NCBI RefSeq assembly: GCF_002895565.1
Contig: NZ_AZRN01000032.1
Span: 1-64,000, forward strand
DNA length: 64,000 nt
Source: Petrotoga mexicana DSM 14811
GTDB lineage: Bacteria > Thermotogota > Thermotogae > Petrotogales > Petrotogaceae
Reading direction: 5' to 3'
The notes below the pieces were generated by a model, which was not told where the DNA came from, did not search any database, and saw only the letters and a list, made by a program, of their open reading frames with translations. Made by a program: the position numbers and the translations under genes. Below, in pieces: positions 1 through 64,000 of this stretch; the first letter of the stretch is position 1; each line of letters begins with the position of its first letter.

Positions 1-20
1 CGGGGTGAAGGGGCGCTAAA
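1..20 (+). repeat. 3' end of a GC-rich dispersed repeat (GGGGCGCTAAA family)
   Basis: The window opens inside a copy of the repeat seen in fuller form at 16264-16425. It reads CGGGGTGAAGGGGCGCTAAA and is followed by AT-rich DNA. It ends 47 bases before the start codon of the next gene and points the same way. The 5' part is missing because of the window edge, so I cannot tell whether this copy has all four G tracts. Confidence 0.75.
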
Positions 21-67
21 TAAAATTTTTAACGACAATATTAAATAATAAAAAGGAGAGATGCATT

Positions 68-595
68 GTGTCTATTACAACAAAAACAGGTGATAAGGGT
101 GAAACCTCTCTTTGGAGTGGAGAAAGAGTATCAAAAGACGACATAAGAGTGGAAGCTTACGGTACCGTAGATGAATTAAACTCATTTCTTTCAGAAGCAA
201 ATTATTATCTAAAATCTCATGAAGTAAAAAAAATAATAAACGAAGTACAGAATAATTTATTCAAAGTAGCAGGAGAGCTAGCTTCCAAAAGCCAAAAATA
301 TAAATATCCTATTCAAGAAGAAGATGCACTTAAAATTACGAATTATGTTTATGAATTTGAAAACAGGTTGAATCTAAAAGGCTTCGTAATGCCGGGAAAG
401 ACCATACAATCTGCAAAATTAGACATTTGTAGAACAATAGCACGAAGAGCAGAAAGACGAATTATCGCTTTAGATAAAAAAGAACCGTTATCGGAACCAT
501 TAAAAAAATATGTAAATCGATTATCTGATCTGTTATTCGTATTAGCCCGTTTTGAAGAGTACATAGAAGATAAAATTGAATTCAAAAAATGGTGA
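68..595 (+). CDS. pduO: ATP:cob(I)alamin adenosyltransferase, PduO type
   Basis: This enzyme transfers the adenosyl group of ATP to cob(I)alamin to make coenzyme B12. The N-terminal nucleotide-binding motif TKTGDKGETSLWSG is near residues 5-18. The helical core carries the IARRAERR segment near residue 120, and the C-terminal NRLSDLLFVLAR is typical of the PduO family. At 175 residues it has normal family length. The start is GTG at 68, with AAAGGAGAG ending at base 60; the ATG at 61 is out of frame. No pdu microcompartment genes are nearby, so it is more likely a general B12 salvage enzyme. The next gene follows after 10 bases, probably in the same transcript. Confidence 0.93.
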   Translation: MSITTKTGDKGETSLWSGERVSKDDIRVEAYGTVDELNSFLSEANYYLKSHEVKKIINEVQNNLFKVAGELASKSQKYKYPIQEEDALKITNYVYEFENRLNLKGFVMPGKTIQSAKLDICRTIARRAERRIIALDKKEPLSEPLKKYVNRLSDLLFVLARFEEYIEDKIEFKKW

Positions 596-605
596 GGGAG
601 TTAAA

Positions 606-887
606 ATGTTCTGCATCAAATTAGAATTGAAAATTAGGTTATTCGGAATCAGCTCTTTGAAAGACAAAAGATCGGTAGTGAAAACACTGATAAACTCACT
701 AAGAAAAAAGTACAATGTATCTGCTCTAGAAGGAAATTATAACGACTCGAAAAATTACTTGGGAATATTCGTATCGTCGTTAAGTCAAAGTAGAGATTAC
801 TTACTAAATCTTATCGAACAAATAGAGGATGACATCGAACTTAATTATGGTTTAGAGATTGAAAAGGAAGACTACTCAATTTTTTAG
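606..887 (+). CDS. DUF503 family small protein
   Basis: This 93-residue protein belongs to DUF503 (YlxP-like). The family opens with a beta strand followed by the conserved SLKDKRSVVK segment, here near residues 16-25. I chose ATG 606, preceded by GAGGGAG at 594-600, over an upstream in-frame ATG that lies inside the previous gene. The biochemical role is not established; in some bacteria YlxP sits next to ribosome-maturation genes such as rbfA, but not here. It follows the adenosyltransferase by 10 bases. Its stop lies immediately before a remnant of the GC-rich repeat. Confidence 0.85.
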   Translation: MFCIKLELKIRLFGISSLKDKRSVVKTLINSLRKKYNVSALEGNYNDSKNYLGIFVSSLSQSRDYLLNLIEQIEDDIELNYGLEIEKEDYSIF

Positions 888-903
888 GAGAAGGAGCGCT
901 AAA
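888..903 (+). repeat. Degenerate copy of the GGGGCGCTAAA repeat core
   Basis: GGAGAAGGAGCGCTAAA begins directly after the stop codon at 885-887. It matches the 3' end of the dispersed repeat (AGCGCTAAA) but has lost the G runs. It lies about 55 bases before the next start codon and points the same way. Confidence 0.55.
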
Positions 904-957
904 GCAAGTTTTAGAGTTTCTAAAGAGATTATTACCACATAGTTAGGAGGATATAAT

Positions 958-1530
958 TTGGAATTAACCAGCACTATAGAAGAATTAAAAAAGTATTTAA
1001 AAATAACTATTAAGTCTAAAAAAAGATTAGAACATATCTACAATGTTGTTAATTTCTCAAAAAAATTAGCCCAAATCCACAGACTTCCAGAAGGAAAAGT
1101 TGAAATTGCAGCGTTAGGACACGATTTATTTCGAGATGTTGAACCAAACCGATTAATCAAATTGGCAGCGTTTTATAAAATTCACCTCGATAAATTCGAT
1201 AAAAATCGCCCCATTCTCTTGCACGGAAAGGTAAGTGCGGAATTTTTGGCAAGGAAATTCCATATTGACGATGATATATACCAAGCGATATATTATCATA
1301 CCAGCGGTTATGAAAAAATGGGTGATATAGGAAAAACGCTTGTTATTTCCGATTCAGCCGGAGATGACAGGGATTTTGAAGGGGTTGAAGAACTGAGAAA
1401 GGTATCGATCATATCTTTGAATGAAGGGTACAAATTAGCGATTAAAAACAAAATAAGCTATGCATTAGCGAAAGAGAGATACATATTAGAAGATACATAT
1501 AAGACATGGAACGCATTGTGTCAAATTTGA
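958..1530 (+). CDS. yqeK: HD-domain phosphohydrolase, YqeK type
   Basis: The protein (190 aa) resembles YqeK, an HD-domain enzyme known in other bacteria to hydrolyse diadenosine tetraphosphate symmetrically. Visible metal ligands fit the family: His in RLEHIYNV (about 25), the HD pair in ALGHDL (about 54), His in LLHGKVSAEF (about 88), and His in IYYHTSGYEKM (about 112). The sequence then runs SDSAGDDRDFEGVEELR, close to the family's ADYIEPGRDFPGV segment, although the usual AD is SD here. The start is TTG 958 with AGGAGG at 945-950. It is convergent with the downstream peptidase, with only 10 bases between the stops. The usual yqeK neighbours nadD and rsfS are absent. Confidence 0.85.
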   Translation: MELTSTIEELKKYLKITIKSKKRLEHIYNVVNFSKKLAQIHRLPEGKVEIAALGHDLFRDVEPNRLIKLAAFYKIHLDKFDKNRPILLHGKVSAEFLARKFHIDDDIYQAIYYHTSGYEKMGDIGKTLVISDSAGDDRDFEGVEELRKVSIISLNEGYKLAIKNKISYALAKERYILEDTYKTWNALCQI

Positions 1531-1540
1531 TGAATTAGAA

Positions 1541-2377
1541 TCAATTTCCACCTAAGCCATATTCGTTTTCTGTGTTATCCAACACATAAATTCTATTACT
1601 AGAAGGCAGGAATACTAACGGGTCGTAATTTGTATCAGCTTTTTTAACTTCGAAGTGAAGGTGAGGACCTGTACTTAAACCTGAATTTCCCACTCTTGCT
1701 ATCATTTCGCCTTTTTCGACATATTGGCCCTCATACACATTTATTTTAGAAAGATGACCGTAAACATAAGAACCATTTGAAGACTCTATTTCAACCATCA
1801 AACCATATCCTCCGTTTTCGCCAACGAACTTCACTTTTCCCGTTTCAACACAAAAAACGGGTGTGCCCATAGGTGCCGCAAGATCGATTCCTTTATGAAA
1901 AGAATACTCTTTAGTTATAGGGTGAACCCTATATCCATAAAGAGAAGAAATAGTGCCATAAACCGGCCATATTATATTTCTTTCGTTATTGAAACCTTTT
2001 CCTACAACACTTTTAGGGATAAAAAGTTTTTGATTTACAAAAATAGTTGTCGTATCGAGGTTGTTTGCTTTAACTATATCAGAAACACTAGTGAAAAATA
2101 ATTTAGCAATATAAGTTAGGTTATCTCCCTCTTTGACTTCATAGATATACCCTTCCGGTTGAGGAATTAATATTACTTGTCCAATTTTTAAATTGTTGGG
2201 AGATAAATTAGAATTCCAATCCAAAATAGTTGAAATGGATACATTGTATTCAATTGAAATACTATATAATGTTTCGTTACTTTGAATTTGATGTTCCACA
2301 ATAGAATAAGACGAAAACGTTAATACCGCCAAAATCGAGATAATAAAGAATAGAACTGTTCTTTTACGAATGCCCAA
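1541..2377 (-). CDS. Exported LysM and M23-family peptidase
   Basis: This is a probable cell-wall endopeptidase. Residues 7-25 form an N-terminal signal or anchor helix. Two LysM repeats follow (about 30-72 and 79-121), which bind peptidoglycan. A peptidase M23 domain follows (about 145-260). Zinc ligands are visible as HKGID near residue 162 and HLHF near 240. The start is TTG 2377, with GGGAGG at 2385-2390 on the same strand. A TGGTATAAT extended -10 lies at 2428-2436. It would cleave peptide cross-links in the periplasm during growth or division. Confidence 0.92.
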   Translation of the reverse strand: MGIRKRTVLFFIISILAVLTFSSYSIVEHQIQSNETLYSISIEYNVSISTILDWNSNLSPNNLKIGQVILIPQPEGYIYEVKEGDNLTYIAKLFFTSVSDIVKANNLDTTTIFVNQKLFIPKSVVGKGFNNERNIIWPVYGTISSLYGYRVHPITKEYSFHKGIDLAAPMGTPVFCVETGKVKFVGENGGYGLMVEIESSNGSYVYGHLSKINVYEGQYVEKGEMIARVGNSGLSTGPHLHFEVKKADTNYDPLVFLPSSNRIYVLDNTENEYGLGGN

Positions 2378-2427
2378 AGTTTTTCCTCCCTGTAATGGTT
2401 CAACAGATGAATAACGAATACGAAGTT

Positions 2428-2436
2428 ATTATACCA
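2428..2436 (-). promoter_or_regulatory. Extended -10 promoter of the M23 peptidase gene
   Basis: On the minus strand the sequence reads TGGTATAAT, about 50 bases upstream of the TTG start at 2377. No good -35 hexamer is visible. The same TGGTATAAT or TGATATAAT form recurs at 14279, 14398, 29802, 49711, 55476 and 55569. Confidence 0.65.
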
Positions 2437-2513
2437 TAGGATAATCTTTCTCTAGTAAAAAATAAATTAACAATTTCTAAATTTACTTCCTCTTATTTTG
2501 ATTTTTCTAATCA

Positions 2514-2542
2514 TTGACATCTATTAAAATTGGTGCTAAAAT
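2514..2542 (+). promoter_or_regulatory. Sigma-70 type promoter of the phosphate permease gene, with structured leader
   Basis: TTGACA at 2514-2519 and TAAAAT at 2537-2542 are separated by 17 bases, the best -35/-10 pair in the window. The transcript would start near 2549 and have a leader of about 90 bases. The leader contains TCTC-TTCT-GAGA and then a larger hairpin: AAAGCC near 2563 pairs with GGCTTT near 2593, enclosing an inner TTGCC/GGTAA stem. It ends in AATTTTTT. This could be an attenuator; I do not recognise a known riboswitch. Confidence 0.7.
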
Positions 2543-2641
2543 AGAAAAATCTCTTCTGAGAAAAGCCTATGATTGCCAATAAGGTAAAAATGGGCTTTAA
2601 TTTTTTAAATATTTTCAATAAAATGGGGGAATATTTTTAAT

Positions 2642-3574
2642 ATGCTTTTATTTTATTTAATTCCAGCTATTTTGTTAGGATGGTCCTTAGGCTCCAACAA
2701 TTCTTCCAATATATTTGGACCAGCTGTAACTTCTGGACTGGTTTCATACAAAAAAGCTATTATTGTATCTGCATTTTTTGTTTTTGTCGGTTCGGTTGTT
2801 GGAGGTATAAATGGATTAAACACTTTGGGGGCTTTGACCAATTTAAATATTGAACTACTGTCATTAGCCTTATTTTGTGCTTTTTTAGCGATGATATTTA
2901 TGAGTTTCTTTGGGCTTCCCGCATCTGCTACCCAGGCTGTTGTGGGAGCTCTGATCGGTTTAAGTATTCTAAAAGGGACATTCAATTCACTCATTTTAAC
3001 AAGAATTTTCATTTCATGGATACTTACACCTATTGGTGCCTTAATCTTTGCTTTTATATTATATAAACTTTTGGCCCTAATGTTTAGAAAATTTTTGGGG
3101 ATTACAGCCCAAGATAGGTTCTTAAAAGTACTAACATGGATCGCTATTTTTTATAGTGCATACTCATTAGGTGCAAACAACGTTGCAAACGTTACTGGAG
3201 TATTTGCAGACGTTTTACTTACTCCTAGCTTTTTACTTATTATAGGTGGTTTATCAATAGCAGTTGGAATTTTAACTACTAACAAAAAGGTTTTGTATAC
3301 CGTAGGGAAAGGAATTGTTGAATTGGACCATTTTTCATCATCTGTATCGATTTTGGGAACAGGGGTTACCTTGTGGATCTACTCTTTAATTGGTGTCCCC
3401 GTCAGTGCTGCACAGGCTACAATAGGTGCTATTGTGGGTGTTGGAATAGCAACAGGTACTAGAACTTTTGATACAGGCACGATAATGAAAGTAATATTTG
3501 GTTGGGTAGGAACACCTATGATTTCTGGAATTATTTCTCTTATAGTATTATTTTTAATTCAATTATTATCTTAA
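2642..3574 (+). CDS. pit: PiT-family inorganic phosphate transporter
   Basis: This membrane permease (310 aa, about nine to ten hydrophobic segments) belongs to the PiT family, which imports phosphate with H+ or Na+. The two inverted signature repeats are visible: GWSLGSNNSSNIFGPAV near residues 13-29 and YSLGANNVANVTGVF near 178-192. Each half also has the GLPASATQA or GVPVSAAQA motif (about 95 and 260). The length is that of the short bacterial and archaeal form without the large loop. No PhoU-like partner is adjacent. It has its own promoter (2514-2542) and ends at a strong terminator. Confidence 0.93.
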   Translation: MLLFYLIPAILLGWSLGSNNSSNIFGPAVTSGLVSYKKAIIVSAFFVFVGSVVGGINGLNTLGALTNLNIELLSLALFCAFLAMIFMSFFGLPASATQAVVGALIGLSILKGTFNSLILTRIFISWILTPIGALIFAFILYKLLALMFRKFLGITAQDRFLKVLTWIAIFYSAYSLGANNVANVTGVFADVLLTPSFLLIIGGLSIAVGILTTNKKVLYTVGKGIVELDHFSSSVSILGTGVTLWIYSLIGVPVSAAQATIGAIVGVGIATGTRTFDTGTIMKVIFGWVGTPMISGIISLIVLFLIQLLS

Positions 3575-3575
3575 A

Positions 3576-3608
3576 AAGAGGGGAGTTGCTAAACTCCCCC
3601 TTTTTTAT
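3576..3608. terminator. Bidirectional rho-independent terminator
   Basis: GGGGAGTT (3580-3587), loop GCTA, then AACTCCCC (3592-3599), flanked by AAAAAGA on the left and TTTTTTA on the right. It serves the phosphate permease on the plus strand. It also serves the Mbx operon arriving on the minus strand, overlapping its last codons. Confidence 0.93.
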
Positions 3609-5446
3609 TTTGAAAATTGTTTGTCCATTATATATTGGTCTATTCCTTGAGCCGCTTTGTGCCCATCTGCAACTCCATGAATTACATCTGGCCCATGCAC
3701 TATATCGCCACCTGCAAACAACCATGGTACACCTTCCACTTGACCGTACTCGTTTGTTTTTATCCTTCCTCTTTCTATCTTCATGTTATTTTGGATCTCT
3801 TCCGGCAAATAGCTGTAATCCGGAGCCTGTCCAACAGTCATTACCACCATATCCGCATTTATCGTAATAGTGTTATTTTCATCGTATTTTGGATTGAATC
3901 TTCCGTTTTCGTCGAATACTTCCACACATTTCCTAAATAACACACCTTTCACTTCTCCATTTTCAACTATTACTTTCACGGGACCCCATCCTGGATGGAA
4001 AATTACCCCTTCTTCTCCGCCTTCAACAATCTCGTCTTCATCGGCAGGCATCTCATCAAAGTTTCTCTCTAAACTGAGGACATGTACTTCAGATTTATTA
4101 TATTCCATGTTTTGGAGTCTGAGCATGGACCTTGCAACATCCATGGCAACATTTCCTCCCCCTATTACCACAAGGGATTTCGGTATATATGGTTTTGGGC
4201 CTTCTCCTCTGACATAATTTTTCATTTCTTCTAAAATTGTCAAAGAATCAAAGACTTTTTCATGATCAGATCCTTCGATGGGAAGCTTTCTACCTTTGTT
4301 GAATCCAGTTGAAACAAATATTACATCGTTTTTTGCTTTTAATTCTTCTAAAGTGATATCCTTTCCAACTTTTGTATTCGTTATTATCTTTACTCCCAGT
4401 GATTTTATGTAATTTACATCTTGCTCAAAAGCCGTGTCTGGAAGTCTATAAGCAGGACCTCCATAATTAAGAACACCGCCTGGCCTGTTCTTTTCCTCAT
4501 AAACAGTTATTTCATATCCCATTAAAGACAAGAAATAAGCTGCAGAAAGTCCGGCAGGTCCAGCTCCAACGATGGCAACCTTAGCGTTAGCCTTTTTTAT
4601 AATTTCCTGATCTAAAATCTCTGGATATTTATCCTGTGGAACGTTATCCACTATATATCTTTTCAACCATCTTATGGCTATAGGTTCTCCTCTGTGACCT
4701 ATGGTACAAGCTGTTTCACATCGATGAGTACAAATTCTACCGCATACCGCGGGCAAAGGATTTGTTTTATAAAGATCTTTCAAACCCGTTTGAAGATCAT
4801 CTGTATATATATCTTTTATGTAATCTGCTATGTTCATATGTGCTGGACATGTCTTTTCACAAATATTACATTCCACACATCTTGAAGCCTCTTTTACAGC
4901 CTGTTCTTTTGAAAATCCTTTAACCATCTCGATGAAAGAGGCTTTTCTAATTTCTGGTGGATCAATTTCCATCTCTTCTCTTTCTAAGTCAAGTAAGTCT
5001 GAATCTTCATCTCTAACATAACCTAGTGGTTTTTTAATTCCATGGATTCCTTCCTCTGTGGGGATAAAAAAGAAGGTATTTGGATCTTTAGATATATGCA
5101 CATATTCTTTGGTCATCTGTAACGAACCAGTGGTGCATATATCTACACATAAACCACAAAAGCTGCATCTTCCATAATCTATAGCAGGCCTTTGTGGTTT
5201 AGAACCTTCTACATCTGGGAGTTCTTCGAACTCTATCATAGTTATAGCATCTGTTGGACATATTTTTGAACAAGTACCGCAACCGATACATTTTTCCCAA
5301 TCGTTTATATGAAAACCTCTATATCTATCCGAAGCCTCTCGAGGTGTTATTAAGATATCTTCCATAGGAACACTAACAGGCTTTTTCGTAAGGTATTTCC
5401 AGGCCCTTGCTGGAGCAAAAAAGCTTTTTTCAGGTGTATTCATCAT
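3605..5446 (-). CDS. mbxN: Fused ferredoxin-like (MbxN/NuoI) and GltD/NfnB-like flavoprotein subunit
   Basis: The last gene of the Mbx operon encodes a two-part protein of 613 aa. Residues 1-130 are a NuoI-like ferredoxin with two 4Fe-4S motifs: CIGCGTCSKICP (about 53) and CSFCGLCVDIC (about 94). A third cysteine motif, CVECNICEKTCP (about 190), and CGRICTHRCETAC (about 236) form the N-terminal iron-sulfur domain of GltD/NfnB-type proteins. An FAD fold follows (VGAGPAG, about 293), then an NAD(P) fold (GGGNVAMD, about 430). The C-terminal FAD motif VPWLFAGGDIV is near 575. In Pyrococcus Mbx the N subunit is only the ferredoxin, so the fusion suggests NAD(P) as electron acceptor. ATG 5446 is preferred because GAGG lies 5 bases upstream; the GTG at 5452 overlaps that site. 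Confidence 0.9.
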   Translation of the reverse strand: MMNTPEKSFFAPARAWKYLTKKPVSVPMEDILITPREASDRYRGFHINDWEKCIGCGTCSKICPTDAITMIEFEELPDVEGSKPQRPAIDYGRCSFCGLCVDICTTGSLQMTKEYVHISKDPNTFFFIPTEEGIHGIKKPLGYVRDEDSDLLDLEREEMEIDPPEIRKASFIEMVKGFSKEQAVKEASRCVECNICEKTCPAHMNIADYIKDIYTDDLQTGLKDLYKTNPLPAVCGRICTHRCETACTIGHRGEPIAIRWLKRYIVDNVPQDKYPEILDQEIIKKANAKVAIVGAGPAGLSAAYFLSLMGYEITVYEEKNRPGGVLNYGGPAYRLPDTAFEQDVNYIKSLGVKIITNTKVGKDITLEELKAKNDVIFVSTGFNKGRKLPIEGSDHEKVFDSLTILEEMKNYVRGEGPKPYIPKSLVVIGGGNVAMDVARSMLRLQNMEYNKSEVHVLSLERNFDEMPADEDEIVEGGEEGVIFHPGWGPVKVIVENGEVKGVLFRKCVEVFDENGRFNPKYDENNTITINADMVVMTVGQAPDYSYLPEEIQNNMKIERGRIKTNEYGQVEGVPWLFAGGDIVHGPDVIHGVADGHKAAQGIDQYIMDKQFSK

Positions 5447-5467
5447 ATTCACCTCTTCTTTTATTTT

Positions 5468-6577
5468 TTATCTGTCTATTTCTGGAGGACATACCCCCAT
5501 TGTTTCCATCCAAAGCGCTGCATCCTCTATCCTCGTACCGGGCAAATATTTTTCTACCCCCAATAAACCTTGTGGATAGGATGCCCCCCTAACAGCAACT
5601 CTATAAGGTTTATCTTCTCCTTCTGAAACCATATAATAACCATATTCTCCTCTCGTGCATTCGATATGAGTGTAAACTTGACCTTTTGGAACACGCCATC
5701 TTAAGGCATTCCCACTAGATATTTTGTTCCATACTTTACCTTTTTTGGGCATTTTTTCAATTACCTGTCTTATTATTTTTATGCTCTGATAGGTTTCGAG
5801 GTATTTGAAATAAACCCTTGTATATCCATCTGAATAGTTTGCGGTTGGGACATAAAATTCTACTTGGTCATACCTTGCATACGGGTCTACTTTTCTAATA
5901 TCGTATGCTTCTCCCACAGCCGATCTCATACCTATTCCAGTAACTCCCAACTCCCAAACAACCTCTGCAGGTAACAACAATTTATCTTTGGTTCTTCTCT
6001 GAAAGAGGGAATTCTTGAGAATCAAATCTTCATATTCTGGAAGTCGATTTTCTAAATAATCGAGAAAACTCTTTATCTTTTCGATAGTTTCCTCACTCAA
6101 ATCCTTTCTTACGCCACCTGGTACGATATACATATGGTAAACTCTTGCCCCCGTTATCTCTTCAAAGATATCCAATATAAGATCTCTATCTGCGAGTCCC
6201 CAATTGGGTCCAGTGTAGAGTCCCACAGGTCCTCCTATTCCTCCAAGGGACATTAGATGATTTGCGATTCTTGCTAGCTCTAAGATTATCATCCTTATCC
6301 AATGAGCTTTTTCAGGGACTTCAATTCCTGTTAATTCCTCTATCGCCATGGCGTAAACCATCTCATTAATGTCAGGTTCTGGTACACAAATCCTTGGTAT
6401 GAGCGCAAGGTTATTCATCCAAAGTCTTCTTTCCATAAGTTTTTCAAATCCTCTATGCAACATACCAGGCATAGGCCTTGCCCTGACGATGGTATCTCCA
6501 TCAACATACATATGTACGCTGAAATTCCCGTGCATTCCCGGATGATTTGGCCCCAAGTATAATTTAAGTTCTTTCAT
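5468..6577 (-). CDS. mbxL: MbxL/NuoD-like large subunit of the membrane oxidoreductase
   Basis: This 369-residue subunit is homologous to the 49-kDa subunit of complex I and to the [NiFe]-hydrogenase large subunit. Hydrogenases bind nickel through two CxxC motifs. Here only one cysteine of each motif remains: RICVPEPD (Cys about 64) and GVCPPEID at the C terminus (Cys about 363). It is therefore not a hydrogenase and fits the Mbx branch. The N terminus LYLGPNHPGMHG is typical of the family. It overlaps mbxK by 14 bases, and the fusion gene follows 21 bases after its stop. Confidence 0.92.
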   Translation of the reverse strand: MKELKLYLGPNHPGMHGNFSVHMYVDGDTIVRARPMPGMLHRGFEKLMERRLWMNNLALIPRICVPEPDINEMVYAMAIEELTGIEVPEKAHWIRMIILELARIANHLMSLGGIGGPVGLYTGPNWGLADRDLILDIFEEITGARVYHMYIVPGGVRKDLSEETIEKIKSFLDYLENRLPEYEDLILKNSLFQRRTKDKLLLPAEVVWELGVTGIGMRSAVGEAYDIRKVDPYARYDQVEFYVPTANYSDGYTRVYFKYLETYQSIKIIRQVIEKMPKKGKVWNKISSGNALRWRVPKGQVYTHIECTRGEYGYYMVSEGEDKPYRVAVRGASYPQGLLGVEKYLPGTRIEDAALWMETMGVCPPEIDR

Positions 6578-7118
6578 TTATTCCACCTTCTTTTATGACT
6601 TCTTTCACAACGTTTTTGGAAAGTTCCACATCATACTTTCTATCAGGAAATTTACGCTTAGAATACTCTAACGGATCAAAATCTTTTCTCATAGGTGGTT
6701 TATCGTCCCATAATTCTAAGAACAACGGTTTTTCAGAATCTGAATTACCTTCAAACTTCACACCAAAGAACTCATGGATATCCCTTTCGTAGTATCTGGC
6801 ACCAGGGAAAATATCTATGATGCTTATATATTCGGGGTTTTCTCTTTCTATCTTTGTTTTTACTAAAAAAGTAATCCCATTTGTCCAATTGAAGAGGACA
6901 TAAACTAACTCAAATTTGTTTTCTTCAATCCAATCGACACAGGTTATCATGCTCAACTGTTTCCAACCTTTGTCCTTTAAATAGGTCAATATTGTTGGTA
7001 CATTATTTTGATCAACAACTATGCTTATTTCATTTTTCTTTGGTGTTGTGAAATCTTTTATATCTAAACTTTTTTCAAGAATACTTATCAATTCTTTGGT
7101 ATCATTCGTGAAATTCAT
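6564..7118 (-). CDS. mbxK: MbxK/NuoC-like subunit
   Basis: This 184-residue soluble subunit corresponds to NuoC (30-kDa subunit). The family signature appears as ARYYERDIHEFFGVKFEG near residues 106-123, followed by PLFLELWDDKPPMRKDFDP. It helps hold the NuoD-like and NuoB-like subunits together in the peripheral arm. Its start overlaps the end of mbxJ by 17 bases and its end overlaps mbxL by 14, which implies translational coupling. Confidence 0.92.
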   Translation of the reverse strand: MNFTNDTKELISILEKSLDIKDFTTPKKNEISIVVDQNNVPTILTYLKDKGWKQLSMITCVDWIEENKFELVYVLFNWTNGITFLVKTKIERENPEYISIIDIFPGARYYERDIHEFFGVKFEGNSDSEKPLFLELWDDKPPMRKDFDPLEYSKRKFPDRKYDVELSKNVVKEVIKEGGINERT

Positions 7119-7689
7119 CCTTTACATACACCTCCCCTAAAGAACGGATTTGGTTATTTCGATACCAATCGTAATTTTCAACATATTTTTTCCATCCATT
7201 GGCTTCACCTTTTGTTATCATGTTCTCAAGAGTTTTAAAAGTATTCATTATAGCCTCAGGCCTTGGCATACATCCGGCAAGGTAAAGATCAACTGGAAGA
7301 TAATAATCTAACCTGTTGATCACTGCATAGGAATCATAGTATATTCCTCCGTTTAAAGTACAAGACCCAAAGCCCACAAGATATTTTGGAGTCATCATTT
7401 GTTCATAAGTGTATATAACTCTTCTTAAAGTTTTAACGCTTAGATAACCTGTTATAAGTAGAACATCCGCTTGACGAGGCGTTGCCATAGGACCCATACC
7501 CAATCTTTCCATATCGAATCTAGCTGTCATAGTTGGCGGAAGTTCTACCGCACCACAACCTGTGCAATAATGAAGCATCCATAAAGATTTACCTCTGAAG
7601 ATGTTCTTTATCTTTTCCCAAAAAGTTATAGTATCGTTTAAATCTTCTTCAAAGATGTTCATCTGTTCTATTTTCTCTTCATTTGTCAT
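7102..7689 (-). CDS. mbxJ: MbxJ/NuoB-like iron-sulfur subunit
   Basis: This 195-residue subunit corresponds to NuoB, which carries the 4Fe-4S cluster nearest the quinone or substrate site in complex I relatives. Four candidate ligands are visible: the pair in HYCTGCGAVE (Cys 42 and 45), GSCTLNGG (Cys 110) and GCMPRPEA (Cys 140). The family segment TPRQADVLLITG is at 70-81. A short N-terminal helix (about 20-38) may lie on the membrane. It overlaps mbxM by 4 bases. Confidence 0.93.
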   Translation of the reverse strand: MTNEEKIEQMNIFEEDLNDTITFWEKIKNIFRGKSLWMLHYCTGCGAVELPPTMTARFDMERLGMGPMATPRQADVLLITGYLSVKTLRRVIYTYEQMMTPKYLVGFGSCTLNGGIYYDSYAVINRLDYYLPVDLYLAGCMPRPEAIMNTFKTLENMITKGEANGWKKYVENYDWYRNNQIRSLGEVYVKDEFHE

Positions 7690-8588
7690 ACGTTCACCCC
7701 CAGTCCTGTAAAAATTACTATCGCAGCTTGAACTAGTGATAGCACTATTGGAACTCCGTAGAAGAATGTTACAACATTCTCTATTCTAAAACGAGCCGAA
7801 ACAGCATATATCACTGTAACTAAGGTATAAACAAAAAAGTATTTTATTAAGTATTCAATTAAATTTCCTCCTCCTAAAAATAGGTTCACGAACAAACCGA
7901 CTTCAACTAACGTTGCAAACTCGTGTTGTAGCATCAACATACCGAAATGTTTTCCTCCATACTCAACCATAGGTCCAGAAGCTATTTCTGCTGGTGCTAT
8001 GGGCGTATCAAATGGGACCTTGTTAAGCATACCAAGTAAGGATATAAAAGCTACTATAGCTCCTAAGGGCATAGTAAAAATATGCCATCCGAAAATCCCA
8101 TTCATTTGTTGTATCTGTGCCAATTCACTGAGTGAAGAAGTACCATAAACGTGTATCATGCCGAATACAACTATCATAAATGGGACTTCATAAGCAACCA
8201 TCTGGGTCAACGCCCTCATAATACCTATTCCTGCCCAGGCGTTTCCAGAACCGGAAGCACTCATGGCCATCCCAAGAGAACCTATTGCTAATAAATAGAC
8301 AACTACAAAGAAATTATCAAGGCCATTAAAAGCCACGATATCGCCAAAAGGTAAAAACATAAAAGTGGCAATAGTTCCTCCCAAAGCCATCATCACACCA
8401 AAATCATAAATAAAACCATGTGTTATAGATGATTTTGATAGAGCTTTGAAAATATCCATAAAAGTTTGATACCATGGTGGTCCTACTCTTCTATGAACTT
8501 TAGCCGTAACTTTTCTTTGAATACCATCAAGAGATACTTGCCATAAAAATCCGATGAAAACTATCATCAAGGCTATCAAATAACTCAT
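7686..8588 (-). CDS. mbxM: MbxM/NuoH-like membrane subunit
   Basis: This 300-residue protein with about eight membrane segments corresponds to NuoH. That subunit anchors the peripheral arm and forms part of the ion or electron coupling interface. Family motifs are RRVGPPWYQTFMDIFKAL (about 33-50), RALTQMVAYEVPF (about 125) and the acidic loop PFDTPIAPAEIASGPMVEY (about 193-211). Its ATG overlaps the stop of mbxH' by 4 bases. Confidence 0.94.
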   Translation of the reverse strand: MSYLIALMIVFIGFLWQVSLDGIQRKVTAKVHRRVGPPWYQTFMDIFKALSKSSITHGFIYDFGVMMALGGTIATFMFLPFGDIVAFNGLDNFFVVVYLLAIGSLGMAMSASGSGNAWAGIGIMRALTQMVAYEVPFMIVVFGMIHVYGTSSLSELAQIQQMNGIFGWHIFTMPLGAIVAFISLLGMLNKVPFDTPIAPAEIASGPMVEYGGKHFGMLMLQHEFATLVEVGLFVNLFLGGGNLIEYLIKYFFVYTLVTVIYAVSARFRIENVVTFFYGVPIVLSLVQAAIVIFTGLGVNV

Positions 8589-10426
8589 ATTTTATCACCC
8601 CAGAAAAAGGCTATTGTTATTATCACAGAGATCCAAAACACACCTACAGAAGCGTTTGAAGAAAAGAACCAACTTCTGACAAGACGGCCAAACTCGTTTA
8701 CTCTTAAAGCTATGGCATCATAAAATTTTTCCACTGATGGATGATTTTTATACAATCTTTCAAAAGGAGCGTAATAGTTTTTGGCATAATGATAAGATTC
8801 AGGATCGTATATAAATTCGCCAGCAGTGTAAGTGTTCATTTGATCAACGGGCCGAGCATTTTTATGTGTGTAAAAAATTAAAGCGGCTATAATGAAACCT
8901 ATTACGAAGACGGCTGTAATCACTAAAGAATCCCACATGCCACTAAAGGAATATATTTTTGAGCCTTCTACACTGATTGGAACAATATTCAAAGAAGCCT
9001 GAATTTTCGAAATAAATCCTAACATTTGAGAAGGAAACACACCAAAATATATTGTCAGTAAGGACATCACAAGCATAGGGATTTGCATCATAAAGGGAAC
9101 TTCTTTCACATCGTTGTGTTTAGGTGATAATTGACCTAAAAATACTGTAGCAAGAGGTCTAAAAACGTACATGAAAGACCCTATGCTTCCAAAAAAGGTG
9201 GCAAAAGCTATAAACATAAGTCCTTTGCTCGCTAAACCTTGAAAGATCAGCCATTTTGACGCAAATCCACTGGTGGGTGGTATCCCGGCAATGGAAATTA
9301 TGGCAATCAAGTAAGCGGCAAAGGTTACAGGCATCTTTTTAATCATCCCACCCAGTTCGCTCATATTTGTGGTACCCGTTCTATAGGCTACCGCTCCGAT
9401 AGTTAAAAACATAGCGGCTGATGCCATTGCATGATTGAAGATGTGCATCATTCCACCCGCGAATCCTACTTGATCTAAAAGCGAGATACCTATCAATATG
9501 TATCCTCCATTCGCGACGGTAGAATAAGCTATCAATCTTTTAGCGTCTTCTTGTTTTATTGCCATAAGGGTGCCAACTATAATGCTTATTGCTCCCAAAA
9601 CCATAATTATATAATTTTCATAAGGGACACCGATTATATGAATGTGGTTAGAAAAAATCTGCGAAGTGGGTATAATTGCACTAACCAACAACGCTATAAA
9701 TGCCCCCATTTTAACTAATCCTCCCGAAAGAACTGGAGAAAAAGTGTGAGGAGCGTTCCCATGGGCAATGGGGAGCCACGTGTGAAATGGGAAAATTCCT
9801 AGTTTTGCAAGTCCCGCGATAATAATTACAAAATAAGCCATTACAGCCGTATTGGGACTGCTAATTAAATTCTGTGAAATACTTTTTATATCAAAGGTTT
9901 GAAACAGTGAATATAAATACATTATTGCAAAAAACATTGAGAAAGAACCGACCGTGCTGATTGCATAATAAACTACAGAGGCCTTCCTTGATTTACCAAG
10001 GGGGATTATAAACAAAGAAGACCAAACTACCATCTCCCAAAATATAAATAACGTAAGGAAATCCTTGGCAAAGAACACCCCCAACGTAGAAACTACAGAA
10101 AACACGTAGAGCATATTGTATGAAGCCGGATTAACCATTTTTTCTACCCAATAGGGATTAAAAAAAGACACAAGAAAATAAGTTAAAACCATTATTATGG
10201 AAAAGAACCAACCATAATTAGAACTCACCAATTGCAATGAAAATCCTCCAAAAGACCAAAGGTTAAATACTGTTCCAACATCGTTCATATATCCAAACAA
10301 AAATACCAATACAAACAACGTTGAAAAAATGGTAAAGTAACTACCCAACTTTTTGTTTATCTTTGTCAAGAAAAAAGTCAAAACCGATAACAACAAACCT
10401 GTAATTAACAGAGAGTTTAATGCCAT
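8585..10426 (-). CDS. MbxH'-type NuoL/MrpD-like ion-translocating subunit
   Basis: This is the longer of two antiporter-like subunits (613 aa, about 14 or more membrane helices). Conserved features are FFAKDFLTLFIFWEMVVWSS near 115-134, with the key glutamate, then FPFHTWLPIAHGNAPHTFS near 213 and the IAYSTVANGGYI lysine-helix region. A C-terminal extension of about 110 residues follows the core. It contains a soluble stretch (HKNARPVDQMNTYTAGEF and onward) and a final helix, as in MbxH' and long NuoL-type subunits. It begins immediately after the mbxH stop codon. Confidence 0.88.
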   Translation of the reverse strand: MALNSLLITGLLLSVLTFFLTKINKKLGSYFTIFSTLFVLVFLFGYMNDVGTVFNLWSFGGFSLQLVSSNYGWFFSIIMVLTYFLVSFFNPYWVEKMVNPASYNMLYVFSVVSTLGVFFAKDFLTLFIFWEMVVWSSLFIIPLGKSRKASVVYYAISTVGSFSMFFAIMYLYSLFQTFDIKSISQNLISSPNTAVMAYFVIIIAGLAKLGIFPFHTWLPIAHGNAPHTFSPVLSGGLVKMGAFIALLVSAIIPTSQIFSNHIHIIGVPYENYIIMVLGAISIIVGTLMAIKQEDAKRLIAYSTVANGGYILIGISLLDQVGFAGGMMHIFNHAMASAAMFLTIGAVAYRTGTTNMSELGGMIKKMPVTFAAYLIAIISIAGIPPTSGFASKWLIFQGLASKGLMFIAFATFFGSIGSFMYVFRPLATVFLGQLSPKHNDVKEVPFMMQIPMLVMSLLTIYFGVFPSQMLGFISKIQASLNIVPISVEGSKIYSFSGMWDSLVITAVFVIGFIIAALIFYTHKNARPVDQMNTYTAGEFIYDPESYHYAKNYYAPFERLYKNHPSVEKFYDAIALRVNEFGRLVRSWFFSSNASVGVFWISVIITIAFFWGDKI

Positions 10427-11848
10427 CTACATCACTCCCACTGATAAATAAGATAAGGATTCCTTCAAAGGTGTTGATACGTTCTGCACAAAATCTCCAA
10501 ATAATTCTGGGTAGATTCCTCCCATAATGAATAAGAACCCAACAACTACCGCTACGACACTTATGACAAATAGCTTGTTCATCGAAAATTTGGTTGTTAA
10601 TTTTTCAGTTGCTTCCTCGTGTTCTTCACCTGGTACCCATAGTTTGACTAGCATCCTTATATAATAAACACCTTCCAACAAACTTCCCAACAATATTACT
10701 AATGGAATAATCCAGTTGGTATTAAAAGCAGTGTTTATAATGTTGAATTTTGCATAAAAACCGTAGAACAAAGGAAGACCAATCAAAGACAAAGCAGAAA
10801 CTGTAAATCCAAAACCTACTAGAGGATACTTTCTAAATATTCCAGCAGCTTTATCGATAGAATCACTTGAATTATTCTCATAAACGTTCGCGGCTGTAGA
10901 AAACATCACTAACTTAGCAAAGGCATTATTTATTAGTTGTAAAACAGCTGCGTACCCCCCACCTATTAAAAATAGTCCAGTAATTAATCCTGCCTGTCCA
11001 ATACTTGAGAAAGTAAGTATTTCTCTCATATTCTTTGTAGCTGTGGCAGAAGCTTCGGCAAAGATAAAGGTAATGAAAGTAATTGCGATAAATATATTAA
11101 ACAAAGGCCCGCTAACGGTAATTAAATTGGAAAAAAACCTTCCAAATACCAAAAAAATCGTTGATGCATAGACAGCAGAAAATAATGGGGCAGTCAAGGT
11201 GTTTACATTAGAATAAATACCTCTAACCCAACTATTAAAAGGTATAAGTTTTGCCTCAACCGCTAAACCTGAAAAAATTAAAATGGAAACTATCAGTTGA
11301 ATATTTTGTGAAAGTCCTGAAAAGTGAACGGACAAATCAGACATGTTAAGACTTCCAACAACGGCATATACAATAATTATTCCAAGTAAATATAAACTAG
11401 ATCCCACGGAACCTAATACCAAATAATTAAACGTTTGATGGTACTTTCCATGTAACGTTGATATTATATAAGCTGAAATGGTGGCTATTTCAAAGAAAAC
11501 GTAGAAGTTAAATAAATCGTTAGTTAACACCATTCCATTGAGTCCAGCTAAAGCAATTAACAAAGGCAATGAATATTTTCCAATCTTCTTCATCCCAATC
11601 AGAGAAGAAACGAGAAACAAAACATTAATTAATACTATCCCGAATAAAGAATAATTATCTACCAACAAGTTGATACCAAATGGTGGTTGCCAACCTCCAA
11701 GTTCGTAACTTCCTTTTTGTGCAAAAAAAGCAAAGATGGTGTTTAAAACCAAACCAAAAAACAAAAGAGATTTCGAAAAGCTTTTAAACATTACCCCAAC
11801 GAACGCTAGAAGTAAAGGGATAACTATTAAAAGTACAGGATTAATCAT
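10427..11848 (-). CDS. mbxH: MbxH/MrpD-like antiporter subunit
   Basis: This 473-residue multi-helix membrane protein resembles MrpD and NuoN. Visible motifs are LTNDLFNFYVFFEIATISAY (about 104) with the membrane glutamate, AVEAKLIPFNSWVRG (about 197) and ILTFSSIGQAGLI (about 279). I chose ATG 11848 rather than an upstream in-frame GTG at 11857. AGAGGTGG lies 5 bases before the ATG and would overlap the GTG. It overlaps mbxG by 8 bases and is followed directly by mbxH'. Confidence 0.9.
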   Translation of the reverse strand: MINPVLLIVIPLLLAFVGVMFKSFSKSLLFFGLVLNTIFAFFAQKGSYELGGWQPPFGINLLVDNYSLFGIVLINVLFLVSSLIGMKKIGKYSLPLLIALAGLNGMVLTNDLFNFYVFFEIATISAYIISTLHGKYHQTFNYLVLGSVGSSLYLLGIIIVYAVVGSLNMSDLSVHFSGLSQNIQLIVSILIFSGLAVEAKLIPFNSWVRGIYSNVNTLTAPLFSAVYASTIFLVFGRFFSNLITVSGPLFNIFIAITFITFIFAEASATATKNMREILTFSSIGQAGLITGLFLIGGGYAAVLQLINNAFAKLVMFSTAANVYENNSSDSIDKAAGIFRKYPLVGFGFTVSALSLIGLPLFYGFYAKFNIINTAFNTNWIIPLVILLGSLLEGVYYIRMLVKLWVPGEEHEEATEKLTTKFSMNKLFVISVVAVVVGFLFIMGGIYPELFGDFVQNVSTPLKESLSYLSVGVM

Positions 11849-12176
11849 CTGAACCACCTCTAATTTCGTCTATTTCGATAGACCCTTTTTCAAAGTATAC
11901 TTTTCTAATAAAAGCCAAGCCTAAAGCAGTAGTTCCAAAACCGATAACAATCGCAGTTAACACCAACGCTTGAGGGAGTGGATCAACATAATTTGAAACA
12001 GATTCAAGCGTTATAATTGGTGCGTTACCACCTTTAACGTATCCAATAGATATAATGAATAAATTCAAACCTAATTCTAAAAGGTTCAGTGAAATAAGCA
12101 TCTTAATCAAATTCTTCGATGAGAGTAAGCCGTAGATTCCAACAAAAAGTAGCACTAAAAATAAATACTGAATCAT
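11841..12176 (-). CDS. mbxG: MbxG/MrpC (NuoK-like) subunit
   Basis: This 111-residue protein with three membrane helices resembles MrpC and NuoK. Conserved parts are the GLLSSKNLIKMLISLNLLEL segment (about 16-35), with the family's buried acidic residue, and PLPQALVLTAIVIGFGTTAL (about 69-88). It belongs to the Mrp-like ion-translocation module. Start and stop overlap both neighbours (4 and 8 bases). Confidence 0.93.
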   Translation of the reverse strand: MIQYLFLVLLFVGIYGLLSSKNLIKMLISLNLLELGLNLFIISIGYVKGGNAPIITLESVSNYVDPLPQALVLTAIVIGFGTTALGLAFIRKVYFEKGSIEIDEIRGGSDD

Positions 12177-12898
12177 TTTTCTCCCCCCTGTGTTAAAAAG
12201 TTGCCAATGATATTTGACAATTCAGAACCAACTTTTAAACCTATCAAAACGTATAGTATAGGTGTTAATCCTGCGCTGAAAAGTTGACCAATCTCGCCCG
12301 AAGGCAAAAAGTTGTATAAAAATGAATTAAAAGCAAAAAGCCCTATTAACCCTAAGACTATAACCAAAACTCCCGAGGTGCCTTCAAGTACGTTGAAGGC
12401 TTTCATCTTCTCTTTAAATTTATCATCGCTTATGTACATCAATAAAACCGATGAGGCTATCATTGCACCACCCGGAAATCCTCCACCCGGAGTTAAATGA
12501 CCATGAATGAATATATATATTCCAACGATCAATATAATGCCTGTTATAATTCGAACACCAGCTTTGAGAATGAAATTTGGTTTTACTCGAAAGATAATCC
12601 TTTCTTTTCCTACATTTAAAAGCAAGGCTACCCCCATTGCCGAAATGAAAAGGACGGTTAATTCTCCTAAGGTGTCAAATCCTCTATAATTAACAACTAC
12701 AGAAGTAACAATATTAGCCGATCCTGTTTCCGGTGAAGGTCTGGTTTCATCTACGTTCTTTTCTATATATTTTTGTGAAACGGTATTATTTAAATCTGTC
12801 TCACCGTACTTTGGAAAGAAACTTTCTGAATCGTACAGTAATGAAAAAATAAAAAAGGCTAAAGCAAACGTTAATAAAGCTGAGATAAACTTCTTCAT
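12173..12898 (-). CDS. mbxF: MbxF-type subunit: MrpA C-terminal piece joined to MrpB
   Basis: This 241-residue membrane protein joins two Mrp pieces. Residues 55-100 (TSVVVNYRGFDTLGELTVLF) match the C-terminal end of MrpA, which is MbhE in archaeal complexes. Residues 105-235 match MrpB (MbhF), including IFIHGHLTPGGGFPGGAM at about 128-145. The N-terminal helix and the loop to about residue 55 are not conserved in my reading. In archaeal Mbh the two parts are separate genes. It overlaps mbxD by one base and mbxG by four. Confidence 0.88.
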   Translation of the reverse strand: MKKFISALLTFALAFFIFSLLYDSESFFPKYGETDLNNTVSQKYIEKNVDETRPSPETGSANIVTSVVVNYRGFDTLGELTVLFISAMGVALLLNVGKERIIFRVKPNFILKAGVRIITGIILIVGIYIFIHGHLTPGGGFPGGAMIASSVLLMYISDDKFKEKMKAFNVLEGTSGVLVIVLGLIGLFAFNSFLYNFLPSGEIGQLFSAGLTPILYVLIGLKVGSELSNIIGNFLTQGGEK

Positions 12899-13143
12899 TA
12901 TTTCTCACCACTCTTCTTCATAGTCATCAATGTAAATACGAAAAGCGAGGTCATCAAACCAGAACCTATAACAGCTTGAGTTATAGCAACATCTGGAGCT
13001 TTCATGATTATGAATTCCACAACTGAGAGCAAAGACGTTATAGATAAAAAAACAATGGAATTTAACAACTTTTTCGATTCAATAGCCATCAAAGCGAAGA
13101 GGATCATTATAAAACCAATGATTACACCAATTGTTTCAATCAT
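12898..13143 (-). CDS. mbxD: MbxD/MbhD-like subunit (DUF4040)
   Basis: This 81-residue, three-helix membrane protein corresponds to the segment of MrpA called MbhD or DUF4040. The conserved KAPDVAITQAVIGSGLMT is at about 47-64. It is one of the split MrpA parts typical of Mbh/Mbx operons. It overlaps mbxC by 8 bases. Confidence 0.91.
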   Translation of the reverse strand: MIETIGVIIGFIMILFALMAIESKKLLNSIVFLSITSLLSVVEFIIMKAPDVAITQAVIGSGLMTSLFVFTLMTMKKSGEK

Positions 13144-13474
13144 CTTGACTCATCTCCTCTTTTTCATACAAACCTTTTAAGTCATCTTTTTGTAATTTTG
13201 CTATTCTTGCACCATGTAAGTAGGAGGCGCGAGCTAAAACGGAACTCCCAACGGGATTAGTGATGGTCATAAAAACAACTAAGATTAGTGACTTCAAAAA
13301 CCACGAAGGGTTTAAAAATCCAACTCCTAAAATTAAAGAAAACGCACCTAAAGTAGTGGCTTTTGTACCTGCCTGTATTCTATTGAAAACATCCGGCATT
13401 CTGAATATTCCCAAACCTCCCAACAGATAGAAAATTCCTCCAATAATTATTAAAACATCTCCGATCACCTTCAT
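13136..13474 (-). CDS. mbxC: MbxC/MrpG-like subunit
   Basis: This 112-residue protein has three membrane helices and matches the MrpG (MnhG/PhaG) family. Signatures are GLGIFRMPDVFNRIQAGTKA (about 20-39), TTLGAFSLILG and TNPVGSSVLARASYL (about 72-86). It forms the Mrp-like module with MbxA and MbxB, in the same E-F-G order as Mrp antiporters. It overlaps mbxB and mbxD. Confidence 0.93.
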   Translation of the reverse strand: MKVIGDVLIIIGGIFYLLGGLGIFRMPDVFNRIQAGTKATTLGAFSLILGVGFLNPSWFLKSLILVVFMTITNPVGSSVLARASYLHGARIAKLQKDDLKGLYEKEEMSQDD

Positions 13475-13722
13475 TTTTTCGCCTCCAAATATCTTGAAAG
13501 AACAACCGTTTCCAAAAAGGATAGCACTCCATAAACTATTGCAATATCCAAATAAATTTCATTTTTAAAAATATGTGATAGCAAAACAATAATTCCTGTG
13601 ATCATAACGTTCATTGTATCCAAAGAAACGATTCTATCGGTTACTTCAGGACCAATTATCATTCTCAAGACAGAAAAAAATATACCTATTCCAATCAAAC
13701 TAAACACGATAATTTCGATCAT
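13471..13722 (-). CDS. mbxB: MbxB/MrpF-like subunit
   Basis: This 83-residue protein with three helices matches MrpF. The conserved RMIIGPEVTDRIVSLDTMNV is at about 20-39, and the YLDIAIVYGVLSFLETVVL helix is near the C terminus. The ATG at 13722 has GAGG 8 to 11 bases upstream and overlaps the mbxA stop by 4 bases. Confidence 0.93.
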   Translation of the reverse strand: MIEIIVFSLIGIGIFFSVLRMIIGPEVTDRIVSLDTMNVMITGIIVLLSHIFKNEIYLDIAIVYGVLSFLETVVLSRYLEAKK

Positions 13723-14204
13723 TTGTATATCCTCCTCAAAATTTTTTCGAAAGTCCCCGTCACGTACTTTTTGTAATCTTCTTCGTTTTTACCCTTTATA
13801 TCTATCCAATGAATGTATAGGTTTTCTTCATCGGCATCTATTGCTAGTGTCCCAGGGGTTAAAGTAATGGAATTAGCTAAAGTTAACTTGCCAACATTTC
13901 CCTTCAAATCAACAGGGATTTTCACAAAACCTGGGTTTAAAGGTATTTTTGGTGTCAAAACCCTCCTTGCAACATCGATATTTGATAAAAACATTTTGTA
14001 CACAAAAACAGGTACGTATACAACCACAAATAAAGGTAGTTTGTAAACAACAGAAAGATCTAATTCATAATCCACAAGACCTGAAATGACTCCTGCTAAA
14101 ACAATTGAAACTAACAACCCTACGATCAATTCAGAAAGGTTAAAAGAAGTCAAAAACAGCCAAATTACTAGAAGAACAATAAAAGTCGAAACAAATTTCT
14201 TCAC
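13719..14204 (-). CDS. mbxA: MbxA/MrpE-like subunit, first gene of the Mbx operon
   Basis: This 161-residue protein with two N-terminal membrane segments matches MrpE. The core VYVPVFVYKMFLSNIDVARR is near 61-80. It is followed by the soluble domain PGFVKIPVDLKG and LANSITLTPGTLAID (about 109-123). The start is GTG 14204 with GGAGGG a few bases upstream. It opens a 13-gene, tightly overlapping operon whose order equals that reported for archaeal mbx. Its promoter is at 14279-14306. Confidence 0.93.
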   Translation of the reverse strand: MKKFVSTFIVLLVIWLFLTSFNLSELIVGLLVSIVLAGVISGLVDYELDLSVVYKLPLFVVVYVPVFVYKMFLSNIDVARRVLTPKIPLNPGFVKIPVDLKGNVGKLTLANSITLTPGTLAIDADEENLYIHWIDIKGKNEEDYKKYVTGTFEKILRRIYK

Positions 14205-14240
14205 AACAATCCCTCCACTTTATATAGTTTGTGAAAAAAA

Positions 14241-14295
14241 CCTCATACTGGATAAGCCGAAAAATTTTATTCCTATACATTATACCAGTAAGAGG
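14241..14295. promoter_or_regulatory. Inverted repeat spanning the mbx promoter
   Basis: CCTCATACTGG at 14241-14251 and CCAGTAAGAGG at 14285-14295 are inverted repeats with one mismatch. They are 33 bases apart and bracket the -10 box and expected start point of the minus-strand mbx promoter. One arm lies in the -35/-10 spacer, so the two arms cannot form a hairpin in that transcript. A two-site DNA-binding protein is more likely. Confidence 0.5.
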
Positions 14296-14306
14296 TATAA
14301 TTCCAA
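14279..14306 (-). promoter_or_regulatory. Promoter of the mbx operon
   Basis: On the minus strand TTGGAA (14306-14301) and TATAAT (14284-14279) are 16 bases apart, with TGG directly before TATAAT. The leader to the GTG at 14204 would be about 70 bases. Confidence 0.7.
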
Positions 14307-14324
14307 AATCGAAAAACAACCTTC

Positions 14325-14374
14325 TAATCGGCTATAATCGTACTTAATTACCTTTAATTACCCCTAAACGCTAA
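14325..14374 (+). repeat. Decamer array A: five units with exact 10-bp period
   Basis: Units start at 14325, 14335, 14345, 14355 and 14365. They read TAATCGGCTA, TAATCGTACT, TAATTACCTT, TAATTACCCC and TAAACGCTAA. The array lies between the divergent mbx promoter and the promoter of the aldo-keto reductase-like gene. Arrays B (35974) and C (59869) have the same unit, number and spacing. Confidence 0.8.
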
Positions 14375-14397
14375 TTTTCTATGGTATTAATTTTTTA

Positions 14398-14406
14398 TGG
14401 TATAAT
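14398..14406 (+). promoter_or_regulatory. Extended -10 promoter for the 14484 gene cluster
   Basis: TGGTATAAT is 78 bases before the ATG at 14484. A second, partial copy (TATGGTATT) lies 17 bases upstream. No consensus -35 is visible; decamer array A occupies the region just upstream. Confidence 0.6.
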
Positions 14407-14483
14407 TGAATGTGCAATTTCTCATATCTTCTTTTAAGTATTGATCACCTTCCAGGGGGTACTATTGAAAGGAGGAACAAGAA

Positions 14484-15335
14484 ATGGAGAGAAGAATGTT
14501 GGGTAAAACCCAAGAAGAACTCTCTATAATAGGTTTGGATTTGGAAAAGCTTTTGGTAAGTGAGGATACTTACGAAATTAAAAGGTTTTTAGAAAAGTTT
14601 ATTCTAGGTGGTGTAAACTTTTTTGAAATTTCTCCTACATTCGAACCTAAAGACGTGACGGCCATTTTTCCAATAAATCTGTATAGGGATAAACTTTTTA
14701 TTGCAGGCAGATCTTACTCCAAAAGCAGTGATGAGATACAACAGGACATAAAAGAACTCTTAGCTAAATTCAATCTTCAATATTTAGATTTGATTCAAAT
14801 TATTGTAAATACTCAAGAAGGTATTCATAGAATTCTAGGACCTGAAGGCGCTCTGGAGGGGTTCTTTGCCGCTAAAAATTTGGGCTTAGTAAAGTACATA
14901 GGTTTTTCAACAAACAAAGAAAGAATAGCCTTAAAACTTTTAGAAAGTTACGATTTTGATTCGATTACCTTCCCCTTAGACTGGATGAACTGGTACACTG
15001 GTTATGGAAGAAAAGTAATTTCCAAAGCCAAGGAAAAAGGTACTGGCATAATAAGCAAACAAAGTCTTATAAAAAAGATAACGAAGGTAAATTCAGAAAA
15101 AGGTATATCGGACCTTCTTTATATCCCTTCTGAAAGTTATGAAGAAGTTAAGACAACGATAAGATTTTCTCTTACTAAGCCAATAACCTCTATCTTATGT
15201 TCTAGCCACATTAACCTTTTAGAATGGTTAATACAAGCAGCAGACGAATTCACACCGCTTGATATTCAAGAAGAGAAAAATTTGCGAAAAAGCTGTGAAG
15301 AGCTTGGAAAAGTGTTCAATCCTAAAAACATTTGA
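14484..15335 (+). CDS. Aldo-keto reductase-like protein with degenerate active site
   Basis: The 283-residue protein follows the aldo-keto reductase barrel pattern. It starts RMLGKTQEELSIIGLDLEKL, has the GGVNFFE strand near 42-48, LDLIQIIVN near 101, and GFFAAKNLGLVKYIGFSTN near 126-144. In active family members the second of these reads like FFDTAxxYG and the third like DLYxLH. Here the first reads FFEISPTFE and the His position in the third is Ile, so the catalytic Tyr and His appear to be lost. It may be non-enzymatic or have a changed activity. It is followed directly by psuK (stop codon within the psuK ribosome-binding region). Confidence 0.75.
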   Translation: MERRMLGKTQEELSIIGLDLEKLLVSEDTYEIKRFLEKFILGGVNFFEISPTFEPKDVTAIFPINLYRDKLFIAGRSYSKSSDEIQQDIKELLAKFNLQYLDLIQIIVNTQEGIHRILGPEGALEGFFAAKNLGLVKYIGFSTNKERIALKLLESYDFDSITFPLDWMNWYTGYGRKVISKAKEKGTGIISKQSLIKKITKVNSEKGISDLLYIPSESYEEVKTTIRFSLTKPITSILCSSHINLLEWLIQAADEFTPLDIQEEKNLRKSCEELGKVFNPKNI

Positions 15336-15346
15336 GGAGAAGTGGC

Positions 15347-16306
15347 ATGTCTGTATCAATAATTGGAGGAATAAATATAGATTTTAAAGGATCCTCTTAC
15401 CAAAAATTATCTCTAAAGACTTCAAACCCTGGACGTATTTTTTATTCCTCTGGTGGTGTATCTAGGAACGTTGCACACAATTTATGCAAATTAGAAGTGC
15501 CTGTTAATTTGTTTGGCGTAGTTGGGAACGATGTATTTGGTGAAATAATTTTAGCTGAACTAAATACCCTAAAGATAAATACTAATTTTATCAAGATTTC
15601 TGATAATTACCGTACTGGAGTTTACCTTGCAATTTTAGACCAAAAAAAAGATATGTTGGTTTCCATTTCAGACATGGAAATTATTAAAGAGATAAATGTA
15701 AATTATATAGAAAAACATAAAGATACGTTACTCCATTCAAAAATAGTCTTTCTTGAAGCAAATTTAGAACCCCAGGTAATAGAATATACACTTAAAATAC
15801 TTGAAAATACCGATGTTTGCACAGTTTTTAACGCAGTATCAAATCAAAAGGTAAAAAAATTAAAAAATATAATTGGAAAAATAGATTATCTAACTCTCAA
15901 CTTTTCAGAATTGAAATCCTTAATTGAGCAAGAAAACTTGAATTTTTCAGATTATAAAAGTATCCAGAAGATTTTTTCTGAAGAATTCCCCAATATTTTT
16001 AATTTAATCATAACAAACGGAGAAGAGGGGGTTCTTTTTTTCAACAATCAACTTAAAAAAACAGAGTTCTTTTCTGTAGAGAAAGTTAAAGATTCCGAAA
16101 TAATCGATGCTAATGGTGCCGGAGATGCTTTCACCTCAGGATTTATCTACGGTATTTACAACGATGCTGATATAGAAAAAAGCATTGAATACGGAATAAA
16201 AGCCGCTCGAATTACCCTAAAAAGTCCAAAAACAGTAGCAGATGAGTTATCTTGCAAAATTTTTGGGGTGAGGAGCGGAGCTAGGGACCGCAGGTCCCTT
16301 CCTTAG
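15347..16306 (+). CDS. psuK: PfkB-family carbohydrate kinase, probable pseudouridine kinase
   Basis: This is a ribokinase-fold kinase of 319 aa. The substrate-side GG motif is SSGGVSRNVAHNLCKLE (near 33-49), and the catalytic NGAGDAFTSGF is near 260. Together with psuG just downstream, the likely reaction is phosphorylation of pseudouridine to its 5'-phosphate. I chose ATG 15347, with AGGAG at 15335-15339. An in-frame TTG at 15332 would overlap that site. The last 14 or so codons (FGVRSGARDRRSLP) are read from a GC-rich repeat element beginning near 16264. The native C terminus was therefore probably altered by the repeat. Confidence 0.85.
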   Translation: MSVSIIGGINIDFKGSSYQKLSLKTSNPGRIFYSSGGVSRNVAHNLCKLEVPVNLFGVVGNDVFGEIILAELNTLKINTNFIKISDNYRTGVYLAILDQKKDMLVSISDMEIIKEINVNYIEKHKDTLLHSKIVFLEANLEPQVIEYTLKILENTDVCTVFNAVSNQKVKKLKNIIGKIDYLTLNFSELKSLIEQENLNFSDYKSIQKIFSEEFPNIFNLIITNGEEGVLFFNNQLKKTEFFSVEKVKDSEIIDANGAGDAFTSGFIYGIYNDADIEKSIEYGIKAARITLKSPKTVADELSCKIFGVRSGARDRRSLP

Positions 16307-16425
16307 AAGGGCAGGTTGCGGGGCGAAGGGTAACGACGACCTCTTATCCTAATAGGCGAGGAGCGGGGCGAAGGGTAACGACCTTTTATCCTAATGGGCG
16401 GGGAGCGGGGCGAAGGGGCGCTAAA
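16264..16425 (+). repeat. GC-rich repeat cluster with tandem units and a G-quadruplex motif
   Basis: The fullest copy of the dispersed repeat. It opens with hairpin GGGACC-GCA-GGTCCC (16284-16298), which competes with CCCTTC-CTTA-GAAGGG (16296-16311). Three tandem units starting GCGGGGCGAA follow at 16318, 16363 and 16405 (periods 45 and 42). The last ends GGGGCGCTAAA. At 16396-16418 four G tracts (3, 4, 4, 4) are separated by loops C, AGC and CGAA, a canonical quadruplex pattern. The first 43 bases lie inside psuK, and psuG starts 51 bases downstream. Confidence 0.85.
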
Positions 16426-16475
16426 TTAAGTTCCTAAAACAATAAAAGAACAACAACTTTTGGAGGAAAACTAAT

Positions 16476-17396
16476 ATGAATACAACCCCATATTTAGAAA
16501 TAAAAGAAGAAATCTACCAAGCTATGAAAGAAAATAAAGCTATAGTTGCCTTGGAATCAACTATCATTTCACATGGAATGCCTTACCCACAAAATGTTGA
16601 AGTGGCAAAAAATGTTGAAGAAATAATAAGAGAAAGGGGAGCAGTTCCAGCAACTATCGCAATAATAGATGGTACAATGAAAGTAGGATTATCAGAAGAA
16701 GAGATAGAGTTTATGGCTATTTCTAAAAACATATTGAAAGCAAGTAGAATGGATCTCCCTATTATCCTTGCAAAAGGTTTTAACGCCGCTACAACGGTTG
16801 CAGCAACCATGATAATAGCTGAACTTGCTGGAATAAAGGTTTTTGTAACAGGAGGAATAGGCGGTGTACATAGAAACGCTCAAGAAACGTTTGATATTTC
16901 TGCAGATCTCCAAGAGCTTGCAAAAACAAACGTTGCGGTGATATCTGCTGGACCTAAAGCTATATTAGATCTTCAATTAACCAAAGAATATCTCGAAACT
17001 TTCGGTGTTCCAGTGATCGGCTATCAAACGGACGAACTTCCATGCTTTTTTTCGAGGGAAAGTGGGATAAATGTACCTTATAGAGTAGAAACCCCAAAAG
17101 AAATTGCACATATAATGAAGGCAAAGTGGGACTTGGGTTTACAAGGAGGTATCTTTATTGCAAATCCTATTCCAAAAGATTACTCAATGGATTTTAAAGA
17201 AATAAATAAAACAATAGACAACGCAATAGAAGAGGCTAAAAAACAAAAAATAAAGGGTAAAGAATTAACTCCCTTTCTACTTTCAAAAATAAACGAATTA
17301 ACAAAAGGGGAAAGTTTAAAAGCAAATATCGAATTAGTCTACAACAACGCCAAGCTTGGTGCAGAAATAGCTAAGGAGTTTATCATCTTATCTTAG
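16476..17396 (+). CDS. psuG: Pseudouridine-5'-phosphate glycosidase
   Basis: PsuG reversibly splits pseudouridine 5'-phosphate into uracil and ribose 5-phosphate. The 306-residue protein has the family start VALESTIISHGMPYPQN (about 23-39), then RERGAVPATIAIIDG, MDLPIILAKGFNAATTVAAT (about 91-110), the GGIGGVHRNAQETFDISADL loop (about 126-145) and the active-site SAGPKAILDL. Length and motifs are complete. GGAGG precedes the ATG. It pairs with psuK upstream, separated by the GC-rich repeat; its short leader lies entirely downstream of that repeat. Confidence 0.96.
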   Translation: MNTTPYLEIKEEIYQAMKENKAIVALESTIISHGMPYPQNVEVAKNVEEIIRERGAVPATIAIIDGTMKVGLSEEEIEFMAISKNILKASRMDLPIILAKGFNAATTVAATMIIAELAGIKVFVTGGIGGVHRNAQETFDISADLQELAKTNVAVISAGPKAILDLQLTKEYLETFGVPVIGYQTDELPCFFSRESGINVPYRVETPKEIAHIMKAKWDLGLQGGIFIANPIPKDYSMDFKEINKTIDNAIEEAKKQKIKGKELTPFLLSKINELTKGESLKANIELVYNNAKLGAEIAKEFIILS

Positions 17397-17405
17397 GGGA
17401 AAGGA

Positions 17406-18290
17406 ATGATGTATTTGAAAGAGAAACCCATCAAAAGAGTTGCGGCAATTCATGACCTTTCTGGGTTTGGAAAAGCTTCTTTAACCGTTGTAATTCCTAT
17501 ATTGTCTTCTATGAAGATTCAAGTCTGTCCAATTCCCACCGCAATACTATCAACGCATACCGGAGGATTTAAGGATTATACTTTTATCGATCTAACAGAC
17601 AATATGAAAGACATCATGGCACATTGGAAAAAATTAGACCTAAGTTTTGATGCAATTTATAGTGGTTTTTTAGGTTCAGAAAAACAAATTGATATTGTAA
17701 TGGAATTTATACAATATTTTTCACAGAAAAATGAAACACTTGTAGTCGTTGATCCAGTAATGGGGGATGATGGGAAACTTTATGCTACCATTACAGAAGG
17801 CATGGTCAAAGAGATGAAAAAATTAATTTCCAAATCTCATGTGATAACCCCAAATTTTACAGAAGCCTGTTTTCTTTTGGATGAGAAGTACGATCAAAAT
17901 ATTAGTGAAGAAATGTTGAAAAGCTGGTTAAAACGTTTGTCAGACATGGGCCCAGAAGTCGTTATTATAACAAGTGTTCCTGATGAATCTAAATCGAAAA
18001 TAGGGGTATTAGCTTATGAAAGGGCAAATAATAGATTTTGGAAAATCACCAATAACTACATAAGAGCTTTATATCCTGGTACAGGGGACTCGTTTGCAAG
18101 TGTTATCGTTGGTAGTCTTTTAAACGGAGACAGTGTACCGATGGCAATAGACAGGGCTACTCAATTCGTGTCTACGTGTTTAAAAGCTAGTTATGGTTAT
18201 AAATATCCTCAAAGGGAAGGCATACTTTTAGAAAAAGCGCTTGACACTTTGAACGCCCCGACACTTTTACAAAGCTATGAGATTTTTTAA
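17406..18290 (+). CDS. Pyridoxal/pyridoxamine kinase-like protein
   Basis: This ribokinase-fold protein of 294 aa is of the PdxK/PdxY type. IHDLSGFGKASLTVVIPIL (about 15-33) and STHTGGF (about 49) match the substrate side. VVDPVMGDDGKLY (about 115) and YPGTGDSFASVIVGSLLNGD (about 225-244) match the nucleotide and catalytic-base side. It would phosphorylate pyridoxal or pyridoxamine for PLP salvage. It begins 9 bases after psuG with AGGGGAAAGGA as ribosome site; either of two adjacent ATGs (17406, 17409) could be used. The adjacency to psuKG makes another sugar or nucleoside substrate possible. Confidence 0.85.
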   Translation: MMYLKEKPIKRVAAIHDLSGFGKASLTVVIPILSSMKIQVCPIPTAILSTHTGGFKDYTFIDLTDNMKDIMAHWKKLDLSFDAIYSGFLGSEKQIDIVMEFIQYFSQKNETLVVVDPVMGDDGKLYATITEGMVKEMKKLISKSHVITPNFTEACFLLDEKYDQNISEEMLKSWLKRLSDMGPEVVIITSVPDESKSKIGVLAYERANNRFWKITNNYIRALYPGTGDSFASVIVGSLLNGDSVPMAIDRATQFVSTCLKASYGYKYPQREGILLEKALDTLNAPTLLQSYEIF

Positions 18291-18342
18291 AAGATATTTT
18301 GTTGTATAATATTAGAAAGCAAAAGGTTGGTGCTTAAAAGTT

Positions 18343-19563
18343 ATGAATTTATCGGTGTATTCAGAAATCGGAAAATTAGAAAAAATCCTTCTACACAGAC
18401 CGGGAAAAGAGTTAGAAAATTTATCTCCTCATTATCTTTCTGATCTGTTATTTGACGACATTCCTTTTTTGTATAAAGCTCAAGAAGAACATGATTACTT
18501 TGCAAATGTTTTGAGAGACAACGGTGTAGAAGTTTTATATCTTACTGAATTGTTGACAGAAACGCTTAATGATTTGGATTTAAAAGAAAAATTTGTTGAA
18601 GAGTTTTTACAATTCTCAGAAATATACAATAGCTTCATTTATGCTCTTTTAAAAGATTATTTGTTTTCCCTAGATACCAAAGAAATGGTAAATACTATAA
18701 TATCAGGTATACGTTCTGATGAACTAGAAATAAACAGGAACATCTTCTCCTTGAGGGTTAGAAGAGCGGATATAGAATTACCTTTTTTCCTTCCTCCCAT
18801 GCCAAACCTATATTTTCAAAGGGATCCTGTGGCGATTTTGGGAAAAGGTGCCTGTGTGAACAGAATGAAAACCTCAGCAAGAAGAAGAGAAGTCATGCTT
18901 ATGGAATATGTCATAAAATACAACAAAAAATTTGAGGGCACCCCATTGTATTACGAGAAAGATTACCCTTATCCAATAGAGGGCGGAGATATCTTAGTGT
19001 TAAGCGAAAAAGTTTTAGCAGTCGGCATTTCTCAAAGAACTTCACCAGAAGCTGTCGAAATCCTCGCTAAGAAGTTTCTCAAAGAAAATAAAGATACCTT
19101 TGAGAAGATAATTGCATTTATAATACCTGATAATAGGGCCTATATGCATTTAGATACCATATTCACAATGGTTGACTACGATAAATTTCTAGTGCATGCA
19201 AATTTAAGAGAAGATATAGATACTTTTATTATTACAAAGTCTAAAGAGGGATTCGATTTTTACGAGGAAGAAGAAAGTTTAGAAAACATATTAAAAAAAC
19301 ATCTTAATTTAGATCATGTTGAAATTATTAAATGTGGAAATGCTGATATAATTGCATCACACAGGGAGCAATGGAATGATGGCTCCAACAGTTTGGCAAT
19401 AGAACCCGGAAAGGTTATTACCTACGACCGAAATTACATCACCAACAGAGAATTAGAAAAATCGGGGATAGAAGTTTTAACCATACCGTCCAGTGAATTA
19501 TCTAGAGGAAGGGGAGGCCCTAGGTGCGCTAGTATGCCACTTATAAGGAGGAGATTCCCTTGA
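18343..19563 (+). CDS. arcA: Arginine deiminase
   Basis: This enzyme converts L-arginine to L-citrulline and ammonia. The 406-residue protein has all expected blocks. These are LEKILLHRPGKELENL at the N terminus, MPNLYFQRDPVAILGKG (about 154), EGGDILVLSEKVLAVGIS (about 212), MHLDTIFTMVD with the catalytic His (about 268), GNADIIASHREQW (about 334) and the catalytic Cys in RGGPRCASMPL near the C terminus. No ornithine carbamoyltransferase or carbamate kinase lies in the window, so the rest of the ADI route must be elsewhere or absent. A TATAAT at 18305-18310 is a candidate -10. The next gene starts inside its stop codon. Confidence 0.96.
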   Translation: MNLSVYSEIGKLEKILLHRPGKELENLSPHYLSDLLFDDIPFLYKAQEEHDYFANVLRDNGVEVLYLTELLTETLNDLDLKEKFVEEFLQFSEIYNSFIYALLKDYLFSLDTKEMVNTIISGIRSDELEINRNIFSLRVRRADIELPFFLPPMPNLYFQRDPVAILGKGACVNRMKTSARRREVMLMEYVIKYNKKFEGTPLYYEKDYPYPIEGGDILVLSEKVLAVGISQRTSPEAVEILAKKFLKENKDTFEKIIAFIIPDNRAYMHLDTIFTMVDYDKFLVHANLREDIDTFIITKSKEGFDFYEEEESLENILKKHLNLDHVEIIKCGNADIIASHREQWNDGSNSLAIEPGKVITYDRNYITNRELEKSGIEVLTIPSSELSRGRGGPRCASMPLIRRRFP

Positions 19564-20882
19564 GGAAAAAAGTTTTGATAATGGGAGCAGCAGGTAGAGA
19601 TTTTCATAATTTCAACGTTTATTATCGCGATAATCCTGACTACGAAGTTGTTTGTTTCACAGCCACACAAATTCCTGATATCGAAGGAAGGCTTTACCCC
19701 AAAGAACTCGCTGGAGAGTTGTATCCCAATGGGATACCCATAGAATCAGAAGCAAATTTAGTCAATCTTATCAAAGAAAACAACATCGACGAAGTAGTGT
19801 TATCCTACAGCGATTTGCCCTTTTCATACGTAATGGAAAAGGCTTCTTTAGTGCTTGCGAGTGGAGCAGATTTTAAACTTCTGGGCCCGAATAATTCTAT
19901 GTTGAAATCCAAAAAACCTATTATCTCGATTTGTGCCGTTAGAACCGGCTCAGGGAAAAGTCAAACAACGAGGAGAGTTTTGGATATTCTAAAAAATAAA
20001 GGTTTGAAAGTAGTTTCAATCAGACACCCAATGCCATATGGAAACCTGGTAAAGCAAAAGGTACAAAGGTTTGCCACTTACGAAGATCTAGATAGACACG
20101 AATGTACAATTGAAGAAAGAGAGGAGTATGAACCTCATATAGATAGGAACTCTGTTATCTATGCAGGTGTTGATTATGAAGAGATATTGAGACAGGCGGA
20201 AGAAGAAAATCCCGATGTTATATTATGGGATGGTGGAAACAACGATTTTTCATTCTATAAACCCGATTTATCTATCGTTGTAGTCGATCCACACAGAGCC
20301 GGTCATGAGGTATCCTATTTCCCTGGAATGACGAATCTTATTATGGCAGATGTTCTAGTTATCAATAAAGAAGAAACAGCAACATTGGAAGGCATTGAAA
20401 AAGCAAGAGCAAATATAGAAAAATGGAATCCAAACGCTACAGTTATTGATGCCGCATCTCCTTTATTCGTTAAAAATCCTTCCATCATAAGAGGGAAGAG
20501 ATGCCTTGTTATTGAAGATGGGCCCACCTTAACTCACGGAGAAATGACCTATGGAGCTGGTTTCATAGCTGCCAAAAAATTTGGAGCCTCTGAAATAATT
20601 GATCCAAGGCCTTATGCAGTTGGTTCAATAGTAAATACTTACAAGAAATACACCCATCTTGATAAAATACTTCCCGCGATGGGTTATGGAAAAAAACAGA
20701 TAAAAGAACTGGAAGAAAGCATAAATAAATCCGATGCCGAAGTTGTGGTTATAGGTACACCAATTGATCTAACAAGGATTATGAACATAAAAAAACCTAC
20801 AGTTAGGGTAACTTACGAGTTACAAGAAATTGGTAAACCCAATTTGGAAGAAGTTTTAAGTGATTTTTTAGCCAACAAATAA
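19560..20882 (+). CDS. Cyclic 2,3-diphosphoglycerate synthetase-like P-loop protein
   Basis: The 440-residue protein resembles the archaeal cyclic 2,3-diphosphoglycerate synthetase family, which uses ATP to cyclise 2,3-bisphosphoglycerate. Residues 1-110 form a Rossmann-like domain (VLIMGAAGRDFHNFN). A P-loop is visible as AVRTGSGKSQTTRRV near 125-139, then ILWDGGNNDFSFYKPDL near 222 and DPHRAGHEVSYFPG near 244. Many bacterial members are annotated only as GTPases, so the substrate is uncertain. The TTG start overlaps the arcA stop by four bases, with AAGGAGGAG upstream, so the two are probably translationally coupled. Confidence 0.8.
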   Translation: MRKKVLIMGAAGRDFHNFNVYYRDNPDYEVVCFTATQIPDIEGRLYPKELAGELYPNGIPIESEANLVNLIKENNIDEVVLSYSDLPFSYVMEKASLVLASGADFKLLGPNNSMLKSKKPIISICAVRTGSGKSQTTRRVLDILKNKGLKVVSIRHPMPYGNLVKQKVQRFATYEDLDRHECTIEEREEYEPHIDRNSVIYAGVDYEEILRQAEEENPDVILWDGGNNDFSFYKPDLSIVVVDPHRAGHEVSYFPGMTNLIMADVLVINKEETATLEGIEKARANIEKWNPNATVIDAASPLFVKNPSIIRGKRCLVIEDGPTLTHGEMTYGAGFIAAKKFGASEIIDPRPYAVGSIVNTYKKYTHLDKILPAMGYGKKQIKELEESINKSDAEVVVIGTPIDLTRIMNIKKPTVRVTYELQEIGKPNLEEVLSDFLANK

Positions 20883-20889
20883 AATGTTT

Positions 20890-20916
20890 GAGAGATGCTC
20901 ATTTAGAGCATCTCTC
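20890..20916 (+). terminator. Hairpin after the cyclic-DPG synthetase-like gene
   Basis: GAGAGATGCTC (20890-20900), loop ATTTA, then GAGCATCTCTC (20906-20916) form a perfect 11-bp stem right after the stop codon. The T tract is weak and displaced (ATCGATGTTTTTC), so termination may be partial. Confidence 0.65.
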
Positions 20917-20974
20917 ATCGATGTTTTTCAATTTCTAAATTATTTAAGGAATTCGCAGGTTGGAGGTGCGTTTT

Positions 20975-21685
20975 GTGGCAAATGTGTATGTTGGAGGAAA
21001 AAGAAAAAGAGGCAGAAGAATATGGCTTATTTTGATAATAATTATCGCTATATTAGTGGCTTTTTTAGGATTCATGTTTTATAGATACAACCAGTTCGTC
21101 AACAATCCTGTAGCCACATCCAACAAGATAACCTATACGGTATCTTATGACAATGAGTTATATTTTATAAGGGTTCTGAACGACAACAGGAAGATAATGA
21201 TAGTTAAAGTAGAGGATGGAACTACCTTTCCGGAGTCTTATATTACTTTATCTTCTGAAAATTTAGATAAAGTTACAAATGATTTTTTGGAGTTGTTTGA
21301 TCTTAACTCGAATTTTAATTACTATTTCTACCTAAATGATGAAGTTGCCAACGAGTTTATAAGCAAATTAGGTGGCAGCAACTTAAAAGGCATCGATGGA
21401 GTTTTTGACGCTTTGAAGAATAGTGAGATGAGATTTTGGCAAGTTTTCGGTTTGGGGGGGTACGTGGATATAGTAAAAAATTACGATAGGTCCACAAATT
21501 TGGACGAAGAAGGGGTTTATGCCCTCATTAATGGCTTTTCAAAGTATTCTATTACCAATTACGATAAATTAACAGTTCCACTCCTTTTAAATGAACCTCT
21601 TCAAATCAATATAGCAAATCAAACAATCGAACGAAAATACGCCAATGTAGATGCTTTTGAAAGGATCAAAGAGATCGTGGAGTGA
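20975..21685 (+). CDS. Unrecognised membrane-anchored protein upstream of an LCP gene
   Basis: I do not recognise this 236-residue protein. It begins with a basic stretch (GGKRKRGRR) and one hydrophobic helix of about 22 residues (WLILIIIIAILVAFLGFMFY, about 16-37). The rest is an outside domain of about 195 residues without cysteines. The start is GTG 20975, with GGAGG at 20962-20966; an in-frame TTG at 20960 would overlap that site. The downstream LCP gene starts 7 bases after its stop, and that LCP protein has the same single-helix layout. The two may act together at the envelope. Confidence 0.75.
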   Translation: MANVYVGGKRKRGRRIWLILIIIIAILVAFLGFMFYRYNQFVNNPVATSNKITYTVSYDNELYFIRVLNDNRKIMIVKVEDGTTFPESYITLSSENLDKVTNDFLELFDLNSNFNYYFYLNDEVANEFISKLGGSNLKGIDGVFDALKNSEMRFWQVFGLGGYVDIVKNYDRSTNLDEEGVYALINGFSKYSITNYDKLTVPLLLNEPLQINIANQTIERKYANVDAFERIKEIVE

Positions 21686-21692
21686 TTATTAT

Positions 21693-22859
21693 TTGAAAAT
21701 ACATATTTTAAGAATTTTATCTTTTATCTTTCTGATTTTTTTGATACTCAGTTTTATAATACCTTTAGGTAAGAATATTCAATTAGATCGATCCCCCATA
21801 GAATTTCCTTACTATTTTTTGGTTCTAGGAAGAGATGAAAATATTGAAAGTTCAACCAGAACAGATGTGATAATCTTAGGGGGAATCGATAAAGGGAAGA
21901 TCATTTTTCTACCCATACCAAGAGATCTTTTGATTAGCATCGACCAAACTGAAAGAAGAATTAACTCTGTTTATCAAATTTACGGTATAGACAGGCTCAA
22001 AGAAGAGGTCGAAAAATTAAGCGGTGTTCAGATTTCAGATTACATAATTTTTGATTATTCTATATTTAAAAGTATTGGTGACTTATTTGCTCCAATAGAT
22101 ATATACATAGAATCTGATATGAGTTATTCAGATTACCATCAAAATTTACATATAGATTTTAAAAAAGGGTATAATAAGTTAAATGGTGAAGAATTGTTGT
22201 ATTATGTAAGATATCGAGATACATCCGGTGATTTAGGAAGAATAGAACGTCAAAAAAATGCTGTATTGGCTTTATTGAACGAAGTCAAATCGGCTGGCAT
22301 AAATAAACTCCTTGAAGCAGTAAATATAGGTTTATCTGACACCATTAATTCTTTTGAAATTAAAGATCTACTTTTCCTGTATAACCAAGTGAAAAATGCC
22401 CAGATGGAATTTATCTCATTTCCCTATCTAATCAAAGATAGTTATGTAGTTGTTGATGAAAGTAAAATATCCCAAATTCAATACAAGTTGAAAACCTTTG
22501 AAACATATTCTGATCAAAGCAACGATAAATCAAAAATACTCATCACTAAAAATTTTTCCAGCAAGTTGTATAATTTTTATACCTATGTTTTTGACGTATG
22601 GAAAAAACCGGGATATCAGATTAAGGTTTTGGATGAAACCTTTGATGGTTTAAGTGACCAGTATTCATATGTTTTTTTTAGGAACGTTGAAGAAGAAACT
22701 AAGGAAAAGATAAAGGTAGATTTGAAAGAAACATTCGGAACAAATTTCATCGAAATAGAAGATAAGTACAAATATTTTCAGTTGATAGATTTTATTTCAG
22801 AAAACTTGATTGATCCAACGGGTTACGACGCAGTGGTGGTTCTTAATGAAAGGTGGTAA
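21693..22859 (+). CDS. LytR-CpsA-Psr (LCP) family protein
   Basis: LCP enzymes move undecaprenyl-linked glycans onto peptidoglycan or other acceptors. The 388-residue protein has an N-terminal membrane helix (about 6-25). Its LCP core has the arginine and aspartate landmarks TRTDVIILGGID, FLPIPRDLLI, RINSVYQIYG and LNGEELLYYVRYRD, then the GRIERQK motif. A C-terminal region from about residue 280 resembles the LytR_C-type extension. The start is TTG 21693 after a weak GGAG. It ends 14 bases inside the next gene. Confidence 0.88.
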   Translation: MKIHILRILSFIFLIFLILSFIIPLGKNIQLDRSPIEFPYYFLVLGRDENIESSTRTDVIILGGIDKGKIIFLPIPRDLLISIDQTERRINSVYQIYGIDRLKEEVEKLSGVQISDYIIFDYSIFKSIGDLFAPIDIYIESDMSYSDYHQNLHIDFKKGYNKLNGEELLYYVRYRDTSGDLGRIERQKNAVLALLNEVKSAGINKLLEAVNIGLSDTINSFEIKDLLFLYNQVKNAQMEFISFPYLIKDSYVVVDESKISQIQYKLKTFETYSDQSNDKSKILITKNFSSKLYNFYTYVFDVWKKPGYQIKVLDETFDGLSDQYSYVFFRNVEEETKEKIKVDLKETFGTNFIEIEDKYKYFQLIDFISENLIDPTGYDAVVVLNERW

Positions 22860-23934
22860 AAGAAATAGTCCGGTTTTCCTTCTGACTATTTCTTTTTTCA
22901 CAAGGTCGAAAAAAAACTTTAAATTCTCTCTCATCGCTATGATAATAGGAGTATGGGGTATCATAGTAGTTACCTCAATAATAAATGGTTTCGATAGCTT
23001 ATTAATAGATTCAATAACTAATTTTTATCCTCATCTCGTTGTTAGAGGAAATTATGCTCAAAACTCATCAGAAATAGACAAAATTGTAAATTTTAACATC
23101 ATCCCTGTTGCGGTTATAAACCAATCTAAAATTGCCTTCTCTCAACTTATGGAATTGGATGATCTATCAATCTATGAAGGATTTGTAAATGAGGAAAGCG
23201 GTACCGAAGGCCTTATATTAGGAAATAAATTAGCGAATAATCTCAATGTTGAAATTGGTGATACCATAATAACTGTGAGAACAAAAGGACTATTGCCGAT
23301 TTTCCAAGAAAGTAAAGTTACGGGAATATTCGATTCTGGGGTATATTCGTACGATTCAACCTTCATATTGTCTCAAAATTCGAATTCAAAAGAGTATACT
23401 GGTATTTTTTTAAAAAATCCAAATAAGGCTCAACAATTTAAAGAAAAATATCTTTCTGGTTACTCTGCGCTCACTTGGGAAGAGTCCAACGAAACTTTGG
23501 CTAAGGCTGTTCAGTTTGATAGCTTGATAGCTTTTACGATAACTTTTTTCATTCTGCTGATTTCTGGTTTCAGTATATCAAACTCTGTTTCTTTCTCTGT
23601 CTTTACTAGAAAGAAAGAGATAGCTATTTTAAGGGCTCTTGGTTTTCAAAGAAGACAAGTATCTACTATTTTTATCTTAGAAACTTTTTTAATATCTCTA
23701 GTAGGATTTGTACTTGGAGTTATCGCGGGCATTTTAACATGCTGGTTTCTAATTATTTTAAAGATACCATTACCCGAAGGACTCTTTTATGTGGAATATT
23801 TACCCATTAAGATAACAGCCAGCTCTTTTTTGATAGCTTTTTTAATAAACAGCTTTGTATCTATTTTTTTCAGTTATATCGCATCAAGACGAGCAGCGAG
23901 CTTAAATATCGTAGAATCTTTAAAGGAAGAATGA
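22846..23934 (+). CDS. FtsX/LolE-like ABC transporter permease without adjacent ATPase
   Basis: This 362-residue permease has the MacB/LolC layout. A first helix (about 18-40) is followed by a periplasmic domain of about 190 residues, then three helices (about 225-250, 275-305 and 325-350). The FtsX-domain segment FTRKKEIAILRALGFQRRQ is near 254-272. Such permeases work with a LolD/FtsE-type ATPase, usually to extract lipoproteins or move envelope substrates, but no ATPase gene is in this neighbourhood. The ATG 22846 overlaps the LCP gene end by 14 bases. Confidence 0.85.
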   Translation: MKGGKRNSPVFLLTISFFTRSKKNFKFSLIAMIIGVWGIIVVTSIINGFDSLLIDSITNFYPHLVVRGNYAQNSSEIDKIVNFNIIPVAVINQSKIAFSQLMELDDLSIYEGFVNEESGTEGLILGNKLANNLNVEIGDTIITVRTKGLLPIFQESKVTGIFDSGVYSYDSTFILSQNSNSKEYTGIFLKNPNKAQQFKEKYLSGYSALTWEESNETLAKAVQFDSLIAFTITFFILLISGFSISNSVSFSVFTRKKEIAILRALGFQRRQVSTIFILETFLISLVGFVLGVIAGILTCWFLIILKIPLPEGLFYVEYLPIKITASSFLIAFLINSFVSIFFSYIASRRAASLNIVESLKEE

Positions 23935-23948
23935 AGGGAGATTTTAAT

Positions 23949-24395
23949 TTGGCGGAAAAAGCATTTGTGATGATAAAACCCAACGCGATTAAAAGAGGAC
24001 TAATTGGTGAAATAATCAAAAGATATGAGCAAAAAGGACTAAAAGTTGTCGCCATGAAAATGATAAAGATGAAAAAAGAACAAGCTGAAGAGCTCTACAA
24101 AGTACACCAAGGTAAGGATTTTTATCAACCTTTGATAGAATTCATATTATCTGGACCTGTGGTCGTTATGATTTTAGAAGGTCCAAGAGTTATTGAAGCT
24201 GTTAGAAGCATAAACGGTGAAACAGATCCTCTAAAAGCTCAAGCAGGAAGTATTCGTGGAGAATTTGGGATAAGTGTCAGAAAAAATATTGTACATGCTT
24301 CAGATTCGGTTCAAAGTGCGGAACAAGAGTGGGGAATTTTCTTTGAAGAAAATGAGATTTTTGAATATCTATGTGGTTTTGAAAACGAATTGTAA
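23949..24395 (+). CDS. ndk: Nucleoside diphosphate kinase
   Basis: Ndk balances nucleoside triphosphate pools by a phospho-histidine mechanism. The 148-residue protein has AFVMIKPNAIKRGLIGEI at the N terminus and the catalytic His in KNIVHASDS near residue 114, with SIRGEFG upstream. The length is typical. The start is TTG 23949 with GAAGGGAG ending at 23941; an ATG at 23931 would overlap the previous gene and that site. An acidic C-terminal tail (FEENEIFEYLCGFENEL) is normal for the family. Confidence 0.96.
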   Translation: MAEKAFVMIKPNAIKRGLIGEIIKRYEQKGLKVVAMKMIKMKKEQAEELYKVHQGKDFYQPLIEFILSGPVVVMILEGPRVIEAVRSINGETDPLKAQAGSIRGEFGISVRKNIVHASDSVQSAEQEWGIFFEENEIFEYLCGFENEL

Positions 24396-24415
24396 TTTTT
24401 GAAGAGGTGAGATTT

Positions 24416-25537
24416 ATGAGGGTTGCAGGTCTTATACTTTCAGGGTCTACTAAAGACAATTTAGATAAACTAACGTTAAAAAGGACTAGCGCAGCTGTTC
24501 CTGTTTTTGGTAAGTACAGAGCGATAGATTTTACGTTAAGCAATATGGTAAATTCTGGTATCACAAACGTAGGCGTGTTTACTCAATACAATCCCAGATC
24601 TTTAATGGACCATTTGGGAAGCGGTAAAGAATGGAACTTAGATAGAAAAAGAGGGGGATTATTCATACTTCAACCATTTATAAGCCCTCAAAGCCGCAAA
24701 ATGTACTATGAAGGAACAGCAGATGCAATATTCCAGAATTTAACCTTTTTGAGAAGATCATACGAAGATTTTGTTTTAATCGGTTCTGGAGATCATATAT
24801 ACAATATGGATTTTAGACCCCTTTTCAAATACCATGTAAAAAACGGTGCAGATGTTACTTTGCTAACAAAAACTGTAGAAGATAGAATAAATTTTAGTCA
24901 ATACGGACAAGTCATTACAGATGAAAATAACAAAATCACACGAATCTATGAAAAAGACTCTGAATATCGCTCTAATAAGATTTTTTTGGGCGTTTATTTT
25001 ATAAACAAAGCATTTTTGATGGAAATCCTATATGCCAACGTACCAAACGGAAAATTCGATCTTTTAAAGGATATAATCATACCCAACTTATCCAGGATGA
25101 GAGTTTTTTCTTACGAGTTTGATGGTTATTGGAAAAATATTAAAAAATCTGTAGAAGATTATTATAATACTAATATGGATATATTAAAAGAAGAGGTTAG
25201 AAATGAATTATTTTATTCACCGGAAAGAAAAATATACACAAAGCTAAAAGATTCGGCTCCACCGAAGATAAACGTTAACGCTGAGGTTTCCAATTCATTT
25301 GTATCTGATGGTTGTATAATAAATGGAGTTGTTAGAAATTCCGTGCTTTCTAGGGATGTGTACATTGGAGCAGGCTCTGTAATAGAAGATTGTATAGTAT
25401 TACAAGGAAGTTATTTAGAGGAAGGAAGCGTAATTAGAAAGACCATAATTGATAAAAACGTAAGGATAAGATCTGGGAAAAAGTTGGAAGGAATAGGAAA
25501 CGAGATCAATGTTATAGAAAAAGGGGCCGTTCTATAG
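24416..25537 (+). CDS. glgD: GlgD-like subunit of ADP-glucose pyrophosphorylase
   Basis: This 373-residue protein is homologous to GlgC, but its nucleotide-binding loop is changed. Where GlgC has GGQGTRL, this reads [13 protein letters not shown] (about 9-21). It keeps [19 protein letters not shown] (about 30-48) and the C-terminal beta-helix repeats. In Firmicutes and Thermotogota GlgD is a regulatory, poorly catalytic partner of GlgC. ATG 24416 follows GAGGTGA. glgC begins 14 bases after its stop, so the two are co-expressed. Confidence 0.92.
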
Positions 25538-25551
25538 AAGGAGGCATTGAA

Positions 25552-26808
25552 ATGCGTGTTTTAGCTATTATTTTAGCTGGAGGTCAAGGAACAAGACTTG
25601 GGGTAATTACAAACAATTTAGCAAAGCCTGCCGTACCCTTCGGTGGGAAATATCGTATGATCGATTTCACTTTAAGCAACTGCGTTAATTCAAATATAAA
25701 CACCGTAGGTGTTGTTACTCAATACATGCCACATAGGTTGGTAGAACATTTAGGTATAGGTAAACCGTGGGACTTGGATATAAAAGGCGGAGGTTTACAT
25801 ATTTTGCCTCCTTATTTAAGTAGGTCAGGAACTTCGTGGTACCAAGGAACAGCCGATGCGGTTTATCAAAACATCGAATTTATAGAAAGGTATAAACCTG
25901 ATTTTGTGTTATTATTGTCAGGGGATCATGTATATAAAATGGATTATAACGATATAATAGACTATCACATAGAAAAAGATGCCGATGGTACGATAGCGTG
26001 TATGGAAGTACCAGTAAGTGAGGCACATAGATTTGGTATAATGGTTACTGACCCTTTCAATAGGATAATCGAATTCCAAGAAAAGCCCAAAGAACCAAGA
26101 GGAACCTTGGCATCTTTGGGAATATATGTATTTAAATGGAACTTTCTAAAAGATGCCCTCATTAGAGATGCCCAAGATAATACTTCTGAACATGATTTTG
26201 GAAAAAATATAATTCCCAAAGCACTGGAAGAAAATTCTCAACTGTATGCTTTCAATTTTGAAGGTTATTGGAGAGACGTTGGAACGATAGAATCTTATCT
26301 TGACTGTAATCTTGAGATAATTTCTCCCCTGCCTCCGTTGGACCTTCACGATGAAAATTGGAAGATATACACTCAATCTGAAGAGTTACCCCCTGCTTTC
26401 ATCGCAAAAGGTTCCAGCGTGTTAAAAAGCTTTGTTAGCGAAGGTTCAGAAATATACGGAACGGTTGAAAATTCAGTGATTTTTCAAGGTGTAACCGTTT
26501 CAGAGGGAACTTATGTAAAAGATTCCATTATAATGAATAATGTATTTATCGGCAAAAATGCGTATATAGAAAAAGCGATTGTTGCTGAAAATACTATTAT
26601 CGGTGAGTCGGTTGAGATAGGAAAAGGTAAATTCGCGGAATCTAAAATCGATAAAAAGATCTATAATTCAGATATAACTGTAATAGGCTTCAACTCGAAG
26701 CTAAAAAACAAGATGACAATAGGGAAAAATTGTGTCATAGACAACGAGGTAGATTTAAATGATTATGATGTGCAAGAAATAAACAGTGGGGAAGGAATAA
26801 TCAAGTAA
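25552..26808 (+). CDS. glgC: Glucose-1-phosphate adenylyltransferase
   Basis: GlgC makes ADP-glucose from ATP and glucose 1-phosphate, the committed step of glycogen synthesis. The 418-residue protein has the intact loop [21 protein letters not shown]'s first part (about 8-14), then [15 protein letters not shown], the [12 protein letters not shown] motif (about 100), [12 protein letters not shown] and the sugar-binding [13 protein letters not shown]-terminal left-handed beta helix follows from about 295. An AAGGAGG site precedes the ATG. Together with glgD it forms the glycogen pair; glgA and glgB are not in the window. Confidence 0.95.
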
Positions 26809-26857
26809 GCAAAAGAATTTTTAAGAAAAACGCATGTTAAATAAAAGGGGATAAAAA

Positions 26858-27829
26858 ATGGACTTTTATGCATTAAAATTTCTAGCAACTTCAAATTTAA
26901 CCGGTGAAACATATGTGGGATATATGTTTGGTAAAAAAGCTCAAACCCCTTATTTTAATGTGCTGTTGTTAGCTAGGGCTCAGCTTAAAGAAGTAAACCT
27001 TCCGGATATTACAAAAGACTATCTTGATTTCAAATCAGACATCGATATGCTTTATTATCAACTGTCTAAAGAAAAAAATAATAACCTTATATCACAGTTC
27101 AAAGCCTACTTTTACAGTACGCTAAAAAAAATGAAATCTGAGGTCACGGGGACAAAAATCTTCATGGCCATAGAAGATGAAGACGTTTATGTTTTGAAAT
27201 CAATTTTGAGCGATATTTTAAGTGAATGGGCTGGAGATACAAAAATCAGATTGGTAGCTCAGAAATTTGATTATAAAGATCTAACCTGGATAACCGCCGT
27301 AAAAGAGAAAGGAGAAGAAGGTTTAAAAGAATATTTAAGCAGAGAAGACGTTAAAGACGCAACTGAAATCTATCCAATAATAGACCCCATAGAAGGTTAT
27401 TCCGTTTCTAAATTGGATATAGGTGAACCTATAATAGTTTTACCCATGGAAAATAAGGATGAAGACGAGAAAAATACGAGAAAAGTAATCGAGGGGAAAA
27501 TTATATCTAAAGAATTGATTCCTTCAAGCGACTATATATTTTTAAAAGTAGATCTAGGGAATGGGGCTTTGGGTAAAGCGGTAGTTCATAGAGAGTTAAA
27601 GGTTTCAGTAGACCAAAATAGACTTCAAATTTTAAGAAAGTCTCAAGAAAAAGATGAAAATGAAAATGAAACAAAAATTATCGGCGATTTATACAACCAA
27701 ATGAAAAAAGATAAAAGCATGCCTACGGATAAAAAAATAAGTTCCTTGGATATACTAATAATAAGTGGTTTTTCAATAATAGGGATACTTTTGATAATCT
27801 TAATTGTTATACTACTGGGATCTTTTTAA
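26858..27829 (+). CDS. Protein of unknown function with C-terminal membrane anchor
   Basis: I do not recognise this 323-residue protein by function. It is soluble and charged up to about residue 295. It then ends in one strong helix (ILIISGFSIIGILLIILIVI, about 299-318), suggesting a tail-anchored protein facing the cytoplasm. A linker rich in Asp, Glu and Lys (about 205-215 and 265-295) separates the domains. The next small gene starts directly after its stop, and glgC is 49 bases upstream. Homologues probably exist in other Thermotogota, but I cannot confirm a family name here. Confidence 0.75.
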   Translation: MDFYALKFLATSNLTGETYVGYMFGKKAQTPYFNVLLLARAQLKEVNLPDITKDYLDFKSDIDMLYYQLSKEKNNNLISQFKAYFYSTLKKMKSEVTGTKIFMAIEDEDVYVLKSILSDILSEWAGDTKIRLVAQKFDYKDLTWITAVKEKGEEGLKEYLSREDVKDATEIYPIIDPIEGYSVSKLDIGEPIIVLPMENKDEDEKNTRKVIEGKIISKELIPSSDYIFLKVDLGNGALGKAVVHRELKVSVDQNRLQILRKSQEKDENENETKIIGDLYNQMKKDKSMPTDKKISSLDILIISGFSIIGILLIILIVILLGSF

Positions 27830-27830
27830 T

Positions 27831-28139
27831 TTGAAAGTTGTGTTGACTTTTGTCATTATGATTCCAACGTTGGTCTTTTCTGTGCTTTCATATCACTACA
27901 CCTATCAGATCCTTGAATACAGAAATTTGAAGGAAAAGGAAATCACAGAAGCCTTTGAACTAATAAGCGAAGTGGAAGAAATCTTTGCGTTAACGCCTCA
28001 AGAGTTTTTAAATAGTTATGAAATTAAACAATCCATTTCGGCAACAACAAAGGAAGCAACTATTCATGTTTTTGAATATAAGGGATATGACTTCGTATAC
28101 ATCGAAAACACACCCAGAATAACAAATATATCGAAATAA
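27831..28139 (+). CDS. Small unrecognised membrane-anchored protein
   Basis: This 102-residue protein has one N-terminal hydrophobic helix (VVLTFVIMIPTLVFSVLSYH, about 3-22), then a charged helical segment and a short beta-rich end. The start is TTG 27831, one base after the stop of the preceding gene, with GGGA at 27816 as a weak ribosome site. Its stop is 24 bases before the radical SAM gene. No function can be assigned. Confidence 0.7.
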   Translation: MKVVLTFVIMIPTLVFSVLSYHYTYQILEYRNLKEKEITEAFELISEVEEIFALTPQEFLNSYEIKQSISATTKEATIHVFEYKGYDFVYIENTPRITNISK

Positions 28140-28163
28140 TAGGTGAATGGAGGAATGCTTAAC

Positions 28164-29051
28164 TTGCGTTTATCGTATGCAACAGCTGTAGAACTCGGCT
28201 TAAAAAAAGGAAAAATTGACTTTCCAAACTATACAGCTTATCTCATGATCGGTGAAAAGTGCCTTTTCAACTGTGCTTATTGTGCACAAGCCAGGAATGC
28301 TCAAAGTAACGCGGATCTACTATCAAGAATCAAATGGTCTGAAATGTCTTTAGATACCTTTAAAAGTATCTTCAACCCTACCAAATTTAAACGTATATGC
28401 ATCCAAGTTGTTTCTTCTTTAGATTACTGGATTGAATTAAACGAATTATTATCTTTTTTGAAAGAAAAAGAAATACCTATCTCTGTTTCTATAAGGCCAA
28501 GAAATATTGAAGAAGTTAGAACCTTGTTTAAAAAGTACAACGTTGATAGGGTTGGAATAGCCATAGATGTAGCAAACAAGGACCTTTTTCCAAAAATTAG
28601 GGGCGGTAAATACGAATTCTACGAAAATATGCTCAAAAATGTTTCAAACGATTTCCCCAATCGAATTACTACACACATAATTGTGGGATTGGGAGAAACT
28701 GACGAAAACATTGTAGACTTTTTATTAAAAATGAAAAAGTTTAAGATATTGGTAAGTCTATTTTCTTTTACCCCCATAAAGGGGACAAAACTTGAAAACC
28801 TTTTACCACCATCTTTATCCAGGTACAGAAAAATCCAGATTGCCAGAGAAATCATTCTACAACACAACGTAGAAAAAGCCAGTTTTCTCTTTGATTCAAA
28901 AGGTAACCTTCAAAAATTGCCCGAAGTTGAGGTGGATATGGAAGAAGCTAAAAAAACCTCGGGATGTCCATGGTGTACACGCCCTTTTTACAATGAAAAA
29001 CCAACAGAAGAACCATACAACATCCCCATACCTCGACACATCAATCTCTAA
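28164..29051 (+). CDS. BioB-like radical SAM enzyme
   Basis: The 295-residue protein has the radical SAM cluster motif CLFNCAYCAQ (CxxxCxxC, about 30-39). It also has the GGKYEFYENML and THIIVGLGETDENIV segments of biotin synthase relatives. A C-terminal CPWCTRPFYNEKP (about 273) may bind a second iron-sulfur cluster. It is shorter than BioB, and no bio genes are nearby. It resembles the biotin-synthase-related proteins that include alternative lipoyl synthases (LipS type), but this is only a suggestion. I prefer TTG 28164, nine bases after TGGAGGA; the upstream GTG and ATG sit before or in that site. Its end overlaps the convergent GDPD gene by 4 bases. Confidence 0.82.
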   Translation: MRLSYATAVELGLKKGKIDFPNYTAYLMIGEKCLFNCAYCAQARNAQSNADLLSRIKWSEMSLDTFKSIFNPTKFKRICIQVVSSLDYWIELNELLSFLKEKEIPISVSIRPRNIEEVRTLFKKYNVDRVGIAIDVANKDLFPKIRGGKYEFYENMLKNVSNDFPNRITTHIIVGLGETDENIVDFLLKMKKFKILVSLFSFTPIKGTKLENLLPPSLSRYRKIQIAREIILQHNVEKASFLFDSKGNLQKLPEVEVDMEEAKKTSGCPWCTRPFYNEKPTEEPYNIPIPRHINL

Positions 29052-29773
29052 AGTTTCTCTTCTGCAAATTGTCTCCTTACCTCTACTATTTTTTCAACCT
29101 CATCGGTAATTATACCGTCATACAAATCTTTGAATGTGTGTAAATCTTTAGGATCGTTGACCGTCCATAAAAATATCTTCAAACCCTTTTCTTTCCATTT
29201 ATGCAAGAGCTCTTTAGAAAGTTCTATATTATCTTTTAAAGCCTTTATCCAAAGATTCAAAGAATAAAGATCAATCTCCTTATTCAATTCCTCTACGTAT
29301 TTTAAAGTATCATATTCAACCAGTAATCCAACTTTTGCACTTTTATCCAGACTTCTGACCTTTCTTAAAGCGTCAATCTTGAAAGAAGAAAATAGGGTTC
29401 TATCAAGTGCATTCGTTCTTTTAGTTATTTCGTAAGAAGGAACTGCCGCCTCAACCTCTTTGATTTCTAAATTAAGAATAGCTTGTTCATCTAAAGTAAA
29501 GATAACTTCTTCGACCGTTGGAACGGTCTCTCCATTTTTAAAATGTATTTGTTTTAATTCCTCGTAAGTTAATTCCTTCAACTTTTTGTTGTCAATACTA
29601 TCGTCATGAAGAACAACCAACGTTCCATCTTTAGTTAATCTCGAATCATATTCAATACCATCGGCACCGTATTCTCTGGCTTTTTTAAAAGCTTCGATCG
29701 TATTTTCGACAAATTTTGCCCTGTAACCCCTATGGCCTAAAATCACAAATTCATCCATAATTTTTTTAATCAT
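29048..29773 (-). CDS. glpQ: Glycerophosphodiester phosphodiesterase
   Basis: GDPD enzymes split glycerophosphodiesters into glycerol 3-phosphate and an alcohol. The 241-residue, signal-less protein has ILGHRGYRAKFVENTIEAF (about 11-29), the GIEYDSRLTKDG metal motif and VVLHDDS with the catalytic His (about 53-59). LNLEIKE and the WTVND motif follow further on. GGAGG directly touches the ATG at 29773 and leaves no normal spacing. The start may therefore be downstream, for example ATG 29758. A TGATATAAT box on the minus strand at 29802-29810 is the likely promoter. Confidence 0.9.
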   Translation of the reverse strand: MIKKIMDEFVILGHRGYRAKFVENTIEAFKKAREYGADGIEYDSRLTKDGTLVVLHDDSIDNKKLKELTYEELKQIHFKNGETVPTVEEVIFTLDEQAILNLEIKEVEAAVPSYEITKRTNALDRTLFSSFKIDALRKVRSLDKSAKVGLLVEYDTLKYVEELNKEIDLYSLNLWIKALKDNIELSKELLHKWKEKGLKIFLWTVNDPKDLHTFKDLYDGIITDEVEKIVEVRRQFAEEKL

Positions 29774-29789
29774 CCTCCCAAGCGACTAA

Positions 29790-29810
29790 TGTGATAAAAT
29801 GATTATATCA
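29790..29810. promoter_or_regulatory. Overlapping divergent extended -10 boxes
   Basis: TGATAAAAT near 29792-29800 points to the ADP-ribosylglycohydrolase gene. TGATATAAT at 29810-29802 points to the GDPD gene on the other strand. The two boxes are 1 to 2 bases apart, so RNA polymerase could occupy only one at a time. Confidence 0.5.
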
Positions 29811-29846
29811 TTAGAGCACCTCCTGTTCCAAGAAAGGGGGAAAATT

Positions 29847-31229
29847 ATGAAGGCATGGGAAAATGAATTTAATAGAAGAAGAAACGCAAAACCAAAAAAA
29901 GATCACATTGAAAAATGGGAAGACGTAGAAAAAATGAATGTTTTCCCAAAAGAGATATTAGTAACCCTTTGGGATAGAAAAGTTCCAGGTTCTAACGCCC
30001 AGGAATCTCTCATGGTTGGTGCAGTCCAATCTTTAGAAAATATGGGTAAAACCGTAAACCAAGCGGAGTTATTGCTGGATAAAGGCTTCGAAGCATTAGA
30101 AAATAAAGAGTATTCTAAATTAAAGGCTATAACCTCAGAAATTTTCTTTTCTCTTTCCAAAGCCGATTCACTGGACAATAACGAATACGAAAAGTTTGAT
30201 AGACCTTTGGAATGGGAAGATATCTCTAACTCTTTTCCTAAGCAAAAATTTAATAATATTGATAATCTAAAAGACAAGATTCACGGCGGTTGGTTAGGCC
30301 AACTTGCAGGTGGATCTATGGGGACCAAACTTGAAGGATATACCCACGATGCGTTGGAAGAAACATATTCTGAACAATTGGGCACTTACATAGGTGAGGT
30401 TTCAACGATCAACGACGATGTGACCTATGAATTAATTTTTCTCAAAACTTACGAAGAACAAGGGGAAAAGATCTCTTCAAAGGATTTAGCAAAAAATTGG
30501 ATATCGTACATACCATTTGGATGGAGTGCTGAGTTGATAGCGCTTGAAAATATTAAAAGAGGAATATTCCCACCAGAGTCAGGATTTTTTAATAACCCAT
30601 TTCAAGAATGGATAGGAGCACAGATGAGATGCATGGTTCATGGTTTATTGCGACCTGGCGATCCATATAATGCCGCAAAGTTAGCGTTTATAGATTCACA
30701 AGTATCCCATAGTGGTAACGGTATATACGGCGGCATACATAGTGCTGTTATGACATCTTTGGCTTTTTCTGAAAAAGATTCAAGAAAAATAATAGAAAAG
30801 TCATTGGATTATATTCCAAAAAATACCGAATTTAAAAAAGTCGTAGATAATGTAGTAAAATATTGTAAAGCCAATAATGATTGGATCAATGTCCTTAGAA
30901 AAATAGAGGACAATTTCCAAAGGTATAATTGGGTTCATCTGTATCCCAATACCGCCTCTGTTTTAACTTCTCTGTGGTTTGGAGAAGGAGATTTTGATAA
31001 AACAATGAAGATCGTATCTTCTTTCGGTTATGACGTTGATTGTAATGCTGGTGAGGTAGGTACGATATTAGGTATCATATATGGTGCAAACGATTTTCCT
31101 TCTTATTGGTCAGACCCTTTGAAAGACACGTTGGAAACCTATTTACCAGATTTTTCAAAGATCCAAATTTCCACTTTAGCCCAATGGACTTTTCAATTAA
31201 GCACCCAAAATGGTATTAATAAATCGTGA
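29847..31229 (+). CDS. ADP-ribosylglycohydrolase family protein
   Basis: The C-terminal 330 residues match the ADP-ribosylglycohydrolase fold, whose members remove ADP-ribose or act on related ribosides using two Mg ions. Motifs seen are IHGGWLGQLAGGSMGTKLEG (about 131-150), the metal ligands INDDVTYE (about 175) and FGYDVDCNAGEVGTILG (about 390). The first 130 residues are an extra region of unknown role containing VTLWDRKVPGSNAQESLMVG. I chose ATG 29847, which has AAGGGGG upstream. It precedes a nucleoside transporter operon, which fits a role in riboside breakdown rather than protein de-ADP-ribosylation, although this is inference. Confidence 0.85.
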   Translation: MKAWENEFNRRRNAKPKKDHIEKWEDVEKMNVFPKEILVTLWDRKVPGSNAQESLMVGAVQSLENMGKTVNQAELLLDKGFEALENKEYSKLKAITSEIFFSLSKADSLDNNEYEKFDRPLEWEDISNSFPKQKFNNIDNLKDKIHGGWLGQLAGGSMGTKLEGYTHDALEETYSEQLGTYIGEVSTINDDVTYELIFLKTYEEQGEKISSKDLAKNWISYIPFGWSAELIALENIKRGIFPPESGFFNNPFQEWIGAQMRCMVHGLLRPGDPYNAAKLAFIDSQVSHSGNGIYGGIHSAVMTSLAFSEKDSRKIIEKSLDYIPKNTEFKKVVDNVVKYCKANNDWINVLRKIEDNFQRYNWVHLYPNTASVLTSLWFGEGDFDKTMKIVSSFGYDVDCNAGEVGTILGIIYGANDFPSYWSDPLKDTLETYLPDFSKIQISTLAQWTFQLSTQNGINKS

Positions 31230-31284
31230 ACACTTTAGCAATAAAAAGATTTTCAAAAATAAGATTTTGACTTTAAAAGGGGTA

Positions 31285-31412
31285 CACGGCGGAGCCCTGT
31301 TTGCCGCAGTGAGCAAACAATGTTTTTAAATGATTTTGATCTTGAACTTGGGGTTCTTAAGGGGCCAAGTCCCTTAAAGATTATGGGTGGGGAGCGGGGC
31401 GAAGGGCGCTAA
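31285..31412 (+). repeat. GC-rich hairpin region ending in a G-quadruplex repeat copy
   Basis: In an AT-rich gap, TGTTTGC (31298-31304) pairs with GCAAACA (31313-31319). ACTTGG (31346-31351) pairs with CCAAGT (31365-31370). TTAAGGG (31357-31363) pairs with CCCTTAA (31371-31377). The last two stems overlap and exclude each other. The copy ends with four G tracts (3, 4, 4, 3; loops T, AGC, CGAA) at 31385-31406 and then CGCTAA. The rest of the 31230-31470 gap shows only the promoter below. Confidence 0.78.
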
Positions 31413-31418
31413 CGTAGA

Positions 31419-31445
31419 TTGCAAAGTTCATAAAAATAGTATAAT
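31419..31445 (+). promoter_or_regulatory. Probable promoter of the BMP transporter operon
   Basis: TATAAT at 31440-31445, with TTGCAA at 31419-31424 (15-base spacer, short). It lies directly downstream of the G-quadruplex repeat copy and 24 bases before the start codon at 31470. Confidence 0.5.
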
Positions 31446-31469
31446 AAATCGTATGGGGAGGTGTAAAAT

Positions 31470-32465
31470 ATGAAAAGATTCTCGTTTTTTGTGTTCATTA
31501 TTATTCTCTTTTCTTTCACAGTTTTAGCAGCACCACAAAAGGTAGCATACGTAATAAACGGTTCCCTTGGGGATCAATCCTTTTATGACTCTGGTTATGC
31601 TGGCATAAAACAACTGGAGAATGATTACGGGGTTCAAACAAGGGTAATTGAATGCAATTTTGATCCCTCACTCTATTATCCAAGTTTACTTACAGCTGCA
31701 AATTGGGCAGATGTTGTATTCGTAATCTCTTACGGTTTTGAAGAAGAATTAAAAACCATAGCCGCACAATTTCCCAATAAGGTATTCGTAAATATTGACA
31801 CCGTAGTCGAAGATGAACAGGGTATAATATCAAACATTGATTACATTGAAGAGGAAGGGGCTTTCATGGCTGGGGTTGTAGCAGGTATCGTTACAACAAT
31901 GACGGAATTGGAAGGAATAAATCCCCAAAAACTAATAGGGGCAGTAGGCGGAGATGACGATATAGTCATCAGATCCTTTGTATATGGTTATGAACAAGGG
32001 GCACATTACATAGATCCGGAAATTGAAGTAAGAACGATATACGTGGGAAGTTGGGATGACCCTGCAAAAGGAAAACAAGCCGCTTTACAACTTTATTCTC
32101 AGGGTGTGGATGTAATATTTCAAATCGCAAGTTTAACAGGATCGGGAGTTTTACAAGCCGCCCAAGAAGAAGGAAAATATGCTATTGGCGTAGATTCAAA
32201 TCAAAACGGTCTTGCCCCAGGTCACGTGATCACCAGCGATCTTAAAGAAGTTGGAAAATCTATTGAACTAGTTTTTAGAGACATAGTAGATGGAAGATAT
32301 GAACCCGGCACGTTGTACAAACTCGGGTTAAAAGCCGGAGCGATAGGATTGGCAATCGATGAATACACATATCAGATTCTTCCGAAAGAAACTGTAGAAA
32401 AAATATTACAGATTCAGAAAGATGTTGCGGATGGAAAGATTGTGGTCAAAGAGTATAGAGAATAA
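31470..32465 (+). CDS. BMP-family substrate-binding protein of a nucleoside ABC transporter
   Basis: This exported binding protein of 331 aa belongs to the BMP (PnrA/Med) family, which captures purine and other nucleosides. A signal peptide covers about residues 1-20 and ends ...TVLAAPQ. There is no lipobox Cys, unlike most BMP lipoproteins. Family features are VAYVINGSLGDQSFYDSGYAGI (about 24-45, first part), NIDYIEEEGAFMAGVVAG (about 118) and GVDSNQNGLAPGHVITSDLK near 234. A GGGGAGGTG site precedes the ATG. It starts an operon with an ATPase and two permeases. Confidence 0.92.
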   Translation: MKRFSFFVFIIILFSFTVLAAPQKVAYVINGSLGDQSFYDSGYAGIKQLENDYGVQTRVIECNFDPSLYYPSLLTAANWADVVFVISYGFEEELKTIAAQFPNKVFVNIDTVVEDEQGIISNIDYIEEEGAFMAGVVAGIVTTMTELEGINPQKLIGAVGGDDDIVIRSFVYGYEQGAHYIDPEIEVRTIYVGSWDDPAKGKQAALQLYSQGVDVIFQIASLTGSGVLQAAQEEGKYAIGVDSNQNGLAPGHVITSDLKEVGKSIELVFRDIVDGRYEPGTLYKLGLKAGAIGLAIDEYTYQILPKETVEKILQIQKDVADGKIVVKEYRE

Positions 32466-32485
32466 TTATCCATAGGTGGTTCTAA

Positions 32486-34000
32486 ATGTCATATATACAA
32501 ATAAGAAATATATATAAAATATACCCACCTGATGTTTTAGCCTTGGAAGGAGTGAATTTCTCCTTAGAAAAAGGGGAAATTCACTCTATTATAGGCGAAA
32601 ACGGAGCCGGAAAAAGTACTTTGATGAAGATCTTATACGGTATGGTGCCTCCATCCAGTGGTCAGATCTTTATCAATAATCAAGAACAAAAAATAACTAA
32701 CCCAAATGTAGCTATTAAACTTGGTATAGGTATGGTTCACCAAGAATTTATGCTCGTTCCTTCTTTTAAGGTATACGAGAACGTTGCTTTGGGTTTGGAA
32801 AAGACAAAAAACTTCGGCTTCTTAGATAAAGAAAAAATATTAAATGAGTTAGAAGAGATTACCAAAAAATTTAATCTGTCTGTAGATCTACAAGCAACTA
32901 CTTCTAACCTCTCTGTCGCAGCCCAACAAAAAGTGGAGATTCTAAAATTGCTGTACAGAAAGGTTGACACGTTGATTTTTGATGAACCAACAGCGGTTTT
33001 AACGCCTCAAGAAACTCAGCAACTATTCAAAGAGATAAGAAATATTAGAGATACGGGCAAAACTATTGTTTTTATCAGTCATAAATTGGAAGAAGTATTG
33101 GAAATCTCAGATATCATAACAGTTATGAGAAGGGGAAAAATTATCTCAACTTTAAAGAACAATAACCTTTCAAAAGGCGAATTGGCTAAAATGATGGTGG
33201 GCAAAGAGGTTATGCTCACTGTGAAGAAGGTCCCAAAAGAACCAGGTAAAGAGGTTTTTAAATGTACAAATTTGACTGTTGCTTCGAATAAAACAAAGAT
33301 AAATCTATTGTCAAACATCAATATTGTTATTAGATCAGGTGAAATAGTGGGTTTAGCAGGTGTCGAAGGCAATGGTCAATACGAGATCGTACAAACAATA
33401 ATTGGTGAAATTTATCCACACCACGGAAAAATATTTATAGAAGATCAAAATATCACAGAACTCCCCATCAGAAAAAGAAGAAGACTAATAAGTTATATCC
33501 CTGCTGACAAAAAAAGATACGGATTAGCTTTGAATGCCATTTTAACAGAAAATCTTTCAATGACTCACCACTTAGGCGAAAAATTATCAAAATTTAAATA
33601 TATCATGGATTGGAAAAAGGCTAAAAAATTTGCTAAAGATTTGATCAAGCAATACAACATCCTTTCAAGAAGTATAAACGATGTTCCTAAAAGTCTTTCG
33701 GGAGGTAATCAGCAGAAATTAATAGTTGCGCGTGAATTCAGCCTCGATGCGCCGTTTTTGCTTTTGGACCAGCCAACCAGAGGATTAGATGTTGGTTCAA
33801 TTGAATATGTTCATAACGTTATCCTCGAAATGAGAGAAAAAGGGAAAGGGATTTTGTTGATCTCTGCAGATCTGGATGAACTTTTATCTATGTGCGATAG
33901 GTTGTACGTTGTACGAAAAGGAGAAATAGTGGCTGAATTAGACCCCAAAATTCACTCAAAAGAAGAAGTGGGCGAATACATGTTGGGGGCTAAACTATGA
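32486..34000 (+). CDS. Nucleoside ABC transporter ATPase with two nucleotide-binding domains
   Basis: This 504-residue RbsA/YufO-type protein contains two ABC domains. The first has Walker A GENGAGKST (about 38), a variant signature (SVAAQQKVEI, about 142) and Walker B LIFDEPTAVL. The second has a degenerate Walker A (GVEGNGQYE, about 292), the signature SLSGGNQQKLIVAREF (about 401) and LLLDQPTRGLD. One intact and one altered P-loop is normal for this family. It follows the BMP gene by 20 bases, and its stop overlaps the permease start (ATGA). Confidence 0.94.
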   Translation: MSYIQIRNIYKIYPPDVLALEGVNFSLEKGEIHSIIGENGAGKSTLMKILYGMVPPSSGQIFINNQEQKITNPNVAIKLGIGMVHQEFMLVPSFKVYENVALGLEKTKNFGFLDKEKILNELEEITKKFNLSVDLQATTSNLSVAAQQKVEILKLLYRKVDTLIFDEPTAVLTPQETQQLFKEIRNIRDTGKTIVFISHKLEEVLEISDIITVMRRGKIISTLKNNNLSKGELAKMMVGKEVMLTVKKVPKEPGKEVFKCTNLTVASNKTKINLLSNINIVIRSGEIVGLAGVEGNGQYEIVQTIIGEIYPHHGKIFIEDQNITELPIRKRRRLISYIPADKKRYGLALNAILTENLSMTHHLGEKLSKFKYIMDWKKAKKFAKDLIKQYNILSRSINDVPKSLSGGNQQKLIVAREFSLDAPFLLLDQPTRGLDVGSIEYVHNVILEMREKGKGILLISADLDELLSMCDRLYVVRKGEIVAELDPKIHSKEEVGEYMLGAKL

Positions 34001-35052
34001 AAAGTTTAAACAAAATATTAACAGGAATCATTGGTATAGCCTTGTCTTTTCTTGCAGCTGCGGTTTTGATAAAACTCCAGGGAAATTCCCCTATCGATGC
34101 TTATCGAGCATTATTTAATTACGGATTAGCTTCCTGGTTTTCTCTTTCTTCAACTTTAAACAACGCTACCCCATTGATATTAACGGGTATGGCTGCAGCA
34201 ATAGCATTCAGTTCAAATGTGGTGAACCTTGGAGAACCTGGACAACTAATTGTTGGAGCTTTGACCGCTGCGCTTTTAGGATACTATCTACCCATACCAG
34301 GAATCTTGGGGATATTTGTTATTTTGATAATTTCAGGTATCGTTGGTGGTTTATATGGTGGCTTGGCTGGTGTACTAAAAAAGTATTACAAAATGGATGA
34401 ATTTATAACCACTTTGATGTTGAATTTCATAGCAGATTACTTGACTTTGTACTTGGCGACCTACCCATTTTTGGATGAAAAATCGTATGTTCCCGCTACT
34501 CATATGATAAAAAGAGAATTTTTTCTTCCCACTATAAACGGAATAAATATCAGTTTTTTCATAGCGATTTTTATGGTCTTTGTTTCATTTTTTGTTGTGA
34601 CTTATCTAAAAAAAGGTTACGAATGGCGTATGATGGGACATAATTATGATTTTTCAAAGATAGGCGGCTGTAAAAATGAAGAAAATTTAATCTGGGTTAT
34701 GTTTTACACAGGGTTCCTTTCCGGCTTAGCAGGTGCTTTGTTGATACTAGGTGGAACTCAACATAGGTTTATTAAAGGTATAGGAGCAAACTATGGTTGG
34801 GATGGAGTAATGCTTGCCATAGTGGGAGGTAATGGAGTCGTTGAAACGTCAGTTTTTGCCATATTCTTCGGGTTTCTTAAAGCAGGTGGCATAGGTATGG
34901 AATTTGAGGTATCAATACCTTCGGAATTCACAATGGTTCTTCAGGCTATAATCGTTTTATTGGTTGTTGCTACAAGGAGTACGATATCTTACTACAGCGA
35001 CAAAATCAAGGCTTCTCTGAAAGCAAAAAGAGTGGTGAAATCCTCTGACTGA
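33997..35052 (+). CDS. Nucleoside ABC transporter permease, YufP type
   Basis: This 351-residue permease of the BPD_transp_2 family has about eight to ten helices. LILTGMAAAIAFSSNVVNLGEPGQLIVGAL's core (about 57-75) and the coupling region FSKIGGCKNEENLIWVMFYTG (about 222) match YufP-type nucleoside permeases. GLAGALLILGGTQHRFIKG follows. Its start overlaps the ATPase stop by 4 bases, and the second permease overlaps its end, so all four genes form one operon. Confidence 0.93.
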   Translation: MKSLNKILTGIIGIALSFLAAAVLIKLQGNSPIDAYRALFNYGLASWFSLSSTLNNATPLILTGMAAAIAFSSNVVNLGEPGQLIVGALTAALLGYYLPIPGILGIFVILIISGIVGGLYGGLAGVLKKYYKMDEFITTLMLNFIADYLTLYLATYPFLDEKSYVPATHMIKREFFLPTINGINISFFIAIFMVFVSFFVVTYLKKGYEWRMMGHNYDFSKIGGCKNEENLIWVMFYTGFLSGLAGALLILGGTQHRFIKGIGANYGWDGVMLAIVGGNGVVETSVFAIFFGFLKAGGIGMEFEVSIPSEFTMVLQAIIVLLVVATRSTISYYSDKIKASLKAKRVVKSSD

Positions 35053-35941
35053 TATAATTTCTTTACTAATTAGAGACAGCTTTAGCAGTGCAACTCCTAT
35101 ACTTCTTGCAGCGCTGGGAGGAACTTTTACCTATTATGCTAACGTATTCAACATCGCTATGGAAGGTATGATGCTCATTGGGGCTTTCTTCGGAGTTTTG
35201 GGAAGCTATCTTTTTCAAAGTTGGGCAATGGGTATGCTGTTTGCAGTGATTTCCGGAGCTGTTGTTGCCCTAATTTTTTCGGCATTTGCATTGTCCCTTA
35301 AAACAGACGAATTCTTAACTGGTATCGGTATAAATATGCTCGCTTTGGGTGGAACTACGTATCTTTTAAGGAACATTTTCGATGTAAAAGGTGCCTTCAT
35401 TTCTCCAAGGATAGAATCTCTTCCAACCTGGGATATACCTATTTTAAATCAAATTCCTATTCTTTCACAAATATTGAACAATCATCCCTTTATTGTTTAC
35501 GTAGCAATACTTTTAGCCTTGTTGTTAGAAGTTATAATATTTCACACGAAATTCGGTCTCAGACTTAGAGCAACAGGGGAAGATCCAGAAACAACAAGAT
35601 CTTTAGGCATTAACCCTAATAAAATGAAGTTTACCTCTATACTACTTTCAGGTATACTTTCTTCCATGGCTGGAACATACTTATCCTTAGGCTATGTTAC
35701 TCTTTTCAGCGAAAATATGTCAAACGGTAGAGGCTGGATCTCTTTGGCTATAATAATCTTGGTAAAAGGTCGTCCTTTAGGAATACTTTTAATGTCTTTA
35801 CTGTTCGGATTTTTTGAAAGTGTGACTTTCACTCTTCAAAACTTCAATATTCCACCACAAATCACTTCCATGTTACCTTATGTAATTACTTTGGTAGTCT
35901 TATTCTTATACAGTTCCAGCAAAAGCAAAGAAGAAAAATGA
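35045..35941 (+). CDS. Nucleoside ABC transporter permease, YufQ type, with a non-canonical start
   Basis: Second permease of the BMP system (298 aa if CTG is the start). Homologues begin with a short amphipathic piece and the block TPILLAALGGTFTYYANVFNIAMEG. Most of that block lies upstream of the first ATG (35159) in the same open frame. The frame is open from 35039 and has no ATG, GTG or TTG there. The best candidates are CTG 35045, giving M-TDIISLLIRDSF, or ATT 35057. CTG 35045 overlaps the previous stop by 8 bases, as is usual in this operon. The coupling loop LRATGEDPETTRSLGINPNKM is near 180. Confidence 0.85.
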   Translation: MTDIISLLIRDSFSSATPILLAALGGTFTYYANVFNIAMEGMMLIGAFFGVLGSYLFQSWAMGMLFAVISGAVVALIFSAFALSLKTDEFLTGIGINMLALGGTTYLLRNIFDVKGAFISPRIESLPTWDIPILNQIPILSQILNNHPFIVYVAILLALLLEVIIFHTKFGLRLRATGEDPETTRSLGINPNKMKFTSILLSGILSSMAGTYLSLGYVTLFSENMSNGRGWISLAIIILVKGRPLGILLMSLLFGFFESVTFTLQNFNIPPQITSMLPYVITLVVLFLYSSSKSKEEK

Positions 35942-35973
35942 GTAAAATTAAGGAAACGAAAGAAAAACTGAGT

Positions 35974-36023
35974 TAATCGACTATAATTCCGTCTAATTTC
36001 TTCTAATCCTCCATAATCAAGTT
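35974..36023 (+). repeat. Decamer array B: five units with exact 10-bp period
   Basis: Units start at 35974, 35984, 35994, 36004 and 36014. They read TAATCGACTA, TAATTCCGTC, TAATTTCTTC, TAATCCTCCA and TAATCAAGTT. The array lies between the nucleoside permease and the LacI-type regulator gene, ending 82 bases before the latter's ATG. Confidence 0.8.
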
Positions 36024-36067
36024 TGCAATTTAAATTATTTAGAGATATACTTGAAACAAGCAGTTTC

Positions 36068-36079
36068 GAAAACGTTTGC
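36068..36079. promoter_or_regulatory. Probable LacI-family operator upstream of the rbs regulator
   Basis: GAAAACGTTTGC is a near-palindrome with a central CG, the typical form for LacI/RbsR-type regulators. It lies 26 bases before the regulator ATG, where bound protein would block transcription of its own operon. Confidence 0.65.
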
Positions 36080-36105
36080 ATAATAATTGTAACAAGGTGG
36101 TTTTT

Positions 36106-37089
36106 ATGAATAGACAAATAACCATAAAAGATATAGCAAAAGAAGCAGGGGTTTCTATATCAACTGTTTCAAGAGTGGTGAACAGTTCCTTACCGGTGAA
36201 AAAAGAAACGAAAGAAAAAGTTTTAAAAGCAATTGAAAAGTTGAATTATTATCCCGATTCTCTTGCCAGGAGTTTAAGAGTTGGATACACCAAGACGATA
36301 GGTATAATCATTCCAAATATTGCCAACCCTTTTTTTGCAACTATAGTAAGAGGGGCAGAAGATTTTTTAAGATCAAAAGGCTTTTCTTTGATGATATGCA
36401 ATTCAGATAACAACATTGTTGAAGAAAAAAAATTATTTAAAACATTAATCGAAAAGAAAGTCGATGGGATTTTGTACTCAGGTATAGGTGACCATGTTGA
36501 AAGTCTCATCAATAAAAATGTAAAAACCGTTTTCATAGACAGAATCATTAAAAGCAACAAATTTTCTTACGTTTGTTCAAACAACTACAACGCAATGTAT
36601 AAATTACTAGAATACCTATACAATTCAAATCACAGAAAATTCATATTTATAAGCGGCCAAAAAGAAATATTCAGCGCGGCTGAAAGATTAAGAGCCTTCC
36701 AAGATTTTGCAAATGAATACAAGATAGATTTTAAAATATATGAGGGAGAGTATACCCATGAATCGGGGCTTTCGGTAGCTAAAAAGATTAAAAATCTTCC
36801 AGACGTTGTGGTATGTGCAAATGATTTATTGGCTTATGGAGTTATAGAACATTTTAAATCGAAGGGCTTGAAAGTGCCGAAAGATGTAAGCGTTACTGGA
36901 TACGATGACATCGCTTTTAGTAAAATGTTCTCTCCACCCTTAACTACTGTGAAACAACCTATTTATGAAATGGGAAAAACGGCCGGAGAAATGATCTTTA
37001 CAATACTTTCAAAAAAAATAGATCACATTCCTGTGAAACAGTTTGAAAACGAGATAATAATTCGAGAAAGTACGAGGAGGAGAAATTAA
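36106..37089 (+). CDS. rbsR: LacI-family transcriptional regulator, probable RbsR
   Basis: This 327-residue repressor has an N-terminal helix-turn-helix (TIKDIAKEAGVSISTVSRVV, about 5-24) and a hinge helix (PDSLARSLR, about 50). The rest is a periplasmic-binding-protein-like effector domain, with IIIPNIANPFFATIVRGAE near 68-86 and the C-terminal PPLTTVKQPIYEMGKTA. It is the first gene of rbsD-A-C-B-K, so ribose is the likely inducer. I chose ATG 36106 (AAGGTGG upstream) over an in-frame ATG at 36076. The predicted operator at 36068 suggests autoregulation. Confidence 0.9.
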   Translation: MNRQITIKDIAKEAGVSISTVSRVVNSSLPVKKETKEKVLKAIEKLNYYPDSLARSLRVGYTKTIGIIIPNIANPFFATIVRGAEDFLRSKGFSLMICNSDNNIVEEKKLFKTLIEKKVDGILYSGIGDHVESLINKNVKTVFIDRIIKSNKFSYVCSNNYNAMYKLLEYLYNSNHRKFIFISGQKEIFSAAERLRAFQDFANEYKIDFKIYEGEYTHESGLSVAKKIKNLPDVVVCANDLLAYGVIEHFKSKGLKVPKDVSVTGYDDIAFSKMFSPPLTTVKQPIYEMGKTAGEMIFTILSKKIDHIPVKQFENEIIIRESTRRRN

Positions 37090-37090
37090 G

Positions 37091-37486
37091 TTGAAAAAGC
37101 AAGGCATATTCAATTCTCAGATATCATACTTTGTTGCATCGATGGGACATAAAGATATGTTAAGTATAGTTGACATGGGTTATCCAATACCTAAAGATGC
37201 TACATTTGTTGACTTGGTTTTTGATAAAGGTATACCAAATTTTATTGATACTATCAAAATGGTTTTATACGAATTAGAAGTTGAGAAAGTGATTATTGCT
37301 GATGAGATGGAAGTAAATAATCTTAAAAATTATCAAAAAGTGATCGATATATTTCTAAATATTGAGATAGAGAAAAAATCACATGAAGAGTTTAAAGATC
37401 TAGCAAAAAATTCCAAATTTTTTATAAGGACTGGAGAATGTACCCCCTTTTCAAACATTATATTGATTTCAGGGGTGATTTTTTAA
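37091..37486 (+). CDS. rbsD: D-ribose pyranase
   Basis: RbsD converts beta-pyranose to furanose forms of ribose so that ribokinase can use it. The 131-residue protein has the catalytic His in SMGHKDMLSIVDMGYPIP (about 17-34), DLVFDKGIPNFID (about 41) and the C-terminal IRTGECTPFSNIILISGV (about 112-129). The TTG start at 37091 follows GAGGAGG and lies one base after the regulator stop. The last base of its stop codon is the first base of the rbsA ATG. Confidence 0.94.
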   Translation: MKKQGIFNSQISYFVASMGHKDMLSIVDMGYPIPKDATFVDLVFDKGIPNFIDTIKMVLYELEVEKVIIADEMEVNNLKNYQKVIDIFLNIEIEKKSHEEFKDLAKNSKFFIRTGECTPFSNIILISGVIF

Positions 37487-38976
37487 TGTTATTAGAGATG
37501 GTAGATATTACTAAAACCTTCCCAGGGGTTGTGGCACTTGACAAAGTCAGTTTCAACTTAAAAGAAAAAGAAATACATGCCCTGCTCGGGGAAAACGGAG
37601 CCGGCAAAAGTACGTTAATCAAAATACTTGGTGGAATTTATCAGCCAGATAGCGGCGAGATAATTTTAAATGGGGAAAAAGTAATCTTTCGATCACCTAT
37701 AGAAGCTAAAAAAAGAGGAATAGCCATAATACATCAAGAATTAATGCTAGCTGAAAATTTATCGATTGCTGAAAATATATTTTTAGGAAAAGAGAAAGGT
37801 AATTTCTTGAATATCGATTTTAAATCTATGGCTATCGAAGCAAAAAAATATCTGAATATGCTTGATTTTGATATTGACCCGAAAACAAAGGTTTCTAATC
37901 TAAACGTATCAGAAAAACAGTTGGTGGAAATTGCGAAGGCTATAGCATCACAAGCCGAAATTATCGTTATGGACGAGCCTACCGCTACAATTACCGAACA
38001 CGAAACAAGTACTTTATTTAAGGTTATGAGGGATCTTAGAGAAAAGGGTATTTCTATTATTTTTATAACCCACAAACTTGAAGAAGTATATCAAATAGCT
38101 GATAGAGTAACCGTCCTTAGAGATGGTAAATTGGTAGGTTCTGGAAATTTAGAAGAGCTAAACCAAGATGACCTGATAAAGATGATGGTAGGAAGGGAAA
38201 TAAAAGATATGTTCCCTAAATTTAATAAGGTAAGAGATAAAATTGCCCTAAAAGTTGAGGAATTTGAAATTCCTGGTAAGGTTTACCCACTTTCTTTTGA
38301 AGTTAGAGAAGGGGAAATATTTGGAATAACAGGATTGGTTGGTTGTGGAAAATCAGAACTAGCATTAGGACTTTTCGGAGCATACAAATCAACTTTCAAA
38401 AACTTTATTGTTGATGAACAAAAGATAGAAGAGCTTAAGACTCCCTCTCAAGCTTTAAAAAAAGGTATAGTTTTGGTTCCTGAGGACAGAAAATCTCAAG
38501 GGCTTGTCCAGCTACTGACTGTTGTTGATAACATAACTATTCCAAATGCTGAAGAATTCGCCCCTATTTTCAATATCGATTGGAAAAAAGCTATAGAAGA
38601 GACTAAAAATCAGATCAAAAAATATAATATAAAAGTATCGTCTGACAAACAGAAGGTGAAAAACTTATCTGGCGGAAACCAACAGAAGGTTGTATTAGCA
38701 AAATTTTTGTTGAAACAACCAAAAATTGCGATCCTTGTAGAACCTACTCGAGGAATAGATGTTGGAGCTAAAATAGAAGTTTATAAGCTTATAAACGATT
38801 TAGCTAATAGAGGAATGGGAGTGATATTAGTGACTTCAGAGATTCCGGAAATTTTGGGGTTATGTGACAGAGTTCTGATAATGCACAGAGGAAGAAAAAC
38901 AGCTTTATTGGAAAAGGAAGAAATGACACCAGAAAAAATACTAAAAGCTGGAATGGGGTTGGTTGAAATTGTTTAA
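37486..38976 (+). CDS. rbsA: Ribose ABC transporter ATPase
   Basis: This 496-residue protein with two ABC domains powers ribose import. Domain 1 has GENGAGKSTLIKILGG (about 36), the signature LNVSEKQLVEIAKAI (about 139) and IVMDEPTATI. Domain 2 has a modified P-loop GLVGCGKSELALGLFG (about 283), LSGGNQQKVVLAKFL (about 395) and an unusual Walker B (LVEPTRGID). ATG 37486 is chosen because AGGGGTGA ends eight bases upstream; an earlier in-frame ATG lies within rbsD. It overlaps rbsD by one base and rbsC by 14. Confidence 0.94.
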   Translation: MLLEMVDITKTFPGVVALDKVSFNLKEKEIHALLGENGAGKSTLIKILGGIYQPDSGEIILNGEKVIFRSPIEAKKRGIAIIHQELMLAENLSIAENIFLGKEKGNFLNIDFKSMAIEAKKYLNMLDFDIDPKTKVSNLNVSEKQLVEIAKAIASQAEIIVMDEPTATITEHETSTLFKVMRDLREKGISIIFITHKLEEVYQIADRVTVLRDGKLVGSGNLEELNQDDLIKMMVGREIKDMFPKFNKVRDKIALKVEEFEIPGKVYPLSFEVREGEIFGITGLVGCGKSELALGLFGAYKSTFKNFIVDEQKIEELKTPSQALKKGIVLVPEDRKSQGLVQLLTVVDNITIPNAEEFAPIFNIDWKKAIEETKNQIKKYNIKVSSDKQKVKNLSGGNQQKVVLAKFLLKQPKIAILVEPTRGIDVGAKIEVYKLINDLANRGMGVILVTSEIPEILGLCDRVLIMHRGRKTALLEKEEMTPEKILKAGMGLVEIV

Positions 38977-39892
38977 ATCTCTCTTAGTTTTTATGAGAAA
39001 AAATCCTGCCCTTGTTGGTTTTATCATTTTGTTTGTGGTACTTTCAATTTTTACAGACAGTTTTTTTAATCTCTATAATATCGTTAATGTCATTAGACAA
39101 GTTTCAATAATGGCTATACTCGGTTTCGGAATGACACTTGTAATAATTTCTGGAGGAATAGATCTATCTGTTGGTTCAACCTTTGCTTTTAGTGCTGTTG
39201 TTATGGCTTCCATAGTCAAAGATGGAAGAGTCCTATTAGGAATAATTGTAGGCTTATTAATTGGAGCAGCGATTGGGGCATTTAATGGAATTGTCATATC
39301 GAAAGGCAAGATTCAGCCTTTCATTGTAACATTAGCTACAATGGCTATAGGAAGGAGTTTAACCTTAGCATACACTGAAGGAATCCCCATATCACTTTTC
39401 CCAGATAGTTTTAGATTTTTGGGTAGAGGGGATATATTTGGTATACCAGTGCCCATTTTGATCATGTTAGGTATATTTTTTCTTTCCCTTTACATACTGA
39501 AAAAAACAAAGTTGGGATTGTATATATACGCAATTGGAGGAAATGAGGAAGCCACGAAACTCAGTGGAGTAAACGTAGATAGATATAAAACCGTTGTTTA
39601 CATGTTGAGCGGACTTTTTAGTGCGATCAGCGCCATAATCTTGACAGCAAGATTGAACAGTGCTCAAGCCACTTTTGGGCAAGGGTATGAACTTGACGCA
39701 ATAGCAACAGTCGTTTTGGGCGGAGCAAGTTTAGCTGGAGGAAAAGGTGGAGTGTTAGGAACGTTGTTTGGTGCCCTTCTTCTGGGAACAATTAACAACG
39801 GAATGAACTTGATGAATATTTCCCCATTTTATCAAGATTTAGTTAAAGGAGTCATAATACTGTTAGCTGTTCTTTCAGAAAAAGAGGAATAA
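38963..39892 (+). CDS. rbsC: Ribose ABC transporter permease
   Basis: This 309-residue BPD_transp_2 permease has about eight to ten helices. Typical segments are VIISGGIDLSVGSTFAFSAV (about 61-80), KGKIQPFIVTLATMAIGRS (about 113) and the coupling loop IGGNEEATKLSGVNVDRYK (about 192-210). VVLGGASLAGGKGGVLGTLFGA follows near 250. The start is a TTG (38963, or 38969) overlapping rbsA. A GC-rich repeat separates it from rbsB. Confidence 0.93.
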   Translation: MKLFKSLLVFMRKNPALVGFIILFVVLSIFTDSFFNLYNIVNVIRQVSIMAILGFGMTLVIISGGIDLSVGSTFAFSAVVMASIVKDGRVLLGIIVGLLIGAAIGAFNGIVISKGKIQPFIVTLATMAIGRSLTLAYTEGIPISLFPDSFRFLGRGDIFGIPVPILIMLGIFFLSLYILKKTKLGLYIYAIGGNEEATKLSGVNVDRYKTVVYMLSGLFSAISAIILTARLNSAQATFGQGYELDAIATVVLGGASLAGGKGGVLGTLFGALLLGTINNGMNLMNISPFYQDLVKGVIILLAVLSEKEE

Positions 39893-39905
39893 AACCATTT
39901 TTCGA

Positions 39906-39963
39906 TAGGCGAAGGGATAATGCTTCCACTTTCCTGTTGGGTGGGGAGCGGGGGAAGGGCGCT
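39906..39963 (+). repeat. GC-rich repeat copy between rbsC and rbsB
   Basis: ATAGGCGAAGGG near 39906 is a partial tandem unit. It is followed by four G tracts (3, 4, 5, 3; loops T, AGC, AA) at 39939-39959 and then CGCTGA. The copy splits the rbs operon and ends 31 bases before the rbsB ATG. It fills most of the 102-base gap. Confidence 0.78.
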
Positions 39964-39994
39964 GAGAAAAACATATCAAAGGAGGTAGAGAAAG

Positions 39995-40864
39995 ATGAGA
40001 AAGGTGTTAGTATTTGTATTGTTAGTGTTGTTTGTTTCAACGTTTAGTTTTGGAGTAAAGATAGGTTTATCGGTTTCAACATTAAACAACCCATTTTTTG
40101 TAGACTTAGCAAACGGTGCAGAAGATAAAGCAAATGAATTAGGGGTAGAACTGTTGGTAGTTGATGCCCGAGACGATCCAGCAAAGCAACTAAACGATAT
40201 AGAAGATCTGATATTACAGAGAGTCGACATGATTTTAGTAAATCCTACTGACAGTGACGCTATTGTAGCAGCGGTTGAAGAAGCAAACGACGCTAAAATT
40301 CCAGTAATTACCGTTGATAGAAGTGCGAATGGTGGAAAAGTTCTTCTCCACATAGCTTCAGACAACGTTGCTGGAGGAATGATGGCAGGTAGTTTTATCG
40401 CCGAACAATTAGGAGGAAAAGGAAAAGTTATAGAATTGGTCGGAGTTCCTGGAACTTCTTCTGCAAGAGAAAGAGGTCAAGGTTTCAACGAAGAAATATC
40501 GAAATATCCTGGTATTGAAGTAGTAGCCAGACAAACAGCGAACTACAACAGGGCTGAAGGACTAACCGTTATGGAAAACCTACTTCAAGCTTATCCCGAT
40601 GTAGACGCTGTTTTTGCTCATAACGATGAAATGGCTTTAGGTGCATTGGAAGCAATAAAATCTGCTGGAAAGTTACAAGACATAATCATTGTGGGATTTG
40701 ATGCCACTCCCGATGCATTAGCTTCTGTTGAAAAAGGTGAACTTAGTGCAACAATAGCTCAACAACCTTACAGAATGGGAGAACTGGCAGTTGAAAAAGC
40801 TTACGAATATTTGACCACAGAGACAATTTATTTCCCTGTCCCACTTCAATTGGTAACAAAATAA
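39995..40864 (+). CDS. rbsB: Ribose-binding periplasmic protein
   Basis: This 289-residue exported protein binds ribose for RbsA/RbsC. Residues 1-19 form a signal peptide (VLVFVLLVLFVSTFSFG). The mature part starts KIGLSVSTLNNPFFVDLANGA's first block and has LVVDARDDPAKQLNDIEDL (about 49-67), VNPTDSDAIVAAVEEAN, TVDRSANGG, and VFAHNDEMALGALEAI near 206. AAAGGAGGTAG precedes the ATG. A terminator-like hairpin follows its stop and would reduce transcription into rbsK, giving more binding protein than kinase. Confidence 0.94.
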   Translation: MRKVLVFVLLVLFVSTFSFGVKIGLSVSTLNNPFFVDLANGAEDKANELGVELLVVDARDDPAKQLNDIEDLILQRVDMILVNPTDSDAIVAAVEEANDAKIPVITVDRSANGGKVLLHIASDNVAGGMMAGSFIAEQLGGKGKVIELVGVPGTSSARERGQGFNEEISKYPGIEVVARQTANYNRAEGLTVMENLLQAYPDVDAVFAHNDEMALGALEAIKSAGKLQDIIIVGFDATPDALASVEKGELSATIAQQPYRMGELAVEKAYEYLTTETIYFPVPLQLVTK

Positions 40865-40868
40865 CTTA

Positions 40869-40892
40869 AAAAGGGGCTTTATGCCCCTTTTA
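40869..40892 (+). terminator. Hairpin between rbsB and rbsK
   Basis: AAAAGGGGC (40869-40877), loop TTTAT, GCCCCTTTT (40883-40891). A strong stem with a short T run. Because rbsK follows in the same direction, it probably acts as a partial terminator. Confidence 0.8.
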
Positions 40893-40921
40893 CTGAAACT
40901 ATTCAAAGGAGAGATAACCTC

Positions 40922-41839
40922 ATGATCGCTGTAATTGGTAGTAGTAACATGGATATTGTATTCAACGTTGAACACTTTACACTTCCAGGAGAAACCCAAA
41001 AAGCCCTTTCGCTAGACTTTTATTTTGGCGGCAAAGGGGCGAATCAAGCCGTTGCAGCCGCTAAATTATCTGAAAAGCCTGTTTGCTTTTGTAGTTGCAT
41101 CGGTGATGACGAATATGGGAATCAAATTTCTCAAAACTTTAAAAAGTATAGGATCGAAGGTTATTACGTGCAAAAGAATGAAAAAACAGGTAGAGCTTAC
41201 ATAGAGGTTGATAAAAATGGTGAGAATAGAATAATTATCTTCTCAGGTGCCAACGATAAGGTGGATAAGGAGAAAATAGATAAGTTTTTTGATGAATATG
41301 GCGATGAAATAGATATTTGCTTACTACAGAATGAAATTCCCCTGCAAAGCGTTGAGTACGCTATTTCTAAGTTAAAAGAAAAAGGAATAACTATTATTTA
41401 TGATCCTGCCCCTGTTGGAAGTACAAAGATAAAAAGTTTAAAAGATATAGATTTTTTAACTCCCAACGATAAAGAGTTTATGTTCCTTTGTGAAAAAGAA
41501 AAGATAGATTTCAAAGAAAGCAACCTCGATAAATCAATGCTTGCATTTAAAAGAATTAGTAAGGTAAAAAATTTAATTGTGAAGATGGGAGACAAAGGCG
41601 TTATATACATTGACGAAGAAGAAAACTTAGAGAAAATTGAGCCCCTAAAAGTAAACCCAGTTGATAGCACCGGAGCAGGAGACATCTTTAATGGTGCTCT
41701 AGCGGTAGCTTTTTCAGAAACAAATGATTTACAGAAAAGCCTTAATTTTGCCAATACCGCTGCCGCAATTTCTGTTGAAAGAAAAGGAGCCCAGTCTTCA
41801 ATCCCTAAAAGGGAAGAAGTATTAAAGCGCTTGTCATGA
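40922..41839 (+). CDS. rbsK: Ribokinase
   Basis: RbsK phosphorylates ribose to ribose 5-phosphate. The 305-residue protein has VIGSSNMDIVFNVEHFTLPG (about 4-23), FGGKGANQAVAAAKL (about 39-53), and the ATP-side PVDSTGAGDIFNGALAVA near 243-260 with the catalytic Asp. It ends SSIPKREEVLKRLS as usual. AAAGGAGAG precedes the ATG. It overlaps the convergent MFS gene by six bases at the 3' end. Confidence 0.95.
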   Translation: MIAVIGSSNMDIVFNVEHFTLPGETQKALSLDFYFGGKGANQAVAAAKLSEKPVCFCSCIGDDEYGNQISQNFKKYRIEGYYVQKNEKTGRAYIEVDKNGENRIIIFSGANDKVDKEKIDKFFDEYGDEIDICLLQNEIPLQSVEYAISKLKEKGITIIYDPAPVGSTKIKSLKDIDFLTPNDKEFMFLCEKEKIDFKESNLDKSMLAFKRISKVKNLIVKMGDKGVIYIDEEENLEKIEPLKVNPVDSTGAGDIFNGALAVAFSETNDLQKSLNFANTAAAISVERKGAQSSIPKREEVLKRLS

Positions 41840-43036
41840 ATTATTACTATACAACTGATGTAAAACGCCGTTTTTTCTTAAAGGAACGAATAGTTTATAC
41901 ATGAAAATTAGTGCAGCTGTATAAAACACTGAGCTAATTAAGAACAAGAAAGTATAAGCATTGGGTAATATACTTACGATTCCAAATATGAATGCAGCCA
42001 AAGACCTTGTCAAAAAATTGGCAGCGTTCCTAAGACTATATATCGATGTGACTCTATTCTTTGGAAGTGCACTCAAAACAGAGGATGTTTCCACAGGGTT
42101 GGTCATATTCATAAAAGTGAATCTCAAAGCGTAAATACCAACAAAAATAAAAGGGTTTCGGATAAAACCTAAACTTATAATCAATGGAATAACCAACCCA
42201 TTTAAAATAAAGGTATATTTAAAAGGACCGAATTTTTTACCAAGTACTGGTGAAAGGGCAGAGCCAGCAGCGGCACCGAATTGTGCAATTGACAGAGATA
42301 TACCTATCAAGGAAGGGGACATGTTGAATAAATCTTTGTATATAATATTTCCAAAATTAACAAACAATCCCGCTCCAAAGGATATCGCCGCTGTTCTTAA
42401 AAGATAGTACTTCAAAATGTATTTTTCTTCTTTGTTGTATTGGGAAAAGTCTAAAACTTTTTGAAGGGTGACTCTTTTATCTCTAACGCTTTCGGGTAAA
42501 TTTTTTAACAATATGGGTGATATGGCATAGCATATTCCTGTTATGTAAAGAGTCAACCTTAAACCCAAATATTCCCCCATAAAGCCACCTACGAAATTCC
42601 CTAAAACACCGCTAGCCATAAAAATAGCAAAATTGTATCCAAAAGCAGCTCCTCGGATTGAACTATCTGTAACATCCATCAGGTATGAATCCAAGAGTAA
42701 TCTTCTAGAGGCCATGAATCCACCATTCAAGAATCCAAAGATTAATAAAATATTTTTATATGGAAAAGTGCTTCTTATCAGCAATAGAATACCAAACCCT
42801 ATGGCACATATAATGATCATTTTTTTCTTTCCGATTCTATCCCCAAGGATCCCTATTAAAATCCCAATGATAGCAGCACCAAGCATTTCAAAAGAGGTCA
42901 TTCGACCAATGAACTGATTTGTATAACCCATATCTCTCAAAAATAAATTAAAAACAACCCTATAAATTGCCCAAAAAGAGCTACTTATGGACGAAAAAAT
43001 AAGCAAATTAATAACTTTTCGTGTCAGTTTACTCAC
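41834..43036 (-). CDS. MFS transporter of unknown substrate
   Basis: This 400-residue protein has about 12 membrane helices. The MFS loop-2/3 signature is ILGDRIGKKKMIIICAIGFG (about 63-82), repeated more weakly in the second half (GKKFGPFKYTFILNG). No substrate can be read from the sequence. The start is GTG 43036, but the ribosome-like GAGG overlaps that codon, so a downstream codon such as the CTG three codons later is possible. It lies downstream of a gamma-glutamyltransferase gene and has its own promoter with an inverted repeat (43039-43067). Confidence 0.87.
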   Translation of the reverse strand: MSKLTRKVINLLIFSSISSSFWAIYRVVFNLFLRDMGYTNQFIGRMTSFEMLGAAIIGILIGILGDRIGKKKMIIICAIGFGILLLIRSTFPYKNILLIFGFLNGGFMASRRLLLDSYLMDVTDSSIRGAAFGYNFAIFMASGVLGNFVGGFMGEYLGLRLTLYITGICYAISPILLKNLPESVRDKRVTLQKVLDFSQYNKEEKYILKYYLLRTAAISFGAGLFVNFGNIIYKDLFNMSPSLIGISLSIAQFGAAAGSALSPVLGKKFGPFKYTFILNGLVIPLIISLGFIRNPFIFVGIYALRFTFMNMTNPVETSSVLSALPKNRVTSIYSLRNAANFLTRSLAAFIFGIVSILPNAYTFLFLISSVFYTAALIFMYKLFVPLRKNGVLHQLYSNNS

Positions 43037-43038
43037 CT

Positions 43039-43070
43039 CAATATAGTTAGCTTATCTAACTATATTGTAC
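43039..43070 (-). promoter_or_regulatory. Promoter -10 box overlapped by a perfect 12-bp inverted repeat
   Basis: CAATATAGTTAG (43039-43050) and CTAACTATATTG (43056-43067) are a perfect inverted repeat with a 5-base centre. On the minus strand a TACAAT -10 box (43070-43065) overlaps the outer end. Transcription would begin inside the repeat, about 20 bases before the GTG. The position suits a repressor operator for the MFS gene. Confidence 0.68.
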
Positions 43071-43113
43071 CACCATTTTTTAGACTCTTTTTGGAATTTG
43101 CATTAAATTTCTT

Positions 43114-44718
43114 TTAAAAGCAAGATATGTTACTATCCGCCCTTGGTTCGGTTCCCCCTATCAGCACACCATCCTCTGTTCTATATATAAATTGTCCCCT
43201 TCCAAAATTAGAAGAATTTAATGAAACTTCTATTTGATGACCTTTATCTATTAAAGACTCAAGGATATACTTTGGAAATTCTTTTTCTACCATAATTTCC
43301 TTGCCTTTCACCCATTGCCATCTTGGAGCATCCAAGGCTGCCTGAGGATTTAAATGACAATCGATAAAATTATTAAGGAATTGTAGATGGCCTTGTGGTT
43401 GCATGTACCCTCCCATAACTCCAAAAGGTCCTATCGCTTTGTTCTCTTTGGTTATAAAACCGGGTATAATGGTATGGTATGGCCTTTTTAATGGTTCTAA
43501 ACAGTTGTCATTTTCTTCATTCAGAGAAAAGCTCGTTCCTCGGTTTTGAAGACTTATCCCCGTATTTGGAGCCACTATTCCAGAGCCAAATCCCATATAG
43601 TTACTTTGAATGTAAGAAACCATATTTCCATCTTTATCCGCAGTTGCAAAGTAAACCGTTCCTCCGGAATATGGATCTCCTGCTTGTGGTAACAGTGCAT
43701 ATTCACCAATAAGATTCCTTCTTTGGTTTGCATATTCTTCTGATAAAAGCGATTCTACTAATATTTTCATCTCTTCTATATCCGTAATATATTTTAAACC
43801 ATCACTAAAAGCTAACTTTAGAGCTTCTATTTGTTTGTGGTAACTTTCTGGATCTTCCTTACATCTCATTTCAAACCCTTTTAGTATGTTCAAAGCCATC
43901 AAAACAATTATACCCTGCCCATTTGGTGGCAATTCCCATACGTCAAATCCTCTGTAATTTACACTAAGTGGTTCTACCCATATAGGTTCAAAACTTTCTA
44001 AATCTTCTTGGCAAAAGTAGCCTCCCGTCTTTTTTGAAAAGCTGACCATCTTCTGGGCTAGTTCTCCGAAATAAAAACTTTTTGCCTTTGTCTGGGCAAT
44101 TGATTCCAAAGTCTTTGCATGATAGGCTGAGTTCCAAATTTCTCCAATATCAGGTGCTTTTCCATTTGGGGCAAATACTTCAAACCATGTTTTAAAAATT
44201 TCTCCCTTTAACTCTTTTTTATACCTTTTAAAAGCGTTCTGCCATGATTTTGCCGTCACAGGAGAAACTGGAAAACCTTCACTTGCATATTTGATGGATG
44301 GTTCTAACAATCTTTCAAAAGGAAGAACACCAAATCTATCAGACAAAGTTGCCCAAGCAGCTGGAGCGCCAGGAACAGTTACCGATTCCCAACCATACGG
44401 AGGTATTTTTTCAAACCCTTTTTCTTTCATTATTTCTAAGGTAAGATTTTTTGGAGAGTATCCACTGGAATTCAAACCATATAGTTTACCGTCTTTGTAA
44501 AGTATAGCGAAGGCATCGCTACCTATACCATTGGAAGTCGGTTCCAAAACCGTCAAACCTGCTGCCACCGCAACAGCTGCATCGACAGCGTTCCCACCTT
44601 TTTTTAAAATTTCGATGCCTATTTCAGAAGCTAATGGATTTGTTGTTGCCACCATCCCGTTTTTTGCATAAATAGGGATCCTTTTTGATGGATAAACAAA
44701 TTTTAATGGATCAAACAT
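43114..44718 (-). CDS. Gamma-glutamyltransferase family protein
   Basis: The 534-residue protein is an N-terminal nucleophile hydrolase of the GGT family, which splits gamma-glutamyl bonds or related amides after self-cleavage. GGNAVDAAVAVAAGLTVLEP (about 40-59) opens the large subunit. The self-cleavage and nucleophile site is expected near GGTVYFATADKDGNMVSY (about 358-375). The substrate-binding FGVMGGYMQPQGHLQF follows near 430. There is no signal peptide, so it is probably cytoplasmic, more like YwrD-type members than exported GGT. The start is ATG 44718 after AGGGAG. Confidence 0.9.
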   Translation of the reverse strand: MFDPLKFVYPSKRIPIYAKNGMVATTNPLASEIGIEILKKGGNAVDAAVAVAAGLTVLEPTSNGIGSDAFAILYKDGKLYGLNSSGYSPKNLTLEIMKEKGFEKIPPYGWESVTVPGAPAAWATLSDRFGVLPFERLLEPSIKYASEGFPVSPVTAKSWQNAFKRYKKELKGEIFKTWFEVFAPNGKAPDIGEIWNSAYHAKTLESIAQTKAKSFYFGELAQKMVSFSKKTGGYFCQEDLESFEPIWVEPLSVNYRGFDVWELPPNGQGIIVLMALNILKGFEMRCKEDPESYHKQIEALKLAFSDGLKYITDIEEMKILVESLLSEEYANQRRNLIGEYALLPQAGDPYSGGTVYFATADKDGNMVSYIQSNYMGFGSGIVAPNTGISLQNRGTSFSLNEENDNCLEPLKRPYHTIIPGFITKENKAIGPFGVMGGYMQPQGHLQFLNNFIDCHLNPQAALDAPRWQWVKGKEIMVEKEFPKYILESLIDKGHQIEVSLNSSNFGRGQFIYRTEDGVLIGGTEPRADSNISCF

Positions 44719-44789
44719 TCGAATTACTCCCTTCTTTTAATCTAATTTTAAGGAATGTAATCTATTATATCATTGAAATCGAATAAATC

Positions 44790-44801
44790 AAAGGGGCGTA
44801 G
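44790..44801 (+). repeat. Short copy of the GC-rich repeat core
   Basis: AAAGGGGCGTAG lies 53 bases before the next start codon. It is followed by ATATAAGTTTTCATAAATAGTACAAT-like DNA that resembles the stretch after the repeat copy at 31404-31445. A TACAAT -10 candidate is at 44822-44827. Confidence 0.5.
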
Positions 44802-44853
44802 ATATAAGTTTTCATAAATAGTACAATGGGTTATTTCAGGAGGTGACGTAATT

Positions 44854-45387
44854 ATGATAAAAGCTACAAAATTCACTAGCATATTATTAATTTTTCTATT
44901 GTTTGTTTTTTCATCTTTTGCAAGTAATACGTCTTACAGTAGATTTACCGATTTGGATAATTTGTCTTTAGTTTCTTCTACACACGGTAATCTCAATTTA
45001 ATGGAATTGATTGGCGAGATGGAAGTGGATCAAAATGAAAAACCCAAGATTACCATAGGGGTCTATCATTTAGCTTCTACTGATGATTACACTATAAAAA
45101 TTAAAGAATTGAATGATTTAAACTATAACCAAGATTACAGTTCGACTTTTAATTCGATGGCAAGTACATCCCATAACCGATCCAAAAATCTTTCTGACAA
45201 ATTTATCAAATCAGATCCAAACGTCAAAAATAAAAATTATAAAAACGATTACTCTTATAAAAATGATTTGGTAAACAAGTTTGCTCAAAAAAACAGTAGA
45301 TTAGATTACATAGTTTCTCTTAATCTTTTAAAACAAAGTACGCCAGATTTCATCGAAATTCAACAAAATGTATTTATTTTTTCATAG
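44854..45387 (+). CDS. Unrecognised exported protein rich in Asn, Asp, Ser and Lys
   Basis: I do not recognise this 177-residue protein. A signal peptide of about 23 residues (ILLIFLLFVFSSFAS) is followed by a polar, low-complexity region. Residues 85-140 are especially rich in Asn, Asp, Ser, Tyr and Lys. There are no cysteines or clear motifs. AGGAGGTG precedes the ATG. It sits before a small beta-barrel-like gene; both could be envelope or toga components. Nothing more specific is supported. Confidence 0.72.
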   Translation: MIKATKFTSILLIFLLFVFSSFASNTSYSRFTDLDNLSLVSSTHGNLNLMELIGEMEVDQNEKPKITIGVYHLASTDDYTIKIKELNDLNYNQDYSSTFNSMASTSHNRSKNLSDKFIKSDPNVKNKNYKNDYSYKNDLVNKFAQKNSRLDYIVSLNLLKQSTPDFIEIQQNVFIFS

Positions 45388-45407
45388 AAATAAAAATTAA
45401 GTATGAT

Positions 45408-45442
45408 ACAATAAAAACAGGATATTAGTTAGTTTTTATTGT
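45408..45442 (+). promoter_or_regulatory. Inverted repeat at the promoter of the beta-barrel-like gene
   Basis: ACAATAAAAAC (45408-45418) and GTTTTTATTGT (45432-45442) form a perfect 11-bp inverted repeat with a 13-base centre. A TACAAT -10 candidate (45407-45412) overlaps the left arm. It may be an operator, or a weak terminator for the gene before it. Confidence 0.5.
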
Positions 45443-45480
45443 CATAATTTCTACAAAATCTCAGAGAGGAGGGAACAAAG

Positions 45481-46065
45481 ATGAAAAAGGTTTTCGCAAC
45501 GTTGCTGGTAGGTATGTTGGCTGTATTTAGTTTCGCTGCGTTTGAAGTTACAGGTGGTTATGTGAATACATCGTTAGTGGCTACTGATGTAACTGGCGTG
45601 ACAGATGTAACGATGCAAGGGATTAGTGTCGGCGCAAATTACCTGTATGATGGATTGGGTGTAGAAGGTGGAGCATTGTTAGTCGGCGGTTCTTTTGATT
45701 ATTATTTTGAACAAGAATTTGTTGATGATACTCTCGGTGCTACAAATTTAACTCAAATGAGTGTGGGTGTGAACGCTGGTTACAGACAGAGCTTAAACGC
45801 TTTCCTGCCAGATTTACCATTTGGAATGTATGTCCAAGGCTTGTTTAACTATTCAATGGGACTAGGAGATGCTAAGGTTGTAGCAAGCAGTTTGGGTTTC
45901 GGTGGTGGAGCTGGAGCAAACTTCGCAGTTCAAAACCTCAACATGAACGTAGGTGCAGATGTTTTATTTGAAAAGCCAACATTGGCTGAGGATTACAACG
46001 AAGTTTATAAAAGCGAGTTCCAGTTGAGACCAAAATTCAAGATTTACGCAGGCGTACAATTCTAA
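45481..46065 (+). CDS. Small outer-membrane beta-barrel-like protein
   Basis: A 194-residue exported protein. Residues 1-19 form a clean signal peptide (ATLLVGMLAVFSFAA). The mature part is rich in Gly and in alternating hydrophobic strands (GVNAGYRQSL, GMYVQGLFNYSMGLG, KFKIYAGVQF). It ends in Phe, as outer-membrane beta-barrels do. It is short, so perhaps an eight-stranded barrel in the toga. GAGAGGAGGG precedes the ATG. A strong terminator follows. Confidence 0.72.
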   Translation: MKKVFATLLVGMLAVFSFAAFEVTGGYVNTSLVATDVTGVTDVTMQGISVGANYLYDGLGVEGGALLVGGSFDYYFEQEFVDDTLGATNLTQMSVGVNAGYRQSLNAFLPDLPFGMYVQGLFNYSMGLGDAKVVASSLGFGGGAGANFAVQNLNMNVGADVLFEKPTLAEDYNEVYKSEFQLRPKFKIYAGVQF

Positions 46066-46087
46066 TTTAAAAGCAAACAAAGATAAC

Positions 46088-46116
46088 TTAAAAACCTCCT
46101 TACGGAGGTTTTTTTA
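46088..46116. terminator. Bidirectional rho-independent terminator
   Basis: AAAAACCTCC (46090-46099), loop TTAC, GGAGGTTTTT (46104-46113), then more T. It ends the beta-barrel gene on the plus strand and the GNAT gene on the minus strand. Confidence 0.92.
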
Positions 46117-46695
46117 TTTTAATTTTTTTCTCATCTCGATAGCTACTATTCTATATCCTGATTTTAAAAAGAGAGTTTCTAAAAACCTCAAAAATTTTGG
46201 TAAAGTAACAACTCTCTGTTTTTGAAAACCTTTCATCAAATTAATGTTTGTCTCGTCGAATCCAAGGTTTTTATACATATTATACGCAACTTTGTTATTC
46301 CCAAAAACATTCAATTCAAGAAATTTTACCTTTTCTTTTTTTAATATTTCTTCTAATTCTTTTATAGCGCTCTTTGCAAATCCCCTTTTTTGATACTTAG
46401 GAAAAATCCTAATATCGTATATAAACGCTTTTTTAGAACTGTAATTGACAAAAACCCATATTCTTCCAACGTGTTCATTATTAGTGCTTATAACATTATA
46501 ACCGTAGTTTTTCCCTTTTTTCATATCTTCGTTCCAGATGGTATCAATTTGATCCTCAGCTCTCACCAAGGCTTCTTGGTATGGAATCAACAAATTCTCA
46601 GCCAAAACTTTTGAATATTCTTCGTACATTTTCTTTTTGTATATTTCAAACTCTTCTTTGCTCATTAATTCGAGCTTCGTTACCGACACCTCCAA
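46114..46695 (-). CDS. GNAT-family N-acetyltransferase
   Basis: A 193-residue acetyltransferase of the GNAT fold. The acetyl-CoA motif is IRIFPKYQKRGFAKSAIKEL (about 95-114). VKFLELNVFGNNKVAYNMYKNLGF (about 122-145) is the usual second block. The acceptor is unknown. A 45-residue C-terminal piece beyond the core fold (VTLPKFLRFLETLFLKS...) is unusual. The start is uncertain: TTG 46695 overlaps GGAGG, and the next ATG is at 46665. Upstream lie a repeat remnant and an AT-rich 25-bp repeat region. Confidence 0.8.
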   Translation of the reverse strand: MEVSVTKLELMSKEEFEIYKKKMYEEYSKVLAENLLIPYQEALVRAEDQIDTIWNEDMKKGKNYGYNVISTNNEHVGRIWVFVNYSSKKAFIYDIRIFPKYQKRGFAKSAIKELEEILKKEKVKFLELNVFGNNKVAYNMYKNLGFDETNINLMKGFQKQRVVTLPKFLRFLETLFLKSGYRIVAIEMRKKLK

Positions 46696-46710
46696 AAGAT
46701 GTTATCTTTT

Positions 46711-46731
46711 CCCGCCCACCACCCCATTAGG
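46711..46731 (-). repeat. Partial copy of the GC-rich repeat upstream of the GNAT gene
   Basis: On the minus strand it reads CCTAATGGGGTGGTGGGCGG plus one G. This resembles CCTAATGGGCGGGG at the 5' side of the copy at 16390. Only three G tracts remain. It points toward the GNAT gene, 16 bases away, with AAAAGATAACATCTTTT as a small hairpin between. Confidence 0.55.
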
Positions 46732-46837
46732 AATTACTTAAAATTAGTTGCTTCAGGAATTATCTCAAAAAGTAATTTAAGGAATTATTAAAAAAATTGA
46801 TTAAGAATCATTTTAGAAGATTTTAATTAAGAATTTA
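46729..46837. repeat. AT-rich region with a motif about every 25 bases
   Basis: AGGAATTA occurs at 46729, 46755 and 46780, then AGAATCA at 46804 and AGAATTTA at 46830 (intervals 26, 25, 24, 26). The region fills the gap between the GNAT start and the CpsB-like gene and runs slightly into the latter's end. Spacing is near 2.5 helical turns. Confidence 0.5.
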
Positions 46838-47465
46838 TTCCTAAAATGTCGAAGGCGTTTTTAGTTATTTCGGAATATTTCTTAAATAAGCTTAAATCCA
46901 CTTCTTCTCTATTCGAACTTCCATGATTATCAGTTGCTAAAAAATCCACCAAGTTATTTTCAAAATAATATTTACCTTCTTGCGTCTTTAAACCTTCAAA
47001 ATTGACTTGGAAGAGTACACCCATTTCTTTCATTCTTTGAATGATGTCTTTGCTTTCATATAACCATTTGTATCTTTCCACATGTACGAGAATAATTTCA
47101 TAACCATCCAATTGTAAATTAAATATCGAATCGAGGGCATAAATAGGCATAGGTTGTGTTGGAAATTCTATCAAGACAAAGGAATTAAACGGAATAAAAT
47201 CTTTGTAATCTGGAGTTAGATATAATTCAGAGGCAAGATAAGTCCTTAAACCAATTTCATTTTCTATTCTTTCTTTTACCTTTTGATAAACTACTTTGAT
47301 GTTGGTTATATCTGTTTTAACAGAAGGATGGTTAACGTGTGGCGTAAAGATAACACCGGTAATTTCGTTTTCTCTATACCTTCTCAGTTCATTTAATGTT
47401 TCTTCAATAGTTTTTATACCATCATCAACTCCAGGTAATAGATGACAATGAATGTCAATATACAT
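46827..47465 (-). CDS. CpsB/CapC-type PHP-domain tyrosine phosphatase
   Basis: This 212-residue PHP-family phosphatase removes phosphate from tyrosine in Wzc-type kinases. Metal motifs are DIHCHLLPGVDDG (about 4-16), ITGVIFTPHVNHP (about 36-48), the SELYLTPDY segment (about 79), LVHVERYK (about 126) and LATDNHGS near the C terminus. It is the third gene of the polysaccharide control operon, 24 bases after the Wzc-like kinase, which is the expected substrate. Confidence 0.93.
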   Translation of the reverse strand: MYIDIHCHLLPGVDDGIKTIEETLNELRRYRENEITGVIFTPHVNHPSVKTDITNIKVVYQKVKERIENEIGLRTYLASELYLTPDYKDFIPFNSFVLIEFPTQPMPIYALDSIFNLQLDGYEIILVHVERYKWLYESKDIIQRMKEMGVLFQVNFEGLKTQEGKYYFENNLVDFLATDNHGSSNREEVDLSLFKKYSEITKNAFDILGINS

Positions 47466-47489
47466 TTTATTTTATCCCCTTTATCGCCC

Positions 47490-49646
47490 TTATGTTCTGG
47501 TTTTGCTTCTCCTCCTCCTTTCCTTGCTTTTCTCCCCGTCATCAGAGTAATAATAATAGTAGTAGTAATTAGAAGATTTTTCGTTTACATCATTTATAAC
47601 CGTTCCAATAAGTTTTAACCCCGATGTTGTTATGTTTTCAATTGCAGCTTTTAAAGTTGGTTTCAAAGTTTGTCCATAACGGGTCACTAATACCAGTCCA
47701 TCTGAATATCTAGATGCGATCATAGCATCAGGGGCAACCATTATTGGTGGAAGATCAATAATGACCTTATCGTAATACTCCTTGAGTTTATCGAGTAGAT
47801 CTTTAAATTCATTTGAAGTTAATATAGAGGTAGGATTTGGAGGTAAAGTTCCAACAGGTAAAACAAAAAAGTTATTGAGAGACTCAAACGGCTTCTTTAC
47901 AGATTGTTCTATAGAAACTCCTCTCAATAAATGGTTAACTAGCCCTACATTCTTACTTTTTAAATTCAAAATCCTTTCAACTCTGGGTCTTCTCATATCG
48001 GCGTCTATCAACAAGGTTTTGTTACCGCTTTGGGCGTAAGAAATAGCAACATTGGCAGCAGTCATTGTTTTACCTTCAGCGGGGCCACCACTGGAAAAGG
48101 TAATAACATTAGGTTCTTTAGCATTAGAAAAGTTAATATTGGAAGCCAGCATCTTGTAGGCTTCGGAGATTGGTGAGACTGGATCCCTTAATACTATTAA
48201 TTCATCTTTTGTTTCGTTGTCTACATGCAAATGAGGAATTCTACCAAGAACAGGGTACCCCTTAACTATCATTTTCAATTCATTTTCATCTTTAACCTTT
48301 TTATCCAGATACTCGATGAGAAAAACTACAAGTATACCTAAAAAGATCCCTAAAATCCCTCCTATTGCGGCAGTCAGAGTTTTATTTGGTTTAACAGCAT
48401 TTGGGGAAACAAAGGCAGGGTCTATTATATTTGCTGTACCAATTACACCGGCTTCAGCAATCTTAGCCTCTTCTAATTTTTCTAAAAGAAGAACATAAAG
48501 ATTTTCTTTTACTCTTACCTCTCTTTCGTAATTCATAAGTCTTTGCTCCAATGCAGGTAATTGCTTCAATTGGGATTGATATGTGTTTCTTAACGTTGTT
48601 AAAGATTGTATTGTGCCTTGAAGAACTTGCTGCCCGGCTTGTTCTTGGATCAATTGTGAATACAAGCTAATATACATTGGATTAGCGGTTTTTACTTGGG
48701 AAGTTACAATAGTACTTATCTCATTTTTTAGCATCTCTTGGGCTTGATTCAGCTCTTCCTTTAATCTCAAAACTTCAGGATCACTAGGAGATTTAGTACC
48801 TTCCAAGCCTGCGAGCTGAACCTGGATATTAACTATTTGATTTCTTAAATTACTTACGACTGGATTTATCGAAATTGTTTCAGATGAAATGATTTCTTGA
48901 TCCATACTTTTTAAGGTGTCATTTAACGTTTGCAGTCTTATCTTTGTTTCTTCCATTTGGATCTGATAAGTGTTTATCTGTTGATCGAAGGAAACCAGAA
49001 ATTGTAATATAAATTTTGCCCTTTCATCTAACAAAAAGATATTATTTCCCTCTTTAAAATTTCTGAGATTGTCTTGAGCAGCGTTCAAATCGATTTCAGC
49101 TAATGGAATTTGCTCTTCTATAAACCTTCTTCTTGCTGTGTACTCGATTTGAGACAAACTTCTTAACAAATCGTTATACACAATCGCTAAATTATCAGCA
49201 ATACTTTTTGCAAGTTCCTTGTCTTCACTTTGAACAGATATCCGTACGATATTTGTATCGTTAACAGGTGAGACTGTGATCATTCCTTCGAGAGCACGAA
49301 CAACACTGTTTCTTGTGACCTCTTGTGGGTTTTCAGATTTTGCTTGAAAATATTCCATTAAGTTTAAATTGTCGATTACTTTTTCTAGATTTCTTCTACT
49401 TTTTATCAATTCAATTTCTGTCGATATCTTAGATGAAGTTATCCCCATCTGTGTACCAAAAATATCTGAAACCGAACTTTGTTGAGAGAGGTCAATATTC
49501 ATGGTTGTATTTGCTTCATAAATAGGAGTAGTGTTAAAAAGGTAGATTAGGGTAATTACTACCGTTAAAACGACGGTTAAAAAAAACCACCAGAATCTTT
49601 TTTTGAATATCTTTAAAATATCCTCGAATGTTAATTCGTTTTCCAT
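47490..49646 (-). CDS. Polysaccharide co-polymerase and BY-type tyrosine kinase, Wzc-like
   Basis: This 718-residue inner-membrane protein controls exopolysaccharide chain length and export. It has a Wzz domain with helix 1 (about 20-36), a long coiled-coil periplasmic part (about 140-390) with GNVR-type ending, and helix 2 (about 424-445). The C-terminal kinase has Walker A GGPAEGKT (about 520), the A' motif LLIDADMRRP (about 545) and IIDLPPIMVAPDA. Seven consecutive tyrosines at about 694-700 are the autophosphorylation cluster, followed by a basic tail. A TGGTATAAT promoter is at 49711-49719 on the same strand, so it can be transcribed independently of the gene upstream. Confidence 0.93.
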   Translation of the reverse strand: MENELTFEDILKIFKKRFWWFFLTVVLTVVITLIYLFNTTPIYEANTTMNIDLSQQSSVSDIFGTQMGITSSKISTEIELIKSRRNLEKVIDNLNLMEYFQAKSENPQEVTRNSVVRALEGMITVSPVNDTNIVRISVQSEDKELAKSIADNLAIVYNDLLRSLSQIEYTARRRFIEEQIPLAEIDLNAAQDNLRNFKEGNNIFLLDERAKFILQFLVSFDQQINTYQIQMEETKIRLQTLNDTLKSMDQEIISSETISINPVVSNLRNQIVNIQVQLAGLEGTKSPSDPEVLRLKEELNQAQEMLKNEISTIVTSQVKTANPMYISLYSQLIQEQAGQQVLQGTIQSLTTLRNTYQSQLKQLPALEQRLMNYEREVRVKENLYVLLLEKLEEAKIAEAGVIGTANIIDPAFVSPNAVKPNKTLTAAIGGILGIFLGILVVFLIEYLDKKVKDENELKMIVKGYPVLGRIPHLHVDNETKDELIVLRDPVSPISEAYKMLASNINFSNAKEPNVITFSSGGPAEGKTMTAANVAISYAQSGNKTLLIDADMRRPRVERILNLKSKNVGLVNHLLRGVSIEQSVKKPFESLNNFFVLPVGTLPPNPTSILTSNEFKDLLDKLKEYYDKVIIDLPPIMVAPDAMIASRYSDGLVLVTRYGQTLKPTLKAAIENITTSGLKLIGTVINDVNEKSSNYYYYYYYSDDGEKSKERRRRSKTRT

Positions 49647-49710
49647 ATTTAACCCCCTAGGGGAGCTTTAACGTTCTTCATGCAGGAATACTAAATTCTC
49701 CCATAAAATC

Positions 49711-49719
49711 ATTATACCA
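49711..49719 (-). promoter_or_regulatory. Extended -10 promoter of the wzc-like gene
   Basis: TGGTATAAT on the minus strand, 65 bases before the ATG at 49646. The leader includes CCCCTAGGGG, a perfect palindrome that overlaps the ribosome-binding region (TAGGGGG). Confidence 0.6.
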
Positions 49720-49755
49720 AAATAAATGAAATTTCTTTAATCTTTAGTTGAACTT

Positions 49756-51618
49756 TTATTTTTTCACATAAACAACGGTGGGATCCTTTTCTTTTTTGAA
49801 AATCTCCTTTATATCTTCCAAGTTTGTTGTTTTTTCTTCTATAAATATAATAATCTTTTCTAAATCATCTCTGTATAGTATATAATCACCGTTGTTGAAA
49901 TTGTCAAACATGATAAAAGCCTCGTTTGTATTTTTAAACTTCTCAAATTTTTCAAACTTTTCTTTGTAATCTTCGTTTTCCTTTGAAGTAAAATACTCTG
50001 TTTTATTAGGTTTTACGGTATTTAAGATGTTGTAAATTCTTTGAGAAAGGTTCTGGGCAACTGAAAAATCCCCCAAAAATAGCAACCCGAACTTTTTAAA
50101 ATCTTTTTTATAAACATAATTAACTATTTTCTCAGCATCGTTTGAATCATCTAAAATGATGTCAGGAACCCCAAATAAACTTTCAAATTCGTATAGATCT
50201 TTCACTGTTTTGTCGTTTGCTTCCTTCACAAAAACACCCAAAATTCCCAAGAATATTGCCAATACCCCTCCAATAGCTAAAGTGAGGGTAGTATTTGGTG
50301 ATACAGGATTTTCTGGTATGTAGGCTGAGGTTATTACTTTGAATTTGTTATCGTATAGTGATGCCTTCATCCTTTCTTGCTCTAAGGCAGTTAGTAAAGT
50401 GTTATACCTTGTTTGAAGAATAGCCTGATCTTTTCTCAAAAGGAAATATTCGTACATAATAGGAGATCTTTTTGCAATTTCATCATCTATAACTTGAAGC
50501 ATATTTTCATACACCTGTTTTGTTACATCGAATAGTTGTAGTTGTGTAATTATCCCTGTGTATTCGTTAAAAGTTTCCATATCGATCGATGCAAGAAAGT
50601 TTAAATCGTTGGAAAAAATCGCTTCAAGATTCTTTTTCAATTCATCTTCTAAAACCGTTATTTCCGCTTCCAAAGCTCCAATTCTCGGAGAACTAGGAGA
50701 ATTTAACTTTAAAGTTTCTAATTCTATTCTGTCACTCACTAATTTAGATTTTATATCCTTAACAGGCGTATCTTTTTCTGTGTTTGTTAGTATAAACTCT
50801 TTAGTTTCTGGACTCAGTTTGAAAATATTATCTTCTATAGCTTGCTTTCTGATTTCTAATTGGTTTTTATCTGCTTCTAATTTTAGTATATTCATATAGG
50901 TTTCCGAATAATAACTAATTAAAGGGTCGCTTTCTTGTGATGTTCCCCCTGAAATATCGGAAATCTTATTTTTAGTTTGGAAATCTAAAACCTCTTTATT
51001 TATCTGATCATATTGCTGAGAAACATCTTCAAATAACGTTTCAACTTGATTCAAATAAGACTGTGAATCCTCAAAATAAAGGTTTTCTGCATAATCAGTG
51101 TAGTAAGAATACACAAGTGAGACAACCGAAGCAGCCACAGTTGGATCGGAACTTTGGTAACTTATTTCTATCATATTAGTATCTTGAACATTTTGTATAT
51201 TTATACCTTCTTTTAGTGAATCAATGAGGTCTCTTTCTGTTACTTCTGTACCTCTCAATCTAGCAATTAGCCCTTTGTTTTCGTTTGCTTTTTCTACAAG
51301 GTTGAGCTCTTTTACAACGTTTGCTAACACCCAATCGGCTTTCATCCTTTCAATTTCGGTAGTTAAACCTGAATCAGAGGGTTGGCTGATTCCTAACAAG
51401 TTTGCTGCAGAAGACATAGACCCTAAAGAGACAGTTGGTTGTGAAGAACTTGATTTGTACTCTATAACCTGCTTTGCTTCATACGTGGGAGTTGCAACGA
51501 AAAACAGATAAAACGCTGTTAAAAAGATAGTTAAGAGGAAAATAATTAGAAAAGTCCATTTTCTTCTTTTAAAAATTCTGAGTATGTCTGAAAAGGTTAG
51601 TTCTCTTTCTTCTTCCAT
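49756..51618 (-). CDS. Second Wzz/Wzc-like chain-length protein with a degenerate kinase tail
   Basis: This 620-residue protein has the same layout as its neighbour. It has an N-terminal cytoplasmic LTFSDILRIFKRRKW, helix 1 (about 21-41), a long periplasmic coiled-coil region, and helix 2 (about 425-445). The C-terminal 170 residues resemble the BY-kinase fold in outline but have no Walker A, no DxD motif and no tyrosine cluster. It is probably a kinase-dead partner or structural co-polymerase. I prefer ATG 51618, six bases after GGAGG; ATG 51624 touches that site. The leader carries a copy of the GC-rich repeat core. Confidence 0.85.
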   Translation of the reverse strand: MEEERELTFSDILRIFKRRKWTFLIIFLLTIFLTAFYLFFVATPTYEAKQVIEYKSSSSQPTVSLGSMSSAANLLGISQPSDSGLTTEIERMKADWVLANVVKELNLVEKANENKGLIARLRGTEVTERDLIDSLKEGINIQNVQDTNMIEISYQSSDPTVAASVVSLVYSYYTDYAENLYFEDSQSYLNQVETLFEDVSQQYDQINKEVLDFQTKNKISDISGGTSQESDPLISYYSETYMNILKLEADKNQLEIRKQAIEDNIFKLSPETKEFILTNTEKDTPVKDIKSKLVSDRIELETLKLNSPSSPRIGALEAEITVLEDELKKNLEAIFSNDLNFLASIDMETFNEYTGIITQLQLFDVTKQVYENMLQVIDDEIAKRSPIMYEYFLLRKDQAILQTRYNTLLTALEQERMKASLYDNKFKVITSAYIPENPVSPNTTLTLAIGGVLAIFLGILGVFVKEANDKTVKDLYEFESLFGVPDIILDDSNDAEKIVNYVYKKDFKKFGLLFLGDFSVAQNLSQRIYNILNTVKPNKTEYFTSKENEDYKEKFEKFEKFKNTNEAFIMFDNFNNGDYILYRDDLEKIIIFIEEKTTNLEDIKEIFKKEKDPTVVYVKK

Positions 51619-51674
51619 TTCCATCCTCCAATTTTTAGTTATTTTTTACTGTGATTAGAAATTCTAAAAGCCTT

Positions 51675-51688
51675 TTTAGCGCCCCTTT
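51675..51688 (-). repeat. GC-rich repeat core in the leader of the Wzz-like gene
   Basis: On the minus strand it reads AAAGGGGCGCTAAA, the exact 3' core of the dispersed repeat without the upstream G tracts. It points toward the gene, 56 bases before its start, and lies downstream of the predicted promoter, so it would be transcribed. Confidence 0.65.
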
Positions 51689-51707
51689 ATTTTGTTCTAT
51701 GCAAAAT

Positions 51708-51735
51708 ATTCTACCATATGGTTGACTTATTTCAA
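51708..51735 (-). promoter_or_regulatory. Promoter of the Wzz-like gene
   Basis: On the minus strand TTGAAA (51735-51730) and TAGAAT (51713-51708) are 16 bases apart. The -35 overlaps the last codons of the AddB-like gene. Confidence 0.6.
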
Positions 51736-54700
51736 AGATATTTTTTTATGTTTATATTAAAATCTTTTTTGTACTGCATCAATTCGCATAAACTTCTGAA
51801 TTGGCAAGAAGAACAATCGTAATATTTTTCTCCTGTTTTTGCGTTATTGTATTTATCATACATTTCTTCTAAGAACCTTCTTATTTCTCTTTCTTTTACT
51901 GCTATAGGGGTGAAATCAGATTTGTTGATGTTTTGAAAAACTTTCTCTAACCATGTGCAGAATTCTTTAATATCAAAAGATACATACTTAGTTCTAGACT
52001 TGTGTTCTTTATATATAATCCGGCCTTTCTGTATTTTTATAAAATTATTATTTTTATGCTCTTTTTTCTTTGATACTACTTGAAATTTTAGATATACATC
52101 AGAATTTGCTAATTTGTTTTTCCATTCTTCATTATTTAATAAGGTTAGGTAATAAATTAGCAATTGTTCACTTTGGAAATTTTTTGACCTTTTGTAATCC
52201 ATAATTGAGTAAGCTCCTGGTAAAAGTTGGTCGCCAAATTCATCAAGAAGGTACACATAGTTTCCGTTCAAAAGATCTACCCTGTCTATTCTGGAGGTTA
52301 GGTCTACATCGTGAAAATTCCCGATATTTATCTTTGAATTTACCTCTAACTCTGTAGCTATAACTTGAGAATAAGTGAGATCTATACCTTTTTTGAAATG
52401 GATATACTTTCGATGTATGTCTTCTATGCTTTCTAAAATATCTTCTGTTATTATTTCACTTTCCACGTCTTTTATAGCTTCATAGGTGTGTAAAAAATCG
52501 TCTGTATACTCCTCCCAAATATCTTCAATGATATCTTTTATTTCTTCTTTCAATTCTTCTTTGTTGAGAATTTTTTGGGACATAACTTCATAATTTTTGT
52601 ATTTGGAAAATATCTCTTTCATCACCCTGTGCTTTATAAGCCCATCAAAAAACTTCTCAAAATCTTTATCTCCATTTAATCTGCCTTCGATTCCGAGGTA
52701 ATACTTAAAAGGACAATCCACATAAGTAGTTATTTTTGTATGGCTTAACCGCCCAAGGTCGGTATTTTTATATAATTGCCAGTCTGGATTAGTTATCTCT
52801 TTTTTTAATCTTTCAATATCAGTGTGGTGTTTATCAGGTAAATACTCTTTCTTCCCGTTCAATATGTAATAAATAGTAGCTTCTGCATCAGAGAATATAT
52901 TCTTGGGATCTTTTGGTAGGATTTCTTTTTTAGAGAGGAACTTATTCGAATATTTGACGTTTTTAAAGTTATTCCTAAACTCTTTTTCGTATGGAGAGGG
53001 TAGTATTGGTTCACCACTTAGTTTAGCGTTTGGATATGTAAATACTATATTATCAGCGAAGATCATCGAGATAAACAAGTTTCTTCTACTGATCTTTTCT
53101 GAATGTTTGGCGATTGAGGTCCCTTCGTTACTCATAGATGTGATGAAAGGATTGATCTTTATTGAAGGGTAGTTTTCTTCAGTGAAACCGACAATATATT
53201 TATATTTTTTCTTTACAAATCTTGAGTCTTCAAGGCTCATTATTTCTACTGTATTATCGTACCTTTCGGACTCTCTATACGTTTCAATCTGAATAAGAGA
53301 AGAAAGTATTTTGTAGAACTTTTCAATTCCTAAATTTTTATTTGACTTTAGAATTTTCTCCAAATTTTCTTCGACGTTAAATACTAGTGCTTCAAAAGCT
53401 TTTAATGCATTTAATTGACTCTCAATAGGGAGTACATCCTCGTATGTTTTCAGTATGTTGAAATGAGATAGGTAAGTATCTATCCATTCTTTCACTAACT
53501 CCCTGTAATCAGAAACACTGAAGTACTTTTTTCGATCTTTGCTTTTCTGGATATTTTCTAAAAGAGAAAATATGTTGCCAAGGCATTTTTTTAATTCATT
53601 TAAGTCTTTGAGTTCTTCGCTTATTCTTTCTATTTCTTCTGTACCTTTAAGTTGAGAATTTCTTTTATCTATTTCTTTCTCAACGGTATTCATCCATTTT
53701 TCTTTTCGGTTTTTGAGAGAGGATTTTTGTATGTCATAGAATAAGTTTAATCGCTTTAGATAATGTTCTATCTGCTCCATCGTCAGTTCAGTTACTCCCC
53801 CGTAACCACTTTCAATCATCGCCAAGATATCTTCAACTTCACAACCCCTCACCAACGTTTTAATTGGTTGAAGAAGTATCAAAACTATTTGACTTTCGTT
53901 TAACGGAACATCGTTTTTGAACCTGTAAGGTACCTTAGCATCTTCCAAATAATCCGCCAATAATTTTGCAGTTGAACTATTGGGAACAACGACCCCCAAT
54001 TCATCAGGTGAAAGATTTTCACTTATCAATTTTCTTTTTATTTCTTTTGTGAGGGTTTCTATTTCAGAAACATCGTTGTTCATTGGAAAGATTTCAATAT
54101 TGGTATTTTCAAAAATCCGTTTTAACCCTTTATTTTTCGATTTGAATTCAAACCCTTCATTTTTTAAAAAGTTATGTATGTTAGTTATTGAATCAAAACT
54201 TCTGTCTTCTATATTGACCCAAGTAATAAAATGAACCTCTTCAAAGAGATCAAAGAAAGCTTTAAGAGTTTTGTTAACGGCTGGAGAAATATCAAAAAAG
54301 CCCGAAATAACGACCCTTTTTCCTATATATTTTTTCCCCTCTTCTTTCAATCTGTTAGGTAAAATCTCATAAAACCATTTGTACACACTAACGGGATCGT
54401 AATTTCTTTGATATTTAATAGACATATCGAACTTCGTTTCTAAAATATCTTCGAGTTTTTTTTCTAATTTAGTGTAAAGTATGTACAAATTAGAATTGTT
54501 ATCTATAGAATCATCGAGCAACTTGTATTCTTCAGAGGATTCAACGATTTCTTCATCTTCAACCCTTGAAATTTCCCATTTTTTCTCGAAAATATCTAAT
54601 ATGTACTCAACTGATTTTTGAGATTTGGATATAACGTTTAGATATTCAGAAAATTCTTCGTCTTTCTTCTCTTCTTCTATTAAGTCCATTATCTCGTTTT

Positions 54701-54977
54701 CGATGTATACCTTCAAAAAATCTCTATCCAATATTACAGATTGTGGCTGGTATGTTTTTAGCGTCTCAGTTACATATTGGTTTATAACCCTGAAGGCATC
54801 ACGATTGATAGTTTTTTTTGTTTGTGAGGCAACGTATTCTGCCACTTGCTTCACGTAAAAACCAGAAGGCCCTAGAAACAAAAAGTTCAGAGGATCTTCG
54901 TTGTAAAAAGGAAGTACAAGATCTCCAACGTTTTTAAAATGTTCTGGATTTAAGTCAAATAAATAGACCTTTCTCAT
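51732..54977 (-). CDS. addB: AddB-like protein with PD-(D/E)XK nuclease and iron-sulfur cysteines
   Basis: This 1081-residue protein resembles AddB, the inactivated-helicase and nuclease partner of AddA in double-strand break repair. The N-terminal P-loop position reads FLGPSGFYVK without the GK[ST], so ATP binding is doubtful. The C-terminal nuclease (from about 730) has TYVDCPFKYYLG with the first cluster Cys, GLIKHRVMKEIF, TSRIDRVDLLNG and the core SIMDYKRSKN (about 940). The remaining three cluster cysteines are in DCSSCQFRSLCELM near 1060. AddA is not adjacent. It is four bases downstream of a small CBM-like gene. Identification rests on architecture. Confidence 0.8.
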   Translation of the reverse strand: MRKVYLFDLNPEHFKNVGDLVLPFYNEDPLNFLFLGPSGFYVKQVAEYVASQTKKTINRDAFRVINQYVTETLKTYQPQSVILDRDFLKVYIENEIMDLIEEEKKDEEFSEYLNVISKSQKSVEYILDIFEKKWEISRVEDEEIVESSEEYKLLDDSIDNNSNLYILYTKLEKKLEDILETKFDMSIKYQRNYDPVSVYKWFYEILPNRLKEEGKKYIGKRVVISGFFDISPAVNKTLKAFFDLFEEVHFITWVNIEDRSFDSITNIHNFLKNEGFEFKSKNKGLKRIFENTNIEIFPMNNDVSEIETLTKEIKRKLISENLSPDELGVVVPNSSTAKLLADYLEDAKVPYRFKNDVPLNESQIVLILLQPIKTLVRGCEVEDILAMIESGYGGVTELTMEQIEHYLKRLNLFYDIQKSSLKNRKEKWMNTVEKEIDKRNSQLKGTEEIERISEELKDLNELKKCLGNIFSLLENIQKSKDRKKYFSVSDYRELVKEWIDTYLSHFNILKTYEDVLPIESQLNALKAFEALVFNVEENLEKILKSNKNLGIEKFYKILSSLIQIETYRESERYDNTVEIMSLEDSRFVKKKYKYIVGFTEENYPSIKINPFITSMSNEGTSIAKHSEKISRRNLFISMIFADNIVFTYPNAKLSGEPILPSPYEKEFRNNFKNVKYSNKFLSKKEILPKDPKNIFSDAEATIYYILNGKKEYLPDKHHTDIERLKKEITNPDWQLYKNTDLGRLSHTKITTYVDCPFKYYLGIEGRLNGDKDFEKFFDGLIKHRVMKEIFSKYKNYEVMSQKILNKEELKEEIKDIIEDIWEEYTDDFLHTYEAIKDVESEIITEDILESIEDIHRKYIHFKKGIDLTYSQVIATELEVNSKINIGNFHDVDLTSRIDRVDLLNGNYVYLLDEFGDQLLPGAYSIMDYKRSKNFQSEQLLIYYLTLLNNEEWKNKLANSDVYLKFQVVSKKKEHKNNNFIKIQKGRIIYKEHKSRTKYVSFDIKEFCTWLEKVFQNINKSDFTPIAVKEREIRRFLEEMYDKYNNAKTGEKYYDCSSCQFRSLCELMQYKKDFNINIKKYL

Positions 54978-54981
54978 TTTT

Positions 54982-55434
54982 CTACCAGCTTTCTATTTCG
55001 TTTCTCACTTCATCGAAGTTATATTCAAATTTGTAAGTTCTATTTTCTCTTTCGTTCCCAAAGAAATCCTTCTCTATATAATCATAGTTGCCAAGGTTAT
55101 ATTTGTACTCTATTTCAGTATTTGGAGGCATTCTAAGAGACAATTGGTACGTCCCATCCTCCATTTTTTCAAACCTATAATTTTCATCTCCCACTAACCA
55201 ATTGTTGAAGTTTCCCATCATATAAATTGAAGCATCTTCCGGTGTATCTTCTGGAACGGAAGTGATTATAAAAGTGACTTCGAACAAATTTTCATCTTCT
55301 TCTGAAAATGAAGGTATTTCTGGGGCTGTTGTAGGAGATGGCTGAGCTGTTGTTGAAGCTTTTTGTGAAGAAAAACCAAAAAGCAAAAGAATTATTGCAA
55401 AAGGAAGTAAGATTTCTAAAAATCCTTCTTTCAA
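54982..55434 (-). CDS. Membrane-anchored CBM20-like domain protein
   Basis: A 150-residue protein. Residues 1-21 form a hydrophobic anchor (ILLPFAIILLLFGF). A Thr/Pro/Ala-rich linker (about 26-42) follows. The rest is a starch-binding-like (CBM20-type) beta sandwich: FEVTFIITSVPEDTPEDASI, MMGNFNNWLVGD with the family's Trp, then DGTYQLSLRMPPNTEIEYKY. No enzyme domain is attached. It could bind a glucan at the envelope or serve as a fold unrelated to sugars. TTG 55434 follows AGAGGTGA. The AddB-like gene begins five bases after its stop, an odd pairing. A TGATATAAT box is at 55476-55484. Confidence 0.72.
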   Translation of the reverse strand: MKEGFLEILLPFAIILLLFGFSSQKASTTAQPSPTTAPEIPSFSEEDENLFEVTFIITSVPEDTPEDASIYMMGNFNNWLVGDENYRFEKMEDGTYQLSLRMPPNTEIEYKYNLGNYDYIEKDFFGNERENRTYKFEYNFDEVRNEIESW

Positions 55435-55568
55435 TTGTCTTTCACCTCTTTAATGGTGTAACTCTCTTTCAGTTAATTATATCATATTTATTATCTCGAT
55501 ACACAAAAGATTTTTAAGGTAATTGTTATTTAAATTATTAAACAAATACCATTTGTTCACGAAACTTA

Positions 55569-55577
55569 TGGTATAAT
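55569..55577 (+). promoter_or_regulatory. Extended -10 promoter of the DEAD-box helicase gene
   Basis: TGGTATAAT, 45 bases before the ATG. TACCAT at about 55546 and ATGGTA at 55568 form an inverted repeat around the spacer. No strong -35 is visible. Confidence 0.62.
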
Positions 55578-55622
55578 GTAAAAGGTTATTTTGGCCCAAA
55601 AATTAGAAAAAGGAGTAAAAAC

Positions 55623-57215
55623 ATGACAAAATTTCAACACATGGGCCTTTCTGATAACATACTCAACGCGATTGATAGAAAAGGGTACGAAGAACCAACT
55701 CCTATCCAGGAAAAGGTTATCCCCTTTCTTTTATCTGGTAAGAATAATGTAATCGGTCAGGCTCAAACTGGTACAGGAAAAACTGCAGCATTTGGTATAC
55801 CTCTAATTGAAAGATTAGAAGAGAAAGCAAACGACGTTCAAGCTTTAGTATTAACCCCTACGAGAGAATTAGCTTTGCAAGTTTGTAACGAAATCGACTC
55901 ACTGAAGGGAAACAAAAGATTGAACCTTCTTCCCGTGTACGGAGGAGTCTCAATTGGAAATCAAATTAGAGCCCTTAAGAGAAAAGTAGATTTAGTAGTA
56001 GGTACCCCAGGAAGAATAATAGACCATTTGAACAGAGGTACTTTAGATATTAGCAAAATTAAGTATTTGGTCATTGATGAAGCCGATGAAATGCTAGATA
56101 TGGGTTTTATAGAAGATGTGGAGACGATACTCTCAAAAACTAATAAAGAAAAGCAAATTTTGATGTTTTCAGCTACGATTCCTCAAAGGATTATTACCCT
56201 TGCTAGAAAGTATATGGGGAATTTTGAAACGGTAACAACAGTTCAAGGAAACAAAGAGGACATAACCGTAAAAAAGGCAAAACAAATTTATTACATGATT
56301 TCTGAATCTGATAAAATAGAACTTTTGAGTAGGCTCATAGATATAGATAGTGATTTTTACGGTCTTGTATTTACTAAAACAAAAGTCCAATCAGAAGAAA
56401 TCGCAAACAAATTAATCAAAAAAGGTTACGAAGCAGAAGCACTAAATGGTGATGTCTCTCAAAATCAAAGAGAAAGAATAATGGATAGATTTAAGAGCAA
56501 ACGTATAAAAATTTTAATAGCCACAGATGTTGCAGCCAGAGGTATAGACATAGACAATCTTAAATACGTTATCAATTATTCTCTTCCACAAAATCCAGAA
56601 AATTATATACATCGTATAGGAAGAACTGCGAGGGCTGGAAATGAGGGTATAGCTATTACTTTTGTCACACCGAGCGAGTATAGAAAATTTATGTTCATCA
56701 AGCATTCCTCAAAAGCCTTAATAGAAGAAGCTAAAATACCACAAGCCAAAGATATTGTTAACGCAAAAGTTGAAAAAATAAAAGATGAGATCAAATCTAA
56801 TCTTTCCAAAGATATAGATCCCATTTATGAAATCTTGGCGGAAACAATCTTAGAGGAGACCGACCAAGAGCCGAGCCAAATAATTGCTTCTATTTTAAAG
56901 TATTTTTATGGTGGAATCTTGAAAGAAGAAAATTATAGCAAAATAAAAGAAGTTAAAAACTCTTCAAAAAGAAAAGACCAAAGGTTATTTGTTGCATTAG
57001 GTAGTTTAAGTAAAATGACACCAAGAAAACTTGCTGAATTCATAGAAAAGGAAACTGGTGTAAATAGAAAAAAAATAAAAGATATACAAATAATGGATAA
57101 ATTTTCTTTTGTGACGGTTCCTTCCGAACAAGCTGAAGCAATAATAGAGATCTTTAAGCAAAAATCAAAGAGAAAAAGACCACTAGTAGTACAAGCTAAG
57201 TCCAAAAGAAATTAG
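55623..57215 (+). CDS. DEAD-box RNA helicase with DbpA-type RNA-binding domain
   Basis: This 530-residue ATP-dependent RNA helicase is of the CshA/DeaD kind. All motifs are present: the Q motif (PTPIQEKVIPFLL, about 25), AQTGTGKT (about 46), PTRELALQ, TPGRIID, VIDEADEMLD (about 148), SATIPQR, TDVAARGIDID (about 300) and HRIGRTARAGNEG (about 324). The C-terminal 75 residues (RLFVALGSLSKMTPRKLAEF and onward) match the DbpA RNA-binding domain that, in DbpA, recognises 23S rRNA. A role in ribosome assembly or mRNA turnover is likely. AAAGGAG precedes the ATG. It is convergent with the malic enzyme gene. Confidence 0.94.
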   Translation: MTKFQHMGLSDNILNAIDRKGYEEPTPIQEKVIPFLLSGKNNVIGQAQTGTGKTAAFGIPLIERLEEKANDVQALVLTPTRELALQVCNEIDSLKGNKRLNLLPVYGGVSIGNQIRALKRKVDLVVGTPGRIIDHLNRGTLDISKIKYLVIDEADEMLDMGFIEDVETILSKTNKEKQILMFSATIPQRIITLARKYMGNFETVTTVQGNKEDITVKKAKQIYYMISESDKIELLSRLIDIDSDFYGLVFTKTKVQSEEIANKLIKKGYEAEALNGDVSQNQRERIMDRFKSKRIKILIATDVAARGIDIDNLKYVINYSLPQNPENYIHRIGRTARAGNEGIAITFVTPSEYRKFMFIKHSSKALIEEAKIPQAKDIVNAKVEKIKDEIKSNLSKDIDPIYEILAETILEETDQEPSQIIASILKYFYGGILKEENYSKIKEVKNSSKRKDQRLFVALGSLSKMTPRKLAEFIEKETGVNRKKIKDIQIMDKFSFVTVPSEQAEAIIEIFKQKSKRKRPLVVQAKSKRN

Positions 57216-57247
57216 AAAGTGAAATCAAAAATGGATTATTGAAACAA

Positions 57248-58387
57248 CTAGTTCGATTCTGAAGCATTTTTAACCGCTTCGTATACGTTCAAATGTAATC
57301 TTTTATCATAAGCTTCGGGTAAAATCCTATTAGGTGTAGGAATACATGAATTTGAAATTGCAAGTATTGCAGAATGGAGCATTTTTTTAGTTATCTTTGA
57401 TTTTTTCTCTATCGCTCCTTTCATTATTCCAGGAAAGGCTATGAGATTGTTGATTTGGTTAGGATAATCTGATCTGCCAGTCGCCACTATACTTGCCCCG
57501 AAGCTTTTTGCTAATATTGGATCTATTTCCGGTAAAGGGTTGGCAAGTGCAAATATTATAGGATTTTTATTCATTTTTTTTACCATCTCTTCATTCAAAA
57601 TATTACCTTTAGATACCCCTACAAACACATCCGCACCAAAAAGAGCATCTGAGAGATTCCCGGTTATATTTTCTGGATTCGTTATCTTTGCTAATTCTTG
57701 GTGATATTCATGCAAAGAACTTTCTGGAACATTTTTATTCAACACCCCATTCTTGTCAACTAAAACAAGATTTATGACCCCAAAATCCATCAAAAACTTG
57801 GCTATATTGTATCCCGCTGCCCCTATACCGTTAATAACAACTTTAATATTTTTTGCTTCTTTCCCCGTTAATTTCAATGCATTCAACAATCCTGCCGTGA
57901 CTACTACAGCTGTTCCCTGCTGGTCATCATGAAAAACTGGAATATTCATTGTTTTATTCAATTCTTCTAATATTCGAAAACATCTAGGAGCAGAGATGTC
58001 TTCTAAGTTTATACCTCCAAACGAAGGTTCTAAGTTCTTCACAATAGAAACAATTTCTTCTGGATCTTGTGTATTTAAGCAAATTGGGAAGGCATCAAGC
58101 TGGCCAAAAAGATTAAACAATAATGCCTTACCTTCCATAACGGGAAGAGCACCATATGGACCTATGTTACCGAGACCCAATACGGCGCTTCCGTCTGAAA
58201 TGATACCAACGGTGTTCCAACGTCTTGTGTATAAAAATGTGTTTTCTGGATCTTTTGAGCATCCTTCTGCAACATCTGCTACCCCAGGAGTGTATAGTAG
58301 GGATAACGATTCTTCGTTCAAATTGTCAACATTTGAAATTGTCCTGATTTTTCCCTTGAGTATTTTGTGTAATTCTTTTGCGTCCAA
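57248..58387 (-). CDS. Malic enzyme (short, NAD-type)
   Basis: Malic enzyme converts malate to pyruvate and CO2 with NAD(P)+. The 379-residue protein has SLLYTPGVADVAEGC (about 29), the GLGNIGPYGALPVMEGKALL block (about 70-89), FHDDQQGTAVV (about 151) and a Rossmann motif INGIGAAGYNIAKF (about 185). It lacks the C-terminal phosphotransacetylase-like domain of MaeB. The start is TTG 58387 with AAGGAGAG upstream. It follows the fumarase genes by 19 bases, so the operon links fumarate to pyruvate, or the reverse. Confidence 0.95.
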   Translation of the reverse strand: MDAKELHKILKGKIRTISNVDNLNEESLSLLYTPGVADVAEGCSKDPENTFLYTRRWNTVGIISDGSAVLGLGNIGPYGALPVMEGKALLFNLFGQLDAFPICLNTQDPEEIVSIVKNLEPSFGGINLEDISAPRCFRILEELNKTMNIPVFHDDQQGTAVVVTAGLLNALKLTGKEAKNIKVVINGIGAAGYNIAKFLMDFGVINLVLVDKNGVLNKNVPESSLHEYHQELAKITNPENITGNLSDALFGADVFVGVSKGNILNEEMVKKMNKNPIIFALANPLPEIDPILAKSFGASIVATGRSDYPNQINNLIAFPGIMKGAIEKKSKITKKMLHSAILAISNSCIPTPNRILPEAYDKRLHLNVYEAVKNASESN

Positions 58388-58406
58388 GATTAACTCTCCT
58401 TAAAAG

Positions 58407-58904
58407 TTAAAATATTTGATTGCCGTTTGTATCTATTGCCACCATTAAAGGAAAATCCTCCACGTTTATGTTGTAAATAGCTTCTGGCCCTAATTCTGGA
58501 AAAGCAAGAACCCTTATATCCTTCACACACTTAGAAAGGTACGCAGCTGCACCACTTGGAGTTATAAAATAAACTCTCTTGTATTTTATACATAACTTTA
58601 CTGCCAAATCACTTCTTTTTCCCTTTCCAACAGTTCCTAGCACACCTAATTTAAAGATCATTTCAAGATATTTATCCATTCTTTCACTCGTTGTCGGACC
58701 TATAGCACCTATCTTAGAGTTCTTTGGAGGATTTGCAGGGCCTGCATAAAATACAATTTTTTCATTTAAATCTACAGGAAGCTGCGAATTTTTTGAAAGT
58801 AATTCTAAAAGTTTTTGGTGTGCAGCATCCCTCATAACTATCAATTCACCAGTGTATTGTAAGAGTTCTCCGATTCTTAATTTTTCAATTTCATCTATCT
58901 TCAA
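58407..58904 (-). CDS. Class I fumarate hydratase, beta subunit
   Basis: This 165-residue subunit corresponds to the C-terminal domain of class I (iron-sulfur) fumarases. Signatures are GELIVMRDAAHQKLLELL (about 19-36), VFYAGPANPPKNSKIGAIGPT (about 51, first part), TTSERMDKYLEM and GKGKRSD. SGAAAYLSKCVKD is near 117. It combines with the alpha subunit to convert fumarate and malate. The TTG start lies 14 bases inside the end of the alpha gene, with AGGTG upstream, so translation is coupled. Confidence 0.95.
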   Translation of the reverse strand: MKIDEIEKLRIGELLQYTGELIVMRDAAHQKLLELLSKNSQLPVDLNEKIVFYAGPANPPKNSKIGAIGPTTSERMDKYLEMIFKLGVLGTVGKGKRSDLAVKLCIKYKRVYFITPSGAAAYLSKCVKDIRVLAFPELGPEAIYNINVEDFPLMVAIDTNGNQIF

Positions 58905-59712
58905 ATTTTACCACACCTTTTCTACAAAGGTAACAATCTAAGGAAACCCCCACAGGAAGTGTTGCAATATGTGTGGGAGCATATTCTACATGTACAGAAA
59001 AAACCGAAACTCCTTCTTTTAATCCTTGAAATCCTATTTTTAAAGTATTTAAATCTTTCAAAAGCGCTTCCTCAAAATCCGCATATACAGGGTTTTGATT
59101 TCTTTCTTTGAAACTTTTGGTCAATGCTAATTTGGATAAAACCATTGCTTTATCAGAAGTTCCACCTATTCCTATTCCAACATGTAAAGGCGGGCAACCT
59201 TTTGCTCCGTTTTCTTTCACATGCCCAATTATTACATCTTTTAATTCTTGGACCCCGATTGATGGCTTTAACATGAACAAGGCTGAGAGATTTTCACTCC
59301 CCCCGCCTTTCACCAAAAATTTGATATCTAAACTCTTCCCAGAGACTTGGAATATGTGTACCACAGGTGGAGTGTTGTTTTTAGTGTTTTTTCTTTCAAA
59401 AAGGGGATCACTCACCAGTGAAAATCGGAAGGGATTTTCCGTATATACCTTTTCAACCACCTCACTTAACGTGGAAAATATAGGTTCTTCAAGTATAACT
59501 TCGTTCCCTAGAAAAACAAAAAATTCAACAATGCCTGTATCTTGACAGAGGGGTAATTTTTCAACTTCTGCAATTTTATAATTTTCTTTTAGCGCTTGAG
59601 AAAATGGACCTTTGTATTCGTCTATGTAAGTTTTTACTTCTGGATTTATCGTTTCATTGACCTGTACTATATGGTTTGTCAACTTTTCTAATATTTCACG
59701 CTTAGATATCAT
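58891..59712 (-). CDS. Class I fumarate hydratase, alpha subunit
   Basis: This 273-residue subunit carries the 4Fe-4S cluster that binds fumarate or malate. Candidate ligands are Cys in LPLCQDTGIVEFFV (about 54) and in AKGCPPLHVGIGIGGTSDKA (about 186), with a third near LDCYLC at the C-terminal end. GGGSENLSALFMLKPS is near 149. It starts the fumarase-malic enzyme operon. The ATG at 59712 has a GGAG about 14 bases upstream, a longer than usual spacing. Confidence 0.94.
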   Translation of the reverse strand: MISKREILEKLTNHIVQVNETINPEVKTYIDEYKGPFSQALKENYKIAEVEKLPLCQDTGIVEFFVFLGNEVILEEPIFSTLSEVVEKVYTENPFRFSLVSDPLFERKNTKNNTPPVVHIFQVSGKSLDIKFLVKGGGSENLSALFMLKPSIGVQELKDVIIGHVKENGAKGCPPLHVGIGIGGTSDKAMVLSKLALTKSFKERNQNPVYADFEEALLKDLNTLKIGFQGLKEGVSVFSVHVEYAPTHIATLPVGVSLDCYLCRKGVVKFEDR

Positions 59713-59868
59713 CTCAAAATTTCAAACTCCTTTTTTATAATTGATTACTCTCTTTAGCGATGCTAATTGTTTAATTTCTCAAGCTTCTATTTTATCGTCT
59801 ATTTTTCCATCTTTTTGAAATTTTAGCATAAAAAAATAAAAATTAAGAATTTTTAAGTTTTTAAGTCC

Positions 59869-59918
59869 TAATCGTCTCTACTCGACTTTAATCGTCTATA
59901 ATTCCATTTAATCGGATT
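59869..59918 (+). repeat. Decamer array C: five units with exact 10-bp period
   Basis: Units start at 59869, 59879, 59889, 59899 and 59909. They read TAATCGTCTC, TACTCGACTT, TAATCGTCTA, TAATTCCATT and TAATCGGATT. The array lies in the 287-base gap between the divergent fumarase and LacI genes, 22 bases upstream of a TATAAT box. The remainder of this gap is AT-rich; a single TATCGTCTA occurs near 59793. Confidence 0.82.
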
Positions 59919-59940
59919 TTTATTTTAAAAGTATAAGAGT

Positions 59941-59970
59941 TATAATATAATTAGTTAAACGGTTAAGTAA
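59941..59970 (+). promoter_or_regulatory. Promoter -10 and LacI-type operator of the regulator gene
   Basis: TATAAT at 59941-59946 is followed by TTAAACGGTTAAGTAA at 59955-59970. TTAAACGGTTAA is a near-palindrome with a central CG and would cover the transcription start. A near-identical site is at 61042-61057, before the GH94 gene, so the regulator probably binds both. Confidence 0.75.
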
Positions 59971-59999
59971 TTTTATAATCAAGCATTGGAGGATACGCT

Positions 60000-61025
60000 A
60001 TGCCACCAAAGAAAAATAAAAATTCTCGAATAACTATCGAAGATATAGCACAGATCGCACAAGTTTCTAAAGCCACCGTATCTTATGTGATCAATGATAA
60101 ACCCGGTGTGAGTGAGCCGGTTAGAAATAAAATAAAAAATATAATTGAGGAAACTAATTATTTTCCTAATTCTGCAGCAAGGGGTTTAGCAGGTGAAAAA
60201 ACACATTTTGTAGGTTTAGTTATTCCAGATATTTCTGATATGTTCTATGCAAATATAATTAGAGGAGTAGAAAAAACTTTAAATAAAAAAGACTATCTTC
60301 TCAATCTATTTACCACACATGCAAGGCCAGAAAGAGAGCAACAAGTGGTTCGATTGTTGAATAAGAGTATGGTTGACGGATTAATTATAATGGCTTACTT
60401 TATTACTGATAATTTCATAAAGTCTTTGAAAGAAAGGGATATTCCTTTTGTCTTTATCGATTATCCACCAAAGGATGAAGATATTTATTCTGTGATGGTC
60501 GACAACGAAAATGGTGCATTTGAGGCGACAGAATATTTGATAAAACTTGGGCATAAAAAAATAGCGTTTTTAGAAGGTCCACAAGTTGCCTGGGATTCAA
60601 AGGCACGATTCAAAGGTTATTTGAAGGCATTAAAAGCCTATGGAATCAAATTCAACCAAGAATTAGTTGAAAACGGTAATTTTACAAAAGAAGAAGGATA
60701 TACAGCTACAAAAAGGTTGTTAGAAAAAGGAGAAAAATTCACTGCTATCTTTTCTTCGAATGATCAAATGGCGATAGGAGCAATGAGAGCTTTAAAAGAA
60801 AGTGGGTACAAAATTCCAACAGATGTCTCTACTATAGGTTTTGACAACATCGAGGCCAGTTCTATAATAGAACCACCTTTAACAACTGTTTCACAACCCA
60901 TATATGAAATGGGTAAAAAAGCTGTAGATATTATAACAGCTTTGATAAATGGAGAAACAATAGAAGAAAAAAGATATTTGTTAAAAACAAAATTAATCGA
61001 AAGACAATCTTGTACAAGAATTTAA
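60000..61025 (+). CDS. LacI-family transcriptional regulator of the GH94 locus
   Basis: A 341-residue repressor. The helix-turn-helix is TIEDIAQIAQVSKATVSYVI (about 12-31), and the hinge helix is PNSAARGLAG (about 57). The effector domain has VGLVIPDISDMFYANIIRGVE near 74, FIDYPPKDEDI near 160, VAWDSKARFKGY and PPLTTVSQPIYEMGKKAVD near 300. The adjacent phosphorylase and sugar-binding protein suggest a beta-glucoside as effector. GGAGG lies 7 bases before the ATG. The operator overlapping its own promoter implies autoregulation. Confidence 0.92.
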   Translation: MPPKKNKNSRITIEDIAQIAQVSKATVSYVINDKPGVSEPVRNKIKNIIEETNYFPNSAARGLAGEKTHFVGLVIPDISDMFYANIIRGVEKTLNKKDYLLNLFTTHARPEREQQVVRLLNKSMVDGLIIMAYFITDNFIKSLKERDIPFVFIDYPPKDEDIYSVMVDNENGAFEATEYLIKLGHKKIAFLEGPQVAWDSKARFKGYLKALKAYGIKFNQELVENGNFTKEEGYTATKRLLEKGEKFTAIFSSNDQMAIGAMRALKESGYKIPTDVSTIGFDNIEASSIIEPPLTTVSQPIYEMGKKAVDIITALINGETIEEKRYLLKTKLIERQSCTRI

Positions 61026-61040
61026 ATTTTTTACAGATAA

Positions 61041-61057
61041 CTTAATCGGTTAAGTAA
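61041..61057. promoter_or_regulatory. Second copy of the LacI operator, upstream of the GH94 gene
   Basis: CTTAATCGGTTAAGTAA shares TTAA, CGGTTAAGTAA with the site at 59955-59970, differing only at the fifth base of the palindrome (T for A). It lies between the regulator stop and the phosphorylase ATG at 61117. Confidence 0.75.
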
Positions 61058-61116
61058 GCATGAATAAAGTATTTTATAACCTCATAACAGCAATTTTTAA
61101 AATCAGGAGGGAAGAT

Positions 61117-63477
61117 ATGTTCGAGACAAAATACGGATATTTCACAGAGGATGGAAAAGAGTATGTTATAACCACTCCTAAAACTCCAAAACCTTGGATA
61201 AATGTTATTTCTAATGGTGATTATGGAATGGTCATATCTCAGAGTGGTTCTGGTTATAGTTGGAGAACACATGCAAGTTTAAATAGAATTACACGGTGGG
61301 AACAAGATCTCATAAAGGATGAATGGGGCAAATATATTTACATAAAAAATGAGACAAGTGGAGACTTTTGGTCTCCAAGTTGGAAGCCCACATGTAAAGA
61401 ACCACAAGAGTATGAAGTAAGACACGGTCAAGGTTATTCAATATTTGAGACCAAATATTTCGATATAAAAACGAATTTAACTATGTTTGTATCTAAGGAT
61501 GACCCAGTCGAAATATGGAAGTTAACTATAAAAAATACTTCTGAAAAAGAACACAAATTGTCTATTTACACCTACTTAGAATGGAATTTGGGAGCCGCTC
61601 CCGACTGGCACAGAGAGTTTCACAAAACTTTTATAGAAACAGATTTTTTAAATGATTTAAACTGTATAACGGCTGAAAAAAGAATGTGGGAGATTCCAAA
61701 TGAAAAAGGTCAAAATTGGAACAGGAACTGGGAATATACCGCTTTTCATTCAGTTAATGAGAAAATAGCCGGATTTGAAGGGTCAAAGGAAAAATTTTTG
61801 GGAGAGTATGGAAGTATTTCTAATCCAAATGCCCTTATTAGTGGAAAAATGTCAAACACTTATGGAAAATGGGAAGATTCTATTGGTAGTTTAAAAAATG
61901 AAATAATTTTAAAACCAGGAGAAGAAAAAACGTTGATTTATTTGCTTGGGGCCGTTTCTAAAAAAAATACAAACGGAAGTGTGAGCTCACTTGTTAAAAA
62001 ATATCAAACAGTAGAAAAGGTAGACGAAGAATTCGAAAAAGTAAAAGATATGTGGAACGAAATGCTTTCAAAATTTACTGTTGAAACACCAGATAAAGCC
62101 TTGGATTTTATGCTAAATAACTGGTTGAAGTACCAAGCTATTTCAGGAAGGTTATGGGGAAGGTCTGCCTATTATCAAACTGGTGGGGCGTACGGTTTTA
62201 GAGATCAACTTCAAGATAGTCAGATATTTTTGTATGTGGATCCCGAACAAACCAAAAATCAGATAAAACTTCACGCAGCTCACCAATTCAAAGATGGAAG
62301 TGTGTACCATTGGTGGCATCCCATTTCTGAACTCGGTTACAAGAATAATATATCGGATAACAGATTATGGTTGCCTTTTGTTGTTTTAAGGTTTTTAAAA
62401 GAAACTAGTGATTTAGAATTTTTGAAAGAAAATATAAAGTTCCTGGATGGTGGGGAGTCTTCTCTATACGACCATTGTATTAGAGCAATTCACTACAATT
62501 TAAATCATATGAGCCCAAGAGGACTTCCTTTAATAGGTGATGGAGACTGGAATGATGGTATGAACGCTGTTGGCACCCAGGGTAAAGGGGAAAGTATTTG
62601 GCTTGGACATTTCTTGTACGGTATTTTAAAAGATTTCTCTGTTGTCTGTAAGAAAATGGGAGATTTAGCAAATATGCAAAGGTTTATGGACGAAGCTGAA
62701 AAGCTTAAAGAAAACATCAACAAATACGCCTGGGATGGAGAATGGTACGTAAGGGCATTCAAAGACAACGGGGAACCGATTGGAAGCAAACAAAATAGTG
62801 AAGGTAAGATATTTTTAAATGCACAAACTTGGGCAATAATCAACGGTACCGCAACACAAACACGAAGTGAAACAGCTTATCGATCAGCAAAAAAGTACCT
62901 GTTTAAAGATTATGGACCACTTCTTTTTCAACCGGCGTTTGCTAAACCTGATCCAGAAATTGGATATCTAAGCAGATACGCCGCGGGAGTTAGGGAAAAT
63001 GGCGGATTGTACACTCATGCAGGTACGTGGGCGATATTAGCAGCCTCAAAGATGAAAGATCCTGATACATATAAAATCTACAAAAGCTTCATGCCTATTT
63101 ATAGGGGTTTGGAACCAGATAAATACTTAGCTGAACCATATGTTACTCCAGGTAACGTTGATGGACCAGATTCCCCCTATTTTGGAAGAGGAGGGTGGAC
63201 TTGGTATACAGGATCAGCAGCTTGGTATTTTATAGTTGCGATTGAGGGAATTATTGGACTAAAAGCCGAATGGGAAGGGTTAAAAATAGAACCTTTATTC
63301 CCCGAAGAATGGAAAGAAGTAAAAGTAAAGAGAATATTCAGGGGAAAACAGTTGAACATAACTTACAAAAAAAGTGATGAGAAAAAGATCATAGTTAACG
63401 GTGTAGAAATTGATGGAAACATTATTAATCCGGAATTACTTGAAGAAAATGTTTTGAATGTTGAGGTACTTTTTTAG
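61117..63477 (+). CDS. GH94-family glycoside phosphorylase, specificity uncertain
   Basis: The 786-residue protein is a GH94 phosphorylase, which splits a beta-glucoside with phosphate to give a sugar 1-phosphate. The N-terminal beta sandwich begins YGYFTEDGKEYVITTPKTP and has SGDFWSPSWKP (about 87). The catalytic barrel has GDGDWNDGMNAVG (about 472) with the expected general acid Asp. Where cellobiose phosphorylases read GFRDSNQD, this reads GGAYGFRDQLQD (about 355). As I recall, that form is typical of the phosphorylase domain of cyclic beta-1,2-glucan synthases. Cellobiose is therefore not assured. ATG 61117 follows AGGAGGG; an in-frame ATG at 61060 has no good site and would overlap the operator region. 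Confidence 0.9.
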   Translation: MFETKYGYFTEDGKEYVITTPKTPKPWINVISNGDYGMVISQSGSGYSWRTHASLNRITRWEQDLIKDEWGKYIYIKNETSGDFWSPSWKPTCKEPQEYEVRHGQGYSIFETKYFDIKTNLTMFVSKDDPVEIWKLTIKNTSEKEHKLSIYTYLEWNLGAAPDWHREFHKTFIETDFLNDLNCITAEKRMWEIPNEKGQNWNRNWEYTAFHSVNEKIAGFEGSKEKFLGEYGSISNPNALISGKMSNTYGKWEDSIGSLKNEIILKPGEEKTLIYLLGAVSKKNTNGSVSSLVKKYQTVEKVDEEFEKVKDMWNEMLSKFTVETPDKALDFMLNNWLKYQAISGRLWGRSAYYQTGGAYGFRDQLQDSQIFLYVDPEQTKNQIKLHAAHQFKDGSVYHWWHPISELGYKNNISDNRLWLPFVVLRFLKETSDLEFLKENIKFLDGGESSLYDHCIRAIHYNLNHMSPRGLPLIGDGDWNDGMNAVGTQGKGESIWLGHFLYGILKDFSVVCKKMGDLANMQRFMDEAEKLKENINKYAWDGEWYVRAFKDNGEPIGSKQNSEGKIFLNAQTWAIINGTATQTRSETAYRSAKKYLFKDYGPLLFQPAFAKPDPEIGYLSRYAAGVRENGGLYTHAGTWAILAASKMKDPDTYKIYKSFMPIYRGLEPDKYLAEPYVTPGNVDGPDSPYFGRGGWTWYTGSAAWYFIVAIEGIIGLKAEWEGLKIEPLFPEEWKEVKVKRIFRGKQLNITYKKSDEKKIIVNGVEIDGNIINPELLEENVLNVEVLF

Positions 63478-63523
63478 AAAAATATCAAAAAACCGTAAAA
63501 TTACTATTAGGAGGTGTAGAAAG

Positions 63524-64000
63524 ATGAGAAAGGCATTGGTTGTTTTGAGTGTTGTGATGTTGATGGTTTCGTTAAACTTCGGTGCAACAACGATCACCGT
63601 ATGGGGTATGGGTGAGGCAAAAGGTTTGAAGCAAGTGACTGAACTTTTCATGGAAGAATACCCGGAATATGAGGTTGATTTCCAAGCCATCCCCTGGTCA
63701 AATGCCTACGAAAAAATTTTAACGTCAATCGCAGGTAGACAAGTCCCGGATGTCGCCCAGATGGGAACAACTTGGATGGCTCCGTTTGGAAGTATGGGGG
63801 CGTTTGAAGATTTAGCTCCATATATTGAAAATTCTGAAGTTGTAAAACCAGAAAATTTTTTCGAAGGCGCCTGGGAATCAGGGATAGTTATCGGAAAACA
63901 GTTTGGTATTCCTTGGCATGTGGATGTTAGAGCGATGTTCTATAGAACAGATTTATTAACACAAGTAGGTTACGATCATGCTCCTCAAACTTGGGATGAG
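63524..64000 (+). CDS. ABC transporter sugar-binding protein, 3' end cut by the window
   Basis: The first 159 residues of an extracellular solute-binding protein of family 1 are present. A signal peptide covers about residues 1-20 (ALVVLSVVMLMVSLNFGAT). The mature part follows the family pattern: TITVWGMGEAKGLKQVTELF, then FQAIPWSNAYEKILTSIAGRQ's core (about 53), PDVAQMGTTWMAPF and GIPWHVDVRAMFYRTDLL. TAGGAGGTG precedes the ATG. It follows the GH94 gene by 46 bases and probably captures the oligosaccharide that the phosphorylase uses. Permease genes are expected beyond the window. Confidence 0.9.
   Translation, partial: MRKALVVLSVVMLMVSLNFGATTITVWGMGEAKGLKQVTELFMEEYPEYEVDFQAIPWSNAYEKILTSIAGRQVPDVAQMGTTWMAPFGSMGAFEDLAPYIENSEVVKPENFFEGAWESGIVIGKQFGIPWHVDVRAMFYRTDLLTQVGYDHAPQTWDE

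What the first reader, a model, noticed from the sequence alone, without database searches (positions are those of the whole stretch)
59869..59918. Family of decamer arrays: five TAATCGNCTA-type units at exact 10-bp spacing, at three separate loci
Arrays A (14325-14374), B (35974-36023) and C (59869-59918) each contain five units whose first T falls every 10 bases without slip. Thirteen of the 15 units begin TAAT; the other two begin TAAA and TACT. The consensus is TAATCGNCTA. All point the same way on the plus strand and end 82-110 bases before a start codon. B and C precede LacI-type regulators; A lies between the mbx operon and a divergent gene. TA-rich steps on one helical face with C/G on the other would bend DNA or present a row of contacts to one protein. 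I know of no named element of this form. Function is inference; the period is directly visible.
Basis: partly seen in the sequence, partly recalled or inferred. Interest (0 to 1): 0.82.

Follow-up and report, generated by a model that had tools for sequence, protein, structure and literature searches.

The report
Ten-base repeat arrays at catabolic promoters
About fifty promoters in this heat-loving bacterium, mostly for taking up and breaking down sugars, peptides and amino acids, carry the same row of five to six 10-base repeats locked in place just ahead of the RNA polymerase start signals; it looks like the landing strip of an unidentified master regulator in a phylum where no global regulator of sugar use has been found.

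Summary
The three arrays are real: 400 dinucleotide shuffles of the window gave none. They belong to a genome-wide family: 50 arrays in the loci I read, 43-58 model hits per genome in six species of the genus, 43 and 25-27 in two related genera, 0-14 (mostly 1-7) elsewhere. In 32 of 50 arrays the -35 hexamer sits at one fixed phase, just after the last unit, almost always with a 17-base spacer to the -10. A further element (GAAAAAYTAAGAAAA) sits about 71 bases upstream of the -35. Across 68 orthologous array pairs, identity at the unit's first three bases is 96-98% and falls to 69% at the seventh; 64 of 68 have no indel. Downstream genes are sugar and peptide transporters, LacI/ROK/DeoR regulators, glycosidases, amino-acid and glycerol catabolism, and groES. 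Best explanation: a head-to-tail operator for a global activator, combined with local repressors, as CRP and LacI combine at lac. The binder is not identified. A MalT-like protein with a SARP-type DNA-binding domain occurs in 8 of 9 array-bearing genomes and none of 52 others, but one species deleted it and keeps its arrays. Curvature is not supported.

The parts
59869..59918 (+). Array C: TAATCGTCTC TACTCGACTT TAATCGTCTA TAATTCCATT TAATCGGATT
   Evidence: conserved in G001, G002, G004 and, degenerate, in G013 of another genus
59837..59852 (+). distal element of array C (TAAAAATTAAGAATTT), its G at 59847 is 71 bases before the -35
   Evidence: column conservation over 35 promoters; sequence
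59918..59923 (+). -35-like hexamer TTTTAT, first base = last base of the array's last unit
   Evidence: sequence
59941..59946 (+). -10 hexamer TATAAT, 17 bases after the -35
   Evidence: sequence
60000..61025 (+). LacI-family regulator downstream of array C
   Evidence: Pfam LacI 1.1e-16
35974..36023 (+). Array B: TAATCGACTA TAATTCCGTC TAATTTCTTC TAATCCTCCA TAATCAAGTT
   Evidence: conserved in G001, G002, G004, G005
35942..35957 (+). distal element of array B (GTAAAATTAAGGAAAC), its G at 35952 is 71 bases before the -35
   Evidence: sequence
36023..36028 (+). -35 hexamer TTGCAA
36046..36051 (+). -10 hexamer TATACT, 17-base spacer
36106..37089 (+). LacI-family regulator downstream of array B
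   Evidence: Pfam LacI 2.3e-20
14325..14374 (+). Array A: TAATCGGCTA TAATCGTACT TAATTACCTT TAATTACCCC TAAACGCTAA
   Evidence: first four units identical in G005
14401..14406 (+). likely -10 TATAAT of array A; out of the usual register (weak -35), unlike B and C
14484..15335 (+). gene downstream of array A, 283 aa, no Pfam or NCBIfam match

Best explanation
The arrays are the core of a conserved promoter module of about 120 bases: a distal element GAAAAAYTAAGAAAA, five to six direct repeats TAATYGCYTN at exactly 10 bases, then a sigma-70 -35 and -10 with a 17-base spacer. Most likely each repeat is a half-site for one subunit of a sequence-specific activator that binds head to tail along one side of the DNA, with the last subunit next to the -35 where sigma region 4 sits. 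The same factor would thereby raise some 50 promoters for uptake and catabolism of sugars, peptides, amino acids and glycerol, while local repressors (LacI, ROK, DeoR, HrcA) supply the specific signal. Shown: repeats, register, phase to the -35, conservation, target genes. Inferred: that a dedicated protein binds, that it activates, that it senses nutritional state. Its identity is open. The most interesting candidate, at about one chance in four, is a 1058-aa protein with a MalT-like ATPase/TPR sensor and a SARP-type (OmpR-fold) DNA-binding domain.
For: Excess and uniqueness of the 10-base period. -35 at one phase in 32 of 50 arrays, mostly at offset 49 or 59 (binomial 3e-20). Base conservation outside the selected TAAT: Y then G at unit positions 5-6, and an almost invariant G at -71 (31 of 35). 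Orthologue identity by unit position .97 .98 .96 .89 .81 .80 .69 .78 .86 .91; 64 of 68 pairs without indel. Hits per genome follow three genera of one family. Targets are catabolic and transport genes. groES carries the array in all three genera. The MalT/SARP-like gene is present in 8 of 9 array-bearing genomes and 0 of 52 others, and matches MalT over residues 22-727. Direct-repeat binding at or near the -35 is the known mode of OmpR-fold activators (PMC10936776). Arrays are not intrinsically curved.
Against: No binding or expression data. Many of these promoters have near-consensus -35 and -10 boxes, so an activator is not obviously needed. The MalT/SARP-like gene is cleanly deleted in G004, which keeps 47 model hits and shows 1 private change in 280 core columns against 11 in 420 others. 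The genera with arrays may form one clade, so co-occurrence may be a single event. SARP promoters have 11- or 22-base spacing, not 10. Array A is not in the usual register with its -10.
Confidence: 0.6

Rival explanations
1. No dedicated factor: the array is an extended UP-like element contacted by the C-terminal domains of the RNA polymerase alpha subunits or by a general nucleoid protein, making these promoters strong, with all regulation left to local repressors.
For: Strong -35 and -10 boxes at many arrays; the helical phase is fixed; T. maritima shows raised AT content about 75 bp upstream of the -10, read by its authors as UP elements (PMC3636130); a general factor would explain why G004 keeps arrays without the MalT/SARP-like gene.
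Against: UP elements are A-tracts, whereas the unit has conserved Y-G and C positions; six units exceed two alpha domains; the arrays are not curved; general polymerase parts are shared by all relatives, yet arrays are abundant in three genera only; targets are catabolic, with no array seen at an rRNA operon among the loci read.
Confidence: 0.2
2. The binder is the DrrD-like OmpR-family response regulator (RR2, L334:1489-2166, minus) of a two-component system shared only by the array-bearing genera.
For: Of four OmpR-type regulators in this genome it alone has orthologues (82-98%) in exactly the genera with arrays and at most 45% identity elsewhere among the ten genomes compared; it has a receiver and an OmpR-type domain; closest solved structure is DrrD, 1kgs.
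Against: The promoter region it shares with the divergent PepSY gene has no TAATYG array but what I read, by eye, as a conserved TTTCAT-N5-TTTCAT repeat at 11 bases, a likelier operator for it.
Confidence: 0.08
3. The arrays bind a repressor or silencer.
For: Near-consensus promoters could need holding down; the last unit abuts the -35.
Against: The array lies wholly upstream of the core promoter in a constant phase, the usual place for an activator; local repressor genes or operators are present at many of the same promoters.
Confidence: 0.1

Closest known systems
Operators of OmpR/PhoB-family response regulators (ompF, pho boxes, PmrA boxes)
   Same: tandem direct half-sites about one helical turn apart, same orientation, ending at the -35 (general knowledge)
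   Different: usually two to six half-sites at a few promoters; here five to six at some 50 promoters, with the half-site TAATYG and an added distal element; no cognate regulator shown
SARP promoters such as afsS/AfsR (PMC10936776)
   Same: direct repeats read by an OmpR-fold domain next to sigma region 4; AfsR is also a STAND ATPase with TPRs
   Different: SARP repeats are 11 or 22 bases apart with the 3' repeat 8 bases from the -10; here 10 bases apart and upstream of the -35
MalT-activated mal promoters of E. coli
   Same: tandem direct sites upstream of the -35 (general knowledge) and a STAND/TPR activator, which the candidate resembles over its sensor part
   Different: MalT has a LuxR-type DNA-binding domain and a different box; a small regulon
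BldC direct-repeat sites (PMC5859096)
   Same: head-to-tail oligomer on a variable number of AT-rich direct repeats
   Different: no BldC-type (HTH_17) protein found in six of nine array-bearing genomes
ATTATA(N)18GTCAA motif of P. mobilis (PMC5217627)
   Same: reverse complement of TTGAC-N18-TATAAT, the core promoter of this module, listed there as a potential novel motif
   Different: the passages read do not describe the 10-base arrays

Membership tests
OmpR/PhoB-type operator | direct repeats in one orientation, 10-11 bases apart | tested here: met
OmpR/PhoB-type operator | placed at the -35 in constant helical phase | tested here: met
OmpR/PhoB-type operator | bound by a cognate response regulator | not testable with these tools
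   RR2 matches by phyletic pattern but its own promoter lacks arrays
SARP promoter | repeats spaced 11 or 22 bases | tested here: not met
   spacing is 10; definition from PMC10936776
SARP promoter | 3' repeat 8 bases upstream of the -10 | tested here: not met
   array ends at the -35, hexamer plus 17-base spacer before the -10
MraZ box array | MraZ protein present | tested here: not met
   no match in 38 genomes, seven controls ring
BldC site | BldC/HTH_17 protein present | tested here: not met
   absent at E<=1e-3 in G000, G002, G003, G005, G011, G013
UP element | A-tract consensus | tested here: not met
   unit is TAATYGCYTN; the distal element is A-rich
Curved DNA element | predicted curvature above shuffles | tested here: not met
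   mean z 0.27 for the array; 1.05 with the distal element; wedge parameters entered from memory
LacI-type operator | palindrome | tested here: not met
   units are direct repeats; no 6+6 palindrome in arrays A-C

The most novel reading that the evidence does not exclude
A new global activator, a STAND ATPase with MalT-like sensor and a SARP-type domain, polymerises head to tail along six-unit arrays at some 50 promoters and acts as the catabolic master switch (a CRP analogue) of Petrotoga and related genera.
Probability: 0.22. Interest if true: 0.88.

Novelty: new variant of a known kind. Interest (0 to 1): 0.7.

Why it matters
A comparative study found only local regulons and no global regulator for sugar use in Thermotogales and noted that they lack the usual PTS-based catabolite repression (PMC3750489). 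A shared array at some 50 uptake and catabolic promoters in three genera is direct evidence of a global layer there, and gives a ready bait for finding the protein. It would also be an unusually long and uniform case of head-to-tail operator binding.

Tried and rejected
Chance AT-rich sequence: rejected. Intrinsic curvature: not supported. MraZ: absent. BldC-type protein: absent in most array-bearing genomes. PhoB (next to one array): no orthologue found in G013, which has arrays. DeoR: present in all genera with no pattern matching the arrays. Short SARP-like protein of about 350 aa: also in genera without arrays, and its frame is broken in this genome. Rfam: no known RNA family at the arrays. 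Literature: no description of the arrays found. The annotated-genome scan left out close relatives, so it gave one useful orthologue only.

Full report
Observation. They are the only places in the window that score 19/20 or better for five TAAT at 10-base steps, and 400 dinucleotide shuffles produced none; neighbouring periods gave none.

Genome-wide family. Exact TAAT-N6-TAAT-N6-TAAT occurs 45 times at about 27 places in the 2.13-Mb genome. TAAT density in the window (490 and 477 per strand) would give about 2. Fifty arrays with 17/20 or better lie in the stretches I fetched.

Anatomy. Aligned on the -35, 35 promoters show repeats starting at -59, -49, -39, -29, -19 and -9 before the -35 hexamer, each TAAT(C/T)G(C)(C/T)T; the -59 unit is weaker. 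A distal element GAAAAAYTAAGAAAA lies at a constant distance upstream, with a G at -71 in 31 of 35. Then come TTGACA-like, 17 bases, TATAAT. In an unanchored scan 32 of 50 best -35 boxes fall at phase 9 (P about 3e-20 for a given phase). The TAAT letters were selected by the search, so the unselected facts are the Y-G-C letters, the distal element, the phase and the conservation.

Conservation. A sequence-only model finds 43-58 promoters per genome at E<=0.01 in six species of the genus, 43 in G011 (a second genus), 25-27 in two genomes of a third, and 0-14 in the other genomes searched, mostly 1-7. In 68 orthologous pairs, identity by unit position is .97 .98 .96 .89 .81 .80 .69 .78 .86 .91, and 64 have no indel. 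The orthologues were fetched because the model hit them, which favours preserved arrays, but selection of the loci alone is unlikely to make so strong a periodic profile, least of all the fall at positions 5 to 8. Array C's odd TACT unit is TAAT in two sister species. The array C orthologue in G013 keeps a degenerate array, the TTTTAT box and the 17-base spacer.

Targets. First genes downstream include sugar-binding proteins (five), oligopeptide-binding proteins (four), LacI regulators (six), ROK regulators (three), DeoR and GntR types, GH4 and GH28 glycosidases, an OPT transporter, an aminotransferase, glutamate dehydrogenase, histidine ammonia-lyase family, glycine cleavage T, glutamine synthetase, prephenate dehydratase, a dehydrogenase E1 subunit, dihydroxyacetone kinase, glycerol facilitator, a MurQ-like SIS protein, ferredoxin, H+-pyrophosphatase and GroES. 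Several promoters also carry likely local operators, such as CIRCE at groES (read by eye). This is the layout of lac: a global factor upstream, a local repressor downstream.

Who binds. Head-to-tail direct repeats are the mark of OmpR-fold regulators and a few others such as BldC (PMC5859096). MraZ is absent, BldC-type proteins are absent in most array genomes. Of the four OmpR-type regulators, only RR2 follows the arrays, but its own promoter region carries a different repeat. A 1058-aa protein with MalT-like ATPase and TPR parts (NCBIfam MalT, E 6e-19, below that model's equivalog cut-off) and a SARP-type C-terminus occurs in G000, G001, G002, G003, G005, G007, G011 and G013 and in none of the 52 genomes without abundant arrays. 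In G011 it is the last gene of a run of same-strand genes headed by an array promoter, next to a pfkB sugar kinase. Against it: G004 has lost the gene by a clean deletion and keeps its arrays under constraint, though the G004 branch is too short to exclude a recent loss. I therefore leave the binder open.

Rivals. An UP-like or structural role cannot be excluded, since many core promoters are strong; it is disfavoured by the specific letters, the number of units, the absence of predicted curvature and the restriction to three genera.

Verdict. A real, conserved promoter module, undescribed in the literature I could search, with a probable global regulator still to be found.

Noticed in passing
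L061:4835-4935 (minus strand), G000 contig C6: An array promoter drives a short unannotated RNA of about 98 nt, nearly identical in G000, G001 and G004, with a long hairpin whose loop carries CCCUCCCUCCU (anti-Shine-Dalgarno-like) and a terminator; folding z-score -5.0, no Rfam match.
   Followed up: partly
L068:2116 and 8782, L077:1326, L078:5548, L079:180, L081:5577, L094:2085, L115: A palindrome ATGAAATTTTTTTCAT lies beside or inside many array promoters, mainly of amino-acid and peptide genes; it looks like the operator of a second, nitrogen or amino-acid regulator.
   Followed up: no
L072:2161-3581: An insertion element with a two-frame transposase sits right behind an array promoter, probably cutting it off from its gene in this genome.
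   Followed up: no
L367:284-1317, G000 contig C2: A SARP-like gene of about 350 aa, intact in sister species, is split into two overlapping frames in this genome; in G004 it carries a stop.
   Followed up: partly
L081:504-2390 and 3098-4984; L093:504-2390: Similar peptide-binding proteins of equal length, each with its own array promoter.
   Followed up: no
L334:2140-2340: Between the DrrD-like regulator and a divergent PepSY gene lies a repeat TTTCAT-N5-TTTCAT, seen in three genera, likely the local operator of that two-component system.
   Followed up: partly
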